Source of the DNA: Melioribacteraceae bacterium
GTDB lineage: Bacteria; Bacteroidota; Ignavibacteria; Ignavibacteriales; Melioribacteraceae
Reading direction: 5' to 3'
NCBI GenBank assembly: GCA_027030245.1
Contig: JALVFE010000030.1
Span: forward strand, 1 to 64,000
Length of the DNA: 64,000 bases
In this document: piece by piece, positions 1 through 64,000 of the stretch
How positions within the stretch are numbered: position 1 is the first letter of the stretch
How the letters are laid out: each line of letters starts with the position of its first letter
Translations under genes and position numbers: made by a program
Notes under the pieces: generated by a model
Database searches by the model: none
What the model was told of the DNA's origin: nothing
Seen by the model: the letters and a program-made list of their open reading frames with translations, nothing else

Positions 1-3
1 GTG

Positions 4-92
4 CTGAGTAGCGTTAAAAAAATAATGCTGTTTGAGTCCCGGTATATCGGCAGATATAGCGGGACGAGTTCATTATTTTTAGCTACGTAGCT
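4..92. repeat. Long imperfect inverted repeat at window edge
   Basis: The first ~90 bases fold back on themselves. The core GTCCCGgTATATC pairs with GATATAgCGGGAC across a short loop, with one mismatch. Further out, AAAAAAATAATG faces CATTATTTTT, and GAGTAGC faces GCTACGTAGC. I see no gene here. It may be a dispersed repeat, the end of a mobile element or a structured RNA, and it may continue beyond the window. The rest of 1-518 holds one composite palindromic element (listed separately) and no supportable gene. Confidence 0.45.
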
Positions 93-194
93 AAGAATTT
101 TAGCAAATTGTTTTCAGTTTACCCCTAACGAAGTGGGGCCTTGATTTTTTCTTTGGTTCGTTTCTTTTGTATCAAGACAAAAGAAATGAACATT

Positions 195-333
195 TGTTTC
201 ACTCCTCTGGAGTTTTGGTTTTGTGTTAGAATCATTGTTCTATAAATATGTCACGCCTAACGGCGTTTACCAGATAAAATAGTGAGTTCTTTTTAGATCC
301 CGAAACAATCCGCCAGTGGCGGACGGGATGACA
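195..333 (-). repeat. Composite palindromic element, copy A (inverted)
   Basis: This is one of four copies of a ~140-bp intergenic element. Read on the minus strand it has a GC-rich hairpin (TGTCATCCCGTCCGCC with GGCGGA), then a GTTTCGGGATCTAAAA-like segment, a second hairpin (ACGCC with GGCGT), a TATTTATAGAAC segment, and a third hairpin (ACTCC with GGAGT, three-base loop) ending in TGA.ACA. The other copies are at 5084-5219, 7176-7247 (truncated) and 13659-13797. Hairpin stems are kept while loops vary. No coding potential is seen. Confidence 0.7.
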
Positions 334-518
334 AGTTCTTCTTTTCGTCAATCTGCCACACTGTTATTGAACATCTTGAATGTCATGCTGAACTTGTTTC
401 AGCATCTTTTTTAGTCTTTTTTATGTTCTGACCCGTGTTGTAAATAGAGGCCGGTTAAAAAATAAAGTAAATCGATTTGAACTCATCCCAAATCAATATC
501 AAGACAAGGAATAATGTT

Positions 519-1805
519 TTATTCCGGTTTTTCTATTAATTCCAAAATATCATCCAGCTCAACCGGTTCGGTTTTATCGTCAATATCCAAAACGACTAAA
601 AATCCTTCCAAAACTCCGGTAGAGAAAAATGCATTCATCAATTTTGCTTGATCGCTTTTAATACATTTCCCCGTTTTTTCGTCCCAAATTTCCGTTGAAG
701 AAAGACAACCGCGCGTGGGCGTAAGCGGATAGTAAGGTTTGTTCTCATAGTATTTTAAATCGTCGGTGGAGCCGTGCATAATCAACAATCGCCTTCCCGC
801 CATTCCGGCGTAGAATGTTTCGTAAATCGGTAAATAATTTTGCCAACTTTCCGGGAGTAGTTGCATGTATATTGCTTTGGTCCATTTTTTCCCACTTAAC
901 GAATTATGAAAAAATTCTTTTACGCTAATTTCAAAGGGTAGACGGGTCAGGATGTTAGGGGTCGGACCAATAGATTCGGTAGGAGTAATGTACCAACCGA
1001 CGATGGAAAAAATTCCTTGCGGTGTGTTTCCATTCGACAAATATCCTGGAAGATTTGCATATGATAAACCAAGCTGTTTTACATAAAAAAGTTCACCGTT
1101 CCGGTTACGCAAAAAATCACCGTTGGGTTTCCTGATTATTGTTATTCCCGGATAATTTCTGTTTTTTCTGAACATGGAAAAAATTATTGTCTTGCCGGGT
1201 AAAAACTTGTGTGAAAACAGCGCACTTAAATCAGGCAATTTTTTCAACCTTTCTTGTTCGGATTTGAGTAAATATTCATGAAACAAAAATAACCGCGGTT
1301 TATTTTTCCAATTTTTAAATCTTTTTTCAACCTCGGACAAATAAAACTCATAGTTTCGCGATTCGAAATCATTATTAATTAAATAATTCGCAGCAATAAC
1401 AAAAATATCGGCATTGTTTGTCGTTTTAAAAATTTCATTTATGATTTTGGTGAATTTATTAGCAAAAACCGCAGTGGCAGTTTCAATTCCCACATATAAT
1501 AATTTTGTGGGAATGTGCTTGTAATTTTCTAAAACGGTTCCAACAATCTTTCCCGATTCTAAATTATCAATGTACAGCGTTTCAATTTGATATAGAACTT
1601 TTACCCAGTTTTTAAAATCGTATTTAGAAGGTAGTTTGCCTGCAAACGATTTTAATTTTTCTTTTATTTCCGTTTGCCGCTTTATTTTGTTTTCCGTTTT
1701 TACATAATCCGAATGAAGTTTATTAACATCAACTTTTCTTTGTCCTTGAACGGTTCCAATGAAAAGAAATAAAAACAGAGGAAGTATCTTATAAAATTTT
1801 ATCAT
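519..1805 (-). CDS. L,D-transpeptidase family protein (YkuD-like)
   Basis: This 428-residue protein has an N-terminal signal peptide (about residues 1-21, ending VQGQ). The catalytic YkuD signature is at the C-terminus: His344 in 'MHGST' and the nucleophile Cys367 in 'TRGCLSS', which matches the [ST]-[HR]-G-C pattern of L,D-transpeptidases. These enzymes make 3-3 peptidoglycan cross-links or attach proteins to the wall in the periplasm. The ~220 residues before the catalytic domain are not recognised. The gene is transcribed away from the TonB-C/amidase pair across a 132-bp gap, which fits a wall-related neighbourhood. The family call is good; the exact substrate is unknown. Confidence 0.82.
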   Translation of the reverse strand: MIKFYKILPLFLFLFIGTVQGQRKVDVNKLHSDYVKTENKIKRQTEIKEKLKSFAGKLPSKYDFKNWVKVLYQIETLYIDNLESGKIVGTVLENYKHIPTKLLYVGIETATAVFANKFTKIINEIFKTTNNADIFVIAANYLINNDFESRNYEFYLSEVEKRFKNWKNKPRLFLFHEYLLKSEQERLKKLPDLSALFSHKFLPGKTIIFSMFRKNRNYPGITIIRKPNGDFLRNRNGELFYVKQLGLSYANLPGYLSNGNTPQGIFSIVGWYITPTESIGPTPNILTRLPFEISVKEFFHNSLSGKKWTKAIYMQLLPESWQNYLPIYETFYAGMAGRRLLIMHGSTDDLKYYENKPYYPLTPTRGCLSSTEIWDEKTGKCIKSDQAKLMNAFFSTGVLEGFLVVLDIDDKTEPVELDDILELIEKPE

Positions 1806-1937
1806 GAGCCGATGGATTTTTTTACATTAAGTTAATAATGATTTCTTCTATTTCTAATCTGCTTAGGTGCACTAAATTTTGTGTTATCTTTTTTCATAAT
1901 TAAGCTTTAACTTTGCACTCAAAAATAAAGAATTGGC

Positions 1938-3137
1938 ATGAACAAATCTCTTCTTTTATTAATTCTGTTATTTTTGGTTTCTGGGGTGACGAACGGTCAA
2001 CTGAAAGTACGGAAATCTTATTATCCCGATGGCAAAGTTTATTCGCGCGAATCTTTTGTCGATGGAATTTATGAAGGCAAATCCCAATGGTTTTATCCAA
2101 GCGGAAATTTGAAAATGGAAAAGGAATTCAGTCAAGGTAAACTGAACGGTTGGCTCCGGTATTATTATGAAACCGGAATAATTAAGGAAGAACATCATGT
2201 TGCGGATGGTGTATTGGATGGATTATCGAATTATTATTACGAAAACGGGGGTTTGAAAGAATCGCGGAATTACAGAGACGGAATTTTAATCAGTCGGCAT
2301 TTAGTAGAATACGATTCTACGTATCAAGTTGATCTAAAAGTACAAAGTGTAGTTGAAAAGAAAGAGAAGAATAAATACGAAGGTGAATTTTTGTGCGATG
2401 CCGATATTTGTCCGGAACCCGTCGGCGGTTTGAAAGCAATAGAGGAAAAACTGGTTTATCCCGAGCATGCAAAGTTATACGGTTTGGAAGGAGACGTTTT
2501 AATAGTTGCCAAAATAGACAAAAGGGGGAACGTTATTGACGTGAAGGTTGCCAAGGGTATCGGATTGGGTTGCGATGAAGAAGCAAAAAAAGCCGTAATG
2601 GCAACAAAGTTTATTCCCGCGCAGAAAAACGGTAAGGTTATTTCTTCCGAAGTTGCGTTTAAAGTTAAATTCAGATTAAAAGACAAACCGCAGTTTGTTT
2701 CACATTCCGCACCGATTAAAGCAAAATCCGCCGGAGAAGATTTGAAAAAATACTTGAGCGTAAAAATTAAAAAAGACAGCACAATCAATTATAACGGTGA
2801 AGTGAAAGGGAATAAGAAACTTACGTACATCTCATGCGATATTGATAAATGTCCCGAACCGAAAGGCGGTTTGGAAGCAATTTTGCAAAACTTGAATTAT
2901 CCGTTATTAGCGAAGCGGAAAAAGATAGAAGGGAAAGTCAAAATACAAGCAAAAATTGACGAATTCGGATTTGTGCTTGATACGAAAGTGGTTGAAGGAA
3001 TCGGTTATGGTTGCGATGAAGCTGCGGAATCGGCAATTCTCAAGACCGAATTTATTCCAGGAGAAAAAGAAGGGAAAAATGTTCCTGCAGAAATATTAAT
3101 TTCGGTTCCGTTTGTATTACCGGAAAATCAAAAATAA
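1938..3137 (+). CDS. MORN-variant repeat protein with two TonB C-terminal domains
   Basis: The 399-residue product begins with a signal peptide (MNKSLLLLILLFLVSGVTNGQ). Residues ~30-115 contain about four MORN-variant (toxin-antitoxin-antidote type) repeats of the form 'YPDGK...YEGK...YYYENG'. Two TonB_C domains follow, near residues 155-245 and 303-398. Each starts with CPEPxGGLxAI and ends in a TKFIP/TEFIP strand. TonB_C domains normally sit on inner-membrane-anchored TonB and bind outer-membrane receptors. Here there is a cleavable signal and no evident membrane anchor, so a soluble periplasmic role is inferred. The gene lies 9 bp before the amidase gene, suggesting an operon. Partners are unknown. 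Confidence 0.75.
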   Translation: MNKSLLLLILLFLVSGVTNGQLKVRKSYYPDGKVYSRESFVDGIYEGKSQWFYPSGNLKMEKEFSQGKLNGWLRYYYETGIIKEEHHVADGVLDGLSNYYYENGGLKESRNYRDGILISRHLVEYDSTYQVDLKVQSVVEKKEKNKYEGEFLCDADICPEPVGGLKAIEEKLVYPEHAKLYGLEGDVLIVAKIDKRGNVIDVKVAKGIGLGCDEEAKKAVMATKFIPAQKNGKVISSEVAFKVKFRLKDKPQFVSHSAPIKAKSAGEDLKKYLSVKIKKDSTINYNGEVKGNKKLTYISCDIDKCPEPKGGLEAILQNLNYPLLAKRKKIEGKVKIQAKIDEFGFVLDTKVVEGIGYGCDEAAESAILKTEFIPGEKEGKNVPAEILISVPFVLPENQK

Positions 3138-3146
3138 GCGGGGAAT

Positions 3147-4925
3147 ATGAAAACAAAACTTATAATTCTAATTATCTTAACTCAAATTATTGCAACTGTT
3201 ACTGCCCAGCGCCGTGTGAAAACGGGGAAAAATTATATCCAAATAGTAATTCCCGAAACCGATACGGTTAAAACGACTTTGTCCCGGTACCGCTTGGCTG
3301 CAAATACATTGCCGGCCAGCAAAGTTCTGATTAACGGAAAGAGAGTAAAGGTTTATAAAAACGGGGTTTTTGTCCATCTATTCAAGTTGAAAACCGGCGA
3401 GAACAAATTTTCCATTATTTCAAAAAATAAAAAGGGCAGGGTATCGAAAGAACTGGTTTTTATTAGAGAGGATACGGAATTAAAATCCACACCGGAAGAT
3501 ACACTTAGGATTGAAGACGAAATGATGCTGCCGGATAAAGACATTTGGTTGGACGAAGGGGACATTTTGCAAGTAAGAATGAAGGGAACTCCAAATTGTG
3601 TTGCAACTTTTATGAACGGCATTTTGATGAACGAACTTCCCGAGGAGGAAACTGGCGGAATAAAAGGAATTTATACCGGGATTTATAAAATTAAATCCAC
3701 GGACGAAATATGGCAGAAACCGGTGACTTTCAAATTGGAAAATTTGTCCGGCGAGATATTTGAAAAAAAATCGAAGGCAAGAATTTCAATTACCCCAAAG
3801 GAGTTTCCCCGCGTTGGCGTAACGGTCGGAGAACGGCCGTATTTGAATTACAGTTTGGGTACGAACAGATTGGGCGGCGCAAAATTAAGTTTTCTGGAAG
3901 ACGGAATTAAACTGATTATAAACGGTAAAGTGGGAAATCAATACAGGGTGAAGTTAACGGAAAATTTAACTGCATGGATTCCGGAAGAACAAGTAAAACT
4001 TTTACCGCTCGGTACATTTTTGCCACAGACCTTAACGGAATCGTGGAATGTTTACGGCGACAAAAAATATGATTACGTTGTAATAAATTTGAATGAAAAA
4101 ATTCCGTATTCCACACGCCAGGAAGTAAATCCGACAAAAATTATTGTAGATTTATACGGCGCCGTGGCAAATACGAATTGGATTACCCAGCATCTTAATA
4201 CATCGGAAATTAAAAATGTTTATTACGAACAAGTATCAACCGGTTTATTCAGAGTCACAATAGAAACAAAGCATAAGCATGTTTGGGGATATAAAATCGG
4301 ATATAAAAATAAAAGTCTTGTTATACGGATTAAAAGAACTCCTAAAAAGTTAACTATTTCGAATTTTAAGTTTATTGTGGATGCCGGTCACGGCGGAAAA
4401 AACAAAGGGGCGCTGGGAGCTACCGGAGTTAAAGAGAAAGAGGTAACTCTCGCAATCGCCAAAAAAATAAAGTTGCTTCTTGAAAGGAACGGCGCAAAAG
4501 TAATTTTAACCCGTTCGGATGATTCTTATGAAAAGAACAGTAAGCGTTTGGATGTAGCGTTAAATTCCAACGCGGATTTTCTTATCAGTATCCACACCAA
4601 TTCAGTTGGGATGTCGACAAATCCAGTAAGGGCGAGCGGAACAAGTACGTATTACAAACATATTTGTTACCGTCCGCTTTCGCAGGCAATTTATAAAAGA
4701 ATGCTTGAATTGGGATTAAAGCAATTCGGTAACATAGGAAGTTTTAATTTTGCATTGAATTCGCCCACGGAAATTCCGAATGTATTAGTTGAAACCGCGT
4801 TCATTTCCAATCCCTTGGATGAAATGAAATTGTTAAACAAAACATTTCAGAAAAAAATTGCGGAGAAAATTGTCCGGGGAATCAAAGATTACTTGAAGGA
4901 AGTAAGGAACGATAATAAGAATTAA
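3147..4925 (+). CDS. N-acetylmuramoyl-L-alanine amidase (Amidase_3, AmiC-like)
   Basis: This 592-residue secreted enzyme has a signal peptide at residues 1-20 (ending TVTAQ). Its C-terminal ~175 residues are an Amidase_3 zinc domain. The visible zinc and catalytic positions are His of 'VDAGHGG' (about residue 415), Glu of 'VKEKEVTLAI', His of 'SIHTNS' and Glu of 'VLVETAF'. Such enzymes cleave the amide between N-acetylmuramic acid and L-alanine during cell separation. An SH3-like stretch (about 220-285) and an AMIN-like stretch (about 295-390, 'YDYVVINLNEKIPY') precede the catalytic domain and would target it to the wall. It is probably co-transcribed with the upstream TonB-C gene, 9 bp away. 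Confidence 0.85.
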   Translation: MKTKLIILIILTQIIATVTAQRRVKTGKNYIQIVIPETDTVKTTLSRYRLAANTLPASKVLINGKRVKVYKNGVFVHLFKLKTGENKFSIISKNKKGRVSKELVFIREDTELKSTPEDTLRIEDEMMLPDKDIWLDEGDILQVRMKGTPNCVATFMNGILMNELPEEETGGIKGIYTGIYKIKSTDEIWQKPVTFKLENLSGEIFEKKSKARISITPKEFPRVGVTVGERPYLNYSLGTNRLGGAKLSFLEDGIKLIINGKVGNQYRVKLTENLTAWIPEEQVKLLPLGTFLPQTLTESWNVYGDKKYDYVVINLNEKIPYSTRQEVNPTKIIVDLYGAVANTNWITQHLNTSEIKNVYYEQVSTGLFRVTIETKHKHVWGYKIGYKNKSLVIRIKRTPKKLTISNFKFIVDAGHGGKNKGALGATGVKEKEVTLAIAKKIKLLLERNGAKVILTRSDDSYEKNSKRLDVALNSNADFLISIHTNSVGMSTNPVRASGTSTYYKHICYRPLSQAIYKRMLELGLKQFGNIGSFNFALNSPTEIPNVLVETAFISNPLDEMKLLNKTFQKKIAEKIVRGIKDYLKEVRNDNKN

Positions 4926-5002
4926 GCCGAAATTATGGATTAGTAATTTGTCATTGGTCATTTATTATCGGTCATTTGTCATTCGTTATTGGTAGTTTGG
5001 GA

Positions 5003-5500
5003 TTTGGAGATTGATATTTGGGATTTGTTATTTGGAATTTCTTGGTTGTCATTCCGTCCGCCTTCGGCGGATTGAAGAGAACCTGTCATCCCGTCCGCCT
5101 ACGGCGGATTGTTTCGGAATCTAAAATGAACTCTCTATTTTGTACAACAAACGCCATCGGCGTGAAATATTTATAGAACACACATTACAACACAAAAACA
5201 AAACTCCATTGGAGTGACATATTTTGTCATTTGAAATTAGTCATTTGTCAATGGTCATTGGTCAATAGTAATTTGTGATTTGTTGTTTGGGATTTGCAAT
5301 TTGTTATTTGTTAGCCACTAATTTACAAATAAAAAATAATTTTAGGAACGCAAGGTTTGCGTCCCCTACATCTTACGTTTCACGTCTCTACGTTTCACGT
5401 CTCACGTTTTACGTCTTTCGTCGCACGTCTCTACGTTTCACGTCTCTACGTTTTACGTCTCACGTTTTACGTCTCACGTTTTACGTCTCACGCCTGGGAT
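5003..5500 (+). repeat. Intergenic block, left copy of direct repeat flanking the ATPase gene
   Basis: The gap 4926-5575 holds no supportable gene. From 5003 it runs: a 'GATTTGG/TTGTCATT' low-complexity tract, a composite palindromic element, more 'GTCATTGGTCAATAG' tract, then 'TTAGCCACTAATTTACAAATAAAAAATAATT', a CGCAAGGTTTGCG palindrome, and a tract of ACGTTTCACGTCTCTACG repeats (5373-5493). The same order reappears at 6966-7470 in the same orientation, so the ATPase gene between them is bracketed by diverged direct repeats. Confidence 0.75.
5084..5219 (+). repeat. Composite palindromic element, copy B
   Basis: This is a full-length copy of the ~140-bp element described at 195-333, in plus orientation. 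It has the hairpin GTCCGCC-TAC-GGCGGAT, the GTTTCGGAATCTAAAATGAAC segment, the hairpin CGCC-AT-CGGCG, the ATATTTATAGAAC segment and the hairpin ACTCC-ATT-GGAGT followed by GACA. Confidence 0.72.
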
Positions 5501-5575
5501 TTGTGATTTCTTTTCTGGCGTTTCTACCACCGTGTGAACGGAAGAAGCAATAAATTATTTATAGTAATGGCATTA

Positions 5576-6829
5576 TTAAAACAAATTAATTGTAAGCAGC
5601 TCATAATACGGTATAAAAACAACAGTAGTGTTCTTAATTTTTATCTTTGTGGAATGCTCCAAATTAACTACGTATGCTAAAGAAGGGGAATATTTTTCAA
5701 TAAAACTCCTTAACGATCTTTTTATAACATTATTTTTAATCGATGAATATTTTACTTCTACAGGTATGATTTTATTGCCGCTGACAATAACAAAATCTAC
5801 TTCCGCCTTATCTGTAGTTCTCCAAAAGTTGATTTTCCACGGAGTCCACCGCACTTTCTCGTAAAGAATATTTTTAACAAAGTTTTGGAATAAAAAACTC
5901 AATTCGTTTTTGTTATCAATTAATTGAAAAATATCGTTTGCGAAATTTCTCAGACCCATATCATAGAAATAAATGGTTTTGGATTTTGTTAATTCCTTCT
6001 TAATATTTCTATAAAACGGAGAAAGTGTATGGATTATAAAAGTTTTTTCCGCATACCGAAGATATTTTTTTAACGTTGCCACCGAAATTCCGATTTGTTG
6101 CGACAGAATAGAATAATTGGTGAGCTTACCGATATTAGAAGCCAAAAGTTTTATTAATAAAGTGAACGCGTCGGGTCGGTCTATATTCAAAAGATTAACA
6201 ATATCCTTTTCAACGTAACTGTTATAAATTTCGTTGATAATTTTGGTTTTCTCTTCGATTGAAACTTCCGTTATTACTCTTGGATATCCTCCGAAACTTA
6301 AATATTCGGATAAGTAATAATTTGTTTGTTCCATTTCCAAACGGAGATATTCGTTAAGATTATTTTCATATTTATAGTCAGTTTTAAAATTTAAGAATTC
6401 CTCAAAAGTTACGGGCAGAAGTTCAAATATTCTCTTTCTCCCGGTTAACGATTCTTTGATTTGTTCTTTTAATTCAAGACTCCCGGAGCCTGAAACAATG
6501 AATTTGTAATTAAGGTCTAAATCGTAAATGCCTTTGAGAAACAAGCCTGCATTATTTTTTCTTTGGATTTCATCAATAAATACAAAACCGCTTTCTCCTA
6601 TTTCCAATTTTATTTTTTTTAAAAGTAATTCTTGGGATTCAAAAAATTTTTTGTCGTTTTCGAAGTCAAGATTAAAAAATACAATTTTTTTAGCTGGTTC
6701 GATATGTTTCATTAATTCTTTCATTAAAGTGGTTTTGCCTATTTGGCGCGGACCGACAATAATGGAAATTTCCTTGGCGGAAAGATGTTTCACCAGCTCA
6801 TCAAAAAGTTTTCTTTTGATTAATTTCAT
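5576..6829 (-). CDS. AAA-family ATPase with DUF4143 domain
   Basis: This 417-residue protein has a Walker A motif GPRQIGKTT at residues 26-34 and a Walker B-like 'GFVFIDEIQ' in the N-terminal third. A DUF4143 region follows, ending in 'AEVDFVI...IPVEVKYSS', which resembles a PD-(D/E)XK nuclease core. Such ATPases are common, patchily distributed accessory genes of uncertain function, often suspected in defence or mobile-element contexts. No toxin partner is visible next to it. Diverged direct copies of one intergenic block lie on both sides (about 5003-5500 and 6966-7470), which fits gain by duplication or transposition. The family call is firm; the role is unknown. Confidence 0.85.
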   Translation of the reverse strand: MKLIKRKLFDELVKHLSAKEISIIVGPRQIGKTTLMKELMKHIEPAKKIVFFNLDFENDKKFFESQELLLKKIKLEIGESGFVFIDEIQRKNNAGLFLKGIYDLDLNYKFIVSGSGSLELKEQIKESLTGRKRIFELLPVTFEEFLNFKTDYKYENNLNEYLRLEMEQTNYYLSEYLSFGGYPRVITEVSIEEKTKIINEIYNSYVEKDIVNLLNIDRPDAFTLLIKLLASNIGKLTNYSILSQQIGISVATLKKYLRYAEKTFIIHTLSPFYRNIKKELTKSKTIYFYDMGLRNFANDIFQLIDNKNELSFLFQNFVKNILYEKVRWTPWKINFWRTTDKAEVDFVIVSGNKIIPVEVKYSSIKNNVIKRSLRSFIEKYSPSLAYVVNLEHSTKIKIKNTTVVFIPYYELLTINLF

Positions 6830-6965
6830 TGGATTTACCCGATAATTTAGTATTTGAAGTTATTAAAATATCGGGTTAAATGCAAAATCAACTGTTATTT
6901 TTACCGCCGTATGCAAGAAATTTCAACCTAAAACAGTTTTGTAAATTTTAATGTTCTCTTTGTCA

Positions 6966-7470
6966 TTTGGAGATTGGTATTTGGGATTTGTTATTTGGAA
7001 TTTCTTGGTTGTCATCTCGAAATAAGACTTGTCATTCCGTCGGCCTTCGGCGAATTGAAGAGAACCTGTCATTCCGAATTTATTTCGGAATCTAAAAAGA
7101 ACCCTTAGAACAATAAGATGCTGAAACAAGTTCAGCATGACAATTAATTGGAACAGCATGAAGAAAAGAGGAACCTGTCATTCCGAACTTGTTTCGGAAT
7201 CTAAAATGAACTCTCTATTTTGTACAACAAACGCCATCGGCGTGACATATTTTGTCATTGGGAATTAGTTATTTGTCAATGGTCATTGGGAATTGGTCTA
7301 TGATCATTTGGGATTTGTTGTTTGGGATTTGTAATTTGTTATTTGTTAGCCACTAATTCGCAAATAAAAAATAATTGCCGGGACGCAAAATTTGCGTCCC
7401 CTACATCTTACGTTTCACGTCTCTACGTTTCACGTCTCACGTTTTACGTATTACGTTTCACGTCTGTAAT
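6966..7470 (+). repeat. Intergenic block, right copy of direct repeat flanking the ATPase gene
   Basis: This matches 5003-5500 in order and orientation: 'TTTGGAGATTGGTATTTGGG', palindromes, 'ACAACAAACGCCATCGGCGTGA', a GTCATTGG tract, 'TTAGCCACTAATTCGCAAAT', a CGCAAAATTTGCG palindrome, then ACGTTTCACGTCTC tracts (7408-7466). It differs in the middle: extra GATGCTGAA...TTCAGCATGACA palindromes are inserted, and the third hairpin of the composite element is deleted. The whole gap 6830-7520 carries no supportable gene. Confidence 0.75.
7176..7247 (+). repeat. Composite palindromic element, truncated copy C
   Basis: This copy keeps the TGTCATTCCG start, the GTTTCGGAATCTAAAATGAAC segment and the CGCC-AT-CGGCG hairpin, then stops at TGACA. 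The TATTTATAGAAC segment and the ACTCC/GGAGT hairpin of the other copies are missing. Confidence 0.65.
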
Positions 7471-7520
7471 TTCTAATTGTTTTTCCGGGAAGGCGGGCAT
7501 TCATTCCGCCGCCCGAAAAG

Positions 7521-9185
7521 TTATTCATCTATTTCAAATTCAGGTTTAATATCCACCGGAAGGGATTTTAACTTGTCCACTAAAACTTTCATTGTAGGGG
7601 TAACAATTCCGTATTTAGCAATTAGTTTTTTTGCCCCTTCGTAATCCCCGGTAGCTTGAATCATCAAGACCTTATTTGCCAAATCCTTTAGAACGTTATA
7701 AATTTTATCAAAATTCACTTTGACCTTCTGCGTTTTTTCATCAAACTCGTATGCCCCGTTATCCAATAAATAATTGTAAATAATTGCGTTGCCACCGCCA
7801 TGGGCTTCGGAAACACCAAACCGTACGGAACGGAAAGTTCCCGCTAAAAACGTGGTCCAAATTTCTTTTTCAAACGAAGGCGGGAAAACACCTTGTTTAA
7901 TCATGAAAATATTGTTATACATTCCGAGAATATCGGCTTTGCATTCTTCCAATTTTGAATATGTTTCTTTTAATTCTTTCTTCACTTCGGTTTTTCTGCC
8001 GTTTACGGTAATAAAACCCGGACCGATACCGTGGGACATTTCGTGCATTAAAGTATGATTGAAAAATCCGTCGAATGTAACATACTTCAGTTGTGCGGGG
8101 TCTAAAACTATTTCCGCAATTGGTTTAAGGAGTTTATCGAATTTTGCTTCGTGAATATTTTTCAGCATTACTTTTTTGGAGCCTTTTGCTTTTCTTACGC
8201 GTTCGTCGTTCGGAAGGTTAAACGCCAAAGTCTGAACCCCCGCTTTTGCATCACCTGCGCAGTAAATTTCCTGAACAACAACTATCGGGGATTCGGAGCC
8301 ACGCTCGAAATTTTTATGCTTGTCGGGAATGGGTAAGTTCTTTTCCATTTCGGTTAAAAAGCTGGCAAACTTTTTCAGCTTTTGGGTTTCGGCCGGATCC
8401 ACAATTGTAAGGAATGTTTCAAACGAAGCTTTATAATTGAACAACTCGTCTTCGTAAACTTCGTATGGTCCAATCACAACTTCAATTCTGTGATCTTTCA
8501 AATCCATCCACGCCATATCGCTTTCGTAATAATCGTTTGTCAGAAATGCTTTTGCTCTTAATGTTAAATATTTTTTCAGCGAAGGGTTATCCGCAAAGTC
8601 TGCCGCTTCATTTAGTAATGCGGAAATTTTTTCCAATTGTTGTTTATACTCGATACTGTAAGGAATTGAAACCAAATTTCCGTCTTTTCTGCGGATTACC
8701 GTAAACTCGGATGTAAAACTTTCCCTGTCTTCAGGATGTACTTTCAGCCAATTCTCAAATTCTTCTTTAGTCATATCGGAAGGATAGAAATTTGCGCCTA
8801 GCGGTTTTTTTTCATTACCGATAAAAGGTTTGTTGTGGTCCAAGCGATCGAACGGTCCGAACATTATATTGAAATATTCCAAACGTAATTTATCAACAGG
8901 GTCTTTAGAGTTTTCCAACTGTTTTTTTATTTCAAAATTTTTTGAGTAAACCTGGCTTAAAAAAATTGAATCTATTAGTTGAGCGGCTTTATGCAAGCGT
9001 TTAACTACTTCTTTTTGCCTTTCGTTTAATAAAGAGTGATCGTATGTAATTTTTGTTGGTGCGAATTGTGCAATTTTTTCTTTAAGGATTTCTTCTTCTT
9101 TATTAGCCATTGGTTTCTCCGATTTTGTGCAACCGAATATTATAAATGAAAAAAATATTGTCAGAATTAATGAATGACTTCTCAT
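7521..9185 (-). CDS. M49 (dipeptidyl-peptidase III-like) family lipoprotein
   Basis: This 554-residue protein has a lipoprotein signal (FFSFIIFGC, lipidated Cys near residue 19), so it is probably membrane-attached outside the cytoplasm. The zinc motif is HEMSH at residues 381-385, followed by 'LEECKAD', whose Glu414 or Glu413 would be the third ligand. This arrangement matches the bacterial M49/DPP III-like branch with a HExxH-type motif, rather than the classic HELLGH. The likely role is aminopeptidase or dipeptidyl-peptidase cleavage of peptides. The gene stands alone between repeat-rich gaps. Confidence is good for the family and low for specificity. Confidence 0.8.
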   Translation of the reverse strand: MRSHSLILTIFFSFIIFGCTKSEKPMANKEEEILKEKIAQFAPTKITYDHSLLNERQKEVVKRLHKAAQLIDSIFLSQVYSKNFEIKKQLENSKDPVDKLRLEYFNIMFGPFDRLDHNKPFIGNEKKPLGANFYPSDMTKEEFENWLKVHPEDRESFTSEFTVIRRKDGNLVSIPYSIEYKQQLEKISALLNEAADFADNPSLKKYLTLRAKAFLTNDYYESDMAWMDLKDHRIEVVIGPYEVYEDELFNYKASFETFLTIVDPAETQKLKKFASFLTEMEKNLPIPDKHKNFERGSESPIVVVQEIYCAGDAKAGVQTLAFNLPNDERVRKAKGSKKVMLKNIHEAKFDKLLKPIAEIVLDPAQLKYVTFDGFFNHTLMHEMSHGIGPGFITVNGRKTEVKKELKETYSKLEECKADILGMYNNIFMIKQGVFPPSFEKEIWTTFLAGTFRSVRFGVSEAHGGGNAIIYNYLLDNGAYEFDEKTQKVKVNFDKIYNVLKDLANKVLMIQATGDYEGAKKLIAKYGIVTPTMKVLVDKLKSLPVDIKPEFEIDE

Positions 9186-9407
9186 AACTTCCCCTTAAAA
9201 TTATTTGGATTGCCGAAAAATACCAAAAAATAAACACCGGAGTAAATCATTTTTAAATTGCTGAAATATTGTAGAGAAAAGTTCCGGATGTGTATACTAA
9301 ATTAGGCAATGTAATAAATTAAAAAGCCGTTTTTCCGGCGGTTATTAAGCTTTTCCCGTTTGGTATGTTCATTGAATATGTATTAGTGAACAACCGCGAG
9401 GTGTAAA

Positions 9408-10580
9408 ATGAAAAAGATAATTTTGTTAGCAACGGTTTCAATATTTTTCTTCGCAAATCTAAATGTCAGCGAAGCTCACAGATTTCACCGGTACAATAGC
9501 GCAATAACATTCGATTATTTTTACGTATCACTTTCACCATACGGCGAATGGATTGAGATAGATTACGATGTTTATGCTTGGCATCCGTACGATGTCCCGT
9601 ACGATTGGCAACCTTATTCAATCGGGCGTTGGGCATGGACTGAATACGGATGGTATTGGGAATCATACGAGCCGTTTGGTTGGGCTACTTATCATTACGG
9701 CAGATGGTTCTACGACGATTATTACGGTTGGCTGTGGATACCCGGCTACAGATGGGCTCCGGCTTGGGTCGAATGGAGATACAACGATATTTATATCGGT
9801 TGGGCGCCGCTGTCTCCTTACGCCAGATTCGATTTTAATTTCGGTATAAGATTTTCGGTTAATTGGCGAACACCATACAGGCACTGGCATTTTGTAAGAT
9901 ATCGTAATTTTTGCCGGCCGAATATAAATATTTATATCGAAAACAATAATTACGGTATTTACCGGCGTACAAAGTATCGCACCAACTATTTCGCCGATAA
10001 CGGCAGAATAATTAACAGGGGAATCGATAGAAATTTCATCGAAAGAAGAGGGAATTTTAGAATTAGAGAAACCAAGCTCAGAAAAGTGGAATCTCTTAGG
10101 AGTTATAGAAAAAGGGAAATAAAAGGGACAAATGAAATCAGAGTGTTCAGACCGGCGGAAAGGGAAGTAAAATCCATAAGAAGAACGGGGAGAATAAAAA
10201 TAAGAAAAAGCGAGAGAAAAATAAATTTACGTACAAATAAGTTAGCTCTGCGCACTAAAAGCGAAAACAGAGCTGGAATTATTAAAAAACGTAAAAGGAA
10301 AAGCGACTTAAACTCCGGAACTTTTTCACTCCGGAAAAGAACCAAACGGAATTACAATGCGGGAGACTTAAGCAAATACGAACGGAAGGGAATGGTTAGA
10401 AAGAATAATGAGAAACGAATAAAAAACATTAGAAAATCTGTTCCTCGGAAAGTTAAAAAAAGAAATATTGTAAAGGAAAGAACAAGAAAAATTTCCGTTA
10501 ATCCTTCGAGGGTTTTACCTAAAGATAAAAGGGAAGTGAAAAAGAAAAAGACCGTTATTAAAAAACAAAACCTCCGTTAG
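9408..10580 (+). CDS. DUF6600-type secreted protein with strongly basic C-terminus
   Basis: The 390-residue product has a signal peptide (about 1-23). Residues ~40-165 are packed with Trp, Tyr and Pro in repeated 'YGWYWESYEPFGWATYHYGRW' style segments, as in DUF6600 proteins, whose function is not established. From about residue 205 to the end it becomes extremely rich in Lys and Arg, with few acidic residues, and looks disordered. Such a tail could bind nucleic acid, polyanionic polysaccharide or the cell surface; that is inference. The gene is monocistronic and converges on the M28 peptidase gene across a terminator-like hairpin. Confidence 0.72.
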   Translation: MKKIILLATVSIFFFANLNVSEAHRFHRYNSAITFDYFYVSLSPYGEWIEIDYDVYAWHPYDVPYDWQPYSIGRWAWTEYGWYWESYEPFGWATYHYGRWFYDDYYGWLWIPGYRWAPAWVEWRYNDIYIGWAPLSPYARFDFNFGIRFSVNWRTPYRHWHFVRYRNFCRPNINIYIENNNYGIYRRTKYRTNYFADNGRIINRGIDRNFIERRGNFRIRETKLRKVESLRSYRKREIKGTNEIRVFRPAEREVKSIRRTGRIKIRKSERKINLRTNKLALRTKSENRAGIIKKRKRKSDLNSGTFSLRKRTKRNYNAGDLSKYERKGMVRKNNEKRIKNIRKSVPRKVKKRNIVKERTRKISVNPSRVLPKDKREVKKKKTVIKKQNLR

Positions 10581-10602
10581 CTTGTTGTTGTTAATGCTAA
10601 CA

Positions 10603-10650
10603 CGATTGCCTTTGCAAATATACCTCCCGCCCGGAATGCAAGGGCAATCG
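10603..10650. terminator. Bidirectional terminator-like hairpin
   Basis: The 14-base arms CGATTGCCTTTGCA and TGCAAGGGCAATCG pair with one G-T wobble around a 20-base loop. The hairpin sits between the convergent DUF6600 and M28 genes. A short T-rich stretch (CTTTTATAT) follows on the plus strand. Confidence 0.55.
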
Positions 10651-10653
10651 CTT

Positions 10654-12036
10654 TTATATCCCTTCCTCTGAAATAAGATAAGTCAAAATAGTAATGGCAG
10701 CCGAACCTAATTCCAATTCACGTGGATGAACCTTATCGAAAGTATCGTGTGCCGAGTGGTGAAGATCAAAATATCTTTGCCCGTCCGGTACAAAACCGAT
10801 TAATGCTTTTGCGTTTTTTATTTTAGAAATGTCTGCGCCGGTTCCGCCGGGTTTAATCCAATCGATTAATGCTTTATTTAATAATGGAAGCCAGCTCCGG
10901 AGTGTATTCAATGTAAGGGAATCGGTTTTAACGGAGAAACCCCGGGGAGAAAACCCACCACGGTCAGATTCGATTGCTGCAATATGTTTTTCCCGAGATG
11001 TATCGGCTAGTGCCGCATAAGCTTTTGCTCCGCGCGAGCCGTTTTCTTCGTTCATAAAAAGTACACAGCGTACCGTCCGTTTGGGCCGGATGCCAAGCCG
11101 CTTAAAAAGGGATAGAACTTCCAGTGAATGAATAACTCCCGCACCGTCATCGTGAGCACCTTCTCCAACGTCCCAACTGTCAAGATGTCCGCCTACAACA
11201 ATAACTTCTTCGGGGTGTTCGGTCCCTTTGATTTCCCCGATTACATTGTACGAAGTACTTTCCGGAAGATTTTTGCAATCGAGTTTTAATCCGACCTTGA
11301 CCGATTTATCCAATTCGATAATATCGCTGAGAAAATCGGCATCTTGCAAACCGATTGCAACGGCGGGGATTTTTTTTAGCGAATCGGCATAAAGCATAAC
11401 TCCTGTATGGGGAACGTTATCGTATTTGGATGTTACCGACCGGACAATTACTCCTGCCGCACCGAATTTTGCGGCTTCTAATACTCCGTAAACCCTGTAT
11501 TTAACTGCTTTTCCGTATGCGCTGAATGTATTTATTGTTGTGTTATCGAAAGGAACATTGTAAAAAACTATTTTGTCACGAATTTTATCGCCCAAGTTTT
11601 TTAACTCATCAAAATTATGAACTTCTACGACTTCGGCAATTAGTTTATCACCGCCGGTTCCAATGCTTCCGCCAAGTGCGGTTACTTTAATTTCTTTATA
11701 AAGGTTCAGTTTATCACTGATTAATAAAGCCTTTTCTTCTTCTCCCCGTTCCCAATGAGGAACTTTACACGGTTGCAGCCAAACAGAATCCGCTCCCAAA
11801 TTCTCGAGTTTTGACTTTGCCCATTTTATTGCTTTTACGGAATTTTCGGAACCGCTTAAGCGCGGACCAATTTTACAAAGTTCGCCCAGCCATTTGTAAC
11901 CGGTCCATTCGCTTAAAGCCGTTTGTACTATTTTATCGGCAATATTATCATGAAGGCCGGTTCCGGTGATTTCTGTCTGTGCAAAGTATTGAGTTGCCAC
12001 TAAGAAAAATATTAAAAAGTAATTGAAAATTTTCAA
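10654..12036 (-). CDS. M28 family metallopeptidase (carboxypeptidase Q-like)
   Basis: This is a secreted zinc peptidase. I start it at the TTG at 12036: it is preceded by an AAGGAAC ribosome site and gives a clean signal peptide (KIFNYFLIFFLVATQYFAQ). An ATG 31 codons upstream would put non-signal sequence in front. The product is then ~460 residues. The M28 zinc ligands are visible: His and Asp in 'GGHLDSWDVGEGAHDDGAG', Glu in 'NEENG', Asp in 'ESDRGG' and His in 'HHSAHDTFD'. The PA-like insert before the catalytic core and the total length fit the plasma glutamate carboxypeptidase (CPQ) branch, which cleaves small peptides. Confidence 0.86.
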   Translation of the reverse strand: MKIFNYFLIFFLVATQYFAQTEITGTGLHDNIADKIVQTALSEWTGYKWLGELCKIGPRLSGSENSVKAIKWAKSKLENLGADSVWLQPCKVPHWERGEEEKALLISDKLNLYKEIKVTALGGSIGTGGDKLIAEVVEVHNFDELKNLGDKIRDKIVFYNVPFDNTTINTFSAYGKAVKYRVYGVLEAAKFGAAGVIVRSVTSKYDNVPHTGVMLYADSLKKIPAVAIGLQDADFLSDIIELDKSVKVGLKLDCKNLPESTSYNVIGEIKGTEHPEEVIVVGGHLDSWDVGEGAHDDGAGVIHSLEVLSLFKRLGIRPKRTVRCVLFMNEENGSRGAKAYAALADTSREKHIAAIESDRGGFSPRGFSVKTDSLTLNTLRSWLPLLNKALIDWIKPGGTGADISKIKNAKALIGFVPDGQRYFDLHHSAHDTFDKVHPRELELGSAAITILTYLISEEGI

Positions 12037-12269
12037 TTGAAGTTCCTTAATTATTTTATTGGTGAAAAATAGCAATATACATCGAGAAATAATAAATAAT
12101 GGTTCTAAATTTTTAGAAGGAGGAAACATAAAATTTTTAATTTATGAAATCGATGCTTAATCAGTAAAAAACGTTGCATGTATTCAATCTACAACCGTAT
12201 GGACGGTGATGGCAGTGAAGAATTGGAATTTGTCATTTGTCAATGGGAAATGTCATTCGTAACTTGAAA

Positions 12270-12460
12270 TTATTTACTTGTCATCCCGTCCGTCTCCGGC
12301 GGATCGTTTCGGGATCTAAAAGAATTCGTTATTACAATGAGATGCTGAAACAAGTTCAGCATGACAACAAAAAAACTTGTCATCCCGAATTTATTACGGG
12401 ATCTATAAAATAATAATAAGATGCTGAACCCCCGAAAGCATCCGGGACAGCATGACATTC
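12270..12460. repeat. Cluster of short palindromic repeats
   Basis: The gap 12130-12647 carries several copies of two motifs: 'CTTGTCATCCCGTCCGTCTCCGGCGGATCGTTTCGGGATCT'-type elements, and GATGCTGAA-ACAAG-TTCAGCATGACA hairpins. Flanking sequence is TTTGTCATTTGTCAATGG low complexity. I see no supportable gene between 12130 and 12647; a short open frame through the repeats is rejected. Confidence 0.6.
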
Positions 12461-12647
12461 TGATTATTGTATTTTGTTTATTTGGAGTTTTTCACATGCT
12501 TCTTTCCGTAAATTGTCATAAAAATCTAAATAAATTTGGGGTTTTGGTTAATATTTCAAGAAGTAATCTTATCTCGGTAATAGTAGAAATGAATACCTCT
12601 TCAAATTGTATGATTGATAAAAAAAATAATTTTAAGTAAATTAAAAT

Positions 12648-12890
12648 ATGCAAGGATATAAGTTCACTAATTACTTTTTGTTTGAAGTCTTGCGCAAAAG
12701 ACCTTATTTGAAAAAGGAATATTGTATTAGAGTTTTGAAAAATCCATTAAAAACCGAGAAGCAAGAAAATAACAGATACAGATTCTGGGGGAGGATCGAA
12801 GAGCTTGATAACAAATTTTTGCGCGTAATAACTTTAAGTGATAAAATTACAATACATAATGCTTTTCTCGATAGGAGATTTAAGTTATGA
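12648..12890 (+). CDS. Small protein partnered with DUF2283
   Basis: This 80-residue protein reads 'YFLFEVLRKRPYL...VLKNPLKTEKQENNRYRFWGRIEEL...LRVITLSDKITIHNAFLDRRFK'. I recognise it as a conserved small family usually found directly upstream of DUF2283 genes. It vaguely resembles DUF4258-type proteins. Its stop overlaps the start of the DUF2283 gene by four bases (ATGA), so the two are translationally coupled. A toxin-antitoxin-like role has been suspected for such pairs but is not shown here. The pair is an island in a repeat-rich gap. Confidence 0.65.
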   Translation: MQGYKFTNYFLFEVLRKRPYLKKEYCIRVLKNPLKTEKQENNRYRFWGRIEELDNKFLRVITLSDKITIHNAFLDRRFKL

Positions 12891-13105
12891 AAATAAATTA
12901 TTATGAAGAAACTGATTCATTGTACATCGATTTGTCGTCAAAAAACAGTGTGAAAAGCGAGGAAATAGCGGAAGGAATAGTGCTAGACTATGATTCAGAA
13001 GGTAATCTCGTGGGAATCGATATTGACAATGCGTCACAGAAAATTGATCTTAAAGAATTAGTTTTATCAAAAATTCCGTTTGAGATTCAAAAAATTTCCG
13101 CATAA
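12887..13105 (+). CDS. DUF2283 domain-containing protein
   Basis: The 72-residue protein matches the DUF2283 pattern: 'YYEETDSLYIDLSS...SEEIAEGIVLDYDSEGNLVGIDIDNAS'. Length is normal for the family. It overlaps the upstream small gene by ATGA. The function of the family is not established; it is often the second member of a two-gene module that may act as a toxin-antitoxin pair. Confidence 0.8.
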   Translation: MKINYYEETDSLYIDLSSKNSVKSEEIAEGIVLDYDSEGNLVGIDIDNASQKIDLKELVLSKIPFEIQKISA

Positions 13106-13269
13106 ATTAATTTAAAAATTTTTCTATAATCAAAATTTTACAAAGCTAAAATTCTTCCCTAAAATTGATTAGTTTGAGATTCATAATTTTTTATTTGTTG
13201 CCGCAAATTCGCAAATAAAAGAATTGGGATTTATCAATGGTCATTCGTCAATGGTCATTGGTTACTGGT

Positions 13270-13640
13270 CAACAGTCATTTGGAAATTGTGATTTGTTGC
13301 TCTCATTCCGTCAGCCTTCAACTGGATAGCAATTAACTTGTCATCCCATCCGCTTCGGTGGATTGTTTCGGGATCTAAAATGAATAAACAGATGCTGAAA
13401 CAAGTTCAGCATGACAAGCATTCGGGACAGCATGACAGTTTATAAGACTTGTCATCCCCTCCGCTTCGGCGGATCGTTTCGGGGGCTAAAATGAATAAAC
13501 AGATGCCGAACCAAGTTCGGCATGACAACAAAAAAACTTGTCATCCCGTCCGCCACGGCGGATTATTTCGGGATCTAAAAGAATTCGTTATTATAATGAG
13601 ATGCTGAAACAAGTTCAGCATGACAAGCATTCGGGACAGC
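13270..13640. repeat. Cluster of GTCATCCC and TTCAGCATGACA palindromic repeats
   Basis: This part of the gene-free gap 13106-13913 alternates two palindromic motifs at least four times. One is 'ACTTGTCATCCC(G/A)TCCGC...GGCGGAT.GTTTCGGGATCTAAAA'. The other is GATGCTGAAACAAGTTCAGC followed by ATGACA. Spacing between them is variable and no open frame is convincing. Lower-complexity GTCATTGGTCA tracts lie at 13240-13300 and 13800-13850. Confidence 0.65.
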
Positions 13641-13658
13641 ATGACAGTTTATAAGACT

Positions 13659-13797
13659 TGTCATTCCGTTCACCAACGGCGGATTGTTTGGGATCTGAAA
13701 AGAACTCTTTAGTCAAACCAACAAACTCCGTCAGCCGTGAAATATTTATAGAATACGTTTTCTAATTACAATATCAGAACTCCAGAGGAGTGAAACA
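13659..13797 (+). repeat. Composite palindromic element, copy D
   Basis: This is a full-length ~140-bp copy of the element at 195-333 and 5084-5219, more diverged. The CACCAACGGCGGATTGTTTGGGATCTGAAAAGAACTC start, the ATATTTATAGAATAC segment and the ACTCC-AGA-GGAGT hairpin ending in GAAACA are all recognisable. The middle CGCC/GGCG hairpin is degraded. Confidence 0.6.
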
Positions 13798-13913
13798 TGT
13801 GGTCATTGGGAATTGGTCAGTGGTCAACCGTCATTTGTCATTTGCTAATCAAGTTATCCCAAACATTTGATAAAAAAAGAACCAACCTGGTTTACAATTT
13901 TGTTATGGCGGGC

Positions 13914-13940
13914 AATAAAAAACCCGGATAAAAATCCGGG
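13914..13940 (-). terminator. Rho-independent terminator of rpmB
   Basis: Read on the minus strand, CCCGGAT and ATCCGGG form a 7-bp stem around TTTT, followed by TTTTTTATT. It lies 33 bp after the stop of the L28 gene. Confidence 0.85.
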
Positions 13941-13972
13941 CGAATAAAATAAAAAGGAGGCTAATCGAGATT

Positions 13973-14212
13973 TTATCTTGCTTTTATTTTTCCTTCTCTT
14001 ACCAACTTTGCCAATTCACCGGTACCGTTTTTTGCAAGCGTACGCAATGCTCTTGTGCTTAATTTTACCGTTACAAATCTATTCAATTCTTTTACCCAGA
14101 TTCTTTTCTTTTGCAAATTAGGCAAAAATCTTCTTTTCGTAACATTGTGTGCGTGTGAGATATTGCTTCCGCTAATCGGTCCTTTACCCGTAACTTCACA
14201 TTTTCTCGACAT
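13973..14212 (-). CDS. rpmB: 50S ribosomal protein L28
   Basis: The 79-residue protein begins MSRKCEVTGKGPISGSNISH and contains the L28 hallmarks 'SHAHNVTKRRFLPNLQ', 'LSTRALRTLAKNG' and a basic C-terminus. Length is standard. L28 is a late-assembling large-subunit protein. The gene is transcribed alone and ends in a clear terminator. There is no CxxC zinc pair, so this looks like the zinc-independent form. Confidence 0.95.
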   Translation of the reverse strand: MSRKCEVTGKGPISGSNISHAHNVTKRRFLPNLQKKRIWVKELNRFVTVKLSTRALRTLAKNGTGELAKLVREGKIKAR

Positions 14213-14279
14213 TCTAAATTTCTCCGGTTAATTTTTATTTGAACCCCAATTTTACAAAAAAAATATTTAAAATGACAAA

Positions 14280-14789
14280 TTAATTTTGAGTATCTCCTGC
14301 AGCATTTCTTTGAGACAATTCACGGTCGAGTAAAAATAAACCGCTGGGATCATTCCCGATCAATTTGAAACTTTCTACAATTTTAGTTACCGTATCTTCT
14401 TCTTCCACTTGTTCGTCTACAAACCAATTGAGAAACGTAGCGGTGGCATGATCTTTCTCGCTATAAGCTAAATCAACTAAAAAATTTATTCTTCCGGTAA
14501 TATGTTTCTCGTGTGCCAAAGCATCTTCAAATGCAGCTTTGGGAGATTTCCAAGAAAATTTTGGTTTTTTTATTGCTTCCAATTTTACTCTTCCACCGAC
14601 ACGTATTATGTAATCGAAAAATTTCATTGCATGGAGGTTTTCCTCTTCGGCTTGCATCCTCATCCATTGCGCCATTCCTTCTAAATTTTTATCTTCGAAG
14701 TAAGCGCACATCGACAAATAAAGATATGAAGAAAATAATTCTTCATTTAACTGTTTGTTTAATTCTGTTTCCATCTTTTGCGAAATCAT
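14280..14789 (-). CDS. Non-heme bacterial ferritin (FtnA-like)
   Basis: The 169-residue protein aligns by eye with bacterial ferritins. The ferroxidase-centre residues fall at the expected places: Glu17 in 'NEELFSSYLYL', and Glu50 and His53 in 'AEEENLHAMKF'; later acidic residues lie in 'ALAHEKHITGRI' and 'DEQVEEED'. It would form a 24-subunit shell that oxidises and stores iron in the cytoplasm. No haem-binding Met typical of bacterioferritin is evident. It lies upstream of rpmB on the same strand, 67 bp away, but they are probably separate units. Confidence 0.93.
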   Translation of the reverse strand: MISQKMETELNKQLNEELFSSYLYLSMCAYFEDKNLEGMAQWMRMQAEEENLHAMKFFDYIIRVGGRVKLEAIKKPKFSWKSPKAAFEDALAHEKHITGRINFLVDLAYSEKDHATATFLNWFVDEQVEEEDTVTKIVESFKLIGNDPSGLFLLDRELSQRNAAGDTQN

Positions 14790-14920
14790 ACGACCTCCAT
14801 TATTTTATTATTGCGTTTTCATAAAATATTCATTATCGGTTTTTTATCCAAATAAAACAAAGATTAATTTTTATATTGAGTGTTCGATTATAATGTTTTT
14901 AACATATTCCCGGAAATAAC

Positions 14921-17398
14921 ATGCATTTTAAAACCCTTTTCATGATTAATTTTTTACTTTTTTCCGTTTTGCTTTCTGCACAAGAATTCCACAGCATTCA
15001 TAAAGAACATTGGGAAAAGTTTGGGAAAGACTTAAAGATTGTTAATAAGACAAATTTTCAAACGGAACCGATAATTCCCTTGAATCAAGAAAAAGCGAAC
15101 TCATTAACAAAAACCGTTTTCGGTTATCTGCCGGATTGGGAATATCTAAACGGGGCACACAATAATTTAAGGTACGATCTGCTCACTCACATTGCCGCAT
15201 TCGATTTTTCCGTTTCGGCTAACGGAACCATAAGTAATCCGGCAAACTGGCCGTGGACGGATGTGATAAATACCGCCCACTCTAACGGCGTGAAAATAAT
15301 TATGGTGGCGGTCAATTTTGATAGAGATGAGATACGGGGGTTGCTTACAAACGAATCGTACAAACAAAATTTTATCAATAACGTTAAAGCAAAAATCTCG
15401 ACTTATAATTTGGACGGTGTAAACGTTGATTTCGAAGGACTTTATCAAGATGACCGTGGTTCCCGAATAAATAATTTCATGAAAGCGTTAACCGATTCGG
15501 TTCATGTGGCATTCCCCGGTAAAGAAGTTTCGTTTGCGGGTCCGGCTGTAAATTGGGGAAACTATTGGGATTTGAACGGTCTCGCTAACAGTCTTGATTA
15601 TATTTTTATCATGGCATATGATTTTTTCGGGAGTTGGAGCTCTACTGCTGGACCTACATCTCCGTTAACCGGTGGAAATTATAATGTTACGAATACTGTT
15701 GTTTCGCAATATTCTTCTGTGCGACAAAATCACCCTGAAAAATTGGTTTTGGGTGTTCCTTATTTCGGTGCGCATTATAAAACGTCGGGATCTGCGGAAG
15801 GTTCTTCCGTAACGGATTTTGTCGAAAGTCCACGTTACCGTTCGTATATTCAAACCGCCGGAACGTACGGTGAGATTTGGTCGAATACGTACAATACTCC
15901 TTGGACACGATGGAATGACGGTGCGTGGCATCAGTTGTGGTACGATAACGATTCGAGTTTGGGATTGAAATACGATCTGGCTGTTGCATACGATCTGAAA
16001 GGCGTTGGAATGTGGGCATTAAATTACGACGGCAGCAGACAAGAGCTGTGGAATTTAATAGACCTGTATTTTGGCAGCGGTGCACTTCCGCCGCCCGAAA
16101 CTCCCGATAATTTCCGGATTTTGGTGGAAAATTCTTCCGAGTTGAGATTACAATATTCGCCGTCTCAAAGCGCTGCGGGATACAAAGTTTATATGAGCAA
16201 AGACGGCGTAAACTTTGGAGATCCGGTTTATGTTACCGGTACGGATATTTATGTGGAAGGTTTAAGCAGCGATTCCGTTTACTATTTCCGCGTTGAAGCA
16301 TATAACGCAAGCGGTGAATCGGCGCCTACTGAAGTGCTCGGCGCTATTCCGTCAAGTTCCCAGCCGGAAATTTTAATTGTTAACGGATTCGATAGAAACG
16401 CCGGAACCCCGAATAATACCCGGAATTATATAAACAAATATGGCATTCCGTTGTTAACAAAGGGCTATGCTTTTGCATCCGCTTCGAACGACGCTGTCTT
16501 CCGTGGAAAAATTTCTTTGAATGATTACCAAACAGTAATTTGGATATTGGGTGATGAAAGCACGGCGGATGAAACATTTAATTCCCTTGAGCAGGACAGC
16601 GTTAAAAATTATCTTAAAAATGGGGGAAACCTTTTCGTGAGCGGTGCGGAAATCGGTTGGGATTTGGTGGCAAAAGGCGGATCGAACGATAAAAACTTTT
16701 ACCACCAGTATTTGAAAGCCGAATATATTAACGATGCTCCAAATGGGCAAAAAGCAACTTATTATTCTTTCGAACCGGTCGGCAATACTATGTTTTCCGG
16801 TCTTCAGCAAATGACTTTCGATAACGGAACACACGGAACTTTCGATGTCGATTGGCCGGACGCAATAGAAGCGATTAACGGAGCGGAAAATATTTTCAAA
16901 TATGTAAATGTTTCTACGGCTAACGGTTATGCCGGTATTGCTTTTACCGGAACTTTCCCGGGCGGTAATGCACCCGGAAAATTAATTTATTTGGCCGTGC
17001 CGTTTGAGACAATTTATCCGGAAAACTCCAGAATTGATTTGATGGATAAAATAATTGATTACTTTGCACAACCGGTATCGGTAAACAACGGTTCACAGAA
17101 AATTAAAAACGGGTTTGTGCTTTACCAGAATTATCCAAACCCGTTTAATCCTTCGACCGTTATTAGCTTTTATGCGCCTTCGGAGGGAACGGCATCAGTG
17201 CGGATATTTAACACCTTGGGCGAATCTGTTTGGTTATATAACTCTGAAGTTTCACAAGGAATAAATAAAATTATTTGGAACGGTATCAATAATTACAGTG
17301 AAAAAGTCGTTTCGGGAACTTACATTTACACAGTGGTTTTCAAAAATGTAACGGGTAAGGTTTTTCAAAAATCGGGTAAAATGATTTTAATGAAATAG
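14921..17398 (+). CDS. Secreted GH18 family glycoside hydrolase with T9SS sorting domain
   Basis: This 825-residue protein has a signal peptide (1-20). A GH18 TIM-barrel (about 60-380) carries the family signature 'LDGVNVDFEGL', with Asp170 and the catalytic acid Glu172. A fibronectin type III domain follows (about 385-475), then a Rossmann-like region (about 485-700, 'EILIVNGFDRNAG...GGNLFVSGAEIGWDL') resembling a glutamine-amidotransferase fold. A T9SS type A sorting domain ends it ('[16 protein letters not shown]'). GH18 enzymes cut chitin or N-acetylglucosamine-containing glycans; in this neighbourhood peptidoglycan is also plausible. It heads a tightly spaced cluster of five genes. Confidence 0.87.
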   Translation: MHFKTLFMINFLLFSVLLSAQEFHSIHKEHWEKFGKDLKIVNKTNFQTEPIIPLNQEKANSLTKTVFGYLPDWEYLNGAHNNLRYDLLTHIAAFDFSVSANGTISNPANWPWTDVINTAHSNGVKIIMVAVNFDRDEIRGLLTNESYKQNFINNVKAKISTYNLDGVNVDFEGLYQDDRGSRINNFMKALTDSVHVAFPGKEVSFAGPAVNWGNYWDLNGLANSLDYIFIMAYDFFGSWSSTAGPTSPLTGGNYNVTNTVVSQYSSVRQNHPEKLVLGVPYFGAHYKTSGSAEGSSVTDFVESPRYRSYIQTAGTYGEIWSNTYNTPWTRWNDGAWHQLWYDNDSSLGLKYDLAVAYDLKGVGMWALNYDGSRQELWNLIDLYFGSGALPPPETPDNFRILVENSSELRLQYSPSQSAAGYKVYMSKDGVNFGDPVYVTGTDIYVEGLSSDSVYYFRVEAYNASGESAPTEVLGAIPSSSQPEILIVNGFDRNAGTPNNTRNYINKYGIPLLTKGYAFASASNDAVFRGKISLNDYQTVIWILGDESTADETFNSLEQDSVKNYLKNGGNLFVSGAEIGWDLVAKGGSNDKNFYHQYLKAEYINDAPNGQKATYYSFEPVGNTMFSGLQQMTFDNGTHGTFDVDWPDAIEAINGAENIFKYVNVSTANGYAGIAFTGTFPGGNAPGKLIYLAVPFETIYPENSRIDLMDKIIDYFAQPVSVNNGSQKIKNGFVLYQNYPNPFNPSTVISFYAPSEGTASVRIFNTLGESVWLYNSEVSQGINKIIWNGINNYSEKVVSGTYIYTVVFKNVTGKVFQKSGKMILMK

Positions 17399-17407
17399 GG
17401 TTTTTAA

Positions 17408-17641
17408 ATGAAAAAAATTTTAATGATAGCAATACTTTTGTCGGTTCTTTCCTTTGTTGGATGCTCGGGGAAAGAAAATTCGAAACAAGCCGGGGAAGGT
17501 AATACGCATCAAAAAACGGAGATGGAAAAAGAACCGGAAGGTTTTAAATCCATTCACCAACGGGATTACGAAAAGTATAATAAAGATACTGTTAAAGTAA
17601 AACAACAAAAGAAAAAGAAAGAAACAATAAGATTTAATTAA
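17408..17641 (+). CDS. Small lipoprotein, hypothetical
   Basis: The 77-residue product has a lipobox (LSFVGC, Cys near residue 19), then a short, highly charged region rich in Lys and Glu that ends in KKKKETIRFN. No domain is recognised. It starts 9 bp after the GH18 gene and stops 8 bp before the next lipoprotein gene, so it belongs to the same operon. The position, the signal and the ordinary codon use support a real gene. Confidence 0.68.
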   Translation: MKKILMIAILLSVLSFVGCSGKENSKQAGEGNTHQKTEMEKEPEGFKSIHQRDYEKYNKDTVKVKQQKKKKETIRFN

Positions 17642-17649
17642 GTATTACA

Positions 17650-18627
17650 ATGAATAAAATTACTTCCCTGTTGTTAATCATTTTGCTACTGGGCGCTTGC
17701 GGAAAGGAAAAACAAACACCAACGCTCCGTAAACAAACACAGGGCAAATGGTTAACAATTGATTCGGTTTATGCATCGGATACCAAAGCGCTTACGGAAA
17801 CTTCGGAAGGAAAATTTTTTCATCCCGTAATTTCGGCAAACGGGAAATATTTATTTTTCACAACCGAGAGTTACAACGGACTTTGGGTAAAGTTTTTGAA
17901 TGAAAATAAAATTAAAGTTTTATCGTCCGCCCGGGGTGCAGGCTATAAATTTTCGATAAATGATGACGGAACAAAAGTATTTTATCGGTTGAGAATCAAA
18001 ACTTCCAGAAAGCACAGAATGAATTTCTCGTTGATAATGCAAGATGTGGTTTCCGGAAATATTAACATAATTGCTACATCCGAAAAAAGAATATCTCCGC
18101 CGGTATTTTTAAACGGTGAATTAATTTACTTTTTGGGAGATAAAGTTCACCGGAAAAAAATAGAAGATTCTGCCGGAACGCTTGGCGGAAACGACAAATG
18201 GGCGCTTATTCATTTTAACGGGAAAGTTTATAAAGTTTTGCCCGATACGGTGAAAGAATTAAATATCGGTAAGGAAAATATAATCGATATCGAGAAATCT
18301 CCCATTGGAGATAAAATAGTTTTTACTATTAGGGGAGAAGGAATTTACGTCGGTAAAATCAACGGGGAACCGCATTACATTGATTCCGGGCAACATCCCA
18401 GTTGGTCGCCCCAAGGTAATATGATAGTTTACACCAAAGAAAAATCGGACGGAATGAAAATTTTGCACAATGAAATTTTTATCGCAACGGTTTCGCCTGT
18501 GAAAATTTTTAATCTGAATCTGAAAGGTGAAACACCGGTTTGGCATCCGGACGATGAGCATATTATTTATTCAAGCGGTAACGGGAAAATTCTTAAAACT
18601 AAAATAAATATAGTTTCAAAGAGGTGA
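17650..18627 (+). CDS. PD40/TolB-like beta-propeller lipoprotein
   Basis: This 325-residue protein has a lipobox (LLLGAC). Several PD40/WD40-like blades follow, such as 'FHPVISANGKYLFFTTESYNGLW', 'GAGYKFSINDDGTKVFYR' and 'HPSWSPQGNMIVYTKEKSDG'. It is a paralogue of the next gene: the blade order and the GAGYKF segment are shared. Such propellers usually bind proteins or peptidoglycan-linked partners. Tight spacing to both neighbours places it in the wall-hydrolase operon. The function is unknown. Confidence 0.78.
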   Translation: MNKITSLLLIILLLGACGKEKQTPTLRKQTQGKWLTIDSVYASDTKALTETSEGKFFHPVISANGKYLFFTTESYNGLWVKFLNENKIKVLSSARGAGYKFSINDDGTKVFYRLRIKTSRKHRMNFSLIMQDVVSGNINIIATSEKRISPPVFLNGELIYFLGDKVHRKKIEDSAGTLGGNDKWALIHFNGKVYKVLPDTVKELNIGKENIIDIEKSPIGDKIVFTIRGEGIYVGKINGEPHYIDSGQHPSWSPQGNMIVYTKEKSDGMKILHNEIFIATVSPVKIFNLNLKGETPVWHPDDEHIIYSSGNGKILKTKINIVSKR

Positions 18628-18628
18628 A

Positions 18629-19549
18629 ATGAAAAAATTATTTTTAATGATGTTTTCGATTGCGACGTTTGTTTTCGCGGGAAATATAAAAGTTGCGGAA
18701 GACATACAATTAACCGGCAAATCCCAAGGCGAATTTTATTTTCCGAAGTTTTCGCCTGACGGTAAATCCGTATTCTTTACTTCCGGGAATTTTAGAGGGT
18801 TATGGCAGCTTAATTTGGAGAGCGGTGTATTGAAACAAATAACCGCATTACCGGGGGCAGGATATAAATTTGTTTTAACTCCCGATGGCAAAATTATTTA
18901 TTTCAGAACTACGGAATATAAGAACAAACGCCGGTTTCACCGGTTGATAGAATATAACATTTCTACCGGAACGGAAAAAATATTGGAAGAAAATGAACGC
19001 AATCTGTCGCCGCCCACGATGGCGTGGAAGAGCGGATTATTCTATTTAAAAAATGAAAAGCTTACAAAAATTAATGCCCAGCTCAGTAAAACTGATGAAA
19101 ATACCGCCGGTTTGGTTTATATAGAAAATAGAAATTTAATTCTCGTGCGTAACGGTAAGAAAACAATATTAAATCCGTTGGGCGAAGGAATTTATTTATG
19201 GCCGTCAATTTCACCGGACGGGAAGAAAATCCTTTTTACGTTAGGCGGAAAGGGAAGTTACATCTGCGATTTTAACGGAAAAATTTTAACGGAATTAGGT
19301 TACGCAAATTATCCGAAATGGTCGCCTGACGGTAATTGGGTGCTTTTCATGAAAGATGAAGACAACGGATATAATTTTACAGAATCCGATTTATATGTGA
19401 AAAGCAGCGACGGGACGGAAGAATTTAAACTAACATCTACAGACGATATTATTGAACTTTACGGCGAATGGTCGCCCGCCGGCGATGCTGTTGTTTATCA
19501 CACGGATAAAGGGGAGATCCGTTTGATTAAATTAAAAATAGAAAAATAA
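18629..19549 (+). CDS. PD40/TolB-like beta-propeller protein, periplasmic
   Basis: The 306-residue protein has a signal peptide (about 1-17, ending FVFAG) without a lipobox Cys. Its PD40 blades include 'YFPKFSPDGKSVFFTSGNFRGLW', 'GAGYKFVLTPDGKIIYFR' and 'YPKWSPDGNWVLFMKDEDNG'. It is clearly a duplicate of the preceding lipoprotein. Its ATG follows the upstream stop by one base, with the GAGG ribosome site inside the upstream gene, which indicates coupled translation. One copy is membrane-anchored and the other soluble, so they could act as a pair. Confidence 0.78.
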   Translation: MKKLFLMMFSIATFVFAGNIKVAEDIQLTGKSQGEFYFPKFSPDGKSVFFTSGNFRGLWQLNLESGVLKQITALPGAGYKFVLTPDGKIIYFRTTEYKNKRRFHRLIEYNISTGTEKILEENERNLSPPTMAWKSGLFYLKNEKLTKINAQLSKTDENTAGLVYIENRNLILVRNGKKTILNPLGEGIYLWPSISPDGKKILFTLGGKGSYICDFNGKILTELGYANYPKWSPDGNWVLFMKDEDNGYNFTESDLYVKSSDGTEEFKLTSTDDIIELYGEWSPAGDAVVYHTDKGEIRLIKLKIEK

Positions 19550-19580
19550 AAATTTAAACAAAACGAATAAGCGGTTTATT

Positions 19581-21992
19581 ATGCTCAAAAGATATTTTTT
19601 AATCGGCATTTTATTGGTTGGAAATCTTTTTGCTCAAGATTTTAATAATTTAAGAATTTACATTAATCCGGGTCACGGCGGTCATGATAGTAACGATCGC
19701 TATATTCCGGAAACCGGTTTTTGGGAATCGGAAGGGAATTTGGCGAAAGGTTTATATTTGCGGGATTTGTTAGTCAGTTTTAACGCAAACGTTAGAATGA
19801 GCAGGGTAACAAATAACTCATCGGACGATTTGCCGCTTTCACAAATTTCGGAAGACGCAAATAATTTCGACGCCGATTTTTTTCACTCGATTCACAGCAA
19901 CGCTTTCAATGGTCAAACCAATTATACACTTTTGTTATACAAGGAAGTCAACGGTGCTCCGGCGTTCCCCGAAGCTAAACAGATGTGCGATATAATGGCG
20001 GATAAAATTTATAAAGCGCACAGAACCACCACAAAATATACACGCGGAGATTATTCCTTTTTGGGGTTTAACCTTGGAGTACTTAGGAATTTAAATATGC
20101 CCGGGACACTCTCGGAAGGTTCGTTTCACGATTACATCCCCGAATCATGGAGATTAAGAAATGAAGCGTATTTGAAACACGAAGCATGGGCGATTGCAAA
20201 AGCATTTATTGATTATTTCGGTCTGCAAACTTTACAAGTGGGGGAAATTGCCGGAATTTTAAGGGATCACGATAAATTGGTTGATTATTATTATAAACCT
20301 TCGACAAATGACGGAAAGAAACCCCTGAACAATATTCATGTTACATTGTTACCGGACAATAAAATTTATAACGGCGACAGTTACAACAACGGGTTTTATT
20401 TATTCGACAGTTTAACTCCAGGGAATTACCAAGTTATTGTAACCGCTGAAGATTATTCAACCGATACGCTCGATGTGGTGGTTCAAGCAAATCAAACATC
20501 CTTTGCCGATAAATGGCTAACGCTTGTGGAAAATTTGAACGCGCCGCAGGTAATTTCTTTCACACCGCAAAATGGTTCCACGGATGTGAGATTATCATCT
20601 GTGATAGAAATTAATTTCGATATACCGATGGACAAAAGCAGTGTGCAGAATGCGTTTTCCGTTTCGCCCACTGTTTCCGGTACGTTTAATTGGTCGAATA
20701 ACGACAAGACCGTTAAATTTACTCCTTCCGCTAAGTTAACCAAGGATACTCAATACACCGTTTCGGTAGATACTTCGGCGAAAACCGTATTCGGGGTTTC
20801 ACTGTCAAACAAATTATCGTTTACTTTCAAGACCCGTAAAAAATTAAATTTGGTTTCGTTTTATCCTTCCGATAATTCAACCGATATCAGCACGACCGTA
20901 GTAATTATACTTACATTCGACGCACCGATTAGCGTTAATACCTTGGGGAGCAATATATTCTTCAAAGATGCAGACGATAACTCCGTATCGCTTGCGGCCG
21001 ATCAATCCGCATTCGAAAAAGGACAGATTATTTTTTGGTCGGTATATCCCCTTGAATATAATTCGCAGTATAAAATTATTCTTAACAGCGGAATTGGCGA
21101 TATCGACGGCTTAACGCTCGAAGAAAATTATGAAATTAATTTTACAACCGAAAAAAATACTTATTCCGGCGGTTCAATAATAGATAGTTTCGAAACAGCA
21201 GGCGATTGGTGGGAACCTGAACAAAGCGGAAGTACGGTAGGTGTTGATCCTGCCGTAACCAATTTTGAAATTACTTCAGAAAAGAAATACAGCGGTTCGC
21301 TTTCGGGAAAATTGACATATAAATTTACAAGCGAAAACGGTGTTTGCAGATTGTATAATCCGCTTGAGCCGAACTTGGGAAGTAACGATAACGGCATATT
21401 CGGAATGTGGGTGTTCGGGGATCTGAGCGGAAATATTCTGGAATATTGGTTCCGGGATTCGCAAGGAACGAATGTCCCGTATTTTGTGGATACATTAAAC
21501 TGGACAGGTTGGAAATTAAAAACCATATCCCTTGGCGATCTTGGGATTTCCGGTGACAAAAAATTCCACAGTATTGTTGTAAAGAGAACCGTAAACGGGA
21601 ATTCCGAAAGCGAGTTATATTTTGATGATTTGCAAACCGATATTATTCTGCCCGTAAGAACAGAAAATTCATTACCGGTAACTTACCGTTTATACCAAAA
21701 CTACCCGAATCCGTTTAATCCTTCAACAACAATAAAGTATTCAATTCCCAAAACCCCCCTTAATCCCCCCTTTGCTAAAGGGGGGAAAACAGGGGGGTTC
21801 GTAACTCTTAAAATTTACGATGTTCTGGGCAGGGAGATATCAACCCTTGTCAACAAAGAACAAGCTCCCGGGACTTACAGTGTAACATTTAACGCACAAT
21901 ATGCCGCAAGCGAATTACCGAGCGGAATTTATTTCTACACGCTCCGGGCGGGAGGTTTTGTTCAGACCCGCAAGATGATTTTGTTGAAGTAG
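19581..21992 (+). CDS. Secreted N-acetylmuramoyl-L-alanine amidase with Ig-like and T9SS domains
   Basis: The 803-residue protein has a signal peptide (about 1-19) directly followed by an Amidase_3 domain. Zinc and catalytic positions are His of 'INPGHGG', Glu of 'FWESEGNLA', His of 'FHSIHSNAF' and Glu of 'TLSEGSFH'. A carboxypeptidase-regulatory-like segment (about 215-310), two bacterial Ig-like Big_5 domains ('VISFTPQNGSTDVRLSSVIEINFD', about 320-515) and a carbohydrate-binding-like region (about 530-690) follow. A T9SS sorting domain ends the protein. The sorting domain is interrupted in frame by a GC-rich palindrome-coded insert (separate entry). It is the last gene of the wall-hydrolase cluster. 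Confidence 0.86.
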   Translation: MLKRYFLIGILLVGNLFAQDFNNLRIYINPGHGGHDSNDRYIPETGFWESEGNLAKGLYLRDLLVSFNANVRMSRVTNNSSDDLPLSQISEDANNFDADFFHSIHSNAFNGQTNYTLLLYKEVNGAPAFPEAKQMCDIMADKIYKAHRTTTKYTRGDYSFLGFNLGVLRNLNMPGTLSEGSFHDYIPESWRLRNEAYLKHEAWAIAKAFIDYFGLQTLQVGEIAGILRDHDKLVDYYYKPSTNDGKKPLNNIHVTLLPDNKIYNGDSYNNGFYLFDSLTPGNYQVIVTAEDYSTDTLDVVVQANQTSFADKWLTLVENLNAPQVISFTPQNGSTDVRLSSVIEINFDIPMDKSSVQNAFSVSPTVSGTFNWSNNDKTVKFTPSAKLTKDTQYTVSVDTSAKTVFGVSLSNKLSFTFKTRKKLNLVSFYPSDNSTDISTTVVIILTFDAPISVNTLGSNIFFKDADDNSVSLAADQSAFEKGQIIFWSVYPLEYNSQYKIILNSGIGDIDGLTLEENYEINFTTEKNTYSGGSIIDSFETAGDWWEPEQSGSTVGVDPAVTNFEITSEKKYSGSLSGKLTYKFTSENGVCRLYNPLEPNLGSNDNGIFGMWVFGDLSGNILEYWFRDSQGTNVPYFVDTLNWTGWKLKTISLGDLGISGDKKFHSIVVKRTVNGNSESELYFDDLQTDIILPVRTENSLPVTYRLYQNYPNPFNPSTTIKYSIPKTPLNPPFAKGGKTGGFVTLKIYDVLGREISTLVNKEQAPGTYSVTFNAQYAASELPSGIYFYTLRAGGFVQTRKMILLK
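21751..21799. repeat. Nested palindrome inserted in frame within a coding region
   Basis: An inner palindrome CCCCCC-TTTGCTAAA-GGGGGG (21765-21785) lies inside an outer one, AACCCCCC (21751-21758) with GGGGGGTT (21792-21799). It encodes about 'KTPLNPPFAKGGKTGGF' between 'TTIKYSIP' and 'VTLKIYDVLG'. The other T9SS domains in this window have only one to a few residues there. The frame is kept. Confidence 0.8.
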
Positions 21993-22024
21993 CTTATACA
22001 ATGCCGGAGAAAGTCTCCCGGGAT

Positions 22025-23509
22025 TTACATTGCGAATCCCAATATCAAATACAAAACCGATGCGATTGCTCCCGCCGTTAGGGCATACGGCAATTGTGTT
22101 TTTACATGATCGATATGGTCGCTTGCCGAAGCCATCGATGAAATTATTGTGGTATCCGAAATCGGTGAGCTGTGATCTCCGAAAACTCCGCCCCCCAGCA
22201 CAGCGGCAATGGATAACGGTATATTAACATCCATAGCTTGTGCCATTGGGACCGCAATTGCAATCATAATAGCAAATGTTCCCCAAGAAGTGCCTGTGGA
22301 GAAGGCTATAAAACTTGATACAACAAAAATAATAAAGGGAACAAAATGCGGGGAAAGCCATTGCTTGGAAAGCTCTGCGGTGTATTGACCGGTTCCCAAT
22401 TCCCGGCAAACATTTCCGATTGCAAACGCAAGCATCATTAAAAGGGCGAGGGGAATTAATCCGCCGATTCCTTTGAAAATCAAGTCCATTGTTTCTTTGA
22501 ACGAAAATATTTTTTGTGTTTTATAAAGTACTCCGCCGACAAAGATTGCAATCAACACGGAATAAAGCACGGAAGCAGATCCTGAACCTTGACCGATTGC
22601 AAAAAATATTTTTTCCCAAAACGGATATTGGTCAATGTTTTCCACACTATTCCAGCCAGTAAATACAAGCATGAACGGCATTAAAATTACCATTGTGGCA
22701 ATGGGTATAATCATATTCCGGGCTTTCGGTTTAATTCCGCTTTTGGGTTCCAATGCAATAACTTCGGTGGAGATCATCGGAACCGCACCGTCCCGGATTA
22801 CTTTCCCTTCCTTTTGTGCGCGCTCTTCCGCTTTTTTCATCGGACCGAAATCTTTTTGGGTAAGAATAATCGTTACCACGAGAATCATTGCCAGCATCGG
22901 GTAAAAATTCAACGGGAAAGCCGAAACCATTATTCCCAAAGGATTATCGAAACCTTGCGCGGCGATTAATCCCATTATGTAGGCACCCCAAGCGTTTAAC
23001 GGAATTAAAATGCAAGTCGGTGCTGAAATCGAGTCGGCAATGTAAGCCAATTTTTCGCGCGGTATTTTTAATCTGTCAAACACGGGACGAAATGTGGTCC
23101 CGACGGTTAATGCATTAATACTTGATTCCACAAAAATTGCCGTTCCCACAATCCAAGCCATCAGTTGAACAATAACCCGGCTTTTCCCGATTTTCTTTTC
23201 TTCCAAACGATGCAATAAATTGTTAACTCTATTAACAAATCCTTCCACTCCGCCCGAGCGTTGGATGAAAGCAATCAGCGCTCCTACCAAACTGCTGAAC
23301 ATAATCGTTCTGGTATTGCCCGGACTTTTAAAAACATTCACCAACGCTTCTATTGTCGAGACGGTTCCGTTAATTAAATTTCCGCCGCTTAAAATCACCC
23401 AACCCAGCCAAATACCCAACAAAAGCGATACAAAAACCTGGCGTGTTTTAATTGCCAAAACAATAGCTATGATTGGAGGGAAAAGAGACCAAAATCCGTA
23501 ATGTTCCAT
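22025..23509 (-). CDS. Na+/H+ antiporter, NhaC family
   Basis: This 494-residue inner-membrane protein has roughly a dozen hydrophobic segments. The motif-like stretches 'STGTSWGTFAIMIAIAVPMA' and 'AAVLGGGVFGDHSSPISDTTIISS' are diagnostic of the NhaC family (sodium/proton or malate-lactate-type antiport). The start ATG at 23509 gives the expected first membrane segment. It is monocistronic, convergent with the amidase gene and divergent from the M14 peptidase gene. Family call firm; ion specificity not resolved. Confidence 0.88.
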   Translation of the reverse strand: MEHYGFWSLFPPIIAIVLAIKTRQVFVSLLLGIWLGWVILSGGNLINGTVSTIEALVNVFKSPGNTRTIMFSSLVGALIAFIQRSGGVEGFVNRVNNLLHRLEEKKIGKSRVIVQLMAWIVGTAIFVESSINALTVGTTFRPVFDRLKIPREKLAYIADSISAPTCILIPLNAWGAYIMGLIAAQGFDNPLGIMVSAFPLNFYPMLAMILVVTIILTQKDFGPMKKAEERAQKEGKVIRDGAVPMISTEVIALEPKSGIKPKARNMIIPIATMVILMPFMLVFTGWNSVENIDQYPFWEKIFFAIGQGSGSASVLYSVLIAIFVGGVLYKTQKIFSFKETMDLIFKGIGGLIPLALLMMLAFAIGNVCRELGTGQYTAELSKQWLSPHFVPFIIFVVSSFIAFSTGTSWGTFAIMIAIAVPMAQAMDVNIPLSIAAVLGGGVFGDHSSPISDTTIISSMASASDHIDHVKTQLPYALTAGAIASVLYLILGFAM

Positions 23510-23641
23510 ATTTACCGGTGATATTTTTGATTAAATGCTATTATGAACTATATTGATTTGCAATATAAAAAAATCTTTGAATTTTAGTTGGCTGTTTATA
23601 ATTTGGAACATGCAACAATATTAAAAATTTCCGGAGCGAAA

Positions 23642-25420
23642 ATGAAATTTACCGGTAAAATCATAACTATCGTTTCTTTGTTTGTGTTAACCGTTAATCT
23701 TAGTTATGCTCAATATAATAAAGGGTTTTGGGAAACCGGCTTTGAAAAATCGGGTTTTACGGAAACCGAAACATACGCCGAGACGATGCGGTATTTTAAA
23801 ACGTTAGCGGAGTATTCACCTTCTGCAAAACTTTTTAGTTTCGGCAAATCTCCGCAAGGGCGTGATTTGAATTGTTTGGTTGTTGCATCCGGTAGGGAAT
23901 TCACTCCGGAAAAAGCAAGAAACAGCGGAAAGGCAATTATCTTAATTCAAAACGGAATTCATTCCGGAGAAATTGAAGGCAAAGACGCAAGTATGATTTT
24001 ATTACGGGAATTACTCGTTGAACAAAAAAATACGGATTGGTTGGACAATGTGATTTTATTGGTCATTCCGATATTTAATGTTGACGGTCACGAAAGGAGA
24101 AGCAAATATAACCGCATTAATCAAAACGGTCCCGCTGAAATGGGTTGGCGCGTTACCGCACAAAATTTAAATTTAAACCGTGATTACACAAAAGCCGACG
24201 CTCCGGAAATGAAAGCGATGTTAAAACTTTTCAGCACATGGTTGCCTGATTTTTATATCGATACTCATACTACGGACGGTGCGGATTATCAATATACGGT
24301 AAACTACGATATTGTTAACGCTTCCTTTGTTTCGCCCGAAACGCGTAAATGGATTAAAAACGAGTTCGAACCATTCATTCACAAAAAAGTTGAAGCCGAT
24401 GGATTTTTAATCGGCCCGTACGTAGGGTTTATACGTGGAAATCCCAAAAACGGAATCATGAAATGGGTGGCAGGTCCGAGATTTTCTCAAGGTTATGCAG
24501 CAGTGCAGAACAGACCGGGACTATTGATTGAAACTCATATGCTTAAACCTTATAAAGACCGTGTTTTTGCCACTCTCTCTTTACTTAAAGCCGTAATCGA
24601 GCTAACAGCCCGGCAATCGAAAATGATTAGGGAAATGAATATTATAGCCGATGAATTCACCAAACAACACTTTGTTAAACAAAGAAACGCTTATCCGCTT
24701 TCTTATACAATCGATACTTCAAAATATACATCATTTGAATTTAAAGGATTTAAAGCAGTGTACGATTCCGGTTGGATTGCCGGGAAACCGGTAATTAAAT
24801 TTACTCATCAAAAAGAAAATTTCGTCACAAAATTTTATAATCGACCTTTGGTTAAAGATTCGGTATTTCTGCCTGAATATTATCTGGTACCCCGGGAATG
24901 GGGAAATATTATTCCTATTCTACAATTACACGGGATAAAAATAGATACAATGACGCGGGATTCTAAATTACGAGTGGAAAAATATAAATTCCGTAACGTC
25001 AAATTCCCGGACTTTCCGTATGAAGGAAGATTTTCTCCCGAATTTGAATACGACGTAATAACATCGGAAGAATTAATTCCGAAAGGAACATTTGTAATCG
25101 GTATGAATCAAAGAAATGCGGGTTTGATTGCGCATTTACTTGAGCCAAAGTCGAGGGATTCGTTTCTCAAATGGGGATTTTTTAATATCATTTTTGAAAG
25201 AAAAGAATATTTCGAAGAATATGCAATGGAGCCTATTGCCGAAAAAATGGCTGATCAAAACCCTAAACTCAAAGAGGAATTCTTGAATAAGTTAAAAACA
25301 GATGAGCAATTTCGAAACAATCCACGGCAAAGATTAAATTTCTTTTACGAACGCTCGCCTTACTACGATAAGAAACACAATGTTTATCCCGTGATGAGGG
25401 TTCCTTTCGATGCCAATTGA
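23642..25420 (+). CDS. M14 family zinc carboxypeptidase
   Basis: I choose the ATG at 23642: it follows CCGGAGCGAAA and gives a signal peptide ending LSYAQ; the upstream TTG would add 18 non-signal residues. The product is ~592 residues. The M14 zinc ligands are 'IHSGEIEG' (HxxE) and His of 'IDTHTTDG', and the catalytic Glu is in 'LLIETHML'. An 'NVDGHERRS...NLNRDY' substrate-binding loop is present. Members remove C-terminal residues or cut muropeptides. The gene overlaps mtgA by 11 bp. Confidence 0.86.
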
Positions 25421-26162
25421 GAAAAAAATTTCAAAAACCGGTAAGAGAGAAAAACATAAAAGCGTAACACGGAAAATTATCGGTTATTTATTTTTCAGTA
25501 TCGTTATGTTTGTTACTTATTCTTTCCTGGTGATTTTGTTATTTAAGTGGATAAATCCTCCGACCACCGCTTTTATTCAAAATGAAGTTTATTCAGGTTT
25601 TGCCGACATATTATCGGATGAACAAATCAAAATCCGTTGGATAACTTATAATAAGCTTTCGAAGCAAATTGTTTTAGCTGTAATTGCCGCGGAAGATCAG
25701 AGATTCCCCAAACATTTCGGATTTGATCTAAGAGAAATAGAAAAAGCGGTTCAAGAAAAATTGGAAGGGAAAAGATTGCGGGGTGCGAGCACAATTTCCC
25801 AACAAGTTGCAAAGAATTTATTCCTTTGGCAAGGAAAAGATTATTTCAGGAAAGGATTGGAATCATATTACACTTTGGCTATAGAACTGCTGTGGGATAA
25901 AAAAAGAATTATCGAAGTATATTTAAATATCGCTGAATTCGGTGATAAAATCTATGGAGTTGAAAATGCTTCAAGAAAATATTTTCACAAATCTGCCTCA
26001 AAACTGAATAAATACGAAGCTGCATTGTTAAGCGCCGTATTGCCTTCACCGAAAAGATTTTCGGTTACGAAACCCTCATTTTTTATAAAAAGAAGACAAA
26101 AATGGATTCTGGAGCAAATGCGTAAATTAGGAGGAATAAAATATTTGCAAGAATTGGAGTGA
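25410..26162 (+). CDS. mtgA: Monofunctional peptidoglycan glycosyltransferase
   Basis: The 250-residue protein has one N-terminal membrane anchor (about residues 23-47). A GT51 domain follows, with the catalytic Glu in '[14 protein letters not shown]' and the motifs '[17 protein letters not shown]', '[24 protein letters not shown]' and '[12 protein letters not shown]'. There is no transpeptidase domain, so it is the stand-alone type that polymerises lipid II glycan strands at the membrane. Its start lies within the end of the M14 gene, so the two are coupled. Confidence 0.92.
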
Positions 26163-26210
26163 AAACGGCAGAAGCAGTAAAAATTTGATTAAAATTTATA
26201 AGAAATAAGC

Positions 26211-26548
26211 GGATGCCCGTGGCAGAACCCTCGGAACACAAAATCGGGTAATGGGACACATCGATTTTCAATGTAGAATTCGGATAATATTTTTGATATG
26301 GAAAAGCGGAAGGGGAGGGATTCTCCCGGAGGGATGCCTTTGGCAGAACCCTCGGAACACAAAATCGGGTAATGGGACACATCGATTTTCAATGTAGAAT
26401 TCGGATAATATTTTTGATATGGAAAAGCGGAAGGGGAGGGATTCTCCCGGAGGGATGCCTTTGGCAGAACCCTCGGAACACAAAATCGGGTAATGGGACA
26501 CATCGATTTTCAATGTAGAATTCAGATAATGTTTTTGATATGGAAGAG
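26211..26548. repeat. 121-bp tandem array built from the tRNA-Ser 3' end
   Basis: Units start at 26226, 26347 and 26468; the first two are identical and the third, next to the tRNA, has a few substitutions. Each contains the last ~36 bases of the adjacent tRNA-Ser (acceptor 3' strand and T arm), plus ~65 bases of unrelated sequence. In the first two full junctions the T loop is split by a 22-base insert made of two mini-hairpins, TCCCGGAGGGA and TGCCTTTGGCA. A partial start (TGCC-CGT-GGCA) precedes unit one. Short open frames in the array are not genes. Confidence 0.85.
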
Positions 26549-26636
26549 CGGAAGGGGAGGGATTCGAACCCTCGGAACACATAATGTGTTCAACGGTTTT
26601 CGAGACCGCCCCGTTCAACCACTCCGGCACCCTTCC
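26549..26636 (-). tRNA. tRNA-Ser (anticodon CGA)
   Basis: The minus-strand sequence has acceptor stem GGAAGGG/CCCTTCC, discriminator G, an anticodon stem-loop CGGTCTCGAAAACCG with anticodon CGA, a long class II variable arm (AACACATTATGTGTT) and T arm GAGGG-TTCGAAT-CCCTC. No CCA is encoded. It reads the UCG serine codon. A tandem array of its 3' portion lies directly downstream. Confidence 0.93.
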
Positions 26637-26750
26637 GGTTTTGGAAATGCAAATCTATAAAATTTATTACTTCTTTGCTAAAATTATTGTTTGGATTACA
26701 AAATATGTTTTGAAATATTAAACAATATCGTATATTTGTGATTCAATTTT

Positions 26751-26838
<88 letters not shown>

Positions 26839-27033
26839 AAAAAATCCAAACAATAATTCTCACCGATAAGCTCTGTTTTCTTCACAATTACAATGAAACC
26901 ATTTTGATTTACGTTGGTAAAATTTTTCACATTATTGCCTGAAACACATAATTCAGGCAAATCAGCGGTGATTTCAGGCAAATTATTATACCTTAAATTG
27001 TGATTTTCGTCAAAATTAGCATTTTTTATGAGA

Positions 27034-27049
27034 TGGCACGTTATTTTCA
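27034..27049 (+). promoter_or_regulatory. Possible weak sigma-54 type promoter
   Basis: TGGCACG (perfect -24 element) is followed at the correct distance by TTTCA, one mismatch from TTGCA; the mismatch removes the usually invariant G of the -12 GC. It is 49 bases before the ATG at 27098, almost the same distance as the better candidate at 53027-53043. It is reported only as a candidate. Confidence 0.3.
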
Positions 27050-27097
27050 ACTACTTAACGAAGGTTGAAATAAAAAATAAACAATTCGGAGGATAAA

Positions 27098-28999
27098 ATG
27101 AAAGTGAAGGGTTTTATACTGTTTTTAATTTTAGCAATTTTTGGCGTTCAAAACGCTATTGCTCAACCGAGCGCGCCAACTGATTTGACGGCTACGGTCG
27201 GACAAATTGATATGTACCCCGGAGTAACATTACAATGGAAAGGTTCGGAAGATGCATTCAAATACAATATCTATCGTAAAGATGCCGCTTTAGCCGATCC
27301 TGGCGACTTTGTTTTAATTCATTCAGCTCGCTTAGGTTCTCCGGATGAATATCACAGATATATTGATGGCATGGTCGAACAGAACCATACTTATTCGTAT
27401 TACGTAACCGCCGAGGATTTTAACGGAAACGAAAGCGGTCCCTCAAATAAAGTAGAAGTCACTGTTGGTGATGTTCCTAATCCTGATAACGGCGGAAGTA
27501 TTTCGGGTACTGTAACCGATGAATCAACCGGTTCACCGCTTGAAGGTGTTTATGTAAGTTTAATTTCGGTGACCGATTTCGTTGCTTATGTTGCTCAAAC
27601 GGACGCAAACGGTAACTATACGGTTGTCGGTAGTCCGGGCGAATATAAATTGTATTTCCGTGCAACCCAAGATTATTGGCCTGAATTTTACGATAATGCA
27701 AGACATTTTTGGGACGGTACCAATATTCTGTTGAATGAAGACGATGAGTTAACAGGTTTTGATGCGGCTTTAACCCCAATGTCTATGCCTGATATTTATT
27801 CAATTAGCGGAACAGTTACCGATGAAAACGGGAATCCGGTGGAAGCGGTTGTTCATGTATTCAAAGTCGCTCCGAATATGCATTATATCCATCAGTTAAA
27901 AGGTCTAACCGATGCCGATGGCAATTATTCGATTAACGTAAGAGACGGCGGAGAATATGTTCTTTTGTGTGTTCCTGTATCCGATAACTATATGCCGGAA
28001 TATTATAATGATAGACAAACATTTGCCGAAGCCGATAGAATAAGCGTAAACGGCGCAGACGTAACCGGAATCGATTTTGTATTATCCGAAATACCGGTTT
28101 ATCAAAACGGAATATCGGGAATGGTGATGGATAGCGATAATAACCCAATCGAAGGAGCTTTGGTTGTTGCTTTTATGAAACATCCCGATGTTCTTTTCCC
28201 AGTTGACCGTTACGAAACGGTTTCGGACGAAAATGGAAATTATTCCTTTGAAAGTATGATACCCGGCGAATATATACTTTTAGCAATTCCGGGAAATTCC
28301 TATTTACCTACTTTCTATAAAACCGATGGTACAGAAACAATGTTTTGGAAAAATTCCGATGTATTGAATATCGGAGAAACAACAATGTTGAGCGATATAA
28401 ACTTCTATTGCGAACCTATACCGGAATTACCCGCAGATGGATTTGCTTTGATTACGGGTTTTGTTACGGATCCCGATAACAATCCTGTTCCCGGCGCAAC
28501 CGTGTATGTAACCGACCAAAACAACAATATTCTTTCTTATTCGGTTACCGACGCTCAAGGTAAGTTTGAAATGGAAAATTTACCCTCGGGAAATTACAAT
28601 GTTGTAGCTGACAATTTTGGCTATAATTCGGCTGAGCAAAGTAATGTAACTGCCGATTACAATTCTGCTCAACAAGTTAATTTGACTTTACAACCGAGTT
28701 CCATTACTGCTATAGGAAATGAAAATGAAGTGCCGACGGAATTTTCGTTGAAACAAAATTATCCTAATCCGTTTAACCCAAGTACAACAATCAAATATAC
28801 ATTGGCAAAATCTACCAATGTTACGTTGAAGATATATAATGTTCTTGGTAAAGAAGTTGCCACACTTGTTAACGGTAAACAAACAGCTGGTAGATATTCG
28901 GTTAATTTTGACGCAAGTAATTTAACCAGCGGAATTTATTTCTACGAATTGAAGACGAATGAATTTACACAAACACGAAAAATGATTTTGATGAAGTAA
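27098..28999 (+). CDS. Secreted multi-domain carboxypeptidase-regulatory-like protein with T9SS domain
   Basis: The 633-residue protein has a signal peptide (about 1-22, ending AIAQ). A fibronectin type III-like domain (25-120) is followed by four CarboxypepD_reg-like/SdrD-B-like domains beginning '[19 protein letters not shown]', '[19 protein letters not shown]', '[19 protein letters not shown]' and '[20 protein letters not shown]'. A T9SS sorting domain ends it ([13 protein letters not shown] ... TRKMILMK). No enzymatic motif is seen, so a surface adhesin or structural role is inferred. It is a single gene with its own terminator, downstream of the tRNA pair. Confidence 0.82.
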
Positions 29000-29018
29000 C
29001 CTGATACCCCAAATTCAA

Positions 29019-29050
29019 CCCCGATATTCTTCCGGATATCGGGGTTTTTT
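29019..29050 (+). terminator. Rho-independent terminator
   Basis: CCCCGATAT and ATATCGGGG form a 9-bp stem around TCTTCCGG, followed directly by TTTTTT. It lies 19 bp after the stop of the T9SS protein gene. The following 29051-29287 is AT-rich, presumably promoter region, without other features I can name. Confidence 0.93.
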
Positions 29051-29287
29051 ATTTGTTTAATATTGAGTTAGAATAATCAGGCACTTTTCACCTTGTGCAT
29101 TATTAAAAAGTTATAATTTCAGTTTTTACATATCTTAAATAATTACTCAAATTTTGTGATTTATGTTACAAAACTTCGGTTTAATTTATTGTAAATTATA
29201 ATTTTACGATCTTATTAAACTGTTTTGAACCTCCTGTCCGTTTCAGGTTTATGTTTTTAATTTTAATGAGTGTATTAACCGGAATAC

Positions 29288-31840
29288 ATGAGATATTTAT
29301 TCAAAATATTACTATTAATAATTGGACTTTCTTTCCCCGTTTTGGGGCAGGTTGATGTCAGCTTACCCGATACTACCGGAGATTATCAAACCGTAATAAA
29401 TATTCCCGTTTATACAAGCGATTTAACCGGACAAAATGTTACCCAATATAATTTTAAAGTAAGTTTCGACGGGCAGATTCTTGAAGCTCAAGATGTTAAA
29501 GTAAGCGGTACCCTTAGTGATGAAATTACTTGGACGGTTACACCTACGATAAAGAAAAATTCCATTGAAGTTAATGCCGATGGTATCTTTGCTTTAAGCA
29601 GCAGCGGAGTATTGGTATATCTAACATTTAATGTAACAGCTCAGAGCGGATCAACGGCACTTACTTTTGAAGATTTTACTTTTAACAACGGTACCCCGTT
29701 TGCTAATACACACGATGGGAGTTTTACGGTAAATGAAAAAGCAATATTGAATTTAAATTCTGCCGGAGACGGTGAAGGAAAAGTTTATGTTAACGGCGCT
29801 TTGGTGAATTTACCTTATTCTGCCGAATATAATGTAGGTGAAGCGGTTGAATTGTTTGCGGAAGCAGAATTATCGAGTAATTTTACAGGATGGACAGGTG
29901 ATATTCAAACCACGGAAAATCCCGTTGTGGTTACTATGGATTCCGATAAATCGATTACCGTAAATTTTAATTTGAAGGAATTTACCATAACAACCTCAAG
30001 TAATCCCGCTGAAGGAGGAACAACAACCGGTGACGGCGTTTACAAATACGGAACACAGGCTACGGTTACGGCAACACCGGCTGAGGGTTGGGATTTTCTT
30101 TATTGGACCGAAGACGGAACAGAAGTCAGCAATTCCCCTACATATGTCTTTACTGTAACGGCGGACCGGAATTTAGTTGCTAATTTCCAAAAACATATTT
30201 TTAATATTACTACTTCGCCAAACCCTGCCGAAGGCGGAACAACCACGGGCGACGGTCGATATGAATACGGGGCGCAAGCTATAGTAACCGCATTTCCCAA
30301 TGATTCTTACGACTTTAATAATTGGACGGAAAACAGCGTTATTGTATCTACCGATTCCCAATATGTATTTACTGTTTCAGCCGATAGGAATTTAACCGCA
30401 AATTTTGAAAAGCGTAAGTTTCTGGTAAAAACCTCGGCTAATCCGGAAGATGGAGGTACAACTTCGGGAGATGGGCAATATTTTTATGGCGATAATGTTA
30501 CGGTTAGCGCAACACCTTCTGCCGGTTATAGATTTTTAAATTGGACGGAAAATAATTTGATTGTTTCCACCTCTAAAAATTATTCGTTTACAATAGTTTC
30601 CGAAAGGAATCTTGTTGCTAATTTCAAAAGAATAAAATATACAATCGAAACCTCTTCGAACCCTCAGAATGGCGGATCAACCGACGGAGACGGTCAATAT
30701 TTTTACGGGGAGAGCGTAACGGTTACGGCTACTCCCAATATAAGATTTGTGTTTGAGAATTGGACGGAAAACAACACAATTGTATCAACTTCCGCTCAAT
30801 ATACTTTTACCGTTGAAAGAAACCGGAATTTAGTTGCAAATTTTGAAATTAAAGCATTTACTATTTCTGCTAATCCCGTTCCTTCATACGGCGGAAGCGT
30901 AACCGGTACGGGTAATTATAAATACGGTGAAACTGCGGTTTTAAAGGCGAAAGCAAATTACGGTTATAAATTTTTGGAATGGAGGGAAAACGAAAATCAT
31001 GTTTCATCCGATACTGTTTTGTCGTTTACTGTAGATAAAAACAGAACTTTTAATGCGGTGTTTACCGAAAGGGAATACAGCGTAACTTGTGCGGCTTTTC
31101 CACCGGAAGGCGGAATTACATCAGGATGCGGTGTGTTTAAGTATAATAAAACCGCAAATTTGAAATCTTCACCCTATCCGGGTTGGAAGTTTATAAATTG
31201 GACGGATGATCAAGGGAAAATACTTTCCGACAAGGCAGAATTTGATATTGTTGTTACAAAAAATATTACAGTTTTTGCAAATTTCGAAGAGGAATTATTT
31301 ACTATAAATTGTATGTCCGTTCCTTCGGACGCCGGTTTTACATCGGGTTGCGGAGTATTTAAATACGGACAAACAGCGGAACTGAAAGCTGTTCCCAACA
31401 TTAATTGGAAGTTTGATTACTGGTCAAATTCAACCGGAGATACCCTCTCGGTTGATTCATTGTATATTTTTACTGTTGAACAAACCGAAGATATAATAGC
31501 AAACTTTACAACATTAACCGGGATAAAAAATCTGGAGTTTAACGGCACAATTCCAAATCGGTATTTCGTTGATAATAATTATCCTAATCCGTTTAATCCT
31601 TCAACGGTAATAAAATTCGGTCTGCCTTTTACTTCCGTCGTTTCTCTGGAAATTTTTAATATTAACGGACAAGTGGTAAAGGAACTTGTAAGGAGACAAA
31701 CGCTTTCGCCGGGAATTTATAATTACACATTCGATGCCGGTAACTTAGCCAGTGGAATTTATTTTTACAGAATAGTAGCGCAATCACTCGAAAACGAAAA
31801 CATTATTCGGGAAATTCGCAAAATGGTGTTGCTTAAATAG
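29288..31840 (+). CDS. InlB-type repeat surface protein with cohesin-like and T9SS domains
   Basis: The 850-residue protein has a signal peptide (about 1-20). A cohesin-like domain follows (about 21-150, 'VDVSLPDTTGDYQTVINIPVY'). Then come one divergent and seven clearer repeats of ~74 residues of the divergent InlB B-repeat type, each with 'xTSxNPxxGGTTxGDGxYxYG...WTE...FTVxxxRNLxANF'. The last two carry paired Cys ('CGVFKYG'). A T9SS sorting domain closes it. Such proteins are usually surface adhesins. It starts an operon with the OmpA and PEGA genes (9-bp gap, then a 4-bp overlap). Confidence 0.83.
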   Translation: MRYLFKILLLIIGLSFPVLGQVDVSLPDTTGDYQTVINIPVYTSDLTGQNVTQYNFKVSFDGQILEAQDVKVSGTLSDEITWTVTPTIKKNSIEVNADGIFALSSSGVLVYLTFNVTAQSGSTALTFEDFTFNNGTPFANTHDGSFTVNEKAILNLNSAGDGEGKVYVNGALVNLPYSAEYNVGEAVELFAEAELSSNFTGWTGDIQTTENPVVVTMDSDKSITVNFNLKEFTITTSSNPAEGGTTTGDGVYKYGTQATVTATPAEGWDFLYWTEDGTEVSNSPTYVFTVTADRNLVANFQKHIFNITTSPNPAEGGTTTGDGRYEYGAQAIVTAFPNDSYDFNNWTENSVIVSTDSQYVFTVSADRNLTANFEKRKFLVKTSANPEDGGTTSGDGQYFYGDNVTVSATPSAGYRFLNWTENNLIVSTSKNYSFTIVSERNLVANFKRIKYTIETSSNPQNGGSTDGDGQYFYGESVTVTATPNIRFVFENWTENNTIVSTSAQYTFTVERNRNLVANFEIKAFTISANPVPSYGGSVTGTGNYKYGETAVLKAKANYGYKFLEWRENENHVSSDTVLSFTVDKNRTFNAVFTEREYSVTCAAFPPEGGITSGCGVFKYNKTANLKSSPYPGWKFINWTDDQGKILSDKAEFDIVVTKNITVFANFEEELFTINCMSVPSDAGFTSGCGVFKYGQTAELKAVPNINWKFDYWSNSTGDTLSVDSLYIFTVEQTEDIIANFTTLTGIKNLEFNGTIPNRYFVDNNYPNPFNPSTVIKFGLPFTSVVSLEIFNINGQVVKELVRRQTLSPGIYNYTFDAGNLASGIYFYRIVAQSLENENIIREIRKMVLLK

Positions 31841-31849
31841 CAGTGAAAA

Positions 31850-33298
31850 ATGAGACGAATATTATTAATATTTTCACTACTCTTATTAATTTCGATAGAT
31901 ATTATAGCACAAAATCAAAAGATTACTTATTCTAATCCACTGAATAGTGCTTTGTTTTTTTCGTTAAGCGGAGGAGCTACATACACATTATCGGATTATA
32001 ACAAACCCGGGATAGGGAACTCTGCTGATTTAAGCATTTCGTATTTTTTCCCGTCGCATTCACAATTTGCATACGGTTTTTTCATTAACGGAGCGAGAGA
32101 AGAATTATCCGGCGAACAAAATTATCTGGGATTTCCGGAAAAGTTCAATACATTATCTTCCAAATTTGGCGGCGGTATGTTATTATCTATGGCGTTTAAC
32201 AAAAGCATACTACCGGTATTAAAAATCGGTGTATCGCACTATTGGCTTAAATTTAACAACCCCGTTACTTACAGTAAAATTATTAATGTTCAATCCGGCG
32301 AACTAAAAAAATCTTTGGCTTTTGATATTGAACCCGGGATAAATTTAAATTTAAGTGATTTTATTGGGTTGCAGTTTTGGGGTGGTATTCACTTCGTAAC
32401 CAATGATAATTTTGATGCGGTGAAATATGGTAAACATAACGATTTCTTTATCAGCGGTAGAATCGGTATTTCATTTACATTGTTTTCTAACGCCGACTTT
32501 GACGGAGACGGGATAAAAGACGCGGAAGATAAATGTATCGATATCCCGGAAGACAAAGACGGTTACGAGGATTTCGACGGGTGTCCCGATTATGATAACG
32601 ACAATGACGGTATTCCCGATTCAATTGATCATTGTCCTTTTACCAAAGAAGATTTCGATAATTTTGAAGATGAAGACGGATGTCCTGAAGTGGATAACGA
32701 TCAAGACGGAATTCTTGACGCGAAAGATAAATGCCCCGATCTTGCCGAAGATTTCGACGGTTTTGAAGACATGGACGGCTGCCCCGATTACGATAACGAC
32801 AAAGATTCAATACCCGATTCTTTGGATAAATGTCCCGATGCGCCTGAAACTTATAACAAATACAAGGACGAAGATGGTTGTCCGGATACTGTTCCCGTTG
32901 AAGTTTTCAAAAGCAAGGTGAAACAAGGACCAAAAATTAAACGGGAAGCGTTACCTAATGTTTTTCTCTTGCATAGCGAAACAACTTTTGAAGGCGAATC
33001 AAATATTATCAAACCTTCGGCAATAGGAAAACTTAACAGGATAGCAAAATTGATTAAGCAGTACCCGTCTTCAAAGTGGAGAATAGAAGGGCATATTGAT
33101 AGTAGGGAAAACCAGCTTGAAGCAATAAGAATTACGCAAAGACAAGCCGAAGCAATTATGCTTTATCTTGTATCCCGCGGGTTGCCTAGAAAGAATTTTA
33201 TAGCAATTGGAATGGGAGATTCCGTTCCGGTAGCATCCAATAAATTGGCGTATGGAAGATTAAAAAACAGACGAATTAAAATAGTCAGGATAAAATGA
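31850..33298 (+). CDS. OmpA family protein with thrombospondin type 3 repeats
   Basis: The 482-residue protein has a signal peptide (1-20). An N-terminal outer-membrane beta-barrel-like region (about 25-215) is followed by calcium-binding thrombospondin type 3 repeats (about 217-345, 'DFDGDGIKDAEDKCID', 'DNDNDGIPDSIDHCPF'). A C-terminal OmpA peptidoglycan-binding domain ends it (about 370-482, 'IEGHIDS...RQAEAIMLYLVSRGLP...GRLKNRRIKI'). It would tie the outer membrane to the wall. It is the middle gene of a three-gene operon and its stop overlaps the next start by ATGA. Confidence 0.88.
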   Translation: MRRILLIFSLLLLISIDIIAQNQKITYSNPLNSALFFSLSGGATYTLSDYNKPGIGNSADLSISYFFPSHSQFAYGFFINGAREELSGEQNYLGFPEKFNTLSSKFGGGMLLSMAFNKSILPVLKIGVSHYWLKFNNPVTYSKIINVQSGELKKSLAFDIEPGINLNLSDFIGLQFWGGIHFVTNDNFDAVKYGKHNDFFISGRIGISFTLFSNADFDGDGIKDAEDKCIDIPEDKDGYEDFDGCPDYDNDNDGIPDSIDHCPFTKEDFDNFEDEDGCPEVDNDQDGILDAKDKCPDLAEDFDGFEDMDGCPDYDNDKDSIPDSLDKCPDAPETYNKYKDEDGCPDTVPVEVFKSKVKQGPKIKREALPNVFLLHSETTFEGESNIIKPSAIGKLNRIAKLIKQYPSSKWRIEGHIDSRENQLEAIRITQRQAEAIMLYLVSRGLPRKNFIAIGMGDSVPVASNKLAYGRLKNRRIKIVRIK

Positions 33299-34770
33299 AA
33301 AAAACAATATACTTTACGGTTTTTGCATTTTTGCTCATTCTCAATTCATGCGTGGATAAATATGAATTGATTGAACCGCAACCGGAGAAAAACGGTACAA
33401 TATTCGTTACTTCTGAGCCGGATAGCGCAAAAATATTTTTATTAGGTACCGATACCAAGAAGGTTACTCCAGATAGTTTAACCGGACTTGAAAGCGGTGA
33501 ATACGAAATTACCTTAAAACGTGAAAACTATTCGGATACATCGATTACTGCAAAAGTTTATTCCGGCAAAACAACCACTTTAAACGTAAAGTTGAAAAAA
33601 ATCATCTATCACGGTGTGATTTCTATTCACAGCGTACCGGGTGGAGCATCAATTTTTGTTAATGATTCGGCAACGGGTAAAGTAACACCTGACAGTTTAA
33701 CAAATCTGTTTCCGGGGACTTATTCAATCACCCTTAAATTGGCAAATTATCAAGACACGTCTTTTACAATTGATTTGGGGAAAAACGAAAGAATCTCGAA
33801 ATCCGTAGTACTAAAAAAATCCATTACGGAAGGAAGCATTTATGTTATAACCGAACCTGACAGCGCCCAAATTTTTCTTGATAGTATAAACACCGGCAAA
33901 ATTACTCCGGATACACTCGTTAATGTTAACAAAGGTTTGCATCAACTTACGTTAAAACGTGAAGGTTATGTTGATTCAACAATTTCCGTAAATGTCTTGC
34001 CTGGCGAATACGTAACCGTTAATGTTCAATTAAGGGAATATAATCCGCAAGGAAGTATTACTGTGGATTCGAATCCGCAAAATGCAGACATTTATGTTAA
34101 CGGTGAGCCGATTGGTTCACAAACACCTTATACAATTAAGAATTTGTTTGAAGGAGATTATAATCTCACTTTAACACATGCAGGATATTACGATTCGACA
34201 TTTACTGTGCATGTTACCAAAGACCAGAATACAAATGTATTTATTGAAATGACGCCGTTACCTCCGATGGGTAATTTGTATATTCAATCCGATCCACAAG
34301 GGGCGAATGTTTTTATAGACAGTATTCCAGCGGGAGAACAAACGCCTGCAATTATTGAAAATATTTTAGTTGGTCAACATTCAGTTACTCTTAAATTACA
34401 GGATTTTGCCGATACTACCATTAATGTTACAATTCAAGAAAATCAAACGCTCGATAAATTTGTATTTCTTCGGGATATAACTCCCAAAGTACAAATTGAT
34501 GCTAGTTATGAAGTAAGAACCGACGGACAGATTGTTTTCGGATTTGTATTTAATCAAGATGTAAGATTAGATAGTTTAATTGTAAATCAGCCGGGGAATC
34601 CCGAGACAATTAAACTTAATTATTTCCATCAATTGATTTTGGAAGGAATTGTCTTGGAAACCGTTTTCCCTGAAAAAGTTACCGGTAATTGGACTTTTGC
34701 ATTTTACGGAAACAAAGAAAGAGGAAGAAAAGCGGAATTTAGAGTGGTTAAATTTATTCCGGTGCAATAA
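33295..34770 (+). CDS. PEGA-repeat lipoprotein
   Basis: The 491-residue product has a lipobox (LILNSC, Cys near residue 19). Five PEGA domains of ~70 residues follow (from about 33 to 390), with the pattern 'GxIxVxSxPxxAxIFxxxxxTGKxTPDxLxNLxxGxYxxTLKxxxYxDT'. The last ~100 residues ('VQIDASYEVRTDGQIVFGF...') are not recognised. PEGA domains occur in surface-layer-like and envelope proteins. The ATGA overlap with the OmpA gene and the shared orientation indicate joint expression; the lipoprotein may assemble with OmpA and the InlB-repeat protein. Confidence 0.85.
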   Translation: MKKTIYFTVFAFLLILNSCVDKYELIEPQPEKNGTIFVTSEPDSAKIFLLGTDTKKVTPDSLTGLESGEYEITLKRENYSDTSITAKVYSGKTTTLNVKLKKIIYHGVISIHSVPGGASIFVNDSATGKVTPDSLTNLFPGTYSITLKLANYQDTSFTIDLGKNERISKSVVLKKSITEGSIYVITEPDSAQIFLDSINTGKITPDTLVNVNKGLHQLTLKREGYVDSTISVNVLPGEYVTVNVQLREYNPQGSITVDSNPQNADIYVNGEPIGSQTPYTIKNLFEGDYNLTLTHAGYYDSTFTVHVTKDQNTNVFIEMTPLPPMGNLYIQSDPQGANVFIDSIPAGEQTPAIIENILVGQHSVTLKLQDFADTTINVTIQENQTLDKFVFLRDITPKVQIDASYEVRTDGQIVFGFVFNQDVRLDSLIVNQPGNPETIKLNYFHQLILEGIVLETVFPEKVTGNWTFAFYGNKERGRKAEFRVVKFIPVQ

Positions 34771-34773
34771 AAA

Positions 34774-34803
34774 ACTCCGTCTTAATTTGTCTCAAGACGG
34801 AGT
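34774..34803. terminator. Bidirectional terminator-like hairpin
   Basis: ACTCCGTCTT and AAGACGGAGT form a perfect 10-bp stem around ATTTGTCTC. It is flanked by AAAAA on the left and TT-rich sequence on the right, and lies between the convergent PEGA and thioredoxin genes. Confidence 0.85.
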
Positions 34804-34833
34804 TTCATTAATAAAGCTAAATAACAAATTTAT

Positions 34834-35205
34834 TTAGTTAGCTTGGCTTCCGTTATTAATCTTGAAAACATCGGATATAGCCTGCTTGAAGGATTCCTTC
34901 GGTAACGCGCCAACTGCCATTTGTGGTTTGTCGTCTTTCGGGCAAAACAAAATAGAAGGAATACTTCTAATTCCAAAAACGGCTGCCAATTCTTGCTCCG
35001 CTTCCGTATCAACTTTGTAAAAATTGATTTTTCCGGCATACTCTTGAGAAAGTTCTTCAAGAATAGGAGCAACTAATTTGCAAGGTTGACACCAATCGGC
35101 ATAAAAATCAATAATACATGGTAAGTCGCCTTGGAAATTCCATTCTTTATTATTTTCATAATCGAATACTTTTTTCAAAAAAGTTTCTTTTGTTAAATGT
35201 TCCAT
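34834..35205 (-). CDS. Thioredoxin
   Basis: The 123-residue thioredoxin-fold protein has active site WCQPC (Cys39, Cys42) in 'DFYADWCQPCKLVAP' and the cis-Pro segment 'FGIRSIPSILF'. Asp33 matches the buried acidic residue of thioredoxins. The Gln-Pro pair replaces Gly-Pro, as is common in Bacteroidota thioredoxins. No signal peptide, so it is cytoplasmic and would reduce disulfides with thioredoxin reductase. It is monocistronic. Confidence 0.92.
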   Translation of the reverse strand: MEHLTKETFLKKVFDYENNKEWNFQGDLPCIIDFYADWCQPCKLVAPILEELSQEYAGKINFYKVDTEAEQELAAVFGIRSIPSILFCPKDDKPQMAVGALPKESFKQAISDVFKINNGSQAN

Positions 35206-35405
35206 TATTATTTCCTTATTTACTATGTTAAAAAAATTTTCAGATTAGATGCCTAATCCGAAAATAAGTTTCAAAAATAACAAATTTAATTATAATAACA
35301 TAACTACGATGAATGGTTTGCAGAAATTCATTAGAAATTTTTGGCTTTTTAGCAAAATAAATGTTTTATATATTTATGGCAAATTACATATATAAAATTT
35401 AAAAT

Positions 35406-38400
35406 ATGTATGTGAAAGTACATTATAAAATATTTCTTGTTTCGGTTTGGATTATTATTGTCTCGAATTTTGTCCACGCATCAGAAAAAGACAAATATTA
35501 TTTCCGTCATATTAATTACAATGAAGGACTTTCTCAAAGTTCCGTTATTTGTATGATGCAGGATAGTAAAGGATATATGTGGTTCGGCACTTCCAACGGA
35601 TTAAATAAATATGATGGTTACTCATTTACGGTTTTTATTCACGATCCGCTCGATTCAAATTCAATTTCCGATAACGGTATCAATACAATTATTGAAGATA
35701 AAAACGGAATAATTTGGATTGGTACGGTTAAGGGAGTTTTAAATAAATACGATAGAGTAAAAGGAGTATTCAAAAAATTCAGTATAGCAAACTTAAGCGA
35801 TTGGTTTAATATTGAAGATGAGCAATTATATGACTATCCGATTATCCTTTCACGGAATAGCAACAGTGCAATTAATAGCATTTGTGAAGATGACAACGGG
35901 TTTCTGTGGTTAGGAACTTGGGGAAAGGGGTTGGTTAGATTAAATCCGGAAACGGGAGAGAAAAAATATTTCTACAAAAACGAAGACGATGAAAACAGTC
36001 TGCTTTCAAATAGAATCACGGATATAGTAAAAGATAAGTATGGAAATATTTGGGTCGGAACATTCGGAGGCGGCTTACACAAAGTGAACCTATCGGAAAA
36101 AGGGGATGTTTCCTTTGTCCGGTTTTACCATTCCAACTCTCAAAAAAACTCGTTGTGCGATAATCGGATAACTTCATTGTATGTTGACAGTGATAATAAC
36201 TTATGGGTCGGAACATTTCATGGAGGAGTGAGTTTTTGTAAAATACCTAAAAAAATTACTAAAGCACAAAGCATTAAGTTTACAACATTAAGTGTTGAGA
36301 ATGGACTGATTAACGACAACAGGGTAATTTCTATTTCGGAAGATACCGAAAAATACTTATGGATTGGCACCTTCGGTGGCGGGCTGATTAGAATAAATCC
36401 CCAAAATCTCAAAAGTATTTTCTTTGAGTCTGAAGATAACTATTTGTTGTCTGATGAAATTCTTTCGATTTACACCGATAACTCCGGCTTGGTTTGGATA
36501 GGTTATCATTTAGGAAAAGGGATATCCATTATTGAAAAGGGAATAAAGAAGTTCAATTTCCTTAAAAAAAGGAAAATAGGAAATGGACTGAACAACGAAA
36601 TAGTGTGGGCGGTTTACGAAGATTCGGATAGTTGTGTGTGGATTGGCACATACCAAGGCGGATTAAATAAATGGGACAGAAAAAACAATAAATTCGAGTA
36701 CTTCGTCCATAATCCCTCCGGCAAATATTCAATATCGGATAATCACGTAAGATGTATTGTGGAGGATAAGTTTAATACTTTGTGGATTGGTACATATAGC
36801 GGCGGCTTAAACAGATTTGACAAAAAACATAAAAAATTTTATTCGTATAAAAACAAAACGAAAGATTTTTTCTCACTTCCTGCTAATCAAGTACAGGTAT
36901 TGCATATTCAATCCGATACGGTATTATGGGTCGGCACCTACGGAGGTGGACTTGCGAAAACTATCATTACACCCGATATAAAAAAATCATTGAAATTTGA
37001 AACATATCAACATGATCCGGCATACCAATTCAGCATTAGCGGAAATAAGGTTTATTCTATTTTACAAGAAAATGATTCAATTATGTGGATCGGTACTCAT
37101 GGCTCCGGTTTGAACAAGTTTAATATTAATAAGAGAAAATTTTACCACTATAAAAACAAGTATAACGATCCGCATTCAATTAGCGATAACAGAATTTTGG
37201 TGTCTTATGCTATGAACGATTCGATTTTGTTGGTTGGTACGTACGGCGGAGGTTTGAATGTATTTAACAAAAATACCGGAAAATTTACGCGCTATTTGTT
37301 TTCGGATGGGTTAACAAGCGATGTTGTTTATGCTATTTTGGAAGATAAATTGCAGAATTTATGGCTAAGCACGGATAACGGTATTTTTAAGATGAACGTT
37401 AACAATAACTCGTTTTCGTATTTCGATTTGCATGATGGTGTTCAAGGTAAAGAATTTAACGGAGGTTCCTATTTCAAAAGCAAAAGCGGCGAAATGTTCT
37501 TCGGTGGCGTTAACGGTCTGAATTATTTTTTCCCCGATAGCATTATTATCAATACTCACGTTCCGCCTATCGTGATTACCGAAATAGAAGTTCTTGGACA
37601 AAAATTCAACGAGGAAATGGATTCCCTTATCTTAAAGCACAATGAAAATTTCATTTCTTTTAAATTTGCGGCAATTGATTATACAAATCCCATCGATAAT
37701 TTATATGAATATAAATTGGAAGGTTTGGAAGATAGTTGGCAAAAAGTTTCATCAAAATATAGGAAAGCGGTATATAAAGATTTAGACCCCGGTGAGTATG
37801 TGTTCCGAGTAAGAGGCTCTAATAATGACGGTGTTTGGAATAAAAAGGGAACGGCAATATATGTGAAAATTCTTGCTCCCTTTTGGATGCAATGGTGGTT
37901 TATATTGCTTGTCATCATTACAATTGGGGGGACTATTACTTGGATAATTAATCAGAGGATAAAAAATGTAATTGCATTGGAAAAATTAAAGACGAAATTA
38001 GCTGCGGATTTACATGATAACATTGGAGCCGGATTGACGGAAATTTCGATACTTAGTGAATTGGCAAATAACGAAATAGAAAAAGAAAAGTTAAAAGTAT
38101 CGGATAAGATAAAACATATTAGCGAGCTCTCCCGTTCTCTTGTCGACGAGATGAGCGATACCGTTTGGGTTATAAGTCCAAAACGAGATTCCTTATACGA
38201 TTTGGTAGTTAGGTTAAAAGACTCTTACAATGAATTACTTGTTGAAAAGGGAATTAAGTTCAAAATCAATAATCTGAACTCAATAAAAGATATAAAACTA
38301 AATATTGAATTTAAACAAAACCTGTACCTTATATTAAAAGAATCCATAAACAACAGTATAAAACATAGCAATTGCTCGCAAATAATTTTGGATGTCGATT

Positions 38401-38597
38401 ATTCAGAGCATTTTATAAAAATTAAATTACAAGACGACGGCATTGGTTTTTCCGAAGGAAGTCATACCAAAGGAAACGGCTTGGGTAATATGCTCGAGCG
38501 GGCTAAAGCAATCGGCGGAAAATTGGAAATTAAATCGGAAAGTGGAAAAGGAACATTAATTATTTTTCAAGGCAAAGTTAAATTACGTATATTCTGA
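35406..38597 (+). CDS. Two-component sensor histidine kinase with Reg_prop propellers and Y_Y_Y domain
   Basis: The 1063-residue protein has an N-terminal signal or anchor (1-25). A large periplasmic double-propeller region (about 30-700) is made of Reg_prop repeats of the form 'I.ED..G.LWIGT.GGGL.R.D'. A Y_Y_Y domain follows (about 735-805, 'YKLEGLEDSWQKV...VRGSNNDGVWN'), then one membrane segment (about 823-846). The kinase module is HisKA_3-like, with the phospho-acceptor His870 in 'DLHDNIGAGLTE', and a HATPase domain. This layout is typical of Bacteroidota sensors that bind polysaccharide-derived or other extracellular ligands. It is paired with the LuxR-type regulator 20 bp downstream. 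Confidence 0.92.
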   Translation: MYVKVHYKIFLVSVWIIIVSNFVHASEKDKYYFRHINYNEGLSQSSVICMMQDSKGYMWFGTSNGLNKYDGYSFTVFIHDPLDSNSISDNGINTIIEDKNGIIWIGTVKGVLNKYDRVKGVFKKFSIANLSDWFNIEDEQLYDYPIILSRNSNSAINSICEDDNGFLWLGTWGKGLVRLNPETGEKKYFYKNEDDENSLLSNRITDIVKDKYGNIWVGTFGGGLHKVNLSEKGDVSFVRFYHSNSQKNSLCDNRITSLYVDSDNNLWVGTFHGGVSFCKIPKKITKAQSIKFTTLSVENGLINDNRVISISEDTEKYLWIGTFGGGLIRINPQNLKSIFFESEDNYLLSDEILSIYTDNSGLVWIGYHLGKGISIIEKGIKKFNFLKKRKIGNGLNNEIVWAVYEDSDSCVWIGTYQGGLNKWDRKNNKFEYFVHNPSGKYSISDNHVRCIVEDKFNTLWIGTYSGGLNRFDKKHKKFYSYKNKTKDFFSLPANQVQVLHIQSDTVLWVGTYGGGLAKTIITPDIKKSLKFETYQHDPAYQFSISGNKVYSILQENDSIMWIGTHGSGLNKFNINKRKFYHYKNKYNDPHSISDNRILVSYAMNDSILLVGTYGGGLNVFNKNTGKFTRYLFSDGLTSDVVYAILEDKLQNLWLSTDNGIFKMNVNNNSFSYFDLHDGVQGKEFNGGSYFKSKSGEMFFGGVNGLNYFFPDSIIINTHVPPIVITEIEVLGQKFNEEMDSLILKHNENFISFKFAAIDYTNPIDNLYEYKLEGLEDSWQKVSSKYRKAVYKDLDPGEYVFRVRGSNNDGVWNKKGTAIYVKILAPFWMQWWFILLVIITIGGTITWIINQRIKNVIALEKLKTKLAADLHDNIGAGLTEISILSELANNEIEKEKLKVSDKIKHISELSRSLVDEMSDTVWVISPKRDSLYDLVVRLKDSYNELLVEKGIKFKINNLNSIKDIKLNIEFKQNLYLILKESINNSIKHSNCSQIILDVDYSEHFIKIKLQDDGIGFSEGSHTKGNGLGNMLERAKAIGGKLEIKSESGKGTLIIFQGKVKLRIF

Positions 38598-38617
38598 TTA
38601 AATAATTTTTTGGTTAT

Positions 38618-39259
38618 ATGAGTATAAACGTAATAGTTGTTGAAGATAATAAAACCATTCGCGAAGGTTTTGCCACGTTAATCAACGGGACCGAAGGGTA
38701 CAAGTGCACGGGCGTTTACTCAAATTGCGAGGATTTTCTTAGCGAACTTCCCCGCAAAGAAGTGGATGTTGTTTTGATGGACATAGGTCTGCCCGGGATG
38801 AACGGTATCGAAGGTGTAAAGGCGGCAAAGGAAATTAAACCCGATCTGGATATTTTGATGCTAACTGTTTACCAAGACAGTAATAAAGTTTTCGAAGCTC
38901 TGTGTGCCGGAGCGTGCGGTTATCTCGTAAAAAAAACTCCGCCAACCAAACTTCTTGAAGCAATTAAGGAAGTTTACAACGGCGGTTCACCGATGAGTCC
39001 CCAAATCGCAAGACTCGTAATTACGGTATTCCAAGAGAATCATGCGGTAAAAAATGGTAATGAAAATTTTGATTTGACCAAGAGGGAAAAGGAAGTGCTT
39101 GTTTTGCTTTCCGAAGGAAACAATTATCAGGAGATCGGAGATACTTTATTTATAAGTGTGGATACCGTAAGACATCATATTAGGAATATTTACAGAAAAT
39201 TACATGTCCACTCCCGTTCCGAAGCGGTTGCTAAAGCCATCAGAAAAGGCCTCATTTAA
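38618..39259 (+). CDS. NarL/LuxR-family response regulator
   Basis: The 213-residue regulator has a receiver domain (1-120) with the phospho-acceptor Asp55 in '[13 protein letters not shown]', the acidic pair in 'VVEDNKT' and Lys in 'YLVKKTPP'. A LuxR-type helix-turn-helix follows (about 145-210, '[35 protein letters not shown]'). It forms an operon with the preceding HisKA_3 sensor, the usual partner type. The targets are unknown. Confidence 0.94.
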
Positions 39260-39263
39260 CTAA

Positions 39264-39283
39264 AACCGCATATTTATGCGGTT
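39264..39283 (+). terminator. Terminator hairpin after response regulator
   Basis: AACCGCATA and TATGCGGTT pair perfectly (9 bp) around TT, followed by AAAAATTTAT. It starts 4 bp after the stop. The T-run is weak. Confidence 0.65.
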
Positions 39284-39428
39284 AAAAATTTATCCCCTAT
39301 CTCTATCTTCACCAAAACCGCATTATTGTGCTGTTGCCTTAAAACGTAAATATGATAATTTAGAAGAAGAGAAAATTAAAATTTTATGTAATTCGTGTTT
39401 CTTAAATTAATTTATACCGGAGGGGAAA

Positions 39429-39689
39429 ATGGAAAGAATAAAAGAAATTGATTTAGAGATAAGAAATCCTTTGGCTGAGTTAATAAGCGATGAAATTTTT
39501 GTGGCATTAAAAAGTCGCGGTTTATTACATGAAAGAACCCTCAGAGATTATACAATTAGAAAAAAATTTAAATTATTGCGTCAGCAAAAAGTTCGCGCCA
39601 GTGATGCGATAGAAGCTTTACAAGCCGAATTTCCTTATTTGGAATTCGATACGATTAGAAAAATAGTATATCAACGAAAAGTGTTTTAA
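39429..39689 (+). CDS. Hypothetical small protein
   Basis: The 86-residue protein starts at an ATG preceded by CCGGAGGGGAAA, a strong ribosome site, which supports a real gene. It is predicted mostly helical, with many charged residues ('LHERTLRDYTIRKKFKLLRQQKVRASDAIEALQAEFPYLEFDTIRKIVYQRK'). The C-terminal half looks like a short helix-turn-helix with a 'DTIRKIVYQRK' recognition-like helix. I do not recognise a named family. Its end overlaps the end of the convergent coiled-coil gene by 4 bp. Confidence 0.65.
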   Translation: MERIKEIDLEIRNPLAELISDEIFVALKSRGLLHERTLRDYTIRKKFKLLRQQKVRASDAIEALQAEFPYLEFDTIRKIVYQRKVF

Positions 39690-41026
39690 GATATTTCTTT
39701 TTCATCTTCTTCGGCAGAGTTTTTTTCACCGTTACCGGAGTTATCAATCTTTACCGTTTCGCTGGATTTTTTCTTCTTTTTGTAAAACAGATAGAACACT
39801 ACAAGAATAATCAATATAACAATTATCGCATATACGTAAATCATTATAGATGTAGCTTGCCCGGTGGTGCTTCCCCATAGTTTCAATTTCTTATCGATTT
39901 CTTCCTTTTGGATTTGGGTGAACATGTTTTCTTTGAATAATACAGGTAACCAATTTTTAGAAATCTCATCGTTCCAAACGGTTTGAAAATAAACGAATTT
40001 TTGATGATTTTCTATTGGTTTGATATCTTCGCCGGGTTTTAAATGTTTATCGATAAATTCAATTGCGGAATGCAAAAATTCATTCCCGTTTTTGAATGGG
40101 GCAAGATTGATATTGTAACTCTTAAAAAGTTCGTCTATCGATCGCCAAAACGTTACAGCAATTGTAGAATCCCAAACTGAAATCAAGCTGTCAACGGTCT
40201 CAATTTGCTGTTTTTCCGCTTCATCAGTTGCATAAATTTTCCCAAGTTTAGGACCGAAATATTCCCAACGTAACTTGAATTTTTTATTTTCCTCTTTTAG
40301 GGAAAGCAAATCTTCGGGCTTAAAAACCCCGGAGTTTAACAAGTCGATATTATCGCTGATTAAAAATTCGATGTTTTCTATAAGATTTGTGCCTTGCACT
40401 TTTGCCGAAATTTCTTTTCTCTCCGCCTCGTTCAATGATTTTAATTTTTGGTCGGTTAAAAAGATATTATCCATAACATCTTTTATCAGGGAATCCCGTG
40501 TTGCTATTCCGTTTCGCAAGGTATTGACCAAATTAACCAACGAGTCAATAGTTTTCGCATCTTTTTCCGGTTTTCGCTTTAACTTTAAAATTCTTGCTAG
40601 AAGTTGCTTGTTTTCGCTTTTTAATTCGGCAATTTGTCTGGTAAGTTTGTCTAATTCTTGAGCTAAGGTTGAAACATCGGTTTTTAATTTGGTTACTTTT
40701 TGTTCGAGCCCCGAAATTTTTGCCAATTTTGTTTCGGCCCGCTCTAATTTGTTATATAATTTTTCAAAAGCGGAATTAAAATCATCGGGATACAACGCTT
40801 TATCTAGCAAATCTTTATTTGATGAGAATTCTTCTTTGAAATGCTCTATTTCGGTGCGGATATTATTCAGCTCATGTAAATTTTTCGCATAGTCTATCGC
40901 AATGTCGAACGACTTGTGTTTCGACTTAAACTCTTGCATGATTTGGTAATCGGATTGAGCGAAAGAATTAGTAAGGAAACCTATCAAAAGTATAAACAAA
41001 GAATTAAAAAAGATTTTATTTCTCAC
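39686..41026 (-). CDS. Coiled-coil membrane protein, hypothetical
   Basis: I start at the GTG at 41026, which is preceded by AAGGAGAGCGAAA and gives a clean signal peptide ending TNSFAQ; an upstream ATG adds 17 residues. The product is ~446 residues: a long coiled coil (about 60-230, 'KLKTDVSTLAQELDKLTRQIAELKSENKQ'), a globular region and one C-terminal membrane helix (about 400-425) with a Lys-rich cytoplasmic tail. No family is recognised. It overlaps the upstream lipoprotein gene by 11 bp, so the two are probably co-translated and act together in the envelope. Confidence 0.72.
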   Translation of the reverse strand: MRNKIFFNSLFILLIGFLTNSFAQSDYQIMQEFKSKHKSFDIAIDYAKNLHELNNIRTEIEHFKEEFSSNKDLLDKALYPDDFNSAFEKLYNKLERAETKLAKISGLEQKVTKLKTDVSTLAQELDKLTRQIAELKSENKQLLARILKLKRKPEKDAKTIDSLVNLVNTLRNGIATRDSLIKDVMDNIFLTDQKLKSLNEAERKEISAKVQGTNLIENIEFLISDNIDLLNSGVFKPEDLLSLKEENKKFKLRWEYFGPKLGKIYATDEAEKQQIETVDSLISVWDSTIAVTFWRSIDELFKSYNINLAPFKNGNEFLHSAIEFIDKHLKPGEDIKPIENHQKFVYFQTVWNDEISKNWLPVLFKENMFTQIQKEEIDKKLKLWGSTTGQATSIMIYVYAIIVILIILVVFYLFYKKKKKSSETVKIDNSGNGEKNSAEEDEKEIS

Positions 41027-41483
41027 TTTCGCTCTCCTTAATTCCGTAACTGTTAATAAAATGAAGATGCTTATCACCGTCTAAAAGTTCGATGTAAGGT
41101 TTTCTTTGATTAAAAGCTGGCAGCTCCAAACCGGCTTCTGAAATAAAAATTTTGTTTATCAAAACCAAACGACCGTCGTCCGCATTAAATACATATACAT
41201 TCTTGAAAGTCGGTGCAATCAAATAATAATAACCTTTTGTACCTCTAATAATCCGTACGGTTTCCATTTGCAGATCGGTAGTATCTTGTTTCTCGGCTTG
41301 AAAGAGCGGTTTTACATTAAGGGAAAATGAGTACCGGTTTTCTTGAATCATACCGTTTTCGTCAATAGTTAAAACTGATTCAATCGGCCAGGCAAAATCG
41401 GCCGGTTCTAAAACTACCGAAGCACAACCCGAAAAAATAATTGTGGTAATAAATAACAATAGTACAAATTTGACGAATCTCAT
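41016..41483 (-). CDS. Hypothetical lipoprotein
   Basis: The 155-residue protein has a lipobox (IIFSGCAS, Cys near residue 20), then a compact mostly beta-strand region ('ADFAWPIESVLTIDENGMIQENRYSFSLNVKPLF ...', 'GYYYLIAPTFKNVYVFNADDGRLVL'). No known domain is recognised. Its stop lies inside the start region of the coiled-coil gene downstream, suggesting a stable two-protein unit. Position and signal support a real gene. Confidence 0.72.
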   Translation of the reverse strand: MRFVKFVLLLFITTIIFSGCASVVLEPADFAWPIESVLTIDENGMIQENRYSFSLNVKPLFQAEKQDTTDLQMETVRIIRGTKGYYYLIAPTFKNVYVFNADDGRLVLINKIFISEAGLELPAFNQRKPYIELLDGDKHLHFINSYGIKESESEK

Positions 41484-41665
41484 TTTTTCTCCCGAGATTT
41501 TAGATTTATGTTATATTAATATAAACAAAAAAGAAATTATATCGAAAATGTAAGATAGGTGAAAATTTTATGCGTAAAGATTCGAATTTTATGTGACGAA
41601 AAAATACCTTGAATTACATTATAATAAATGTTAATTTGTTATTAGTTTAATTAATCCGGTTTAAT

Positions 41666-42400
41666 TTGTCTGATTCTAATAATATATCAAAATCAAGCAC
41701 AAGTCTCTCGGAGCTGAACTCTGTCTTTTTGGATAATATGAGTCATGAGCTCCGTACGCCGGTAACCGTAATTTTGGGGTACGCAAGTATTCTATACGAA
41801 GAATTACAAGACCCCGATCTCAAAGAAATGGCGGAGATAATTTTAAAAAGCAGCAATCGTTTAACCGACGCATTGAATCTGATACTTGACCAGGCAGACA
41901 TAGAAACACATCGCTTGAAAATTAATTTCGAACCTAAAAATGTTGCCGAACTGGTGAGAAAAAACGTAAAAATTTTTGAACATGAAATTGAAGCAAAGGG
42001 TTTGGAATTGGAAACAGACATTGAATCTGATGAAATTATTGCCGAAACGGACGAAAGAATGTTTAACCGGATTGTTAACAATTTGGTGCAAAATGCGGTT
42101 AAATTTACCAAAAGCGGAAAGATTACGGTAAGGCTAAAGAAAATCAGCGAAAGAGAAACGGATAAAATTTTGTTGGAGGTAATTGATACCGGCATCGGAA
42201 TTCCTCTCGAATATAAAAATTTAATATTTGAAGCATTTAGGCAAATTAGTGAAGGTATGAATCGGAAATATCAGGGTGTGGGTTTGGGCCTTTCCGTTAC
42301 AAAAAATTTTGTAGAATTACTCGGCGGAAATATCAGCGTTGAAAGTGAAGAGGGAAAAGGTTCGCATTTTAAAGTTAAGTTACCTGTTTCGCATCAATAA
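41666..42400 (+). CDS. Sensor-less histidine kinase
   Basis: The 244-residue protein contains only a HisKA dimerisation domain with phospho-acceptor His27 in 'DNMSHELRTPVTVI' and a HATPase_c domain with 'NLVQNAVKFT', 'DTGIGIP' and 'GVGLGLSVTKNFVELLGG'. Translation probably starts at the TTG at 41666; the only in-frame ATG (residue 25) would remove part of HisKA. With no sensing domain or membrane segment, it must be controlled by another protein. No response regulator is adjacent. Its 3' end overlaps the convergent ABC ATPase gene by 26 bp. Confidence 0.85.
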   Translation: MSDSNNISKSSTSLSELNSVFLDNMSHELRTPVTVILGYASILYEELQDPDLKEMAEIILKSSNRLTDALNLILDQADIETHRLKINFEPKNVAELVRKNVKIFEHEIEAKGLELETDIESDEIIAETDERMFNRIVNNLVQNAVKFTKSGKITVRLKKISERETDKILLEVIDTGIGIPLEYKNLIFEAFRQISEGMNRKYQGVGLGLSVTKNFVELLGGNISVESEEGKGSHFKVKLPVSHQ

Positions 42401-43289
42401 ATAATAAAGGGTTGTTGCAGTATACCGTTCTGTCTCCATATTCTTTCTTTCCGACAATCGAATAACAATTCTCTGATTTCACTCGGCAAAAATTAACATA
42501 AGGGCAAGCCGCTTCCTTTGTATTAATATCATTTGCGGGATGAAAAATTTCGGTTTGATCGATATTATACTCGGCAGCTTTAAGCAAAAATTCGGTATAA
42601 GGATGTTTCGGGTGTTCGAAAATCTTTTTAGCATTTCCGGTTTCGGAAATTTTCCCTCCGTAAAGAACAAGTAAATTTTCCACAAATAATTTTAATATAT
42701 CAATCTCGTGCGAAACGCAAATAATTGTCATACCGAATTTCTTGTTTATATTTTTAAAAATTTCAACAAAATTTAATTTCGATACGGGGTCTTGTGCAGA
42801 AAACGGTTCATCGCAAATCAATATTTGAGGTTTAACCAAAAGTAACTTGGCAAGCGCCACCCGCTGTCTTTCTCCGCCGCTAAGTTCTATGCCTCTCCGG
42901 GAAAGTAAATTTTGTCCGAGGGAAAGGATTTCAAATATTTCGTTAATTTTTTTATCGTTTTTTGTTACGTCTTTTAACTGGTTTTTAATTTTTCTTACCG
43001 GATTAATCAACTCTTCGCTGTTTTGAAAGAGAAGTTGAATTTTACTTATTCCATTTTCTTTTATTTGAAACGGATACTTTATTTCGCCGTTTTCGGGTTC
43101 ATAAATTTTAGCGAGCAATTTAATTAGAGTGGTTTTACCGCTGCCGGATTCCCCGGTAATACCGAACAAAGTATTTGACGGTATGGAGAACGAAATATTC
43201 TCCATTATTCTTTTCGGCTTCTCTGTCGAAAGGATTTTTTTATCCGAAACCGAATATGAAATATTTTCAACAATTACCGCTTTATTCAA
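42375..43289 (-). CDS. Peptide ABC transporter ATP-binding protein (OppF/DppF-like)
   Basis: The 304-residue ATPase has Walker A 'GESGSGKTTL', signature 'LSGGERQRVALAKLL', Walker B 'ILICDEPFSAQD' and H-loop 'CVSHE'. A C-terminal oligopeptide-transporter extension contains 'AACPYVNFCRVKSENCYSI', the Cys-rich segment that can hold an iron-sulfur cluster in OppD/OppF proteins. It is two bases after the companion ATPase gene. Together with the divergent binding-protein and permease genes it would make a complete oligopeptide or dipeptide importer. Confidence 0.88.
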   Translation of the reverse strand: MNKAVIVENISYSVSDKKILSTEKPKRIMENISFSIPSNTLFGITGESGSGKTTLIKLLAKIYEPENGEIKYPFQIKENGISKIQLLFQNSEELINPVRKIKNQLKDVTKNDKKINEIFEILSLGQNLLSRRGIELSGGERQRVALAKLLLVKPQILICDEPFSAQDPVSKLNFVEIFKNINKKFGMTIICVSHEIDILKLFVENLLVLYGGKISETGNAKKIFEHPKHPYTEFLLKAAEYNIDQTEIFHPANDINTKEAACPYVNFCRVKSENCYSIVGKKEYGDRTVYCNNPLLFIDAKQVT

Positions 43290-43291
43290 AA

Positions 43292-44023
43292 TTAATACCG
43301 TAGTTTTATTAATAAGTTGTTATCTGACGAATAATTTTCAACTGGCTCGAAATCCGTTAAGACACCATTTTTAAGTGTTGCGGCATAGTCCGCCGTACGC
43401 AAACCGAATTTTAAGTCTTGGGTCACAATTAGAAAAATCGTCTTTTTATACTGACTGAGTTCTTTAAGTTTTAATTTTAATAAATTTGAAATCGAAACAT
43501 CCAGAGCTGAGGTCGGTTCATCGAACAAAATTAATTTTACACCGGAGAGCAAGGCAAGAATGATGCTTAGTCTTTGAGCCATACCGCCGCTTAATTCGTA
43601 TGGAAATAAAGTCCGTATTTTAGCATAATCCGGCATTTTAAAATATTCCAATAATTTGTTGATTTCCGTATCATCTTTCCGGATTTCATTGAAATAATAA
43701 TCTACTTTTTTCAACGGATCGAAACTTGTAATGGCATCTTGAAAAACAAATCTGATATTGTATTTTCTGAATTTCCTCAATTCTGCCGCATTTAACTCTG
43801 AAACGTCGGTTCCGCCTAAATAAATATTTCCATTAAGCGAATAAAATCTTTTATCCAAACTTCCGATGATTGATTTAAGGAGTGTGGTTTTCCCGCTTCC
43901 ATTTAAACCGAATATCGAATAGATGTTTCCGGGACATAATTCAAAATCGATATTACGGAGTATCTTTTTAGTCGTTCCGTTTTTGGAAAGAGTAAGATTG
44001 TCGATATTTACTTTTAATGTCAT
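43292..44023 (-). CDS. Peptide ABC transporter ATP-binding protein (OppD/DppD-like)
   Basis: The 243-residue ATPase has Walker A 'GLNGSGKTTL', signature 'LSGGMAQRLSIILALL', Walker B 'LILFDEPTSALD' and a Q-loop 'VFQDAITSFDP'. It is shorter than classical OppD (~330) because the C-terminal Cys-rich extension is absent. It is the first gene of the minus-strand pair and is read divergently from the substrate-binding protein across 102 bp, a natural shared control region. Confidence 0.86.
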   Translation of the reverse strand: MTLKVNIDNLTLSKNGTTKKILRNIDFELCPGNIYSIFGLNGSGKTTLLKSIIGSLDKRFYSLNGNIYLGGTDVSELNAAELRKFRKYNIRFVFQDAITSFDPLKKVDYYFNEIRKDDTEINKLLEYFKMPDYAKIRTLFPYELSGGMAQRLSIILALLSGVKLILFDEPTSALDVSISNLLKLKLKELSQYKKTIFLIVTQDLKFGLRTADYAATLKNGVLTDFEPVENYSSDNNLLIKLRY

Positions 44024-44125
44024 CCGGATAAATTAATTCGGTTTGTAGCTGTTTTTTTATAAATTATAAAAATTATTAATTTCGAATATACAATTAAATT
44101 AAAAAATCATTCGGGATTTCATAAA

Positions 44126-45775
44126 ATGAAAATAAAAAATTACCTATCAATTATTATCTTAATTTTTTTGCTCTTCTTTAGCTGTAGCAAAAACACTGAA
44201 AGAAAGAAAAGAGTTGTTATTGGAATTCCGGCTGATATAGAAACGCTGAATCCGCTTTACACAATGAATATAAATGAAGGCAGAATTTCCGAATTGATTT
44301 ATTTGGGGCTTGTCGGTCATAAATGGGATGAGAACGAAGGGAATGTAAGCTCTTATCCATTGATTGCGAAAACACTAAAATGGAATACAAAACATAATGC
44401 GCTTGAAGTAAAATTAAAGGATGATGTGGTTTGGAGCGACGGGGAAAAATTAACAACCGAAGATGTGGTTTTCTCTTTCGATGTTTACTCCGATCCGGAA
44501 GTGCAAAGCCGTTTCTTCGATATGTTCGACAATTATTATTTGAAATCGGACAAACAAATAGATTTGGAAAAGTCATTCGAAGTTATTTCGAAGGATTCTT
44601 TAATTATACATTTCCGTACGTCTGCCGCAAATTTATTCGATGTTGATATGCCGCTTCTTCCAAAACATAAATTCGAAGGATTGAAAAGGAGTGAGTACAA
44701 TACTTCTCAGCTTAATTTCCAGCCCGTCGGAACAGGTCCGTATAAATTAAAAAATTGGTTACGTAACGAAAAAATTGTTCTTGAAAAGAATAAGTCATCA
44801 TTTCTGGCTAACAAAGAAATGATTGATAATTTAATATTTAAAGTGGTACCGGATTATAATTCCAGGTTGATACAATTAAAAAAGGGGGATATAGATTTTA
44901 CCGATGACGTGCGACCGGAAGATTTGGTGGATTTAAAAAAATCGGAAAATCTCGAAACCGTAATAATCAAAGGGCGTACGTACGATTATATAGGATGGAG
45001 CAACATCGATCAAAAGTTATGGAACGATAAAAAGATTGTCCGTCCCCACAAACTCTTCGGAAATCCGGTGATAAGAAAAGCTCTTACAATGGCAATTGAC
45101 AGAAAACTGATAATTGATGAATTCCTGAACGGAGCCGCCGATTTGGCTGTTGGTCCGGTTTCACCCATATTTAAGAATTTCATAGACAGTGAAATAAAAC
45201 CGTTGCCTTACAATCCGGTTAAAGCGAAAGAAATATTAAACGGGGAAGGGTGGAAAGACACAAATGGCAACGGCACGTTGGATAAAAACGGCAACGAATT
45301 CGAATTCGTATTAAACATTCCGGGGAACAATCCACGGAGAAAATATTCGGCAAACATTATTAAAGAAAACTTAAAGCAGATTGGAATCGATGTTACTGTT
45401 CAACCTCAGGAGCCGAATATATTTTTCAATAATATGTTTGGTAAAAAACTTGAAGCATGGATTGCCGGTTGGGTTGTTCCGATTCCGATAGATTTAAAAC
45501 CTTATTGGCATTCCGATTTGGAAAAATACTTTGCCAATTGTTCAGGATATCAAAACAAAAAAGTTGATGAACTTCTCGAAAAACTTGAAACGGGACCGGA
45601 TGAAAAAACGCAAGCGTCAATTTATAAGCAAATTCAACGGTTGATTCACAAAGATCAGCCGGTTACTTTTCTTTTTTGGATAAATAACATTACAGCATAT
45701 AACAAAAAAATTAAAAATATCGCAATAGATCCGCTCGGTTCGGTGCAAAGGTGCTGGGAATGGAGATTGGATTGA
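44126..45775 (+). CDS. Peptide ABC transporter substrate-binding lipoprotein (SBP_bac_5)
   Basis: The 549-residue protein has a lipobox (LLFFSCSK, Cys near residue 20) and the family-5 extracellular solute-binding fold: 'IETLNPLYTMNINEGRISELIYLGL', 'VWSDGEKLTTEDVVFSFDVYSDPE', 'PVGTGPYKLKNWLRNEKIVLEKN' and 'NPVIRKALTMAIDRKLIIDEFLNG'. It would deliver oligopeptides, dipeptides or nickel-type ligands to the permease; peptides are most likely. It is 4 bp upstream of the first permease gene and starts a run of five tightly coupled genes ending in a kinase and a sigma-54 activator. Confidence 0.9.
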   Translation: MKIKNYLSIIILIFLLFFSCSKNTERKKRVVIGIPADIETLNPLYTMNINEGRISELIYLGLVGHKWDENEGNVSSYPLIAKTLKWNTKHNALEVKLKDDVVWSDGEKLTTEDVVFSFDVYSDPEVQSRFFDMFDNYYLKSDKQIDLEKSFEVISKDSLIIHFRTSAANLFDVDMPLLPKHKFEGLKRSEYNTSQLNFQPVGTGPYKLKNWLRNEKIVLEKNKSSFLANKEMIDNLIFKVVPDYNSRLIQLKKGDIDFTDDVRPEDLVDLKKSENLETVIIKGRTYDYIGWSNIDQKLWNDKKIVRPHKLFGNPVIRKALTMAIDRKLIIDEFLNGAADLAVGPVSPIFKNFIDSEIKPLPYNPVKAKEILNGEGWKDTNGNGTLDKNGNEFEFVLNIPGNNPRRKYSANIIKENLKQIGIDVTVQPQEPNIFFNNMFGKKLEAWIAGWVVPIPIDLKPYWHSDLEKYFANCSGYQNKKVDELLEKLETGPDEKTQASIYKQIQRLIHKDQPVTFLFWINNITAYNKKIKNIAIDPLGSVQRCWEWRLD

Positions 45776-45779
45776 TAAC

Positions 45780-46760
45780 ATGAAACGGGGACTACTCAAT
45801 ATTTTGATTAAAAGAATTTTCACTTCGCTTGTATTACTGATTCTTTTAACGGTATTTTTGTTTTTCCTATTGCGAATTTCCCCGGGCGATCCGGCACAAA
45901 AATTCGTATCGCCTTTGTTAAGCCATTCCCTAGCCGAAAAAGTAAGAGCTTCGTTTGGTCTGAATAAACCGTTAACCGAACAATTTATAATTTTTATCAA
46001 AAATTTACTGAGCGGTAATTTCGGAATTTCTTATCAATACCGGATGCCGGTTCTCGACGTCATTTTTTCTTTTCTGCCGTTCACTTTGATTTTGGCGTCG
46101 CTCAGTTTTTTAATTCAAACCGGATTCGGTTTCTACCTTTCTTACATTACTTTCAGGAAAAACGGCGGAATACTCGATAAATTGCTTTCTAAAATTTCAC
46201 TTGTTGTTTATTCGGTGCCGTCATTTGTTTTGGCTTTGCTTCTCATTTATGTTTTTTCCGTTTGGCTGAATATTCTTCCGTCTGCAGACTTGCGTTCGGT
46301 CGATTTCGAGGATTTAAATTTTGCGGGAAAATTTTTCGATTACGTACTTCACCTTTTGTTACCGGTATTATCTTTATCGATTCCGGGAGTAATTATTTAT
46401 TACAAATATTTACGGGAAAATATGGATTCGGAAAACGGTAAGAATTATATAGCATTCCTTAGAAGTAACGGATACGACGAAAACACGGTAATTTGGAAAC
46501 ATATAATTCCGAATGCAATAAATCCGGTTATATCCGTAGCGGGAATCGAACTGGGAATTTTACTTAGCGGCGCACTTATTACCGAAGTAATATTTAATTT
46601 ACCGGGAATGGGTAGGTTGACAATCAACGCAATTTTGAACAGGGACTTTCCATTGATTATCGGTTGTACTTTTGTCTCCGGAGTTTTGATAATCCTTGTT
46701 AATTTTTTTGCGGATTTGATAAAATATAAAATCGATAAAAGAATGGTCGAAGGTATTTGA
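45780..46760 (+). CDS. Peptide ABC transporter permease (OppB/DppB-like)
   Basis: The 326-residue inner-membrane protein has six predicted helices. It shows the OppB-type N-terminus ('LRISPGDPAQKFVSP...LAEKVRASFGLNKPLTEQF') and the EAA-type loop 'FLRSNGYDENTVIWKHIIPNAINPV'. It lies 4 bp after the binding protein gene and overlaps the second permease gene by four bases (ATGA). Confidence 0.9.
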   Translation: MKRGLLNILIKRIFTSLVLLILLTVFLFFLLRISPGDPAQKFVSPLLSHSLAEKVRASFGLNKPLTEQFIIFIKNLLSGNFGISYQYRMPVLDVIFSFLPFTLILASLSFLIQTGFGFYLSYITFRKNGGILDKLLSKISLVVYSVPSFVLALLLIYVFSVWLNILPSADLRSVDFEDLNFAGKFFDYVLHLLLPVLSLSIPGVIIYYKYLRENMDSENGKNYIAFLRSNGYDENTVIWKHIIPNAINPVISVAGIELGILLSGALITEVIFNLPGMGRLTINAILNRDFPLIIGCTFVSGVLIILVNFFADLIKYKIDKRMVEGI

Positions 46761-47944
46761 ACATGAAGAAACTCGGATTAGCTCATTTGTTACTCTTGTT
46801 GTGGATTGCGGTATTGATATTCCGGTATGAGTTGTTTTATCATATTTCGCAGTTGGTTTTGTCCGTAGTTTCCGGGGAAATTAATATTTTAAAAATAAAT
46901 CCGAGGTTTTACGATTATCTCGTTTCATTTTTACTTTTTTTCGTACTACCGGTTGCGGTATGGAAAATACCTGCTCTTAAAAATATTTTTCAAAAAAGAT
47001 TAACCTGGCTAAATGCTTTTCTAAGTTTATTCTTTGTGATAATTTTATTTGCACCGCTGCTTTCCACATCGAATCCGGATTTGCATTATAATATTAAAAA
47101 ATGTAAACTTTTACCACCATTCTCTGAAGTTTTTATTGAAAGTTCAGTGGGAGAAAATGCACCGGCAGATTCCGATCTGTATAATTATTTTAAAAGTGAA
47201 ATTATCAATAGAGGAATTTCAAAAGGAGCTGAATATTATAACGACGGTAATGCAAACGAAGGGCGTAGAGTGATTTTTATTTTCGGAACGGATGAATACG
47301 CTAGGGATGTTTATTCCAGAATCCTCTACGGAACGCGGTTTGCTTTTCTTTTGGGGTTAGGCTCGGTAACTTTATCCTTTTTGATCGCGTTTGTACTCGG
47401 ATTGGCTGCCGGATTCGGAGGTAAATTCTGGGATAATTTAATAAATAGATTTACGGAAATATTTTTATCATTTCCGTTTTTATTTTTGATAATTGTGTTC
47501 TTGGCATTTTTCGGAAATTCTTTCTGGGTTGTTGTTCTTGTTCTCGGACTTTCGGGCTGGATGGGATTATTCAAAATTATCAGAGGGGAAATATTACGTT
47601 TGAAATCAAAGGATTTTATTCTCTCGGCAAAAATGTTAGGAATTCCGGAATATAAAATTCTCTTAAAAGAAATTTTGCCGATCATTCTTTCACCGCTTTT
47701 GGTAAACCTTGTTTTGCAATTCGGTAATGTTATAATGGCTGAATCGGCGTTAAGTTTTTTGGGATTCGGTGCCGGTGAGGAATATTTTTCGTGGGGTTCT
47801 ATGATTAACTCAGGACAATATTATCTTTCTACCGCTTGGTGGTTAAGCTTTTTCCCGAGTTTGTTTTTAGCAGTTTCACTATTAACGATGAACCGATTAG
47901 GAAATACTTTAGAGAAAGTTTTCAATCCGGAATCTACGAAATGA
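46757..47944 (+). CDS. Peptide ABC transporter permease (OppC/DppC-like)
   Basis: The 395-residue permease is longer than usual (~300) because the N-terminus carries two to three extra helices before the core. The core has 'FGTDEYARDVYSRILYGTRFAFLLGLGSV' and the EAA loop 'LSAKMLGIPEYKILLKEILPIILSPL'. It pairs with the preceding permease. Its stop overlaps the start of the kinase-ATPase gene (ATGATTAATG), so importer and kinase translation are coupled, which is unusual for a housekeeping transporter. Confidence 0.9.
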   Translation: MNMKKLGLAHLLLLLWIAVLIFRYELFYHISQLVLSVVSGEINILKINPRFYDYLVSFLLFFVLPVAVWKIPALKNIFQKRLTWLNAFLSLFFVIILFAPLLSTSNPDLHYNIKKCKLLPPFSEVFIESSVGENAPADSDLYNYFKSEIINRGISKGAEYYNDGNANEGRRVIFIFGTDEYARDVYSRILYGTRFAFLLGLGSVTLSFLIAFVLGLAAGFGGKFWDNLINRFTEIFLSFPFLFLIIVFLAFFGNSFWVVVLVLGLSGWMGLFKIIRGEILRLKSKDFILSAKMLGIPEYKILLKEILPIILSPLLVNLVLQFGNVIMAESALSFLGFGAGEEYFSWGSMINSGQYYLSTAWWLSFFPSLFLAVSLLTMNRLGNTLEKVFNPESTK

Positions 47945-50900
47945 TTAATGAAAGATACAGAGTTATTAAATTGCTCGGCGAAGGGAGGAGCAGAGTATTT
48001 TTATGCGAAGATACATTGCATGGAAGTATAAATGTAGTAATGAAGGTTTTGGATGTTGGTTCACCGGATTATGAGGTTAAAAATTTCCGTGAAGAATACA
48101 TAAAACTTAGAAAATTTAATAATAAACATATTGTAAAAGGGTTCGAATACGGAACGGTTGTTACGACCGGAAACAAAGAAATTATAGAAGAAATTGAGAA
48201 AGGCTCAAAATTTTTTACACTGGAATTTATAAATGGTAGAAACTTACGCGAATTTTATAATACTCACAGTGAAAAAAAACTCCGTGAAATTACAAAACAG
48301 ATTTGCGAAACGCTTTTCTACATTCACGAATCCAATTACATCTATTTCGATCTTAAACCGGAAAATTTATTGGTCGGTAATAGCGAAAAACATTTTTATA
48401 TTAAGTTAATCGATTTTGGTTTTGCCGAACAGGTCTTAAAAAAATCAGAAGAATGGAAAAAAGGAACCGCACAATATATTGCACCGGAATTGTTGTTGGG
48501 AAAGGAATATGATAAACGTGTGGATTTTTATTCGCTCGGTGTTCTTCTTTATTTTCTGATGTTCGGCAAATTTCCGTTTGGAAGCGGGGAAGAAATAGAA
48601 ATCTACCGCAGAAAAATTTCCGAGGAAATTACTTTCGGGAAACACAATTATTCGGTTGAATTTGAAAACATTGTCCGGAAATTGTTAAGAAAAAATCCTG
48701 CGGAAAGATATAGCAATGCATTTGAAATATTATCCGCGTTAAAAATAAAAAATAAGCAATCTTTCTTAACCGAGTGGAAACCCGTAAAAAGTTTTCAAAT
48801 TACGGATACCACATTAGAGATTACCGATTTTATTTTCCGGAACGATACGAATCAAATATTAAATTTAATTGGCAGAAATAATGCGGGCAAAACCGCTCTT
48901 GCCGAAGAAATATATCAGAATTTCCCCGATGTGTTTTGGGTTACGAAAAACGATATACCTAGCGATAAATCCGCTTGGGAGATAATCCTTAGAAAAATTG
49001 TTTACTCAGCTGGAATTTTTGGTAAGTTGCCGGAAAATATTAAAAATGATGCTTTAAATTTACTGGCTGGGAACAGTGAAAATATTCAACAACAAATAAC
49101 CCATATTTTCAATTATTTAACTTCCGAATTACCGTTTGTTTTGTTTCTTGATGATTTTGATTTATACGATCTTTTCACACGGAATTTGATTGAAAATTCA
49201 TTTACTCTTTTCGTTGTTAATAAAGCAAAATTAATAATACTTACCAAAACCGAGATAAATTATTCCTCCACTAACGAAAAAATTATTAAAAAGATTTTCT
49301 TAAAACCTTTTAATGAGTATGAAACCGGTCAGTTTATAGTCAAAACCTTTTCTTCTTTATTCCCGCTTAAAAAGTTCTCGAAACTGGCAACCGAACTTAC
49401 GGATTTATATCCGGGAAATATTTACGATATGCTTGAGGGTTTATTCCTAGGAAAACTATTATTGTACGAAAAAGGTAAAATTAAACTTTCCCGGAATGAT
49501 TTTGAGATCAAAAAGCTGGATACAGCAGCAAGGAAAAATTTATTCTCTAAGCTTCAAACGTTTTCGGCAAAAAAGAAACGATTACTCGATATAATTTCTG
49601 TGTTCCCAAACGGAATCGAACACGAAATCTTATTCGGAATTTGGGACGGCGGTAATAATTTGCAAAGTATTATTGATGAATTGGTACAAAACGGTTTTTT
49701 AAAATTTTACGATAACAAAATCAGATTTACCTCTAAGTTTTTAAGAGAAAGTGTATACAGCCAAATTGAAAATAAGCACATGCTACATTTATTGGTTGCC
49801 GAAAATTTGGAAAAATCGGTACCGAACTATCCACGGGTTGATTTGGCGCGTCAATATGAATTAGGCGGGAATAAGGAAAAGGTTTTTGAATTGATTTATC
49901 AGGAATTGGAAAGCATTCGTCCCAATAATTTGTTTGTTTATGAAAAGTATCTTTTGGAATATTTACTTAGGATTTCTCCGGAAGCCCGGCAAAAAATAAA
50001 TGTAAAAGTAGAATTAAGTAAAACACTCTATCAACTGGGGGAATTTGAAAAATCATTAACTCTAATTGATGAGATAATTGATAACATAAACGGAATTGAG
50101 CGGAAAAAATTAAATATACTAAAAGCGGATTGCTATGTTGCTATAGGGAAAATTAAGAAGGCGGTAAAAATTTATTCCGATATTTTAGAAGAAAATCCGA
50201 GCCGGGAAATTTATGAGGAAGTTTTAATAAAGCTTGCTACGGCGGAATCTTATATGGATTTATTTTACCAGTCGAAAGCAAAATGCATTGAATTGATCAA
50301 TCGTCCGGAAGTATCGGAATTAATAAAAGCCCAAGCCTACAATTTGATGGGAATACTAGAGCATAATTTGGGTAGTGAAATAAAATTGGTGGAAGATTAT
50401 TTTAGACGTGCCCATGAAATATATACTAAATTGAAAATGCCACAGAAATTGGCTAAAACTTCAATAAATCTTGGAATAATTAACAATATAAAAGAAAATT
50501 ATACTGAGGCACAAAAATGGTGGGATGAAGCTCTTAGATTAGCCCAAAAAACGGGTAGCTTGGAGGAAGAAATTACTATTAGAACGAATTATGTTATTTT
50601 TTATATTCATCGACAACAATTCGATAAAGCAGAAAAATATAGTTTGAGAACTTTAAGATTAGCAGAAGGTTTAAATAAAAAATATGAAGCTGCATTAATT
50701 TATCTCAATTTAAGTGAAGTGGAAATTATTATTTGTGAATACGAAAAAGCTCTAGAACATCTTCTCAAGAGCAAAGATATTTTTGAATACTTGGGAAGCT
50801 ACACGGAATTAAGTGAAGTTTATTTTTTATTGGCGTATTTACATTATCTAATTGAATACAGGGAGGAATTTGTTAGGTATTCAAAAGTATTTTTAAAAAC

Positions 50901-51495
50901 TATTAAATCTTCGAGAAGCGCTAACAGTGATTTTTTAGAAAAATTAATAAATTTATTTGCAAAAACATTAAATAACGAACAAATAAGTTCTGAACATTTA
51001 CTTGAAATTTTTAATTCTTGCGGTATAAAAGAAGATAAAATTTTTGAATATTATTACTATCTGTATGCGCTAAATCAATTATATGTATCCGGAAATTTTG
51101 ATTTATTAAATTCGATTTTTGAGACAGATGATTTTAAAAAATTAGAGAGTGAAAATATCTTAATCAGTGCGCAAAAAAATTATTTATATGGAAAAATTTT
51201 TCAAAAAAATAACGATAAAATTAATTCGCTTTTAAATTTTGAAGAGGCTTTTGAGAAATTAAATAATGTTGAAATAACCGAGTTAACATGGAAAACTTCA
51301 ATTGAATTAGCGGAAATTTATTTTGAGCGCGGGAATATAAACAAAGCAAGTGAATATTTGGAAATTACCGAAAATATTTTGCAAATTATAAGTTCGAAAT
51401 TTAAGCACTTTGAATTAAAGAACGCTTATTTTCAAAATAAGGAACGGGCGGAGACATTACAAAAGATTGAGAGATGGCAAATATTAATACATTAA
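47941..51495 (+). CDS. PknK-like Ser/Thr kinase with ATPase and TPR domains
   Basis: I start at the ATG at 47941, which overlaps the permease stop, giving 1184 residues; an upstream in-frame start would run through the permease gene. A eukaryotic-type kinase domain (about 5-270) has the loop GEGRSR at 13-18, Lys35, the catalytic Asp137 in 'YFDLKPEN' (His-Arg of HRD replaced by Tyr-Phe) and Asp158 of DFG. An ATPase follows with Walker A GRNNAGKT at 311-318 and Asp404-Asp405 as Walker B. From about 650 to 1180 there are TPR repeats. This kinase-ATPase-TPR order matches PknK/MalT-like signal integrators. It overlaps the sigma-54 activator gene by 22 bp, its probable target or partner. Confidence 0.88.
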   Translation: MINERYRVIKLLGEGRSRVFLCEDTLHGSINVVMKVLDVGSPDYEVKNFREEYIKLRKFNNKHIVKGFEYGTVVTTGNKEIIEEIEKGSKFFTLEFINGRNLREFYNTHSEKKLREITKQICETLFYIHESNYIYFDLKPENLLVGNSEKHFYIKLIDFGFAEQVLKKSEEWKKGTAQYIAPELLLGKEYDKRVDFYSLGVLLYFLMFGKFPFGSGEEIEIYRRKISEEITFGKHNYSVEFENIVRKLLRKNPAERYSNAFEILSALKIKNKQSFLTEWKPVKSFQITDTTLEITDFIFRNDTNQILNLIGRNNAGKTALAEEIYQNFPDVFWVTKNDIPSDKSAWEIILRKIVYSAGIFGKLPENIKNDALNLLAGNSENIQQQITHIFNYLTSELPFVLFLDDFDLYDLFTRNLIENSFTLFVVNKAKLIILTKTEINYSSTNEKIIKKIFLKPFNEYETGQFIVKTFSSLFPLKKFSKLATELTDLYPGNIYDMLEGLFLGKLLLYEKGKIKLSRNDFEIKKLDTAARKNLFSKLQTFSAKKKRLLDIISVFPNGIEHEILFGIWDGGNNLQSIIDELVQNGFLKFYDNKIRFTSKFLRESVYSQIENKHMLHLLVAENLEKSVPNYPRVDLARQYELGGNKEKVFELIYQELESIRPNNLFVYEKYLLEYLLRISPEARQKINVKVELSKTLYQLGEFEKSLTLIDEIIDNINGIERKKLNILKADCYVAIGKIKKAVKIYSDILEENPSREIYEEVLIKLATAESYMDLFYQSKAKCIELINRPEVSELIKAQAYNLMGILEHNLGSEIKLVEDYFRRAHEIYTKLKMPQKLAKTSINLGIINNIKENYTEAQKWWDEALRLAQKTGSLEEEITIRTNYVIFYIHRQQFDKAEKYSLRTLRLAEGLNKKYEAALIYLNLSEVEIIICEYEKALEHLLKSKDIFEYLGSYTELSEVYFLLAYLHYLIEYREEFVRYSKVFLKTIKSSRSANSDFLEKLINLFAKTLNNEQISSEHLLEIFNSCGIKEDKIFEYYYYLYALNQLYVSGNFDLLNSIFETDDFKKLESENILISAQKNYLYGKIFQKNNDKINSLLNFEEAFEKLNNVEITELTWKTSIELAEIYFERGNINKASEYLEITENILQIISSKFKHFELKNAYFQNKERAETLQKIERWQILIH

Positions 51496-52850
51496 CCAAA
51501 CCTCCGATTATATTTAAATACTTTAAGGCGAATGAAAATTCTGATTTGATTATTAATGCTATAAATCAAATCGACTATAGTGCGATTAAAATCGAATTTT
51601 GTGACGAATTCCACCCAACAACAGGTATAGGCAATGTATTTGTTTTCGATATTAATGAATTATCCGATCAATATATCGATGTTGCCTTTAAAGTAAAATC
51701 TGTTTTAGACACCGATCCAATTATGGTTGTATACTCGCAAGACCCTATTTTGATAAGTACATTATCGAGAATGGGACTTACGGAAATTTTCATTATCCCC
51801 AGTGAATTGCAAAAGTTGAAGTTTTATTTGAAAACCCTAACGGATAATCTTTCCGTTAAGTTGCTTGCAAGAAAAATTGATAAAGAGAAAATAGAAACAT
51901 CGGATTTCGATGAGATTATAGGCAAATCCAAAGCTATAAAAAAAATTCTTACTCAAGCTAAAAGCTTGGCTATAAATTATAAAGTTGATTTACTTATTTT
52001 AGGTGAAACCGGAACCGGGAAGGGACTTCTTGCAAGAAGCATTCATAAAAACAGTCCTATAGCTGATGCTCCATTTGTCCCCATTAATTGCTCGGCCATC
52101 CCCGAAAACTTGCTTGAATCGGAACTTTTTGGTTATGAACCGGGTGCATTCACGGATGCCAAAAAGAAAAAACTAGGTTTATTTGAATTTGCAGAGAATG
52201 GAACAATATTTTTGGACGAAATTGGTGATTTAAGTCCGAAACTGCAAGTAAAAATTCTTGACGTACTTGACCGTAAAGTAATACGCAGACTCGGTGGAGT
52301 TAAAGATATCCCGATTAAAGCGAGAATAATTTCAGCCACAAACAAAGATTTACTAACGTTGGTTGAAAAAAATGAGTTTCGAAGGGACTTGTATCATAGA
52401 TTGGAAGTTGCAACAATCGAATTGCCGCCTTTAAGAAAAAGGGAGCGGGACGTTTTAATTTTGGCCGAACATTTCATTAAAGAAGCGGTCAAAAAATTTG
52501 AGAAACCCCAGATGAAGATGAGCAAAGAAATGGAAGTTTTTTTGTTAAAATACGAATGGCCGGGAAACGTAAGGGAATTAAGAAACGCTATTGAAAGGGC
52601 GGTATTATTATCGGAAGGTTCCACGCTTCAAGTAAATGACTTGTTTAATCTTTTAGGGAACAAAACAATAGATTCGATTTTGGATAATAGTAGTATTTTA
52701 AATCTTCAGTTTAATGATACCGGAATTCCGTTAGAAGAAATTAACAAGTTGATAGTCAGGCAAGTTCTCAGAAGATTTCAAGGCAACAAGACTAAAACCG
52801 CAAAATATCTCCACATTTCAAGACCCCGTTTGGATAGAATTTTGAAGTAA
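51474..52850 (+). CDS. Sigma-54-dependent transcriptional activator (NtrC family)
   Basis: The 458-residue protein has an atypical N-terminal receiver-like domain (1-125) lacking the acidic pair expected of phospho-receivers. The AAA+ domain (about 140-375) has Walker A from Gly177 (GETGTGKG), the sigma-54 contact loop as GAFTDA (224-229, usual form GAFTGA), Walker B 'GTIFLDEIGDL' and arginine-finger region 'FRRDLYHRLEV'. A Fis-type helix-turn-helix is at the C-terminus ('NKTKTAKYLHISRPRLDRIL'). Its gene overlaps that of the Ser/Thr kinase, so control may come from that kinase rather than a histidine kinase. A -24/-12 promoter lies 177 bp after its stop. Confidence 0.93.
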   Translation: MANINTLTKPPIIFKYFKANENSDLIINAINQIDYSAIKIEFCDEFHPTTGIGNVFVFDINELSDQYIDVAFKVKSVLDTDPIMVVYSQDPILISTLSRMGLTEIFIIPSELQKLKFYLKTLTDNLSVKLLARKIDKEKIETSDFDEIIGKSKAIKKILTQAKSLAINYKVDLLILGETGTGKGLLARSIHKNSPIADAPFVPINCSAIPENLLESELFGYEPGAFTDAKKKKLGLFEFAENGTIFLDEIGDLSPKLQVKILDVLDRKVIRRLGGVKDIPIKARIISATNKDLLTLVEKNEFRRDLYHRLEVATIELPPLRKRERDVLILAEHFIKEAVKKFEKPQMKMSKEMEVFLLKYEWPGNVRELRNAIERAVLLSEGSTLQVNDLFNLLGNKTIDSILDNSSILNLQFNDTGIPLEEINKLIVRQVLRRFQGNKTKTAKYLHISRPRLDRILK

Positions 52851-52928
52851 TTTCCTCTTTACCCAAATTCTCTCATCAATTTATTTTTCCGCTATATATT
52901 GATTTATAATATATTTTTTTTATATTTT

Positions 52929-53026
52929 TTGTAACATTTTATTGCGATGCTATATTTCATAGCGGTAAATTTTACAGCTTTCTGTGTTGTAAATCACAAA
53001 TGTAATTATTTTACAAGATTTGTAAA
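52929..53026. promoter_or_regulatory. Cluster of TTGTAAA motifs and inverted repeat upstream of sigma-54 promoter
   Basis: TTGTAA(A/C)-type heptamers occur at 52929, 52971 (reverse, CTGTAAA), 52987, 53010 (reverse) and 53020. The last two form a perfect inverted repeat TTTACAA-GAT-TTGTAAA (53010-53026) abutting the -24 element. Repeated half-sites like these are good candidates for activator binding, possibly by the Fis-type domain of the neighbouring activator. Confidence 0.6.
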
Positions 53027-53043
53027 TGGAATAATTATTGCAT
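53027..53043 (+). promoter_or_regulatory. Sigma-54 (-24/-12) promoter
   Basis: TGGAATAATTATTGCAT has GG and GC separated by exactly 10 bases, as sigma-54 requires. The -12 element TTGCAT is perfect; the -24 element keeps TGG and A. Transcription would start near 53053, giving a ~38-base leader before the ATG at 53091. It lies immediately after a sigma-54 activator gene. Confidence 0.72.
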
Positions 53044-53090
53044 AAAGGGGGGCGGACCATTTAATAATAAACCTAAAAAGAGAGGGCACC

Positions 53091-53762
53091 ATGAGAAAAT
53101 CAATTCTAACCTTATTCGTTTTTGTTCTTTCGGCATTTGTAGTTTTTGCGCAAGTTCCACAAAATGTTGAAACTGCTTCGAGATATAGAAGTAATGTGAA
53201 AAAAACGACTTATAAAACGGTGGCTAATAATAGCATAATGAGCATAGACATTGTTCAAAAAAATATTAACGAGAAGAAATCAAACGCACAACTTGAAGAC
53301 TTGGGAACCCGTTACGGTTGGTCAAGATCAAACGCACAACTTGAAGACTTGGGGACCCGATACGGTTGGTCAAGATCAAACGCACAACTTGAAGACTTGG
53401 GAACCCGTTACGGTTGGTCAAGATCAAACGCACAACTTGAAGACTTGGGAACCCGTTACGGTTGGTCAAGATCAAACGCACAGCTTGAAGACTTGGGAAC
53501 CCGTTACGGTTGGTCAAGATCAAACGCACAGCTTGAAGACTTGGGAACCCGTTACGGTTGGTCAAGATCAAACGCACAACTTGAAGACTTGGGGACCCGA
53601 TACGGTTGGTCAAGATCAAACGCACAGCTTGAAGACTTGGGAACCCGTTACGGTTGGTCAAGATCAAATGCACAGCTTGAAGACTTGGGCACCCGTTACG
53701 GCTGGTCAAGATCGAATGCACAACTCGAAGATTTAGGTACTCGATACGGTTGGACTAGATAG
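53091..53762 (+). CDS. Secreted protein of ten 16-residue repeats
   Basis: The 223-residue protein has a signal peptide (about 1-20, ending VVFAQ) and a short Lys/Asn-rich linker (21-63). Ten tandem copies of SNAQLEDLGTRYGWSR follow, the last ending GWTR and then the stop. At DNA level the 48-bp unit is almost invariant, with silent changes (GGAACCCGTTAC or GGGGACCCGATAC) and the last two copies most diverged. AGAGGG precedes the ATG. It is the apparent target of the sigma-54 promoter at 53027. Possible roles are a precursor for repeated peptides or a repeat-built surface fibre or beta-solenoid. I recognise no family. Confidence 0.85.
   Translation: MRKSILTLFVFVLSAFVVFAQVPQNVETASRYRSNVKKTTYKTVANNSIMSIDIVQKNINEKKSNAQLEDLGTRYGWSRSNAQLEDLGTRYGWSRSNAQLEDLGTRYGWSRSNAQLEDLGTRYGWSRSNAQLEDLGTRYGWSRSNAQLEDLGTRYGWSRSNAQLEDLGTRYGWSRSNAQLEDLGTRYGWSRSNAQLEDLGTRYGWSRSNAQLEDLGTRYGWTR
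53280..53759 (+). repeat. Ten tandem 48-bp coding repeats
   Basis: Period exactly 48 bp, in frame, all within the secreted repeat protein. Copies 2 and 7 share the GGGGACCCGATAC variant, and copies 5, 6, 8 and 9 share CACAGCTT, which suggests recent block duplication. Because 48 is a multiple of three, other frames stay open through the repeat but are not genes. Confidence 0.97.
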
Positions 53763-53788
53763 CCAATTTATCGAATTCTTCCTTCCAT

Positions 53789-53820
53789 AAACCTCCTTCA
53801 GCATTATGCTGAGGAGGTTT
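53789..53820 (+). terminator. Hairpin between repeat gene and protease gene
   Basis: AAACCTCC(T)TCAGCAT pairs with ATGCTGAGGAGGTTT, one base bulged. It is followed by ATAAATTTT rather than a T-run, so it may only attenuate. Partial read-through from the sigma-54 promoter into the protease gene is possible. Confidence 0.7.
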
Positions 53821-53848
53821 ATAAATTTTAAAAGGATTTAAAATAGTT

Positions 53849-56803
53849 GTGTATAAAAAATATAAAAATAAAATAAGCACAAATAAAATAGTTGCTTTAT
53901 TATCACTGATTATGCTTGTATTTAATATACAAGTATACGGTGAATGGTTGCAAAAAGAGAGTAAGAATTTTATTATTATCTACCGGCCAAACCACGAGCA
54001 TTTAGTAGATCATATACTTCTTTCCGCTGAAAGGTCATTAGATAAGTTAAGTAATCTCTTTCATTATCATCCCACGGGAAAAATAGTAATAAACACTAAT
54101 GATTTTGCCGATTACGGGTATGGAAGAGCTACGACCGTTCCGGAAAACTTTATCTCTATAGTTATCGAACCGTTTGAAAATTTATATGAAAATTTTCCTT
54201 ATACGGAAAGAATTCAATGGCTTTTAAATCATGAAATAGTTCATATAATAGTAAACGATCAAGCATCAAAAGCCGAAGCGTTTAGCCGCTCGATTTTTTC
54301 CAAAGTTCCTCCAGAACGTAAACATCCGATTTCTACTTTTTTCAGTCTGCTGACAAATTTTAGCCGTTACACTCCGAGATGGCAGCAAGAGGGGATTGCC
54401 GTTTTTATGGAAACATGGTTAAGCGGAGGATTCGGAAGAATTTTAGGGAATTTTGATGAAATGTATTTCCGTACCTTAACTTTGGAAGAGCAAAAAATTC
54501 CGGATATCGTTGAGCTTGATGCAATTTTCACCCATAATTCGTTTTTGTTAGAAAATTTGTTTTATCTGTACGGTGCAAGATTTTCAGCTTATCTTGCCCT
54601 TCAATACGGTCCGGGAAAATTAATACAATGGTATAAAATTGACGAATCGGATTTTTATACAGATTTCGAAGAGAAATTTGAAAACGTTTTTGAAATACCG
54701 TTCGAAACGGCATGGAAAAACTTTGCTTCATTTGAAAAGTCGTTTCAGGAAACAAACATTAAAAAATTACGGCAATTTCCAATCACACCGGTTGAGAAAA
54801 TAACTGCTGAAAATTTCGGATGGATAACAAAACCGTTATACGACAAAAAATCCCGGAAAATTTATTTCGGATTCCACAGATCTCATCAACTGGCGCAGAT
54901 AGCCGAGCTTGATTTGAATTCCGGTAAATCTAAAATTCTGCGAGATATTCCGGCGCCGAGTATGTTAAGTGTTTCTTCAACCGCTTACGATGAAAAACGC
55001 GGTGTATTATTTTTCACTTCAAATAATAACCGGCTTTACAGGGATATTTGGGCTCTGGATTTGGGAAATAATACATCAATGGAAATTTTTCACAATCAAA
55101 GAATCGGTGATTTAACATTTTCAAAAGCCACAGATGAATTGTGGGGAATAAGGCATAATAACGGTGAGAATGCTCTGGTGGTTACCAAATATCCTTTTGA
55201 AAAAATTCAAACACTTTCGGTATTAAATGCCGGTACGGAGCTCTCGGGCTTGAGTATAAGTCCCGATGGTAATATGCTGGCTTGCGTTTTACATGAGACC
55301 GACGGAACACAGTCGATAATTTTGTTGAATACAAATGAAGTCAGAAAAACCGGTAAACTCAAATTTTTCAGAGTAACTTCTGTCGGAACACCGGAAAATC
55401 CCTCGTGGGACGAAACCGGAAAGCAACTGTTTTGGAATGCGTATGCTAACGGTGTTTCCAATATATTTAAGTATAATTTAGACTCTAACAAAATAACAAT
55501 TTTAAGCAATACATTAACGGGTTTATTCAGACCTATTTATATGAATAAAGATTCTATTCTTGTATTCGAATTTAGCACAAAAGGTTTTAGACCCGCAATA
55601 ATCAAAAACAAATCGACCCGATTCGTTCCTGCAATCAATTATCTGGGACAAAAAGTTTTTGATAAAAACACATATCTTGCCAAATGGAATGTGGATAGCC
55701 CCGAAAAAGAAAAACCTGTAAACGAAAAGACGGAAGAATATTCGGCTCTTAGTCATTTGGATATATTGTCGTTTATTCCAATGATCAGCGGATTCCAATC
55801 GCAAAAGGTTTTGGGTTTTTATACGCATATTACCGATCCGTTAATTTATCACGATATTCAGATAGAAGCAGGGTATTCACCTTTCAACGAAAATCCCATC
55901 GGGCCCAAGTTTCATTTCAGACTTAGCTATAACTATAAACAAAAGTTAAGTATAGGTCTGGAGCATAATGCACCGGATTTTTATGATTTGTTCAATACGC
56001 GAAAGAGGGGAATGATCGGTAGCAAACTCCGCGTTGGTTATAAGCATTATTGGATTTATGACGTACCTTATAAATTAATCCAAAAAACTCAATTCGATTT
56101 ATATCATGGAGTAGAATATATAAACGATAATTTAACTAGAGTATCCGAACCCGATTTTGCAGTGGCACAAACAATTATAACATCCAAATATTTAAGGCGC
56201 AGCATCGGAAGCTCCGATTATGAAAAGGGTGATATTATTACTTTTACACTGAGAGGTTTTGCTTCGGATCCGAATAACCCTCAATATTCCGGACAAACAT
56301 ATTTGGAATGGGAACATCTGGAACCGGTTCTGGCAAAACATAATACTTTCAGATTCAAAATCGGAATAGGTTATCATCATGATAATCCAAATTTGATTCA
56401 ATCCCGCTTTTATTTCGGTGGATTTGGAAACAGAACTCTTGAAAACGTAAATGCCAAGCAATACAGAAAAGTATTCCGTTTTCCGGGAATTCCTATTTAT
56501 AGTTTGGCGGGCGACCGTTTCATTAAAATTATGTTTGAAAATAATTTCCCACCCGTAAGGTTTCCTAATATTTCGTTCCTTCAGCAATATCTTAGTCACA
56601 TCGATTTCTCGGTTTATTCGCATAGTTTGCTTGTCCGTTCAAATTGGGCTAAAAAATGGATTAACATTGGTGCCCAACTGAATTTTACATTTAAACATTG
56701 GTTTAATTTAGAATCAACTTTGTCATTCGGTGCGGCAAAAGCATGGAATGAAAATGATTCCTATTTCGAATGGTTTGTTTCTTATAAATTATTGAAAAGT
56801 TAA
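53849..56803 (+). CDS. Outer-membrane HExxH metalloprotease-like protein with propeller and beta-barrel
   Basis: The 984-residue protein starts at GTG after AAAAGGA and has an N-terminal signal segment (about 13-32). A peptidase MA-like gluzincin domain (about 35-310) has HEIVH at 128-132 and the likely third zinc ligand Glu181 in 'WQQEGIAVFMETW'. A PD40/TolB-like propeller follows (about 320-600, 'ELSGLSISPDGNMLACVLHE'). The last ~320 residues alternate like an outer-membrane beta-barrel ('GYHHDNPNLIQSRFYFGGFGNRTLEN'). An active protease domain facing the periplasm or surface is inferred. It lies 86 bp after the 16-residue repeat gene, which makes that protein a candidate substrate. Confidence 0.8.
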   Translation: MYKKYKNKISTNKIVALLSLIMLVFNIQVYGEWLQKESKNFIIIYRPNHEHLVDHILLSAERSLDKLSNLFHYHPTGKIVINTNDFADYGYGRATTVPENFISIVIEPFENLYENFPYTERIQWLLNHEIVHIIVNDQASKAEAFSRSIFSKVPPERKHPISTFFSLLTNFSRYTPRWQQEGIAVFMETWLSGGFGRILGNFDEMYFRTLTLEEQKIPDIVELDAIFTHNSFLLENLFYLYGARFSAYLALQYGPGKLIQWYKIDESDFYTDFEEKFENVFEIPFETAWKNFASFEKSFQETNIKKLRQFPITPVEKITAENFGWITKPLYDKKSRKIYFGFHRSHQLAQIAELDLNSGKSKILRDIPAPSMLSVSSTAYDEKRGVLFFTSNNNRLYRDIWALDLGNNTSMEIFHNQRIGDLTFSKATDELWGIRHNNGENALVVTKYPFEKIQTLSVLNAGTELSGLSISPDGNMLACVLHETDGTQSIILLNTNEVRKTGKLKFFRVTSVGTPENPSWDETGKQLFWNAYANGVSNIFKYNLDSNKITILSNTLTGLFRPIYMNKDSILVFEFSTKGFRPAIIKNKSTRFVPAINYLGQKVFDKNTYLAKWNVDSPEKEKPVNEKTEEYSALSHLDILSFIPMISGFQSQKVLGFYTHITDPLIYHDIQIEAGYSPFNENPIGPKFHFRLSYNYKQKLSIGLEHNAPDFYDLFNTRKRGMIGSKLRVGYKHYWIYDVPYKLIQKTQFDLYHGVEYINDNLTRVSEPDFAVAQTIITSKYLRRSIGSSDYEKGDIITFTLRGFASDPNNPQYSGQTYLEWEHLEPVLAKHNTFRFKIGIGYHHDNPNLIQSRFYFGGFGNRTLENVNAKQYRKVFRFPGIPIYSLAGDRFIKIMFENNFPPVRFPNISFLQQYLSHIDFSVYSHSLLVRSNWAKKWINIGAQLNFTFKHWFNLESTLSFGAAKAWNENDSYFEWFVSYKLLKS

Positions 56804-56957
56804 TTTCCCAAAATCTTGTGGTTTATAAATATAAAGCTATATTTCTGTCCTAATAACTGATAATTCGTAAGTTTTTTGTTATATTAATACGAAATTTTGC
56901 AAAAGTTAATTCATCTGTGAAAGATTTTATTGTTATGTTGGAAATTTATATTCTATA

Positions 56958-58205
56958 ATGGAAACCAAAATCTTACGGAATCTAGATAAAATAATAAACG
57001 AATATCTTGGAGAAAGCATAAACAGCTTCTTACCCGAACAAAATATTAAAGTTTTGGAAAATAATTTTTCCCGGGTGTTTACCGGAGAAGGAAATCATGA
57101 AAAAATAAAAGAAGATCCGGTTTTTATTTCGGCGCAATTTCGTTTATTGGTTGATATTTTGATTACGTTGGCAAAAAAATCTTTGTCGGGTAGCAAATAT
57201 TGGGATTTCCTTTTGGTATTGGGCGATGAACTTAGAAAAATGGGTAATTACCAAATTGCGGAAAACATATTTAACTATTTCGTAAGTGAATTGGAGAATA
57301 CGAATCAATACCCCGATTTTGTGGCTAATGCTTATTACTTGTTGGGAGTAATTTATTACGATCAAGCCGTTTGGGATAAAAGTCTGGAATATCTTGAATC
57401 GGCAAAAAGAATTTTCGGGAAAGAAAAATATAATTCCGGAATTTCAACATGTACAAACTTGATGGGCATTATATACGGTGAAAAAGGCGAGATTGAAAAA
57501 GCGAAGAATTATTTTTATCAAAGTCTGGATATAATTGACGAGGAAAAAGAAAAATATTTGTATGCAAAAATTCATTTTAACCTCGGAACTCTTGAAATGA
57601 TTAAAGAAGAACTTGACAACGCATTTGCTCAGTTGAACAGGGCTACTACAATTTACGAACAATTCGGAGATCAGGAATCTTTGGCCCGAAGTAACCATAA
57701 CTTCGGAATTATTAATAAACTTAAAAGCAACTATAACATTGCATTAAATTATTACGATAATGCTATTATGATAGCAGTTAATTCCGAAAATTTACAAATA
57801 TTGAATATTGCATTTGCAGAAAAAGCTCACGTTTTGACTGAGATAAACGATCTTAACCTTTCCGCCTCATATGTAGAGAGGTCAATGCAAATCAGCAATA
57901 AAATTAACGATGTATTGACAATTGCCGATTTATATAAAATTCAAGGTATTATCGAAAGAAAAAAATCGAGATTTTCAAAAGCGGAAAAATATTTAAGTAC
58001 AAGTCTTCGTATTAACAAAGAGAAAGAAAGTAAATTAAACTTGGCAGAAACATTCTTTGAAGCGGGACTTTTATACCTTAATTGGAAAAAAATTGACGAG
58101 GCAAAGTATCATTTCAACGAAGCTTTAAAACTCAAAAAAGAAATCGGCGCCTCGCAATCGGTTGAAAAAATAAATGAAATTCTCGGTAAAATAAATCCTA
58201 ACTAA
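56958..58205 (+). CDS. TPR repeat protein
   Basis: The 415-residue protein without a signal peptide has an N-terminal helical region (1-75). About nine TPR-like motifs follow ('NAYYLLGVIYYDQAVWDKSLEYLESAKRIF', 'KIHFNLGTLEMIKEELDNAFAQLNRATTIYE', 'ARSNHNFGIINKLKSNYNIALNYYDNAIMI'). It resembles the TPR half of the kinase-ATPase protein upstream. It is 19 bp before the GAF histidine kinase gene, so the two form an operon and probably a signalling unit. Cytoplasmic TPR proteins can bind peptides or partner proteins; here the ligand is unknown. Confidence 0.85.
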   Translation: METKILRNLDKIINEYLGESINSFLPEQNIKVLENNFSRVFTGEGNHEKIKEDPVFISAQFRLLVDILITLAKKSLSGSKYWDFLLVLGDELRKMGNYQIAENIFNYFVSELENTNQYPDFVANAYYLLGVIYYDQAVWDKSLEYLESAKRIFGKEKYNSGISTCTNLMGIIYGEKGEIEKAKNYFYQSLDIIDEEKEKYLYAKIHFNLGTLEMIKEELDNAFAQLNRATTIYEQFGDQESLARSNHNFGIINKLKSNYNIALNYYDNAIMIAVNSENLQILNIAFAEKAHVLTEINDLNLSASYVERSMQISNKINDVLTIADLYKIQGIIERKKSRFSKAEKYLSTSLRINKEKESKLNLAETFFEAGLLYLNWKKIDEAKYHFNEALKLKKEIGASQSVEKINEILGKINPN

Positions 58206-58224
58206 AATTAAACTGAGTTGATTT

Positions 58225-59514
58225 ATGAAACTTTCCGAATTGCGAAAAAATATTTCTTCAAAAGGAATCAATTCCGGAGCGGAAGTTAACCATAAACTTC
58301 AACATTTGGAGTTAATACTTGATTTATTGAAGAAAATTAACAGTTCACTTATACTTGACGAAGTTCTCCGGTCGGTCTTAAAATATTCCATTAAGTTAAC
58401 GAATTCAGAAAGAGGATTTATTGTACTTGAGAATGAAAACAAAGAACTGAAATACAGATTAGGACTCGATGCCAACGGAAGGGAATTACCCGAACATTTT
58501 TTCAACATCAGCACTACAGTAGTTGAGGATGTTTTCCTTAGCGGTCGCTCCAGATTTATTGAAGGTGCGCAAAATGATGTGGATAATCATCCGAGTAAAA
58601 GTATTTTGCGACTTGCACTGCAGACAATATTTTGTTCTCCGTTAATAGCCGATGATAAGAAAATCGGGGTGATTTATGTTGATAGTAAGTCTTTGAACAA
58701 TGTAAACTTAAAAGAAGTTACCGCAATGTTCGAGATTCTTGCCAGCCAAGCGGCAATAGCAATACGTAACGCAAAATTGCATGAGGAATTAAAAAAAGCC
58801 AAAATAAAAGCAGAGGAATCGGATAAACTAAAGTCGGCTTTCCTTTCGCAAATCTCGCACGAAGTTAGAACCCCTTTGAATACAATATTCAACTATAATT
58901 CCATTTTGAAAGAAATGTTTTATTCCAAGGTTGAAGATGAATACAAATTTTTATTTTCCAGTATGCAAAGCGCCGGCGAACGAATAATAAGAACACTCGA
59001 TAACGTTGTGAATATGTCTTTGCTCGATTCCGGGGAGTTCAGCGTTACCAAAACATCTGTTAATTTGGATTCTTTATTAAATAAACTGATAAAAGAATTT
59101 GAAGTTTTTGCCGAAAGTAAAAATTTGGAAATTAAATATGAGAAGAAAGTTAAACACTGCATAGTTTTAGCGGATGAATATACAATTTCCATCTTGTTCC
59201 AAAACTTGATTGATAACGCAATTAAGTTTACAGACAAAGGTTTTATCAGTATAGTCATTAAGAAAAACAGAGTGTCTCAACTGGTAGTAGAAGTAGAAGA
59301 TACGGGAAAAGGAATATCAAAAGAATATTTGGATAATTTATTCGATGCGTTTTCACAAGAAGAAATCGGTTATACTCGCCGGTACGAAGGCGCCGGATTA
59401 GGTTTGTCCATAGTTAATGAATTTGCAAAATTAAATGATTGCAAAATCAATGTTAAGAGTAAAGTCGGGAAAGGAAGTAAATTCAGCGTAATATTTGAGA
59501 AGAAACTTACTTAA
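58225..59514 (+). CDS. GAF-domain sensor histidine kinase
   Basis: The 429-residue soluble kinase has a GAF domain (about 30-185, 'SERGFIVLENENKELKYRLGLD...FCSPLIADDKKIGVIYVDS'). A short coiled coil is followed by HisKA with phospho-acceptor His212 in 'FLSQISHEVRTPLNT' and HATPase_c with 'NLIDNAIKFT', 'DTGKGIS' and 'GAGLGLSIVNEFAKLN'. There is no transmembrane segment. It is coupled to the TPR gene. No response regulator is adjacent, so its target is unclear; the sigma-54 activator nearby lacks a canonical receiver. Confidence 0.9.
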   Translation: MKLSELRKNISSKGINSGAEVNHKLQHLELILDLLKKINSSLILDEVLRSVLKYSIKLTNSERGFIVLENENKELKYRLGLDANGRELPEHFFNISTTVVEDVFLSGRSRFIEGAQNDVDNHPSKSILRLALQTIFCSPLIADDKKIGVIYVDSKSLNNVNLKEVTAMFEILASQAAIAIRNAKLHEELKKAKIKAEESDKLKSAFLSQISHEVRTPLNTIFNYNSILKEMFYSKVEDEYKFLFSSMQSAGERIIRTLDNVVNMSLLDSGEFSVTKTSVNLDSLLNKLIKEFEVFAESKNLEIKYEKKVKHCIVLADEYTISILFQNLIDNAIKFTDKGFISIVIKKNRVSQLVVEVEDTGKGISKEYLDNLFDAFSQEEIGYTRRYEGAGLGLSIVNEFAKLNDCKINVKSKVGKGSKFSVIFEKKLT

Positions 59515-59962
59515 AAAATCTCTTTTTAATTTTTTCCCAAGTTCGGCTTCCGATCATTTCGTTAGCATTGATTAGGATATTTTTTACCAGCAACAAGATA
59601 TCGTGTTCACCTGCCCAATTTCTAACAACAATTTGTGGATCAATAGAATTAATCAAGTCGTTTAAAGTATAAGCAGCTATTGCTATATCGTCTACATAGG
59701 CTGCGGGTCCTAAAATACCTTCCGGCAAAAAATCGATTGGCGAGATAAAGTAAATAACAGCGGCGAGCAACTTCACTTTTTTCTCGGAAGGTACATCCGG
59801 ATCGACCAAAAGTTTTGCCAATAAGTGGAATAAATCGGGCGCCAATAAAATGTATTCTGCCCATTTGTTATCCTTGCCGGTCTTTGTTTTTAGCCAGTTT
59901 TTAATTTCTGCTCTGATTTTTTTGTAAAAATCCTGGTGCTCTCTTTTCATTAAAGTTTGCAT
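59507..59962 (-). CDS. DUF1232 (YkvA-like) membrane protein
   Basis: I start at the ATG at 59962, which has AAGG four bases upstream; an earlier ATG at 60010 would translate through a strong intergenic hairpin. The product is ~151 residues. The DUF1232 core is visible: 'KVKLLAAVIYFISPIDFLPEGILGPAAYVDDIAIAAYTLNDLI', with a helical N-terminal part. Members are small proteins of unknown function, probably membrane-associated. Its 3' end overlaps the convergent GAF kinase gene by 8 bp. Confidence 0.82.
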   Translation of the reverse strand: MQTLMKREHQDFYKKIRAEIKNWLKTKTGKDNKWAEYILLAPDLFHLLAKLLVDPDVPSEKKVKLLAAVIYFISPIDFLPEGILGPAAYVDDIAIAAYTLNDLINSIDPQIVVRNWAGEHDILLLVKNILINANEMIGSRTWEKIKKRFFK

Positions 59963-59974
59963 TTTGCCTTGGGA

Positions 59975-60002
59975 ATATGCCGGGGAATTTTCCCCGGCAT
60001 AT
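59975..60002 (-). terminator. Strong intergenic hairpin between FG-GAP and DUF1232 genes
   Basis: ATATGCCGGGGAA and TTCCCCGGCATAT form a perfect 13-bp stem around TT. It lies just after the stop of the T9SS FG-GAP gene on the minus strand. There is no T-run, so it may act in mRNA stabilisation or attenuation rather than classic termination. Confidence 0.6.
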
Positions 60003-60010
60003 CTCAACAT

Positions 60011-61630
60011 TTACTTTTGTAAAATCATTTTTTTCGAAATAATTTTGCCCTTCGATTCTAAAGTATAAATATACGTTCCGCTTACAAGTTGTGTTGCATC
60101 GAATGTAACGGAATATTTTCTGGGATAAAACGATTTGTTGTTTATTAACGTAGTTACCAATTCTCCCAGAACATTATAAATTTTAAGCGATGCGGTTGTT
60201 TCTTCCGTTATCGAAAACACTATTGTGGTTGAAGGATTAAACGGATTAGGATAATTTTGTTCGAGTTCAAAATTATTCGCTATCTCTTTCTCACTAATTC
60301 CTACTGCTTTTTTAACATCGAGTATTACAATGGGAATTCTGCCGGTTTGATTCCCATCGGTGTATAAAACTTCCAAATCCGGATCGTCATCTATATTGGC
60401 AACGTTTACTATGTCATAACGGTTCACTCCCGAACCCGGGAAGAGGGAATCTATTATTTGTGCAACGTAGCTTTGCGGTTGAGTAACATCACCGCCTTGA
60501 TATTCAAGCCGGATGATTGCGGCATCGGGAGTAGCCGCTCTTGTTCCGAAAATAAAATCCATATTTCCGTCGCCGTCGATATCTCCGTACGCATCGTGTC
60601 CGCCGTTAATTCTTCCGTCGGGCCCGATAAGCGGAGCCAGATCGGCAACCGCGTAAGATTGTAAACTGTCGCCGTCTTCTCTAAGAACATAAATTTTATT
60701 AAAGCCTTTTGACCATCCGCCGACAATAATTTCTTCTTCTCCGTCGTTGTCTATATCAACAACGGATGCGGATTTCCAAGAACCGCCGGGCACTTTATCG
60801 GCAAAATTACCGAGCAGCGTATAGGTTCCGTTTTCATATTTTACAACCGAAACGCTTCCGTCTTCATGAATCAAATAAATTTTATTTCTCATAACTCCCA
60901 TATCATAAATTCTGGATGGATTCATCATCCAGCCGCTGCCGGATGCTTCCAGAGTCCAAGTTTCGCTTCCGTCCCCGTTATCCGGAATATCGCTTACGGA
61001 AACAACCCCGAATCTTAAACTGTCTCTTCTTTCGGCAAAAATTAATTCTATGTCGCCGTCGTTATCAAAATCTTGCAAAACCCAACGGAAAGGTCTAAGT
61101 TCAAATTCGTCTTTATCAGTAATTGTCCATTCGGCATTTGGCAATTCGAATCCGAAACCTTGAGCACCCATTTTATCAGTTCCGTTACCTTGTGCTTCGT
61201 AAACCACTATACGTGGCGGATTTAAGTTTGGACCATTATCGCCGTTAAAATAATTTGCCGGTCCCCAAACGATATCCGGTTTACCGTCTTGGTCCCAATC
61301 TCCCCAAGTAAGCGGAGCCCAACTGTTTTGCTGAGCAATATTTCTTTCTTGTTCGCTCCATACCGAATCCCATACATCGCCGTGTTTTTCAAATTTATAA
61401 ATTCGCGGAATAAACTCTGCACCGCCTTGGTCAAGCATATTATTAACGGCATAAATTTCAACATTGCCGTCACCGTCGAAATCGACACCGCTAATAAATT
61501 CGCCGAATCCGGTATTTTCAATAACCGGTACAGGAATTTCAAAAATTCTTGTAAAAGTATCAGAGGATTGGGCGGAAATGTTAAAATATATTAAAGAATA
61601 AAATAAAAATAGGTATGTGGCTTTTTTCAT
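60011..61630 (-). CDS. Secreted FG-GAP/VCBS repeat protein with T9SS domain
   Basis: I start at the ATG at 61630, which follows CGGAGGAACC and gives a clean signal peptide ending ISAQ; an upstream ATG adds nine residues. The ~539-residue product has several FG-GAP/VCBS-type repeats with calcium-binding-like 'DFDGDGNVEIYAVN', 'DWDQDGKPDIVWG', 'DFDNDGDIELIFA', 'DIDNDGEEEIIVGG', 'DIDGDGNMDFIFG' and 'NIDDDPDLEVLYTD'. These build a beta-propeller. A T9SS sorting domain ends it ('[13 protein letters not shown] ... SKKMILQK'). A surface-attached binding protein is likely; no catalytic motif is seen. Confidence 0.86.
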   Translation of the reverse strand: MKKATYLFLFYSLIYFNISAQSSDTFTRIFEIPVPVIENTGFGEFISGVDFDGDGNVEIYAVNNMLDQGGAEFIPRIYKFEKHGDVWDSVWSEQERNIAQQNSWAPLTWGDWDQDGKPDIVWGPANYFNGDNGPNLNPPRIVVYEAQGNGTDKMGAQGFGFELPNAEWTITDKDEFELRPFRWVLQDFDNDGDIELIFAERRDSLRFGVVSVSDIPDNGDGSETWTLEASGSGWMMNPSRIYDMGVMRNKIYLIHEDGSVSVVKYENGTYTLLGNFADKVPGGSWKSASVVDIDNDGEEEIIVGGWSKGFNKIYVLREDGDSLQSYAVADLAPLIGPDGRINGGHDAYGDIDGDGNMDFIFGTRAATPDAAIIRLEYQGGDVTQPQSYVAQIIDSLFPGSGVNRYDIVNVANIDDDPDLEVLYTDGNQTGRIPIVILDVKKAVGISEKEIANNFELEQNYPNPFNPSTTIVFSITEETTASLKIYNVLGELVTTLINNKSFYPRKYSVTFDATQLVSGTYIYTLESKGKIISKKMILQK

Positions 61631-61700
61631 GGTTCCTCCGTTAATGATTTTTTTCAATTTAATAAAAAAAAGTGTAAAATAGCAAAAGAAATTGGGAGGA

Positions 61701-61727
61701 AAAATTAAGAGGGCGGTAAAGCCGCCC
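61701..61727 (-). terminator. Terminator of the FKBP gene
   Basis: On the minus strand GGGCGG and CCGCCC pair around CTTTA, followed by TCTTAATTTTT. It starts 12 bp after the FKBP stop. Confidence 0.8.
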
Positions 61728-61738
61728 CCGTAAAATGT

Positions 61739-62446
61739 TTATTTTACTTTGAGAAGCTCGATTTCGAAGATTAACGTTTTGTTAGGTTCTATTCTGCCGC
61801 TTCCGCGTTCGCCGTATGCCAATTTGGAAGGAATGTAAACTTCCCATTTGTCGCCTTCTTTCATTTTCGGTAAGATTTCGGTCCAACCTTTAATTACGGC
61901 ACTAACCTGGGTTTCAAAGGGTTTTCCCCTTTTATAAGAATTGTCGAATTCCGTTCCGTCAATATATTTTCCGATGTAGTTAACTACAACTTTATCCGTT
62001 TCTTTCGGAGATTTGCCGTTTCCTGATTTCAATACTTTATATTGTAAACCGCTCGGTAAAGTGATTACTCCTTCTTTTTTCTTATTCTCTTCGAAAAACT
62101 TTTCTTCTTCCTCTTTATTTTTCTCCGCAAGTTGTTCTCTTTCCTCTTGCATTTTTTTCATTATTATTTTTCTATAGTTTTCCATCGAAATTTTTAGATC
62201 TTCATCCGAGATAAGTTGTTCGTTCCCGTTTGTAACATCTAAAATTCCTTGTAGAAGAATATCGGGGTTAATTTCAACTTTCTGCGCTTTTAATTTATCT
62301 CCTATTTGAAGCCCAAAGCCGTAGCTAACGGAATCGACTAATGTTTTTATGTCCGATTTATCAATCTTTTTCCTTCCGCTTTGATTATTTTGGCAGGATA
62401 CAAGCGTTGCGATAAATATAAAAATTATGAGTGCTTTTGTTTTCAT
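61739..62446 (-). CDS. FKBP-type peptidyl-prolyl cis-trans isomerase lipoprotein (FkpA/Mip-like)
   Basis: The 235-residue protein has a lipobox (ATLVSCQN, Cys near residue 19). An N-terminal helical dimerisation domain (about 25-130, 'VDSVSYGFGLQIGDKLKAQ') leads into a C-terminal FKBP domain (about 140-235, 'KVVVNYIGKYIDGTEFDNSYKRGKPFETQVSAVIKGWTEILPKMKEGDKWEVYIPSKLAYGERG'). It would speed proline isomerisation of proteins in the periplasm. It is a single gene with its own terminator. Confidence 0.94.
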   Translation of the reverse strand: MKTKALIIFIFIATLVSCQNNQSGRKKIDKSDIKTLVDSVSYGFGLQIGDKLKAQKVEINPDILLQGILDVTNGNEQLISDEDLKISMENYRKIIMKKMQEEREQLAEKNKEEEEKFFEENKKKEGVITLPSGLQYKVLKSGNGKSPKETDKVVVNYIGKYIDGTEFDNSYKRGKPFETQVSAVIKGWTEILPKMKEGDKWEVYIPSKLAYGERGSGRIEPNKTLIFEIELLKVK

Positions 62447-62559
62447 GAAATTCCTCTATTAAATATGCTTAAATTAACGATATCAAATTTACAAAGTAAA
62501 AAAGTGACTGCCAAAGTTTATTTTATGTTTTTATAAAAATTAATTTAGCCGGTTAAATT

Positions 62560-63909
62560 TTGATTTTCAGTAAAAAAGATATTACGGAAACCCTAAAACT
62601 CGGTTGGCCGGTCAGTCTTGGTCAATTGGGTCACATCATGCTTGGAGTGGTTGATAGTCTGATGGTCGGACATGTTGGAGCTTCTTCATTAGCTGCATCT
62701 TCGCTGGTAAACGGAATATTTTTTTTAATCATAGTTCTTGGTATCGGAATGACTATGGCGGTTACTCCTTTAATTTCAATAGCAAAAGGTTCCGGTAAAG
62801 CCGATAAATGTAGATTGATTTTAAAAAATGCAATCATTGTAAACTTAACTCTGGCCGTAATTCTTACTATCTGCGTGTATTCATTTTCATTTGCTATCCC
62901 GTTTTTAGGGCAACCGGTGGAAGTAGTGTTGTTGTCTCAATCTTATATTAAGATTTTAAGTTATTCGATTATTCCTTTTTTGGTGTTTCAAACATTTCGT
63001 CAATTTATAGAAGGTTTATCAATTACCAAACCCACAATGTATATCGCTATAGTGGCAAATATAATTAATGCCTTTGGAAATTGGTTGTTAATTTACGGAA
63101 ATTGGGGGTTCCCGGCGATGGGTTTGGATGGAGCGGGATATTCTACGTTAATTACTCGTGGTTTTATAGCCCTTGCAGTTATTTTATTCGTGATGAATTA
63201 CAAAGAAACAAAAAATTTGCTGCCGACGCGTATTTTTGGTAAGCCCGAAAAAAAACTTGTAATGAAAATAATAAATATAGGTTTACCGAGCGGTATGATG
63301 TATATGATGGAAGTCGGAGCTTTTGCTTTTTCTGCCGTTATGATCGGATGGTTGGGGAGTACGCAGCTTGCAGCTCATCAGATTGCAATTAGTCTGGCTT
63401 CAATTTCATACATGATAATTTTGGGAATATCTACGGCGGGAACAATAAGAGTCGGTAATGCGGTCGGTAAAAAAGACAGTACAGGTATTAAACAAGCCGG
63501 ATTCGGCGCTTTGGCGCTAGGCGCAGGATTTATGACATTTTCGGGTTTAATCTTTATCTTTTTTAGTAATGAATTGCCGGCATTCTATATTTCTAATGAG
63601 GAAGTTATCCGTACTGCCGCGAATTTGTTAATTGTTGCGGCGTTTTTTCAAATTTCCGATGGATTGCAAGCCGTAGGTTCCGGAATTCTACGGGGATTGA
63701 CAGATGTAAAAATTCCACTCTACTTAACAATCATTTCCTATTGGGTTATCGGAATTCCGGTCGGTTATTTGTTGGGCTTTGTTTTTAATTTGGGGGTGAT
63801 TGGTATTTGGATTGGGTTGCTGCTCGGACTAACGATAGCGGCGATTTCTTTCGTTTTCAGATTTTATAAATTGTCCGGCCTAAGAACACGTGATAATGCC
63901 ACGAACTGA
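62560..63909 (+). CDS. MATE family efflux transporter
   Basis: The 449-residue protein has 12 predicted membrane helices and the MATE pattern: 'LGWPVSLGQLGHIMLGVVDSLMVGHVGASSLAASSLVNGIFF', 'NAFGNWLLIYGNWGFPAMGLDGAGYSTLI' and 'GWLGSTQLAAHQIAISLASISYM'. Translation seems to begin at the TTG at 62560; no suitable ATG lies before the first helix and no strong ribosome site is seen. These proteins export cationic drugs or metabolites using Na+ or H+ gradients. The substrate is unknown. Confidence 0.92.
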   Translation: MIFSKKDITETLKLGWPVSLGQLGHIMLGVVDSLMVGHVGASSLAASSLVNGIFFLIIVLGIGMTMAVTPLISIAKGSGKADKCRLILKNAIIVNLTLAVILTICVYSFSFAIPFLGQPVEVVLLSQSYIKILSYSIIPFLVFQTFRQFIEGLSITKPTMYIAIVANIINAFGNWLLIYGNWGFPAMGLDGAGYSTLITRGFIALAVILFVMNYKETKNLLPTRIFGKPEKKLVMKIINIGLPSGMMYMMEVGAFAFSAVMIGWLGSTQLAAHQIAISLASISYMIILGISTAGTIRVGNAVGKKDSTGIKQAGFGALALGAGFMTFSGLIFIFFSNELPAFYISNEEVIRTAANLLIVAAFFQISDGLQAVGSGILRGLTDVKIPLYLTIISYWVIGIPVGYLLGFVFNLGVIGIWIGLLLGLTIAAISFVFRFYKLSGLRTRDNATN

Positions 63910-63925
63910 CGTTGTGGTATTTGGT

Positions 63926-64000
63926 CTAAATAAGTTGGGGAATTTCGGATTTTTCTATTTTTATTTTATTTGAAGTCGATTCAATAAGTTCGCCGATTAA
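63926..64000 (-). CDS. C-terminal end of a gene running off the window
   Basis: Read on the minus strand from the window edge, 24 codons stay open and end at a TAG at 63926-63928 ('LIGELIESTSNKIKIEKSEIPQLI'). The residue composition looks protein-like and the position after a convergent MATE gene fits. Too short to identify. Confidence 0.4.
   Translation of the reverse strand, partial: LIGELIESTSNKIKIEKSEIPQLI

Follow-up and report, generated by a model that had tools for sequence, protein, structure and literature searches.

A tandem-repeat protein and a neighbouring predicted metalloprotease-propeller-barrel protein point to an undescribed two-part envelope system in Ignavibacteria

Curli and Fap fibres are exported through their own pores, and the system described here resembles them in that a single locus encodes both an exported protein of variable repeat number and a dedicated outer-membrane protein, and in that Ser and Gln are conserved in the repeat unit. 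However, no sequence relation to curli or Fap was found, and the partner here is a predicted fusion of protease, propeller and barrel. Another likeness is to the regulated proteolysis of ECF sigma/anti-sigma systems, in that sister loci bring together an ECF sigma gene, a putative anti-sigma gene, a membrane-anchored array, a protease and, in the one sister locus scanned, a PrsW-family protease (1.4e-20). In contrast, the clade of the present locus has sigma-54 features and an unanchored array, and proteolysis in the sister loci is something that we infer. The propeller of the partner aligns with TolB of the Tol-Pal system (crystal 1crz, Z 21.9) but is part of a larger protein that also contains a protease and a barrel. 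Finally, an exported protein and a barrel protein encoded side by side recall two-partner secretion (TpsA/TpsB), as does the strand layout of the barrel (see below); however, the Pfam matches of the two proteins include neither the TPS domain of such a cargo nor the POTRA domain of such an exporter, and the locus was not assigned to that system. The repeat protein and its partner point to a two-part envelope system that has not been described.

The window (the whole stretch of DNA that was analysed, 64,000 nucleotides of a Melioribacteraceae genome) carries the repeat gene and the features around it that are collected in Table 1.

Table 1. Features of the repeat locus in the window
Feature	Position	Strand	Remarks
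Ser/Thr kinase with long C-terminal part, likely regulatory	47836..51495	+	PknB-type, NCBIfam 1.8e-41, below model cut-off
Sigma-54 activator (AAA+, Fis-type HTH), likely regulator	51474..52850	+	Pfam Sigma54_activat 3.4e-63, HTH_8 4e-06
Sigma-54 (-24/-12) type promoter element TGGAATAATTATTGCA	53027..53042	+	TGG-N8-TTGC, 64 bp before ATG
Repeat-protein ORF	53091-53762	+	223 aa, ATG start
Predicted signal peptide, 20 aa, FA/Q	53091..53150	+	Read from sequence; hydrophobic leaders alike in family
Motif NVETASRYR, predicted mature N-terminus	53163..53189	+	Conserved in homologue alignments
Ten 48-bp / 16-aa units, up to stop codon	53280..53759	+	
Inverted repeat, terminator-like, between repeat gene and partner gene	53789..53821	+	Read by eye
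Partner gene (984 aa): exported protein of metalloprotease (HEIVH ... E181), TolB-like propeller and C-terminal barrel	53849..56803	+	Predicted
TPR protein	56958..58205	+	TPR_12 7.8e-29; equivalent place in relative L005
GAF histidine kinase	58225..59514	+	HATPase_c 2.2e-24, GAF_2 9.6e-13, HisKA 7.5e-11

The first-pass annotation had described a secreted protein of ten near-identical 16-residue units encoded by 48-bp repeats, and this array is borne out both by reading of the ORF and by Tandem Repeats Finder (53279-53760, period 48, 10.0 copies, 94% matches, 0% indels), whose score of 817 for it is the highest in the window. The array fills residues 64-223 without a gap and consists of nine SNAQLEDLGTRYGWSR units and a final unit ending GWTR, with no residue between that unit and the stop codon. 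Comparison of the units pair by pair gives 162 differences, 153 of them silent and 9 replacement (pN/pS 0.018). Elsewhere in the window, Tandem Repeats Finder reports a 121-bp unit in 2.9 copies with 97% matches (26211-26565), and at 5223-5492 and 7306-7465 it lists arrays whose units are 7 or 14 bp long, TACGTTTCACGTCTC among them.

The protein is probably exported, in line with the earlier claim that it is secreted, given the hydrophobic leader that precedes a conserved motif in 24 aligned homologues. This motif, whose commonest form is NVExAxR[YF][RQ], lies directly behind the leader; its columns N25, V26 and R31 are invariant in an alignment of nine homologues, and in the 24 R31 is invariant, with V26 and A29 conserved in at least 90%. 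The 'RYRSN' of the linker, read earlier as an echo of the repeat junction, belongs in part to this motif, but its trailing 'SN' is not conserved. An inverted repeat similar to the terminator-like one of the window occurs at the equivalent place in L005.

A profile search of 164 genomes of the order, with homologues counted at E below 1e-5, found the repeat protein in 46; at E up to 0.01 there were 51, and the five weak matches (G039, G040, G043, G047, G078) were dropped. A single-query search matched 9 of 79 genomes of the window's family, while in a phylum sample 13 of 395 genomes matched, none of them outside the class, and in a class sample 28 of 391 did so. Given its length, its perfect period and the recurrence of its unit design in these 46 genomes, chance is excluded as the source of the array. 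The closest named relative is in a Melioribacteraceae MAG of the window genome's genus (JALSTB010000113.1, or G008), the array of which has 15 units, 14 of them SDAQLEDLGSRYGWLR. It should be noted that contigs of G007, G036, G044, G051, G052 and other genomes end within an array, so that copy numbers and the presence of the family are probably undercounted; because most of the genomes are fragmented, often at the arrays, absence is weak evidence.

In 20 arrays read to both ends (a set that leaves out G035 and the masked-base arrays of G096 and G121), the number of units ranges from 4 to 16, consecutive units are joined directly and no sequence comes after the final one. Ten further 3' ends include six at a unit end and four, in G035, G044, G051 and G151, inside a unit; the array stops exactly at a unit end in 26 of the 30 cases with the 3' end read. 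When one unit per species was compared for 31 species, leaving out the 15-residue unit of G033, which lacks the Q, positions Q4, L8 and G9 were identical in all. Position 14 is aromatic in all 31 and position 12 in 30, variability is highest at position 15, and in 23 species the unit carries no net charge. Ser 1 is found in 28 species and Asn 2 is frequent; position 16 is R or K in 28 and T or Q in three. Units differ among species and are nearly uniform within arrays, and across the 20 fully read arrays pN/pS lies between 0 and 0.43, variation being mostly silent. The low pN/pS and the uniform arrays of species-specific units indicate that the unit is kept by selection and changes in concert between species. 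Thus, the arrays evolve by concerted change under purifying selection, and both the strong constraint and the homogenisation that the first-pass annotation had proposed hold across the family.

The repeat had been assigned to no known family, and it matches none described: searches of Pfam, NCBIfam and PDB sequences returned repeat-summing artefacts, matches far below cut-off or nothing, and neither Pfam nor PDB sequences gave a match to curli/Fap-type proteins. The sole Pfam model above its cut-off, HTH_Tnp_4 (PF13613, 33.3 bits vs 27), matched 21 residues with no stretch passing by itself, and it was rejected because the score was reached only by summing repeats and because the protein appears to be exported. 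Six stretches in viral contigs matched the pattern, none of them a relative; consequently, a phage origin is without support here. In the literature, the passages seen under Ignavibacteria-type names combined with tandem repeats, sigma-54 or anti-sigma contain no description of such a protein, and the one text match to the unit motifs, in an excerpt on a marine lectin with LGSRYGW at its N-terminus, was taken as chance. Stacking into a beta-solenoid or fibre, as had been suggested, finds no support in the AlphaFold2 model of the mature window protein, in which weak helices and zero strands are predicted, although a model of such low confidence (mean pLDDT 40.8, pTM 0.14) excludes nothing. Hydrophobic moments lean toward helix at unit positions 1-12 and toward strand at 10-16, a weak hint.

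The pairing of the array with its partner is the main result, and a firm one; the first-pass annotation mentions neither the partner gene nor the promoter element nor the family. In the window the partner gene is directly downstream of the repeat gene, and a partner homologue adjoins the array in 28 of the 32 loci with sequence available beyond the array. These comprise 8/8 loci in the window's family, 14/18 in a second family (counting G095, with only the first 40 partner residues before its contig end, and G147, with part), 4/4 array tails at contig ends and 2/2 in a third family. The four exceptions (G091, G096, G099, G100) come from one genus (g40); partner remnants lie beside the array of G099, full partner copies are found elsewhere in G096 and G099, and no partner was found in the genome of G100. 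Throughout the order the partner (E up to 1e-30) is present in 53 of 164 genomes and in 45 of the 46 repeat-bearing ones, with G091 having only a 112-aa remnant. Eight genomes of the order have the partner and no repeat: in G041, G102 and G116 the contig stops about 180 bases or less before the partner ORF, in G092 the partner is preceded by another gene rather than an array, G030, G130 and G161 carry the sister form, and G038 has a fragment.

The same association is seen in the class sample, in which partners were split by score, 1386 bits or more being counted as high. The repeat protein is present in 26 of the 27 genomes with a high-scoring partner (the miss is G041) vs none of the 37 with only lower-scoring or partial, that is sister-clade, partners. 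G119 has both forms of the partner, G091 a partner fragment with the repeat, and G602 a repeat fragment with no partner detected. Furthermore, the pair is kept despite differing upstream genes in G033, G044, G051, G052, G212 and G390, where the two ends of the array are on different contigs in G044, G051, G052 and G212. In G036 (L042 1-330), close to a contig start, the beginning of the partner gene is distributed over two reading frames. A distant partner paralogue, about 22% identical (G000:C9:74983-76647, with similar loci L070-L075), is preceded by a secretion-tail protein of about 1000 aa (Por_Secre_tail in L072, the one scanned) and followed by a protein of about 290-330 aa; no repeat gene was seen beside these paralogues in six loci.

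AlphaFold2 on 22 partner sequences gave a pLDDT of 83.6 and a pTM of 0.83. In the N-terminal domain H128, E129, H132 and E181 are invariant in the 22 aligned sequences, and HExxH is present in all 39 partner ORFs picked by the barrel motif. A downstream Glu was found in 37 of these, 53-54 residues on in 33 by pattern and in four by reading, two being unread. (L041, L111, L128 and L130 lie outside the 39; L041 and L111 are in the 22-row alignment, and L130 was read.) With HExxH and a downstream Glu ligand, the partner is predicted to be an MA-clan (gluzincin) metalloprotease; Pfam Peptidase_MA_2 matched 1 of 22 partners, at E 0.054, and Cu_amine_oxidN1 weakly matched four. Many partners of f2 (L104, L107, L110, L111 and others) are more than 200 residues longer at the N-terminus. 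Behind the metalloprotease domain, residues from about 311 to 591 are modelled as a TolB-type propeller. VIA aligned 240 residues of it with TolB at an rmsd of 2.8, Z being still 18.9 at rank 50, and the best Foldseek match of the partner was also TolB (2.0e-11); other propellers trail at Z about 20 and below, and the blade number is taken from TolB. Since the VIA matches cover mainly model residues 190-591, the protease and barrel folds were barely tested by it.

From residue 638 on, 16 barrel strands were counted, and the long loop that separates strands 11 and 12 contains a conserved FGGFGN segment, a layout known from Omp85 proteins. The layout hints at Omp85, but the sequence tests did not establish a relation: none of 28 barrels matched an Omp85 model of Pfam at E up to 1, and hhalign against four of the five Omp85 proteins of the window genome gave E 0.019 and a probability of 2.5% over the segment before strand 12, with a TonB control set that was weak (three rows of only 5-9 residues). 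Because of the barrel, the partner is presumed to reside in the outer membrane. In L039, L067 and L069 a lipoprotein-like gene of about 200 aa lies behind the partner, its product ending in PHFSRFGWFR, PHFTRFGWSV or PHFSRWGVGND; the first two resemble the LGSRFGWVR of the unit, possibly by chance.

The neighbourhood of the pair suggests control by sigma-54. A 16-mer identical to the promoter element of the window sits 68 bp before the ATG in L005, and in 23 of 30 loci the array is preceded by an activator homologue. The full TGG-N8-TTGC is found in 11 of 30 upstream regions of the family (420 bases), all 11 with an upstream activator, and the remaining 12 activator-bearing loci have no full match. 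In a set of 29 regions of 220 bases, which excludes G096, 10 matched against a shuffle mean of 0.34 and maximum of 4, and four other spacings gave 0. A -24/-12 promoter together with an activator is thus predicted for the window gene and 10 others of the 30. A large kinase of similar kind precedes the activator in L032, L035 and L039, and L005, L039 and several f2 loci have look-alikes of the GAF histidine kinase close to the pair.

The lower-scoring partners have repeat proteins of their own. When the regions upstream of 24 of them were inspected, 23 were seen to encode a protein in which a GTIG-type motif comes after a hydrophobic segment; for L191, the exception, a search of six frames did not find the motif. 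This protein is periodic beyond the 95% shuffle level in 18 of 19 sister loci, strongly in 12 (at least 0.29 of positions identical at the period) and weakly in six (0.15-0.20), the weak cases counting for little because a few other ORFs also passed 95%; in a separate set of sister proteins, three of five pass the 99% level. The periods vary, among them 9 (KDAAFQELL), 12 (SAPLDMQASLLK) and 16 (KYVPAENQKYILEAAM), and the array comes after one predicted transmembrane segment in all 18 sister proteins printed. The N-terminal motifs of the two clades show no significant homology (hhalign E 0.024; in hmmsearch the scores were interspersed with those of controls).

Of 19 sister loci, 17 gave a match to an ECF sigma gene. 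The gene that follows is called a putative anti-sigma factor solely because of its position; no Pfam model of an anti-sigma family matched in nine sister-clade proteins scanned. In 8 of 18 sister proteins this gene and the array share one reading frame (seven joined ORFs by phmmer match, L183 by likeness to L182). Each of the eight contains an internal ATG, which in seven is preceded by a good ribosome-binding site (GGAGG or GAGGG), so that two separate proteins are possible. Because of this ECF sigma setting, we interpret the arrays as clients or inputs of the partner and not as a single, special structural protein.

Taken together, these observations have led to a model in which the array is a multivalent client, either substrate or ligand, of an envelope protease, here under sigma-54 control, a reading that we prefer while holding it at somewhat less than an even chance. 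The repeat protein would be exported, with NVExAxRYR as a docking motif and the array as a series of equivalent 16-residue sites. The partner would also be exported, its barrel in the outer membrane and its TolB-like propeller, a fold of peptide-binding type, beside the metalloprotease, and propeller and protease would make contact with the array, hold it and cut it site by site. Copy number would set avidity or the number of cuts, and cutting would report on or process something at the envelope. In the window's clade, sigma-54 and the neighbouring activator would switch production on; in the sister clade, arrays of other sequence would have an inner-membrane anchor and be encoded next to an ECF sigma and a putative anti-sigma factor, as one would predict for arrays that are proteolysed to feed a signalling cascade. 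The client model is the most economical because the shared neighbour has a peptide-binding propeller and protease residues, because the sites are equivalent and because arrays occur at ECF loci, although a propeller and a protease, as predicted here, also occur together in enzymes of many substrates.

The main rival is that the repeat protein is exported through the partner barrel, trimmed by the protease and assembled outside the cell into a surface fibre or functional-amyloid-like matrix. A variable count of equivalent repeats, export, an adjacent barrel protein and the Gln, Ser and frequent Asn of the unit would all suit a fibre, as would sigma-54 control, which has often been linked with the bacterial exterior (PMC3162934). 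However, neither strands nor a solenoid are predicted, albeit at low confidence, and no solved amyloid matches in sequence; we regard this explanation as unlikely, if deserving of serious attention. The near-identity of the units and the protease next door could also belong to a polyprotein precursor from which a 16-residue signal or antimicrobial peptide is freed. Endoproteolytic release at the unit junction had been proposed at the outset, and the predicted metalloprotease lends it indirect support; the basic unit ends and the arrays that finish on a complete unit speak for a precursor. Cleavage itself is conjectural, though, and the three species with T or Q at the unit end and the four arrays that stop inside a unit argue against such a precursor, which appears improbable; nor was any transporter or modifying enzyme noticed that the loci share.

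If, instead, the array remained uncut, it might span or fill the periplasm as a tether or ruler with a TolA-like link to the propeller. The likeness of that propeller to TolB and the single transmembrane segment before the sister arrays would fit, but in the window's clade the leader of the repeat protein looks cleavable and the array comprises only 4-16 units, and the catalytic residues of the partner are kept, so that a tether is quite improbable. Least probable of all is that two co-regulated envelope genes are neighbours with no direct relation. The evidence is, after all, synteny in draft genomes, and the g40 genomes have the two genes apart; however, the presence of the repeat protein tracks the partner clade across the class sample, and in the sister clade a different repeat protein occupies the corresponding place.

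The client model can be extended to a new class of trans-envelope sensor, although we consider this doubtful. One protease-propeller-barrel lineage would read exchangeable repeat 'tapes' of 16-, 15-, 12- or 9-residue units, wholly different between lineages and nearly uniform per array, which would be cut to feed sigma-54 or ECF sigma circuits. What had been an orphan repeat gene becomes one of the two genes of a conserved system that occurs in several families of a single bacterial class, and the pairing supplies a named partner, catalytic residues and a promoter. If the array is indeed a client of the protease, this would be a new bacterial use of tandem repeats, as multivalent envelope substrates, and it would explain why the unit is constant within a species and changes between species.
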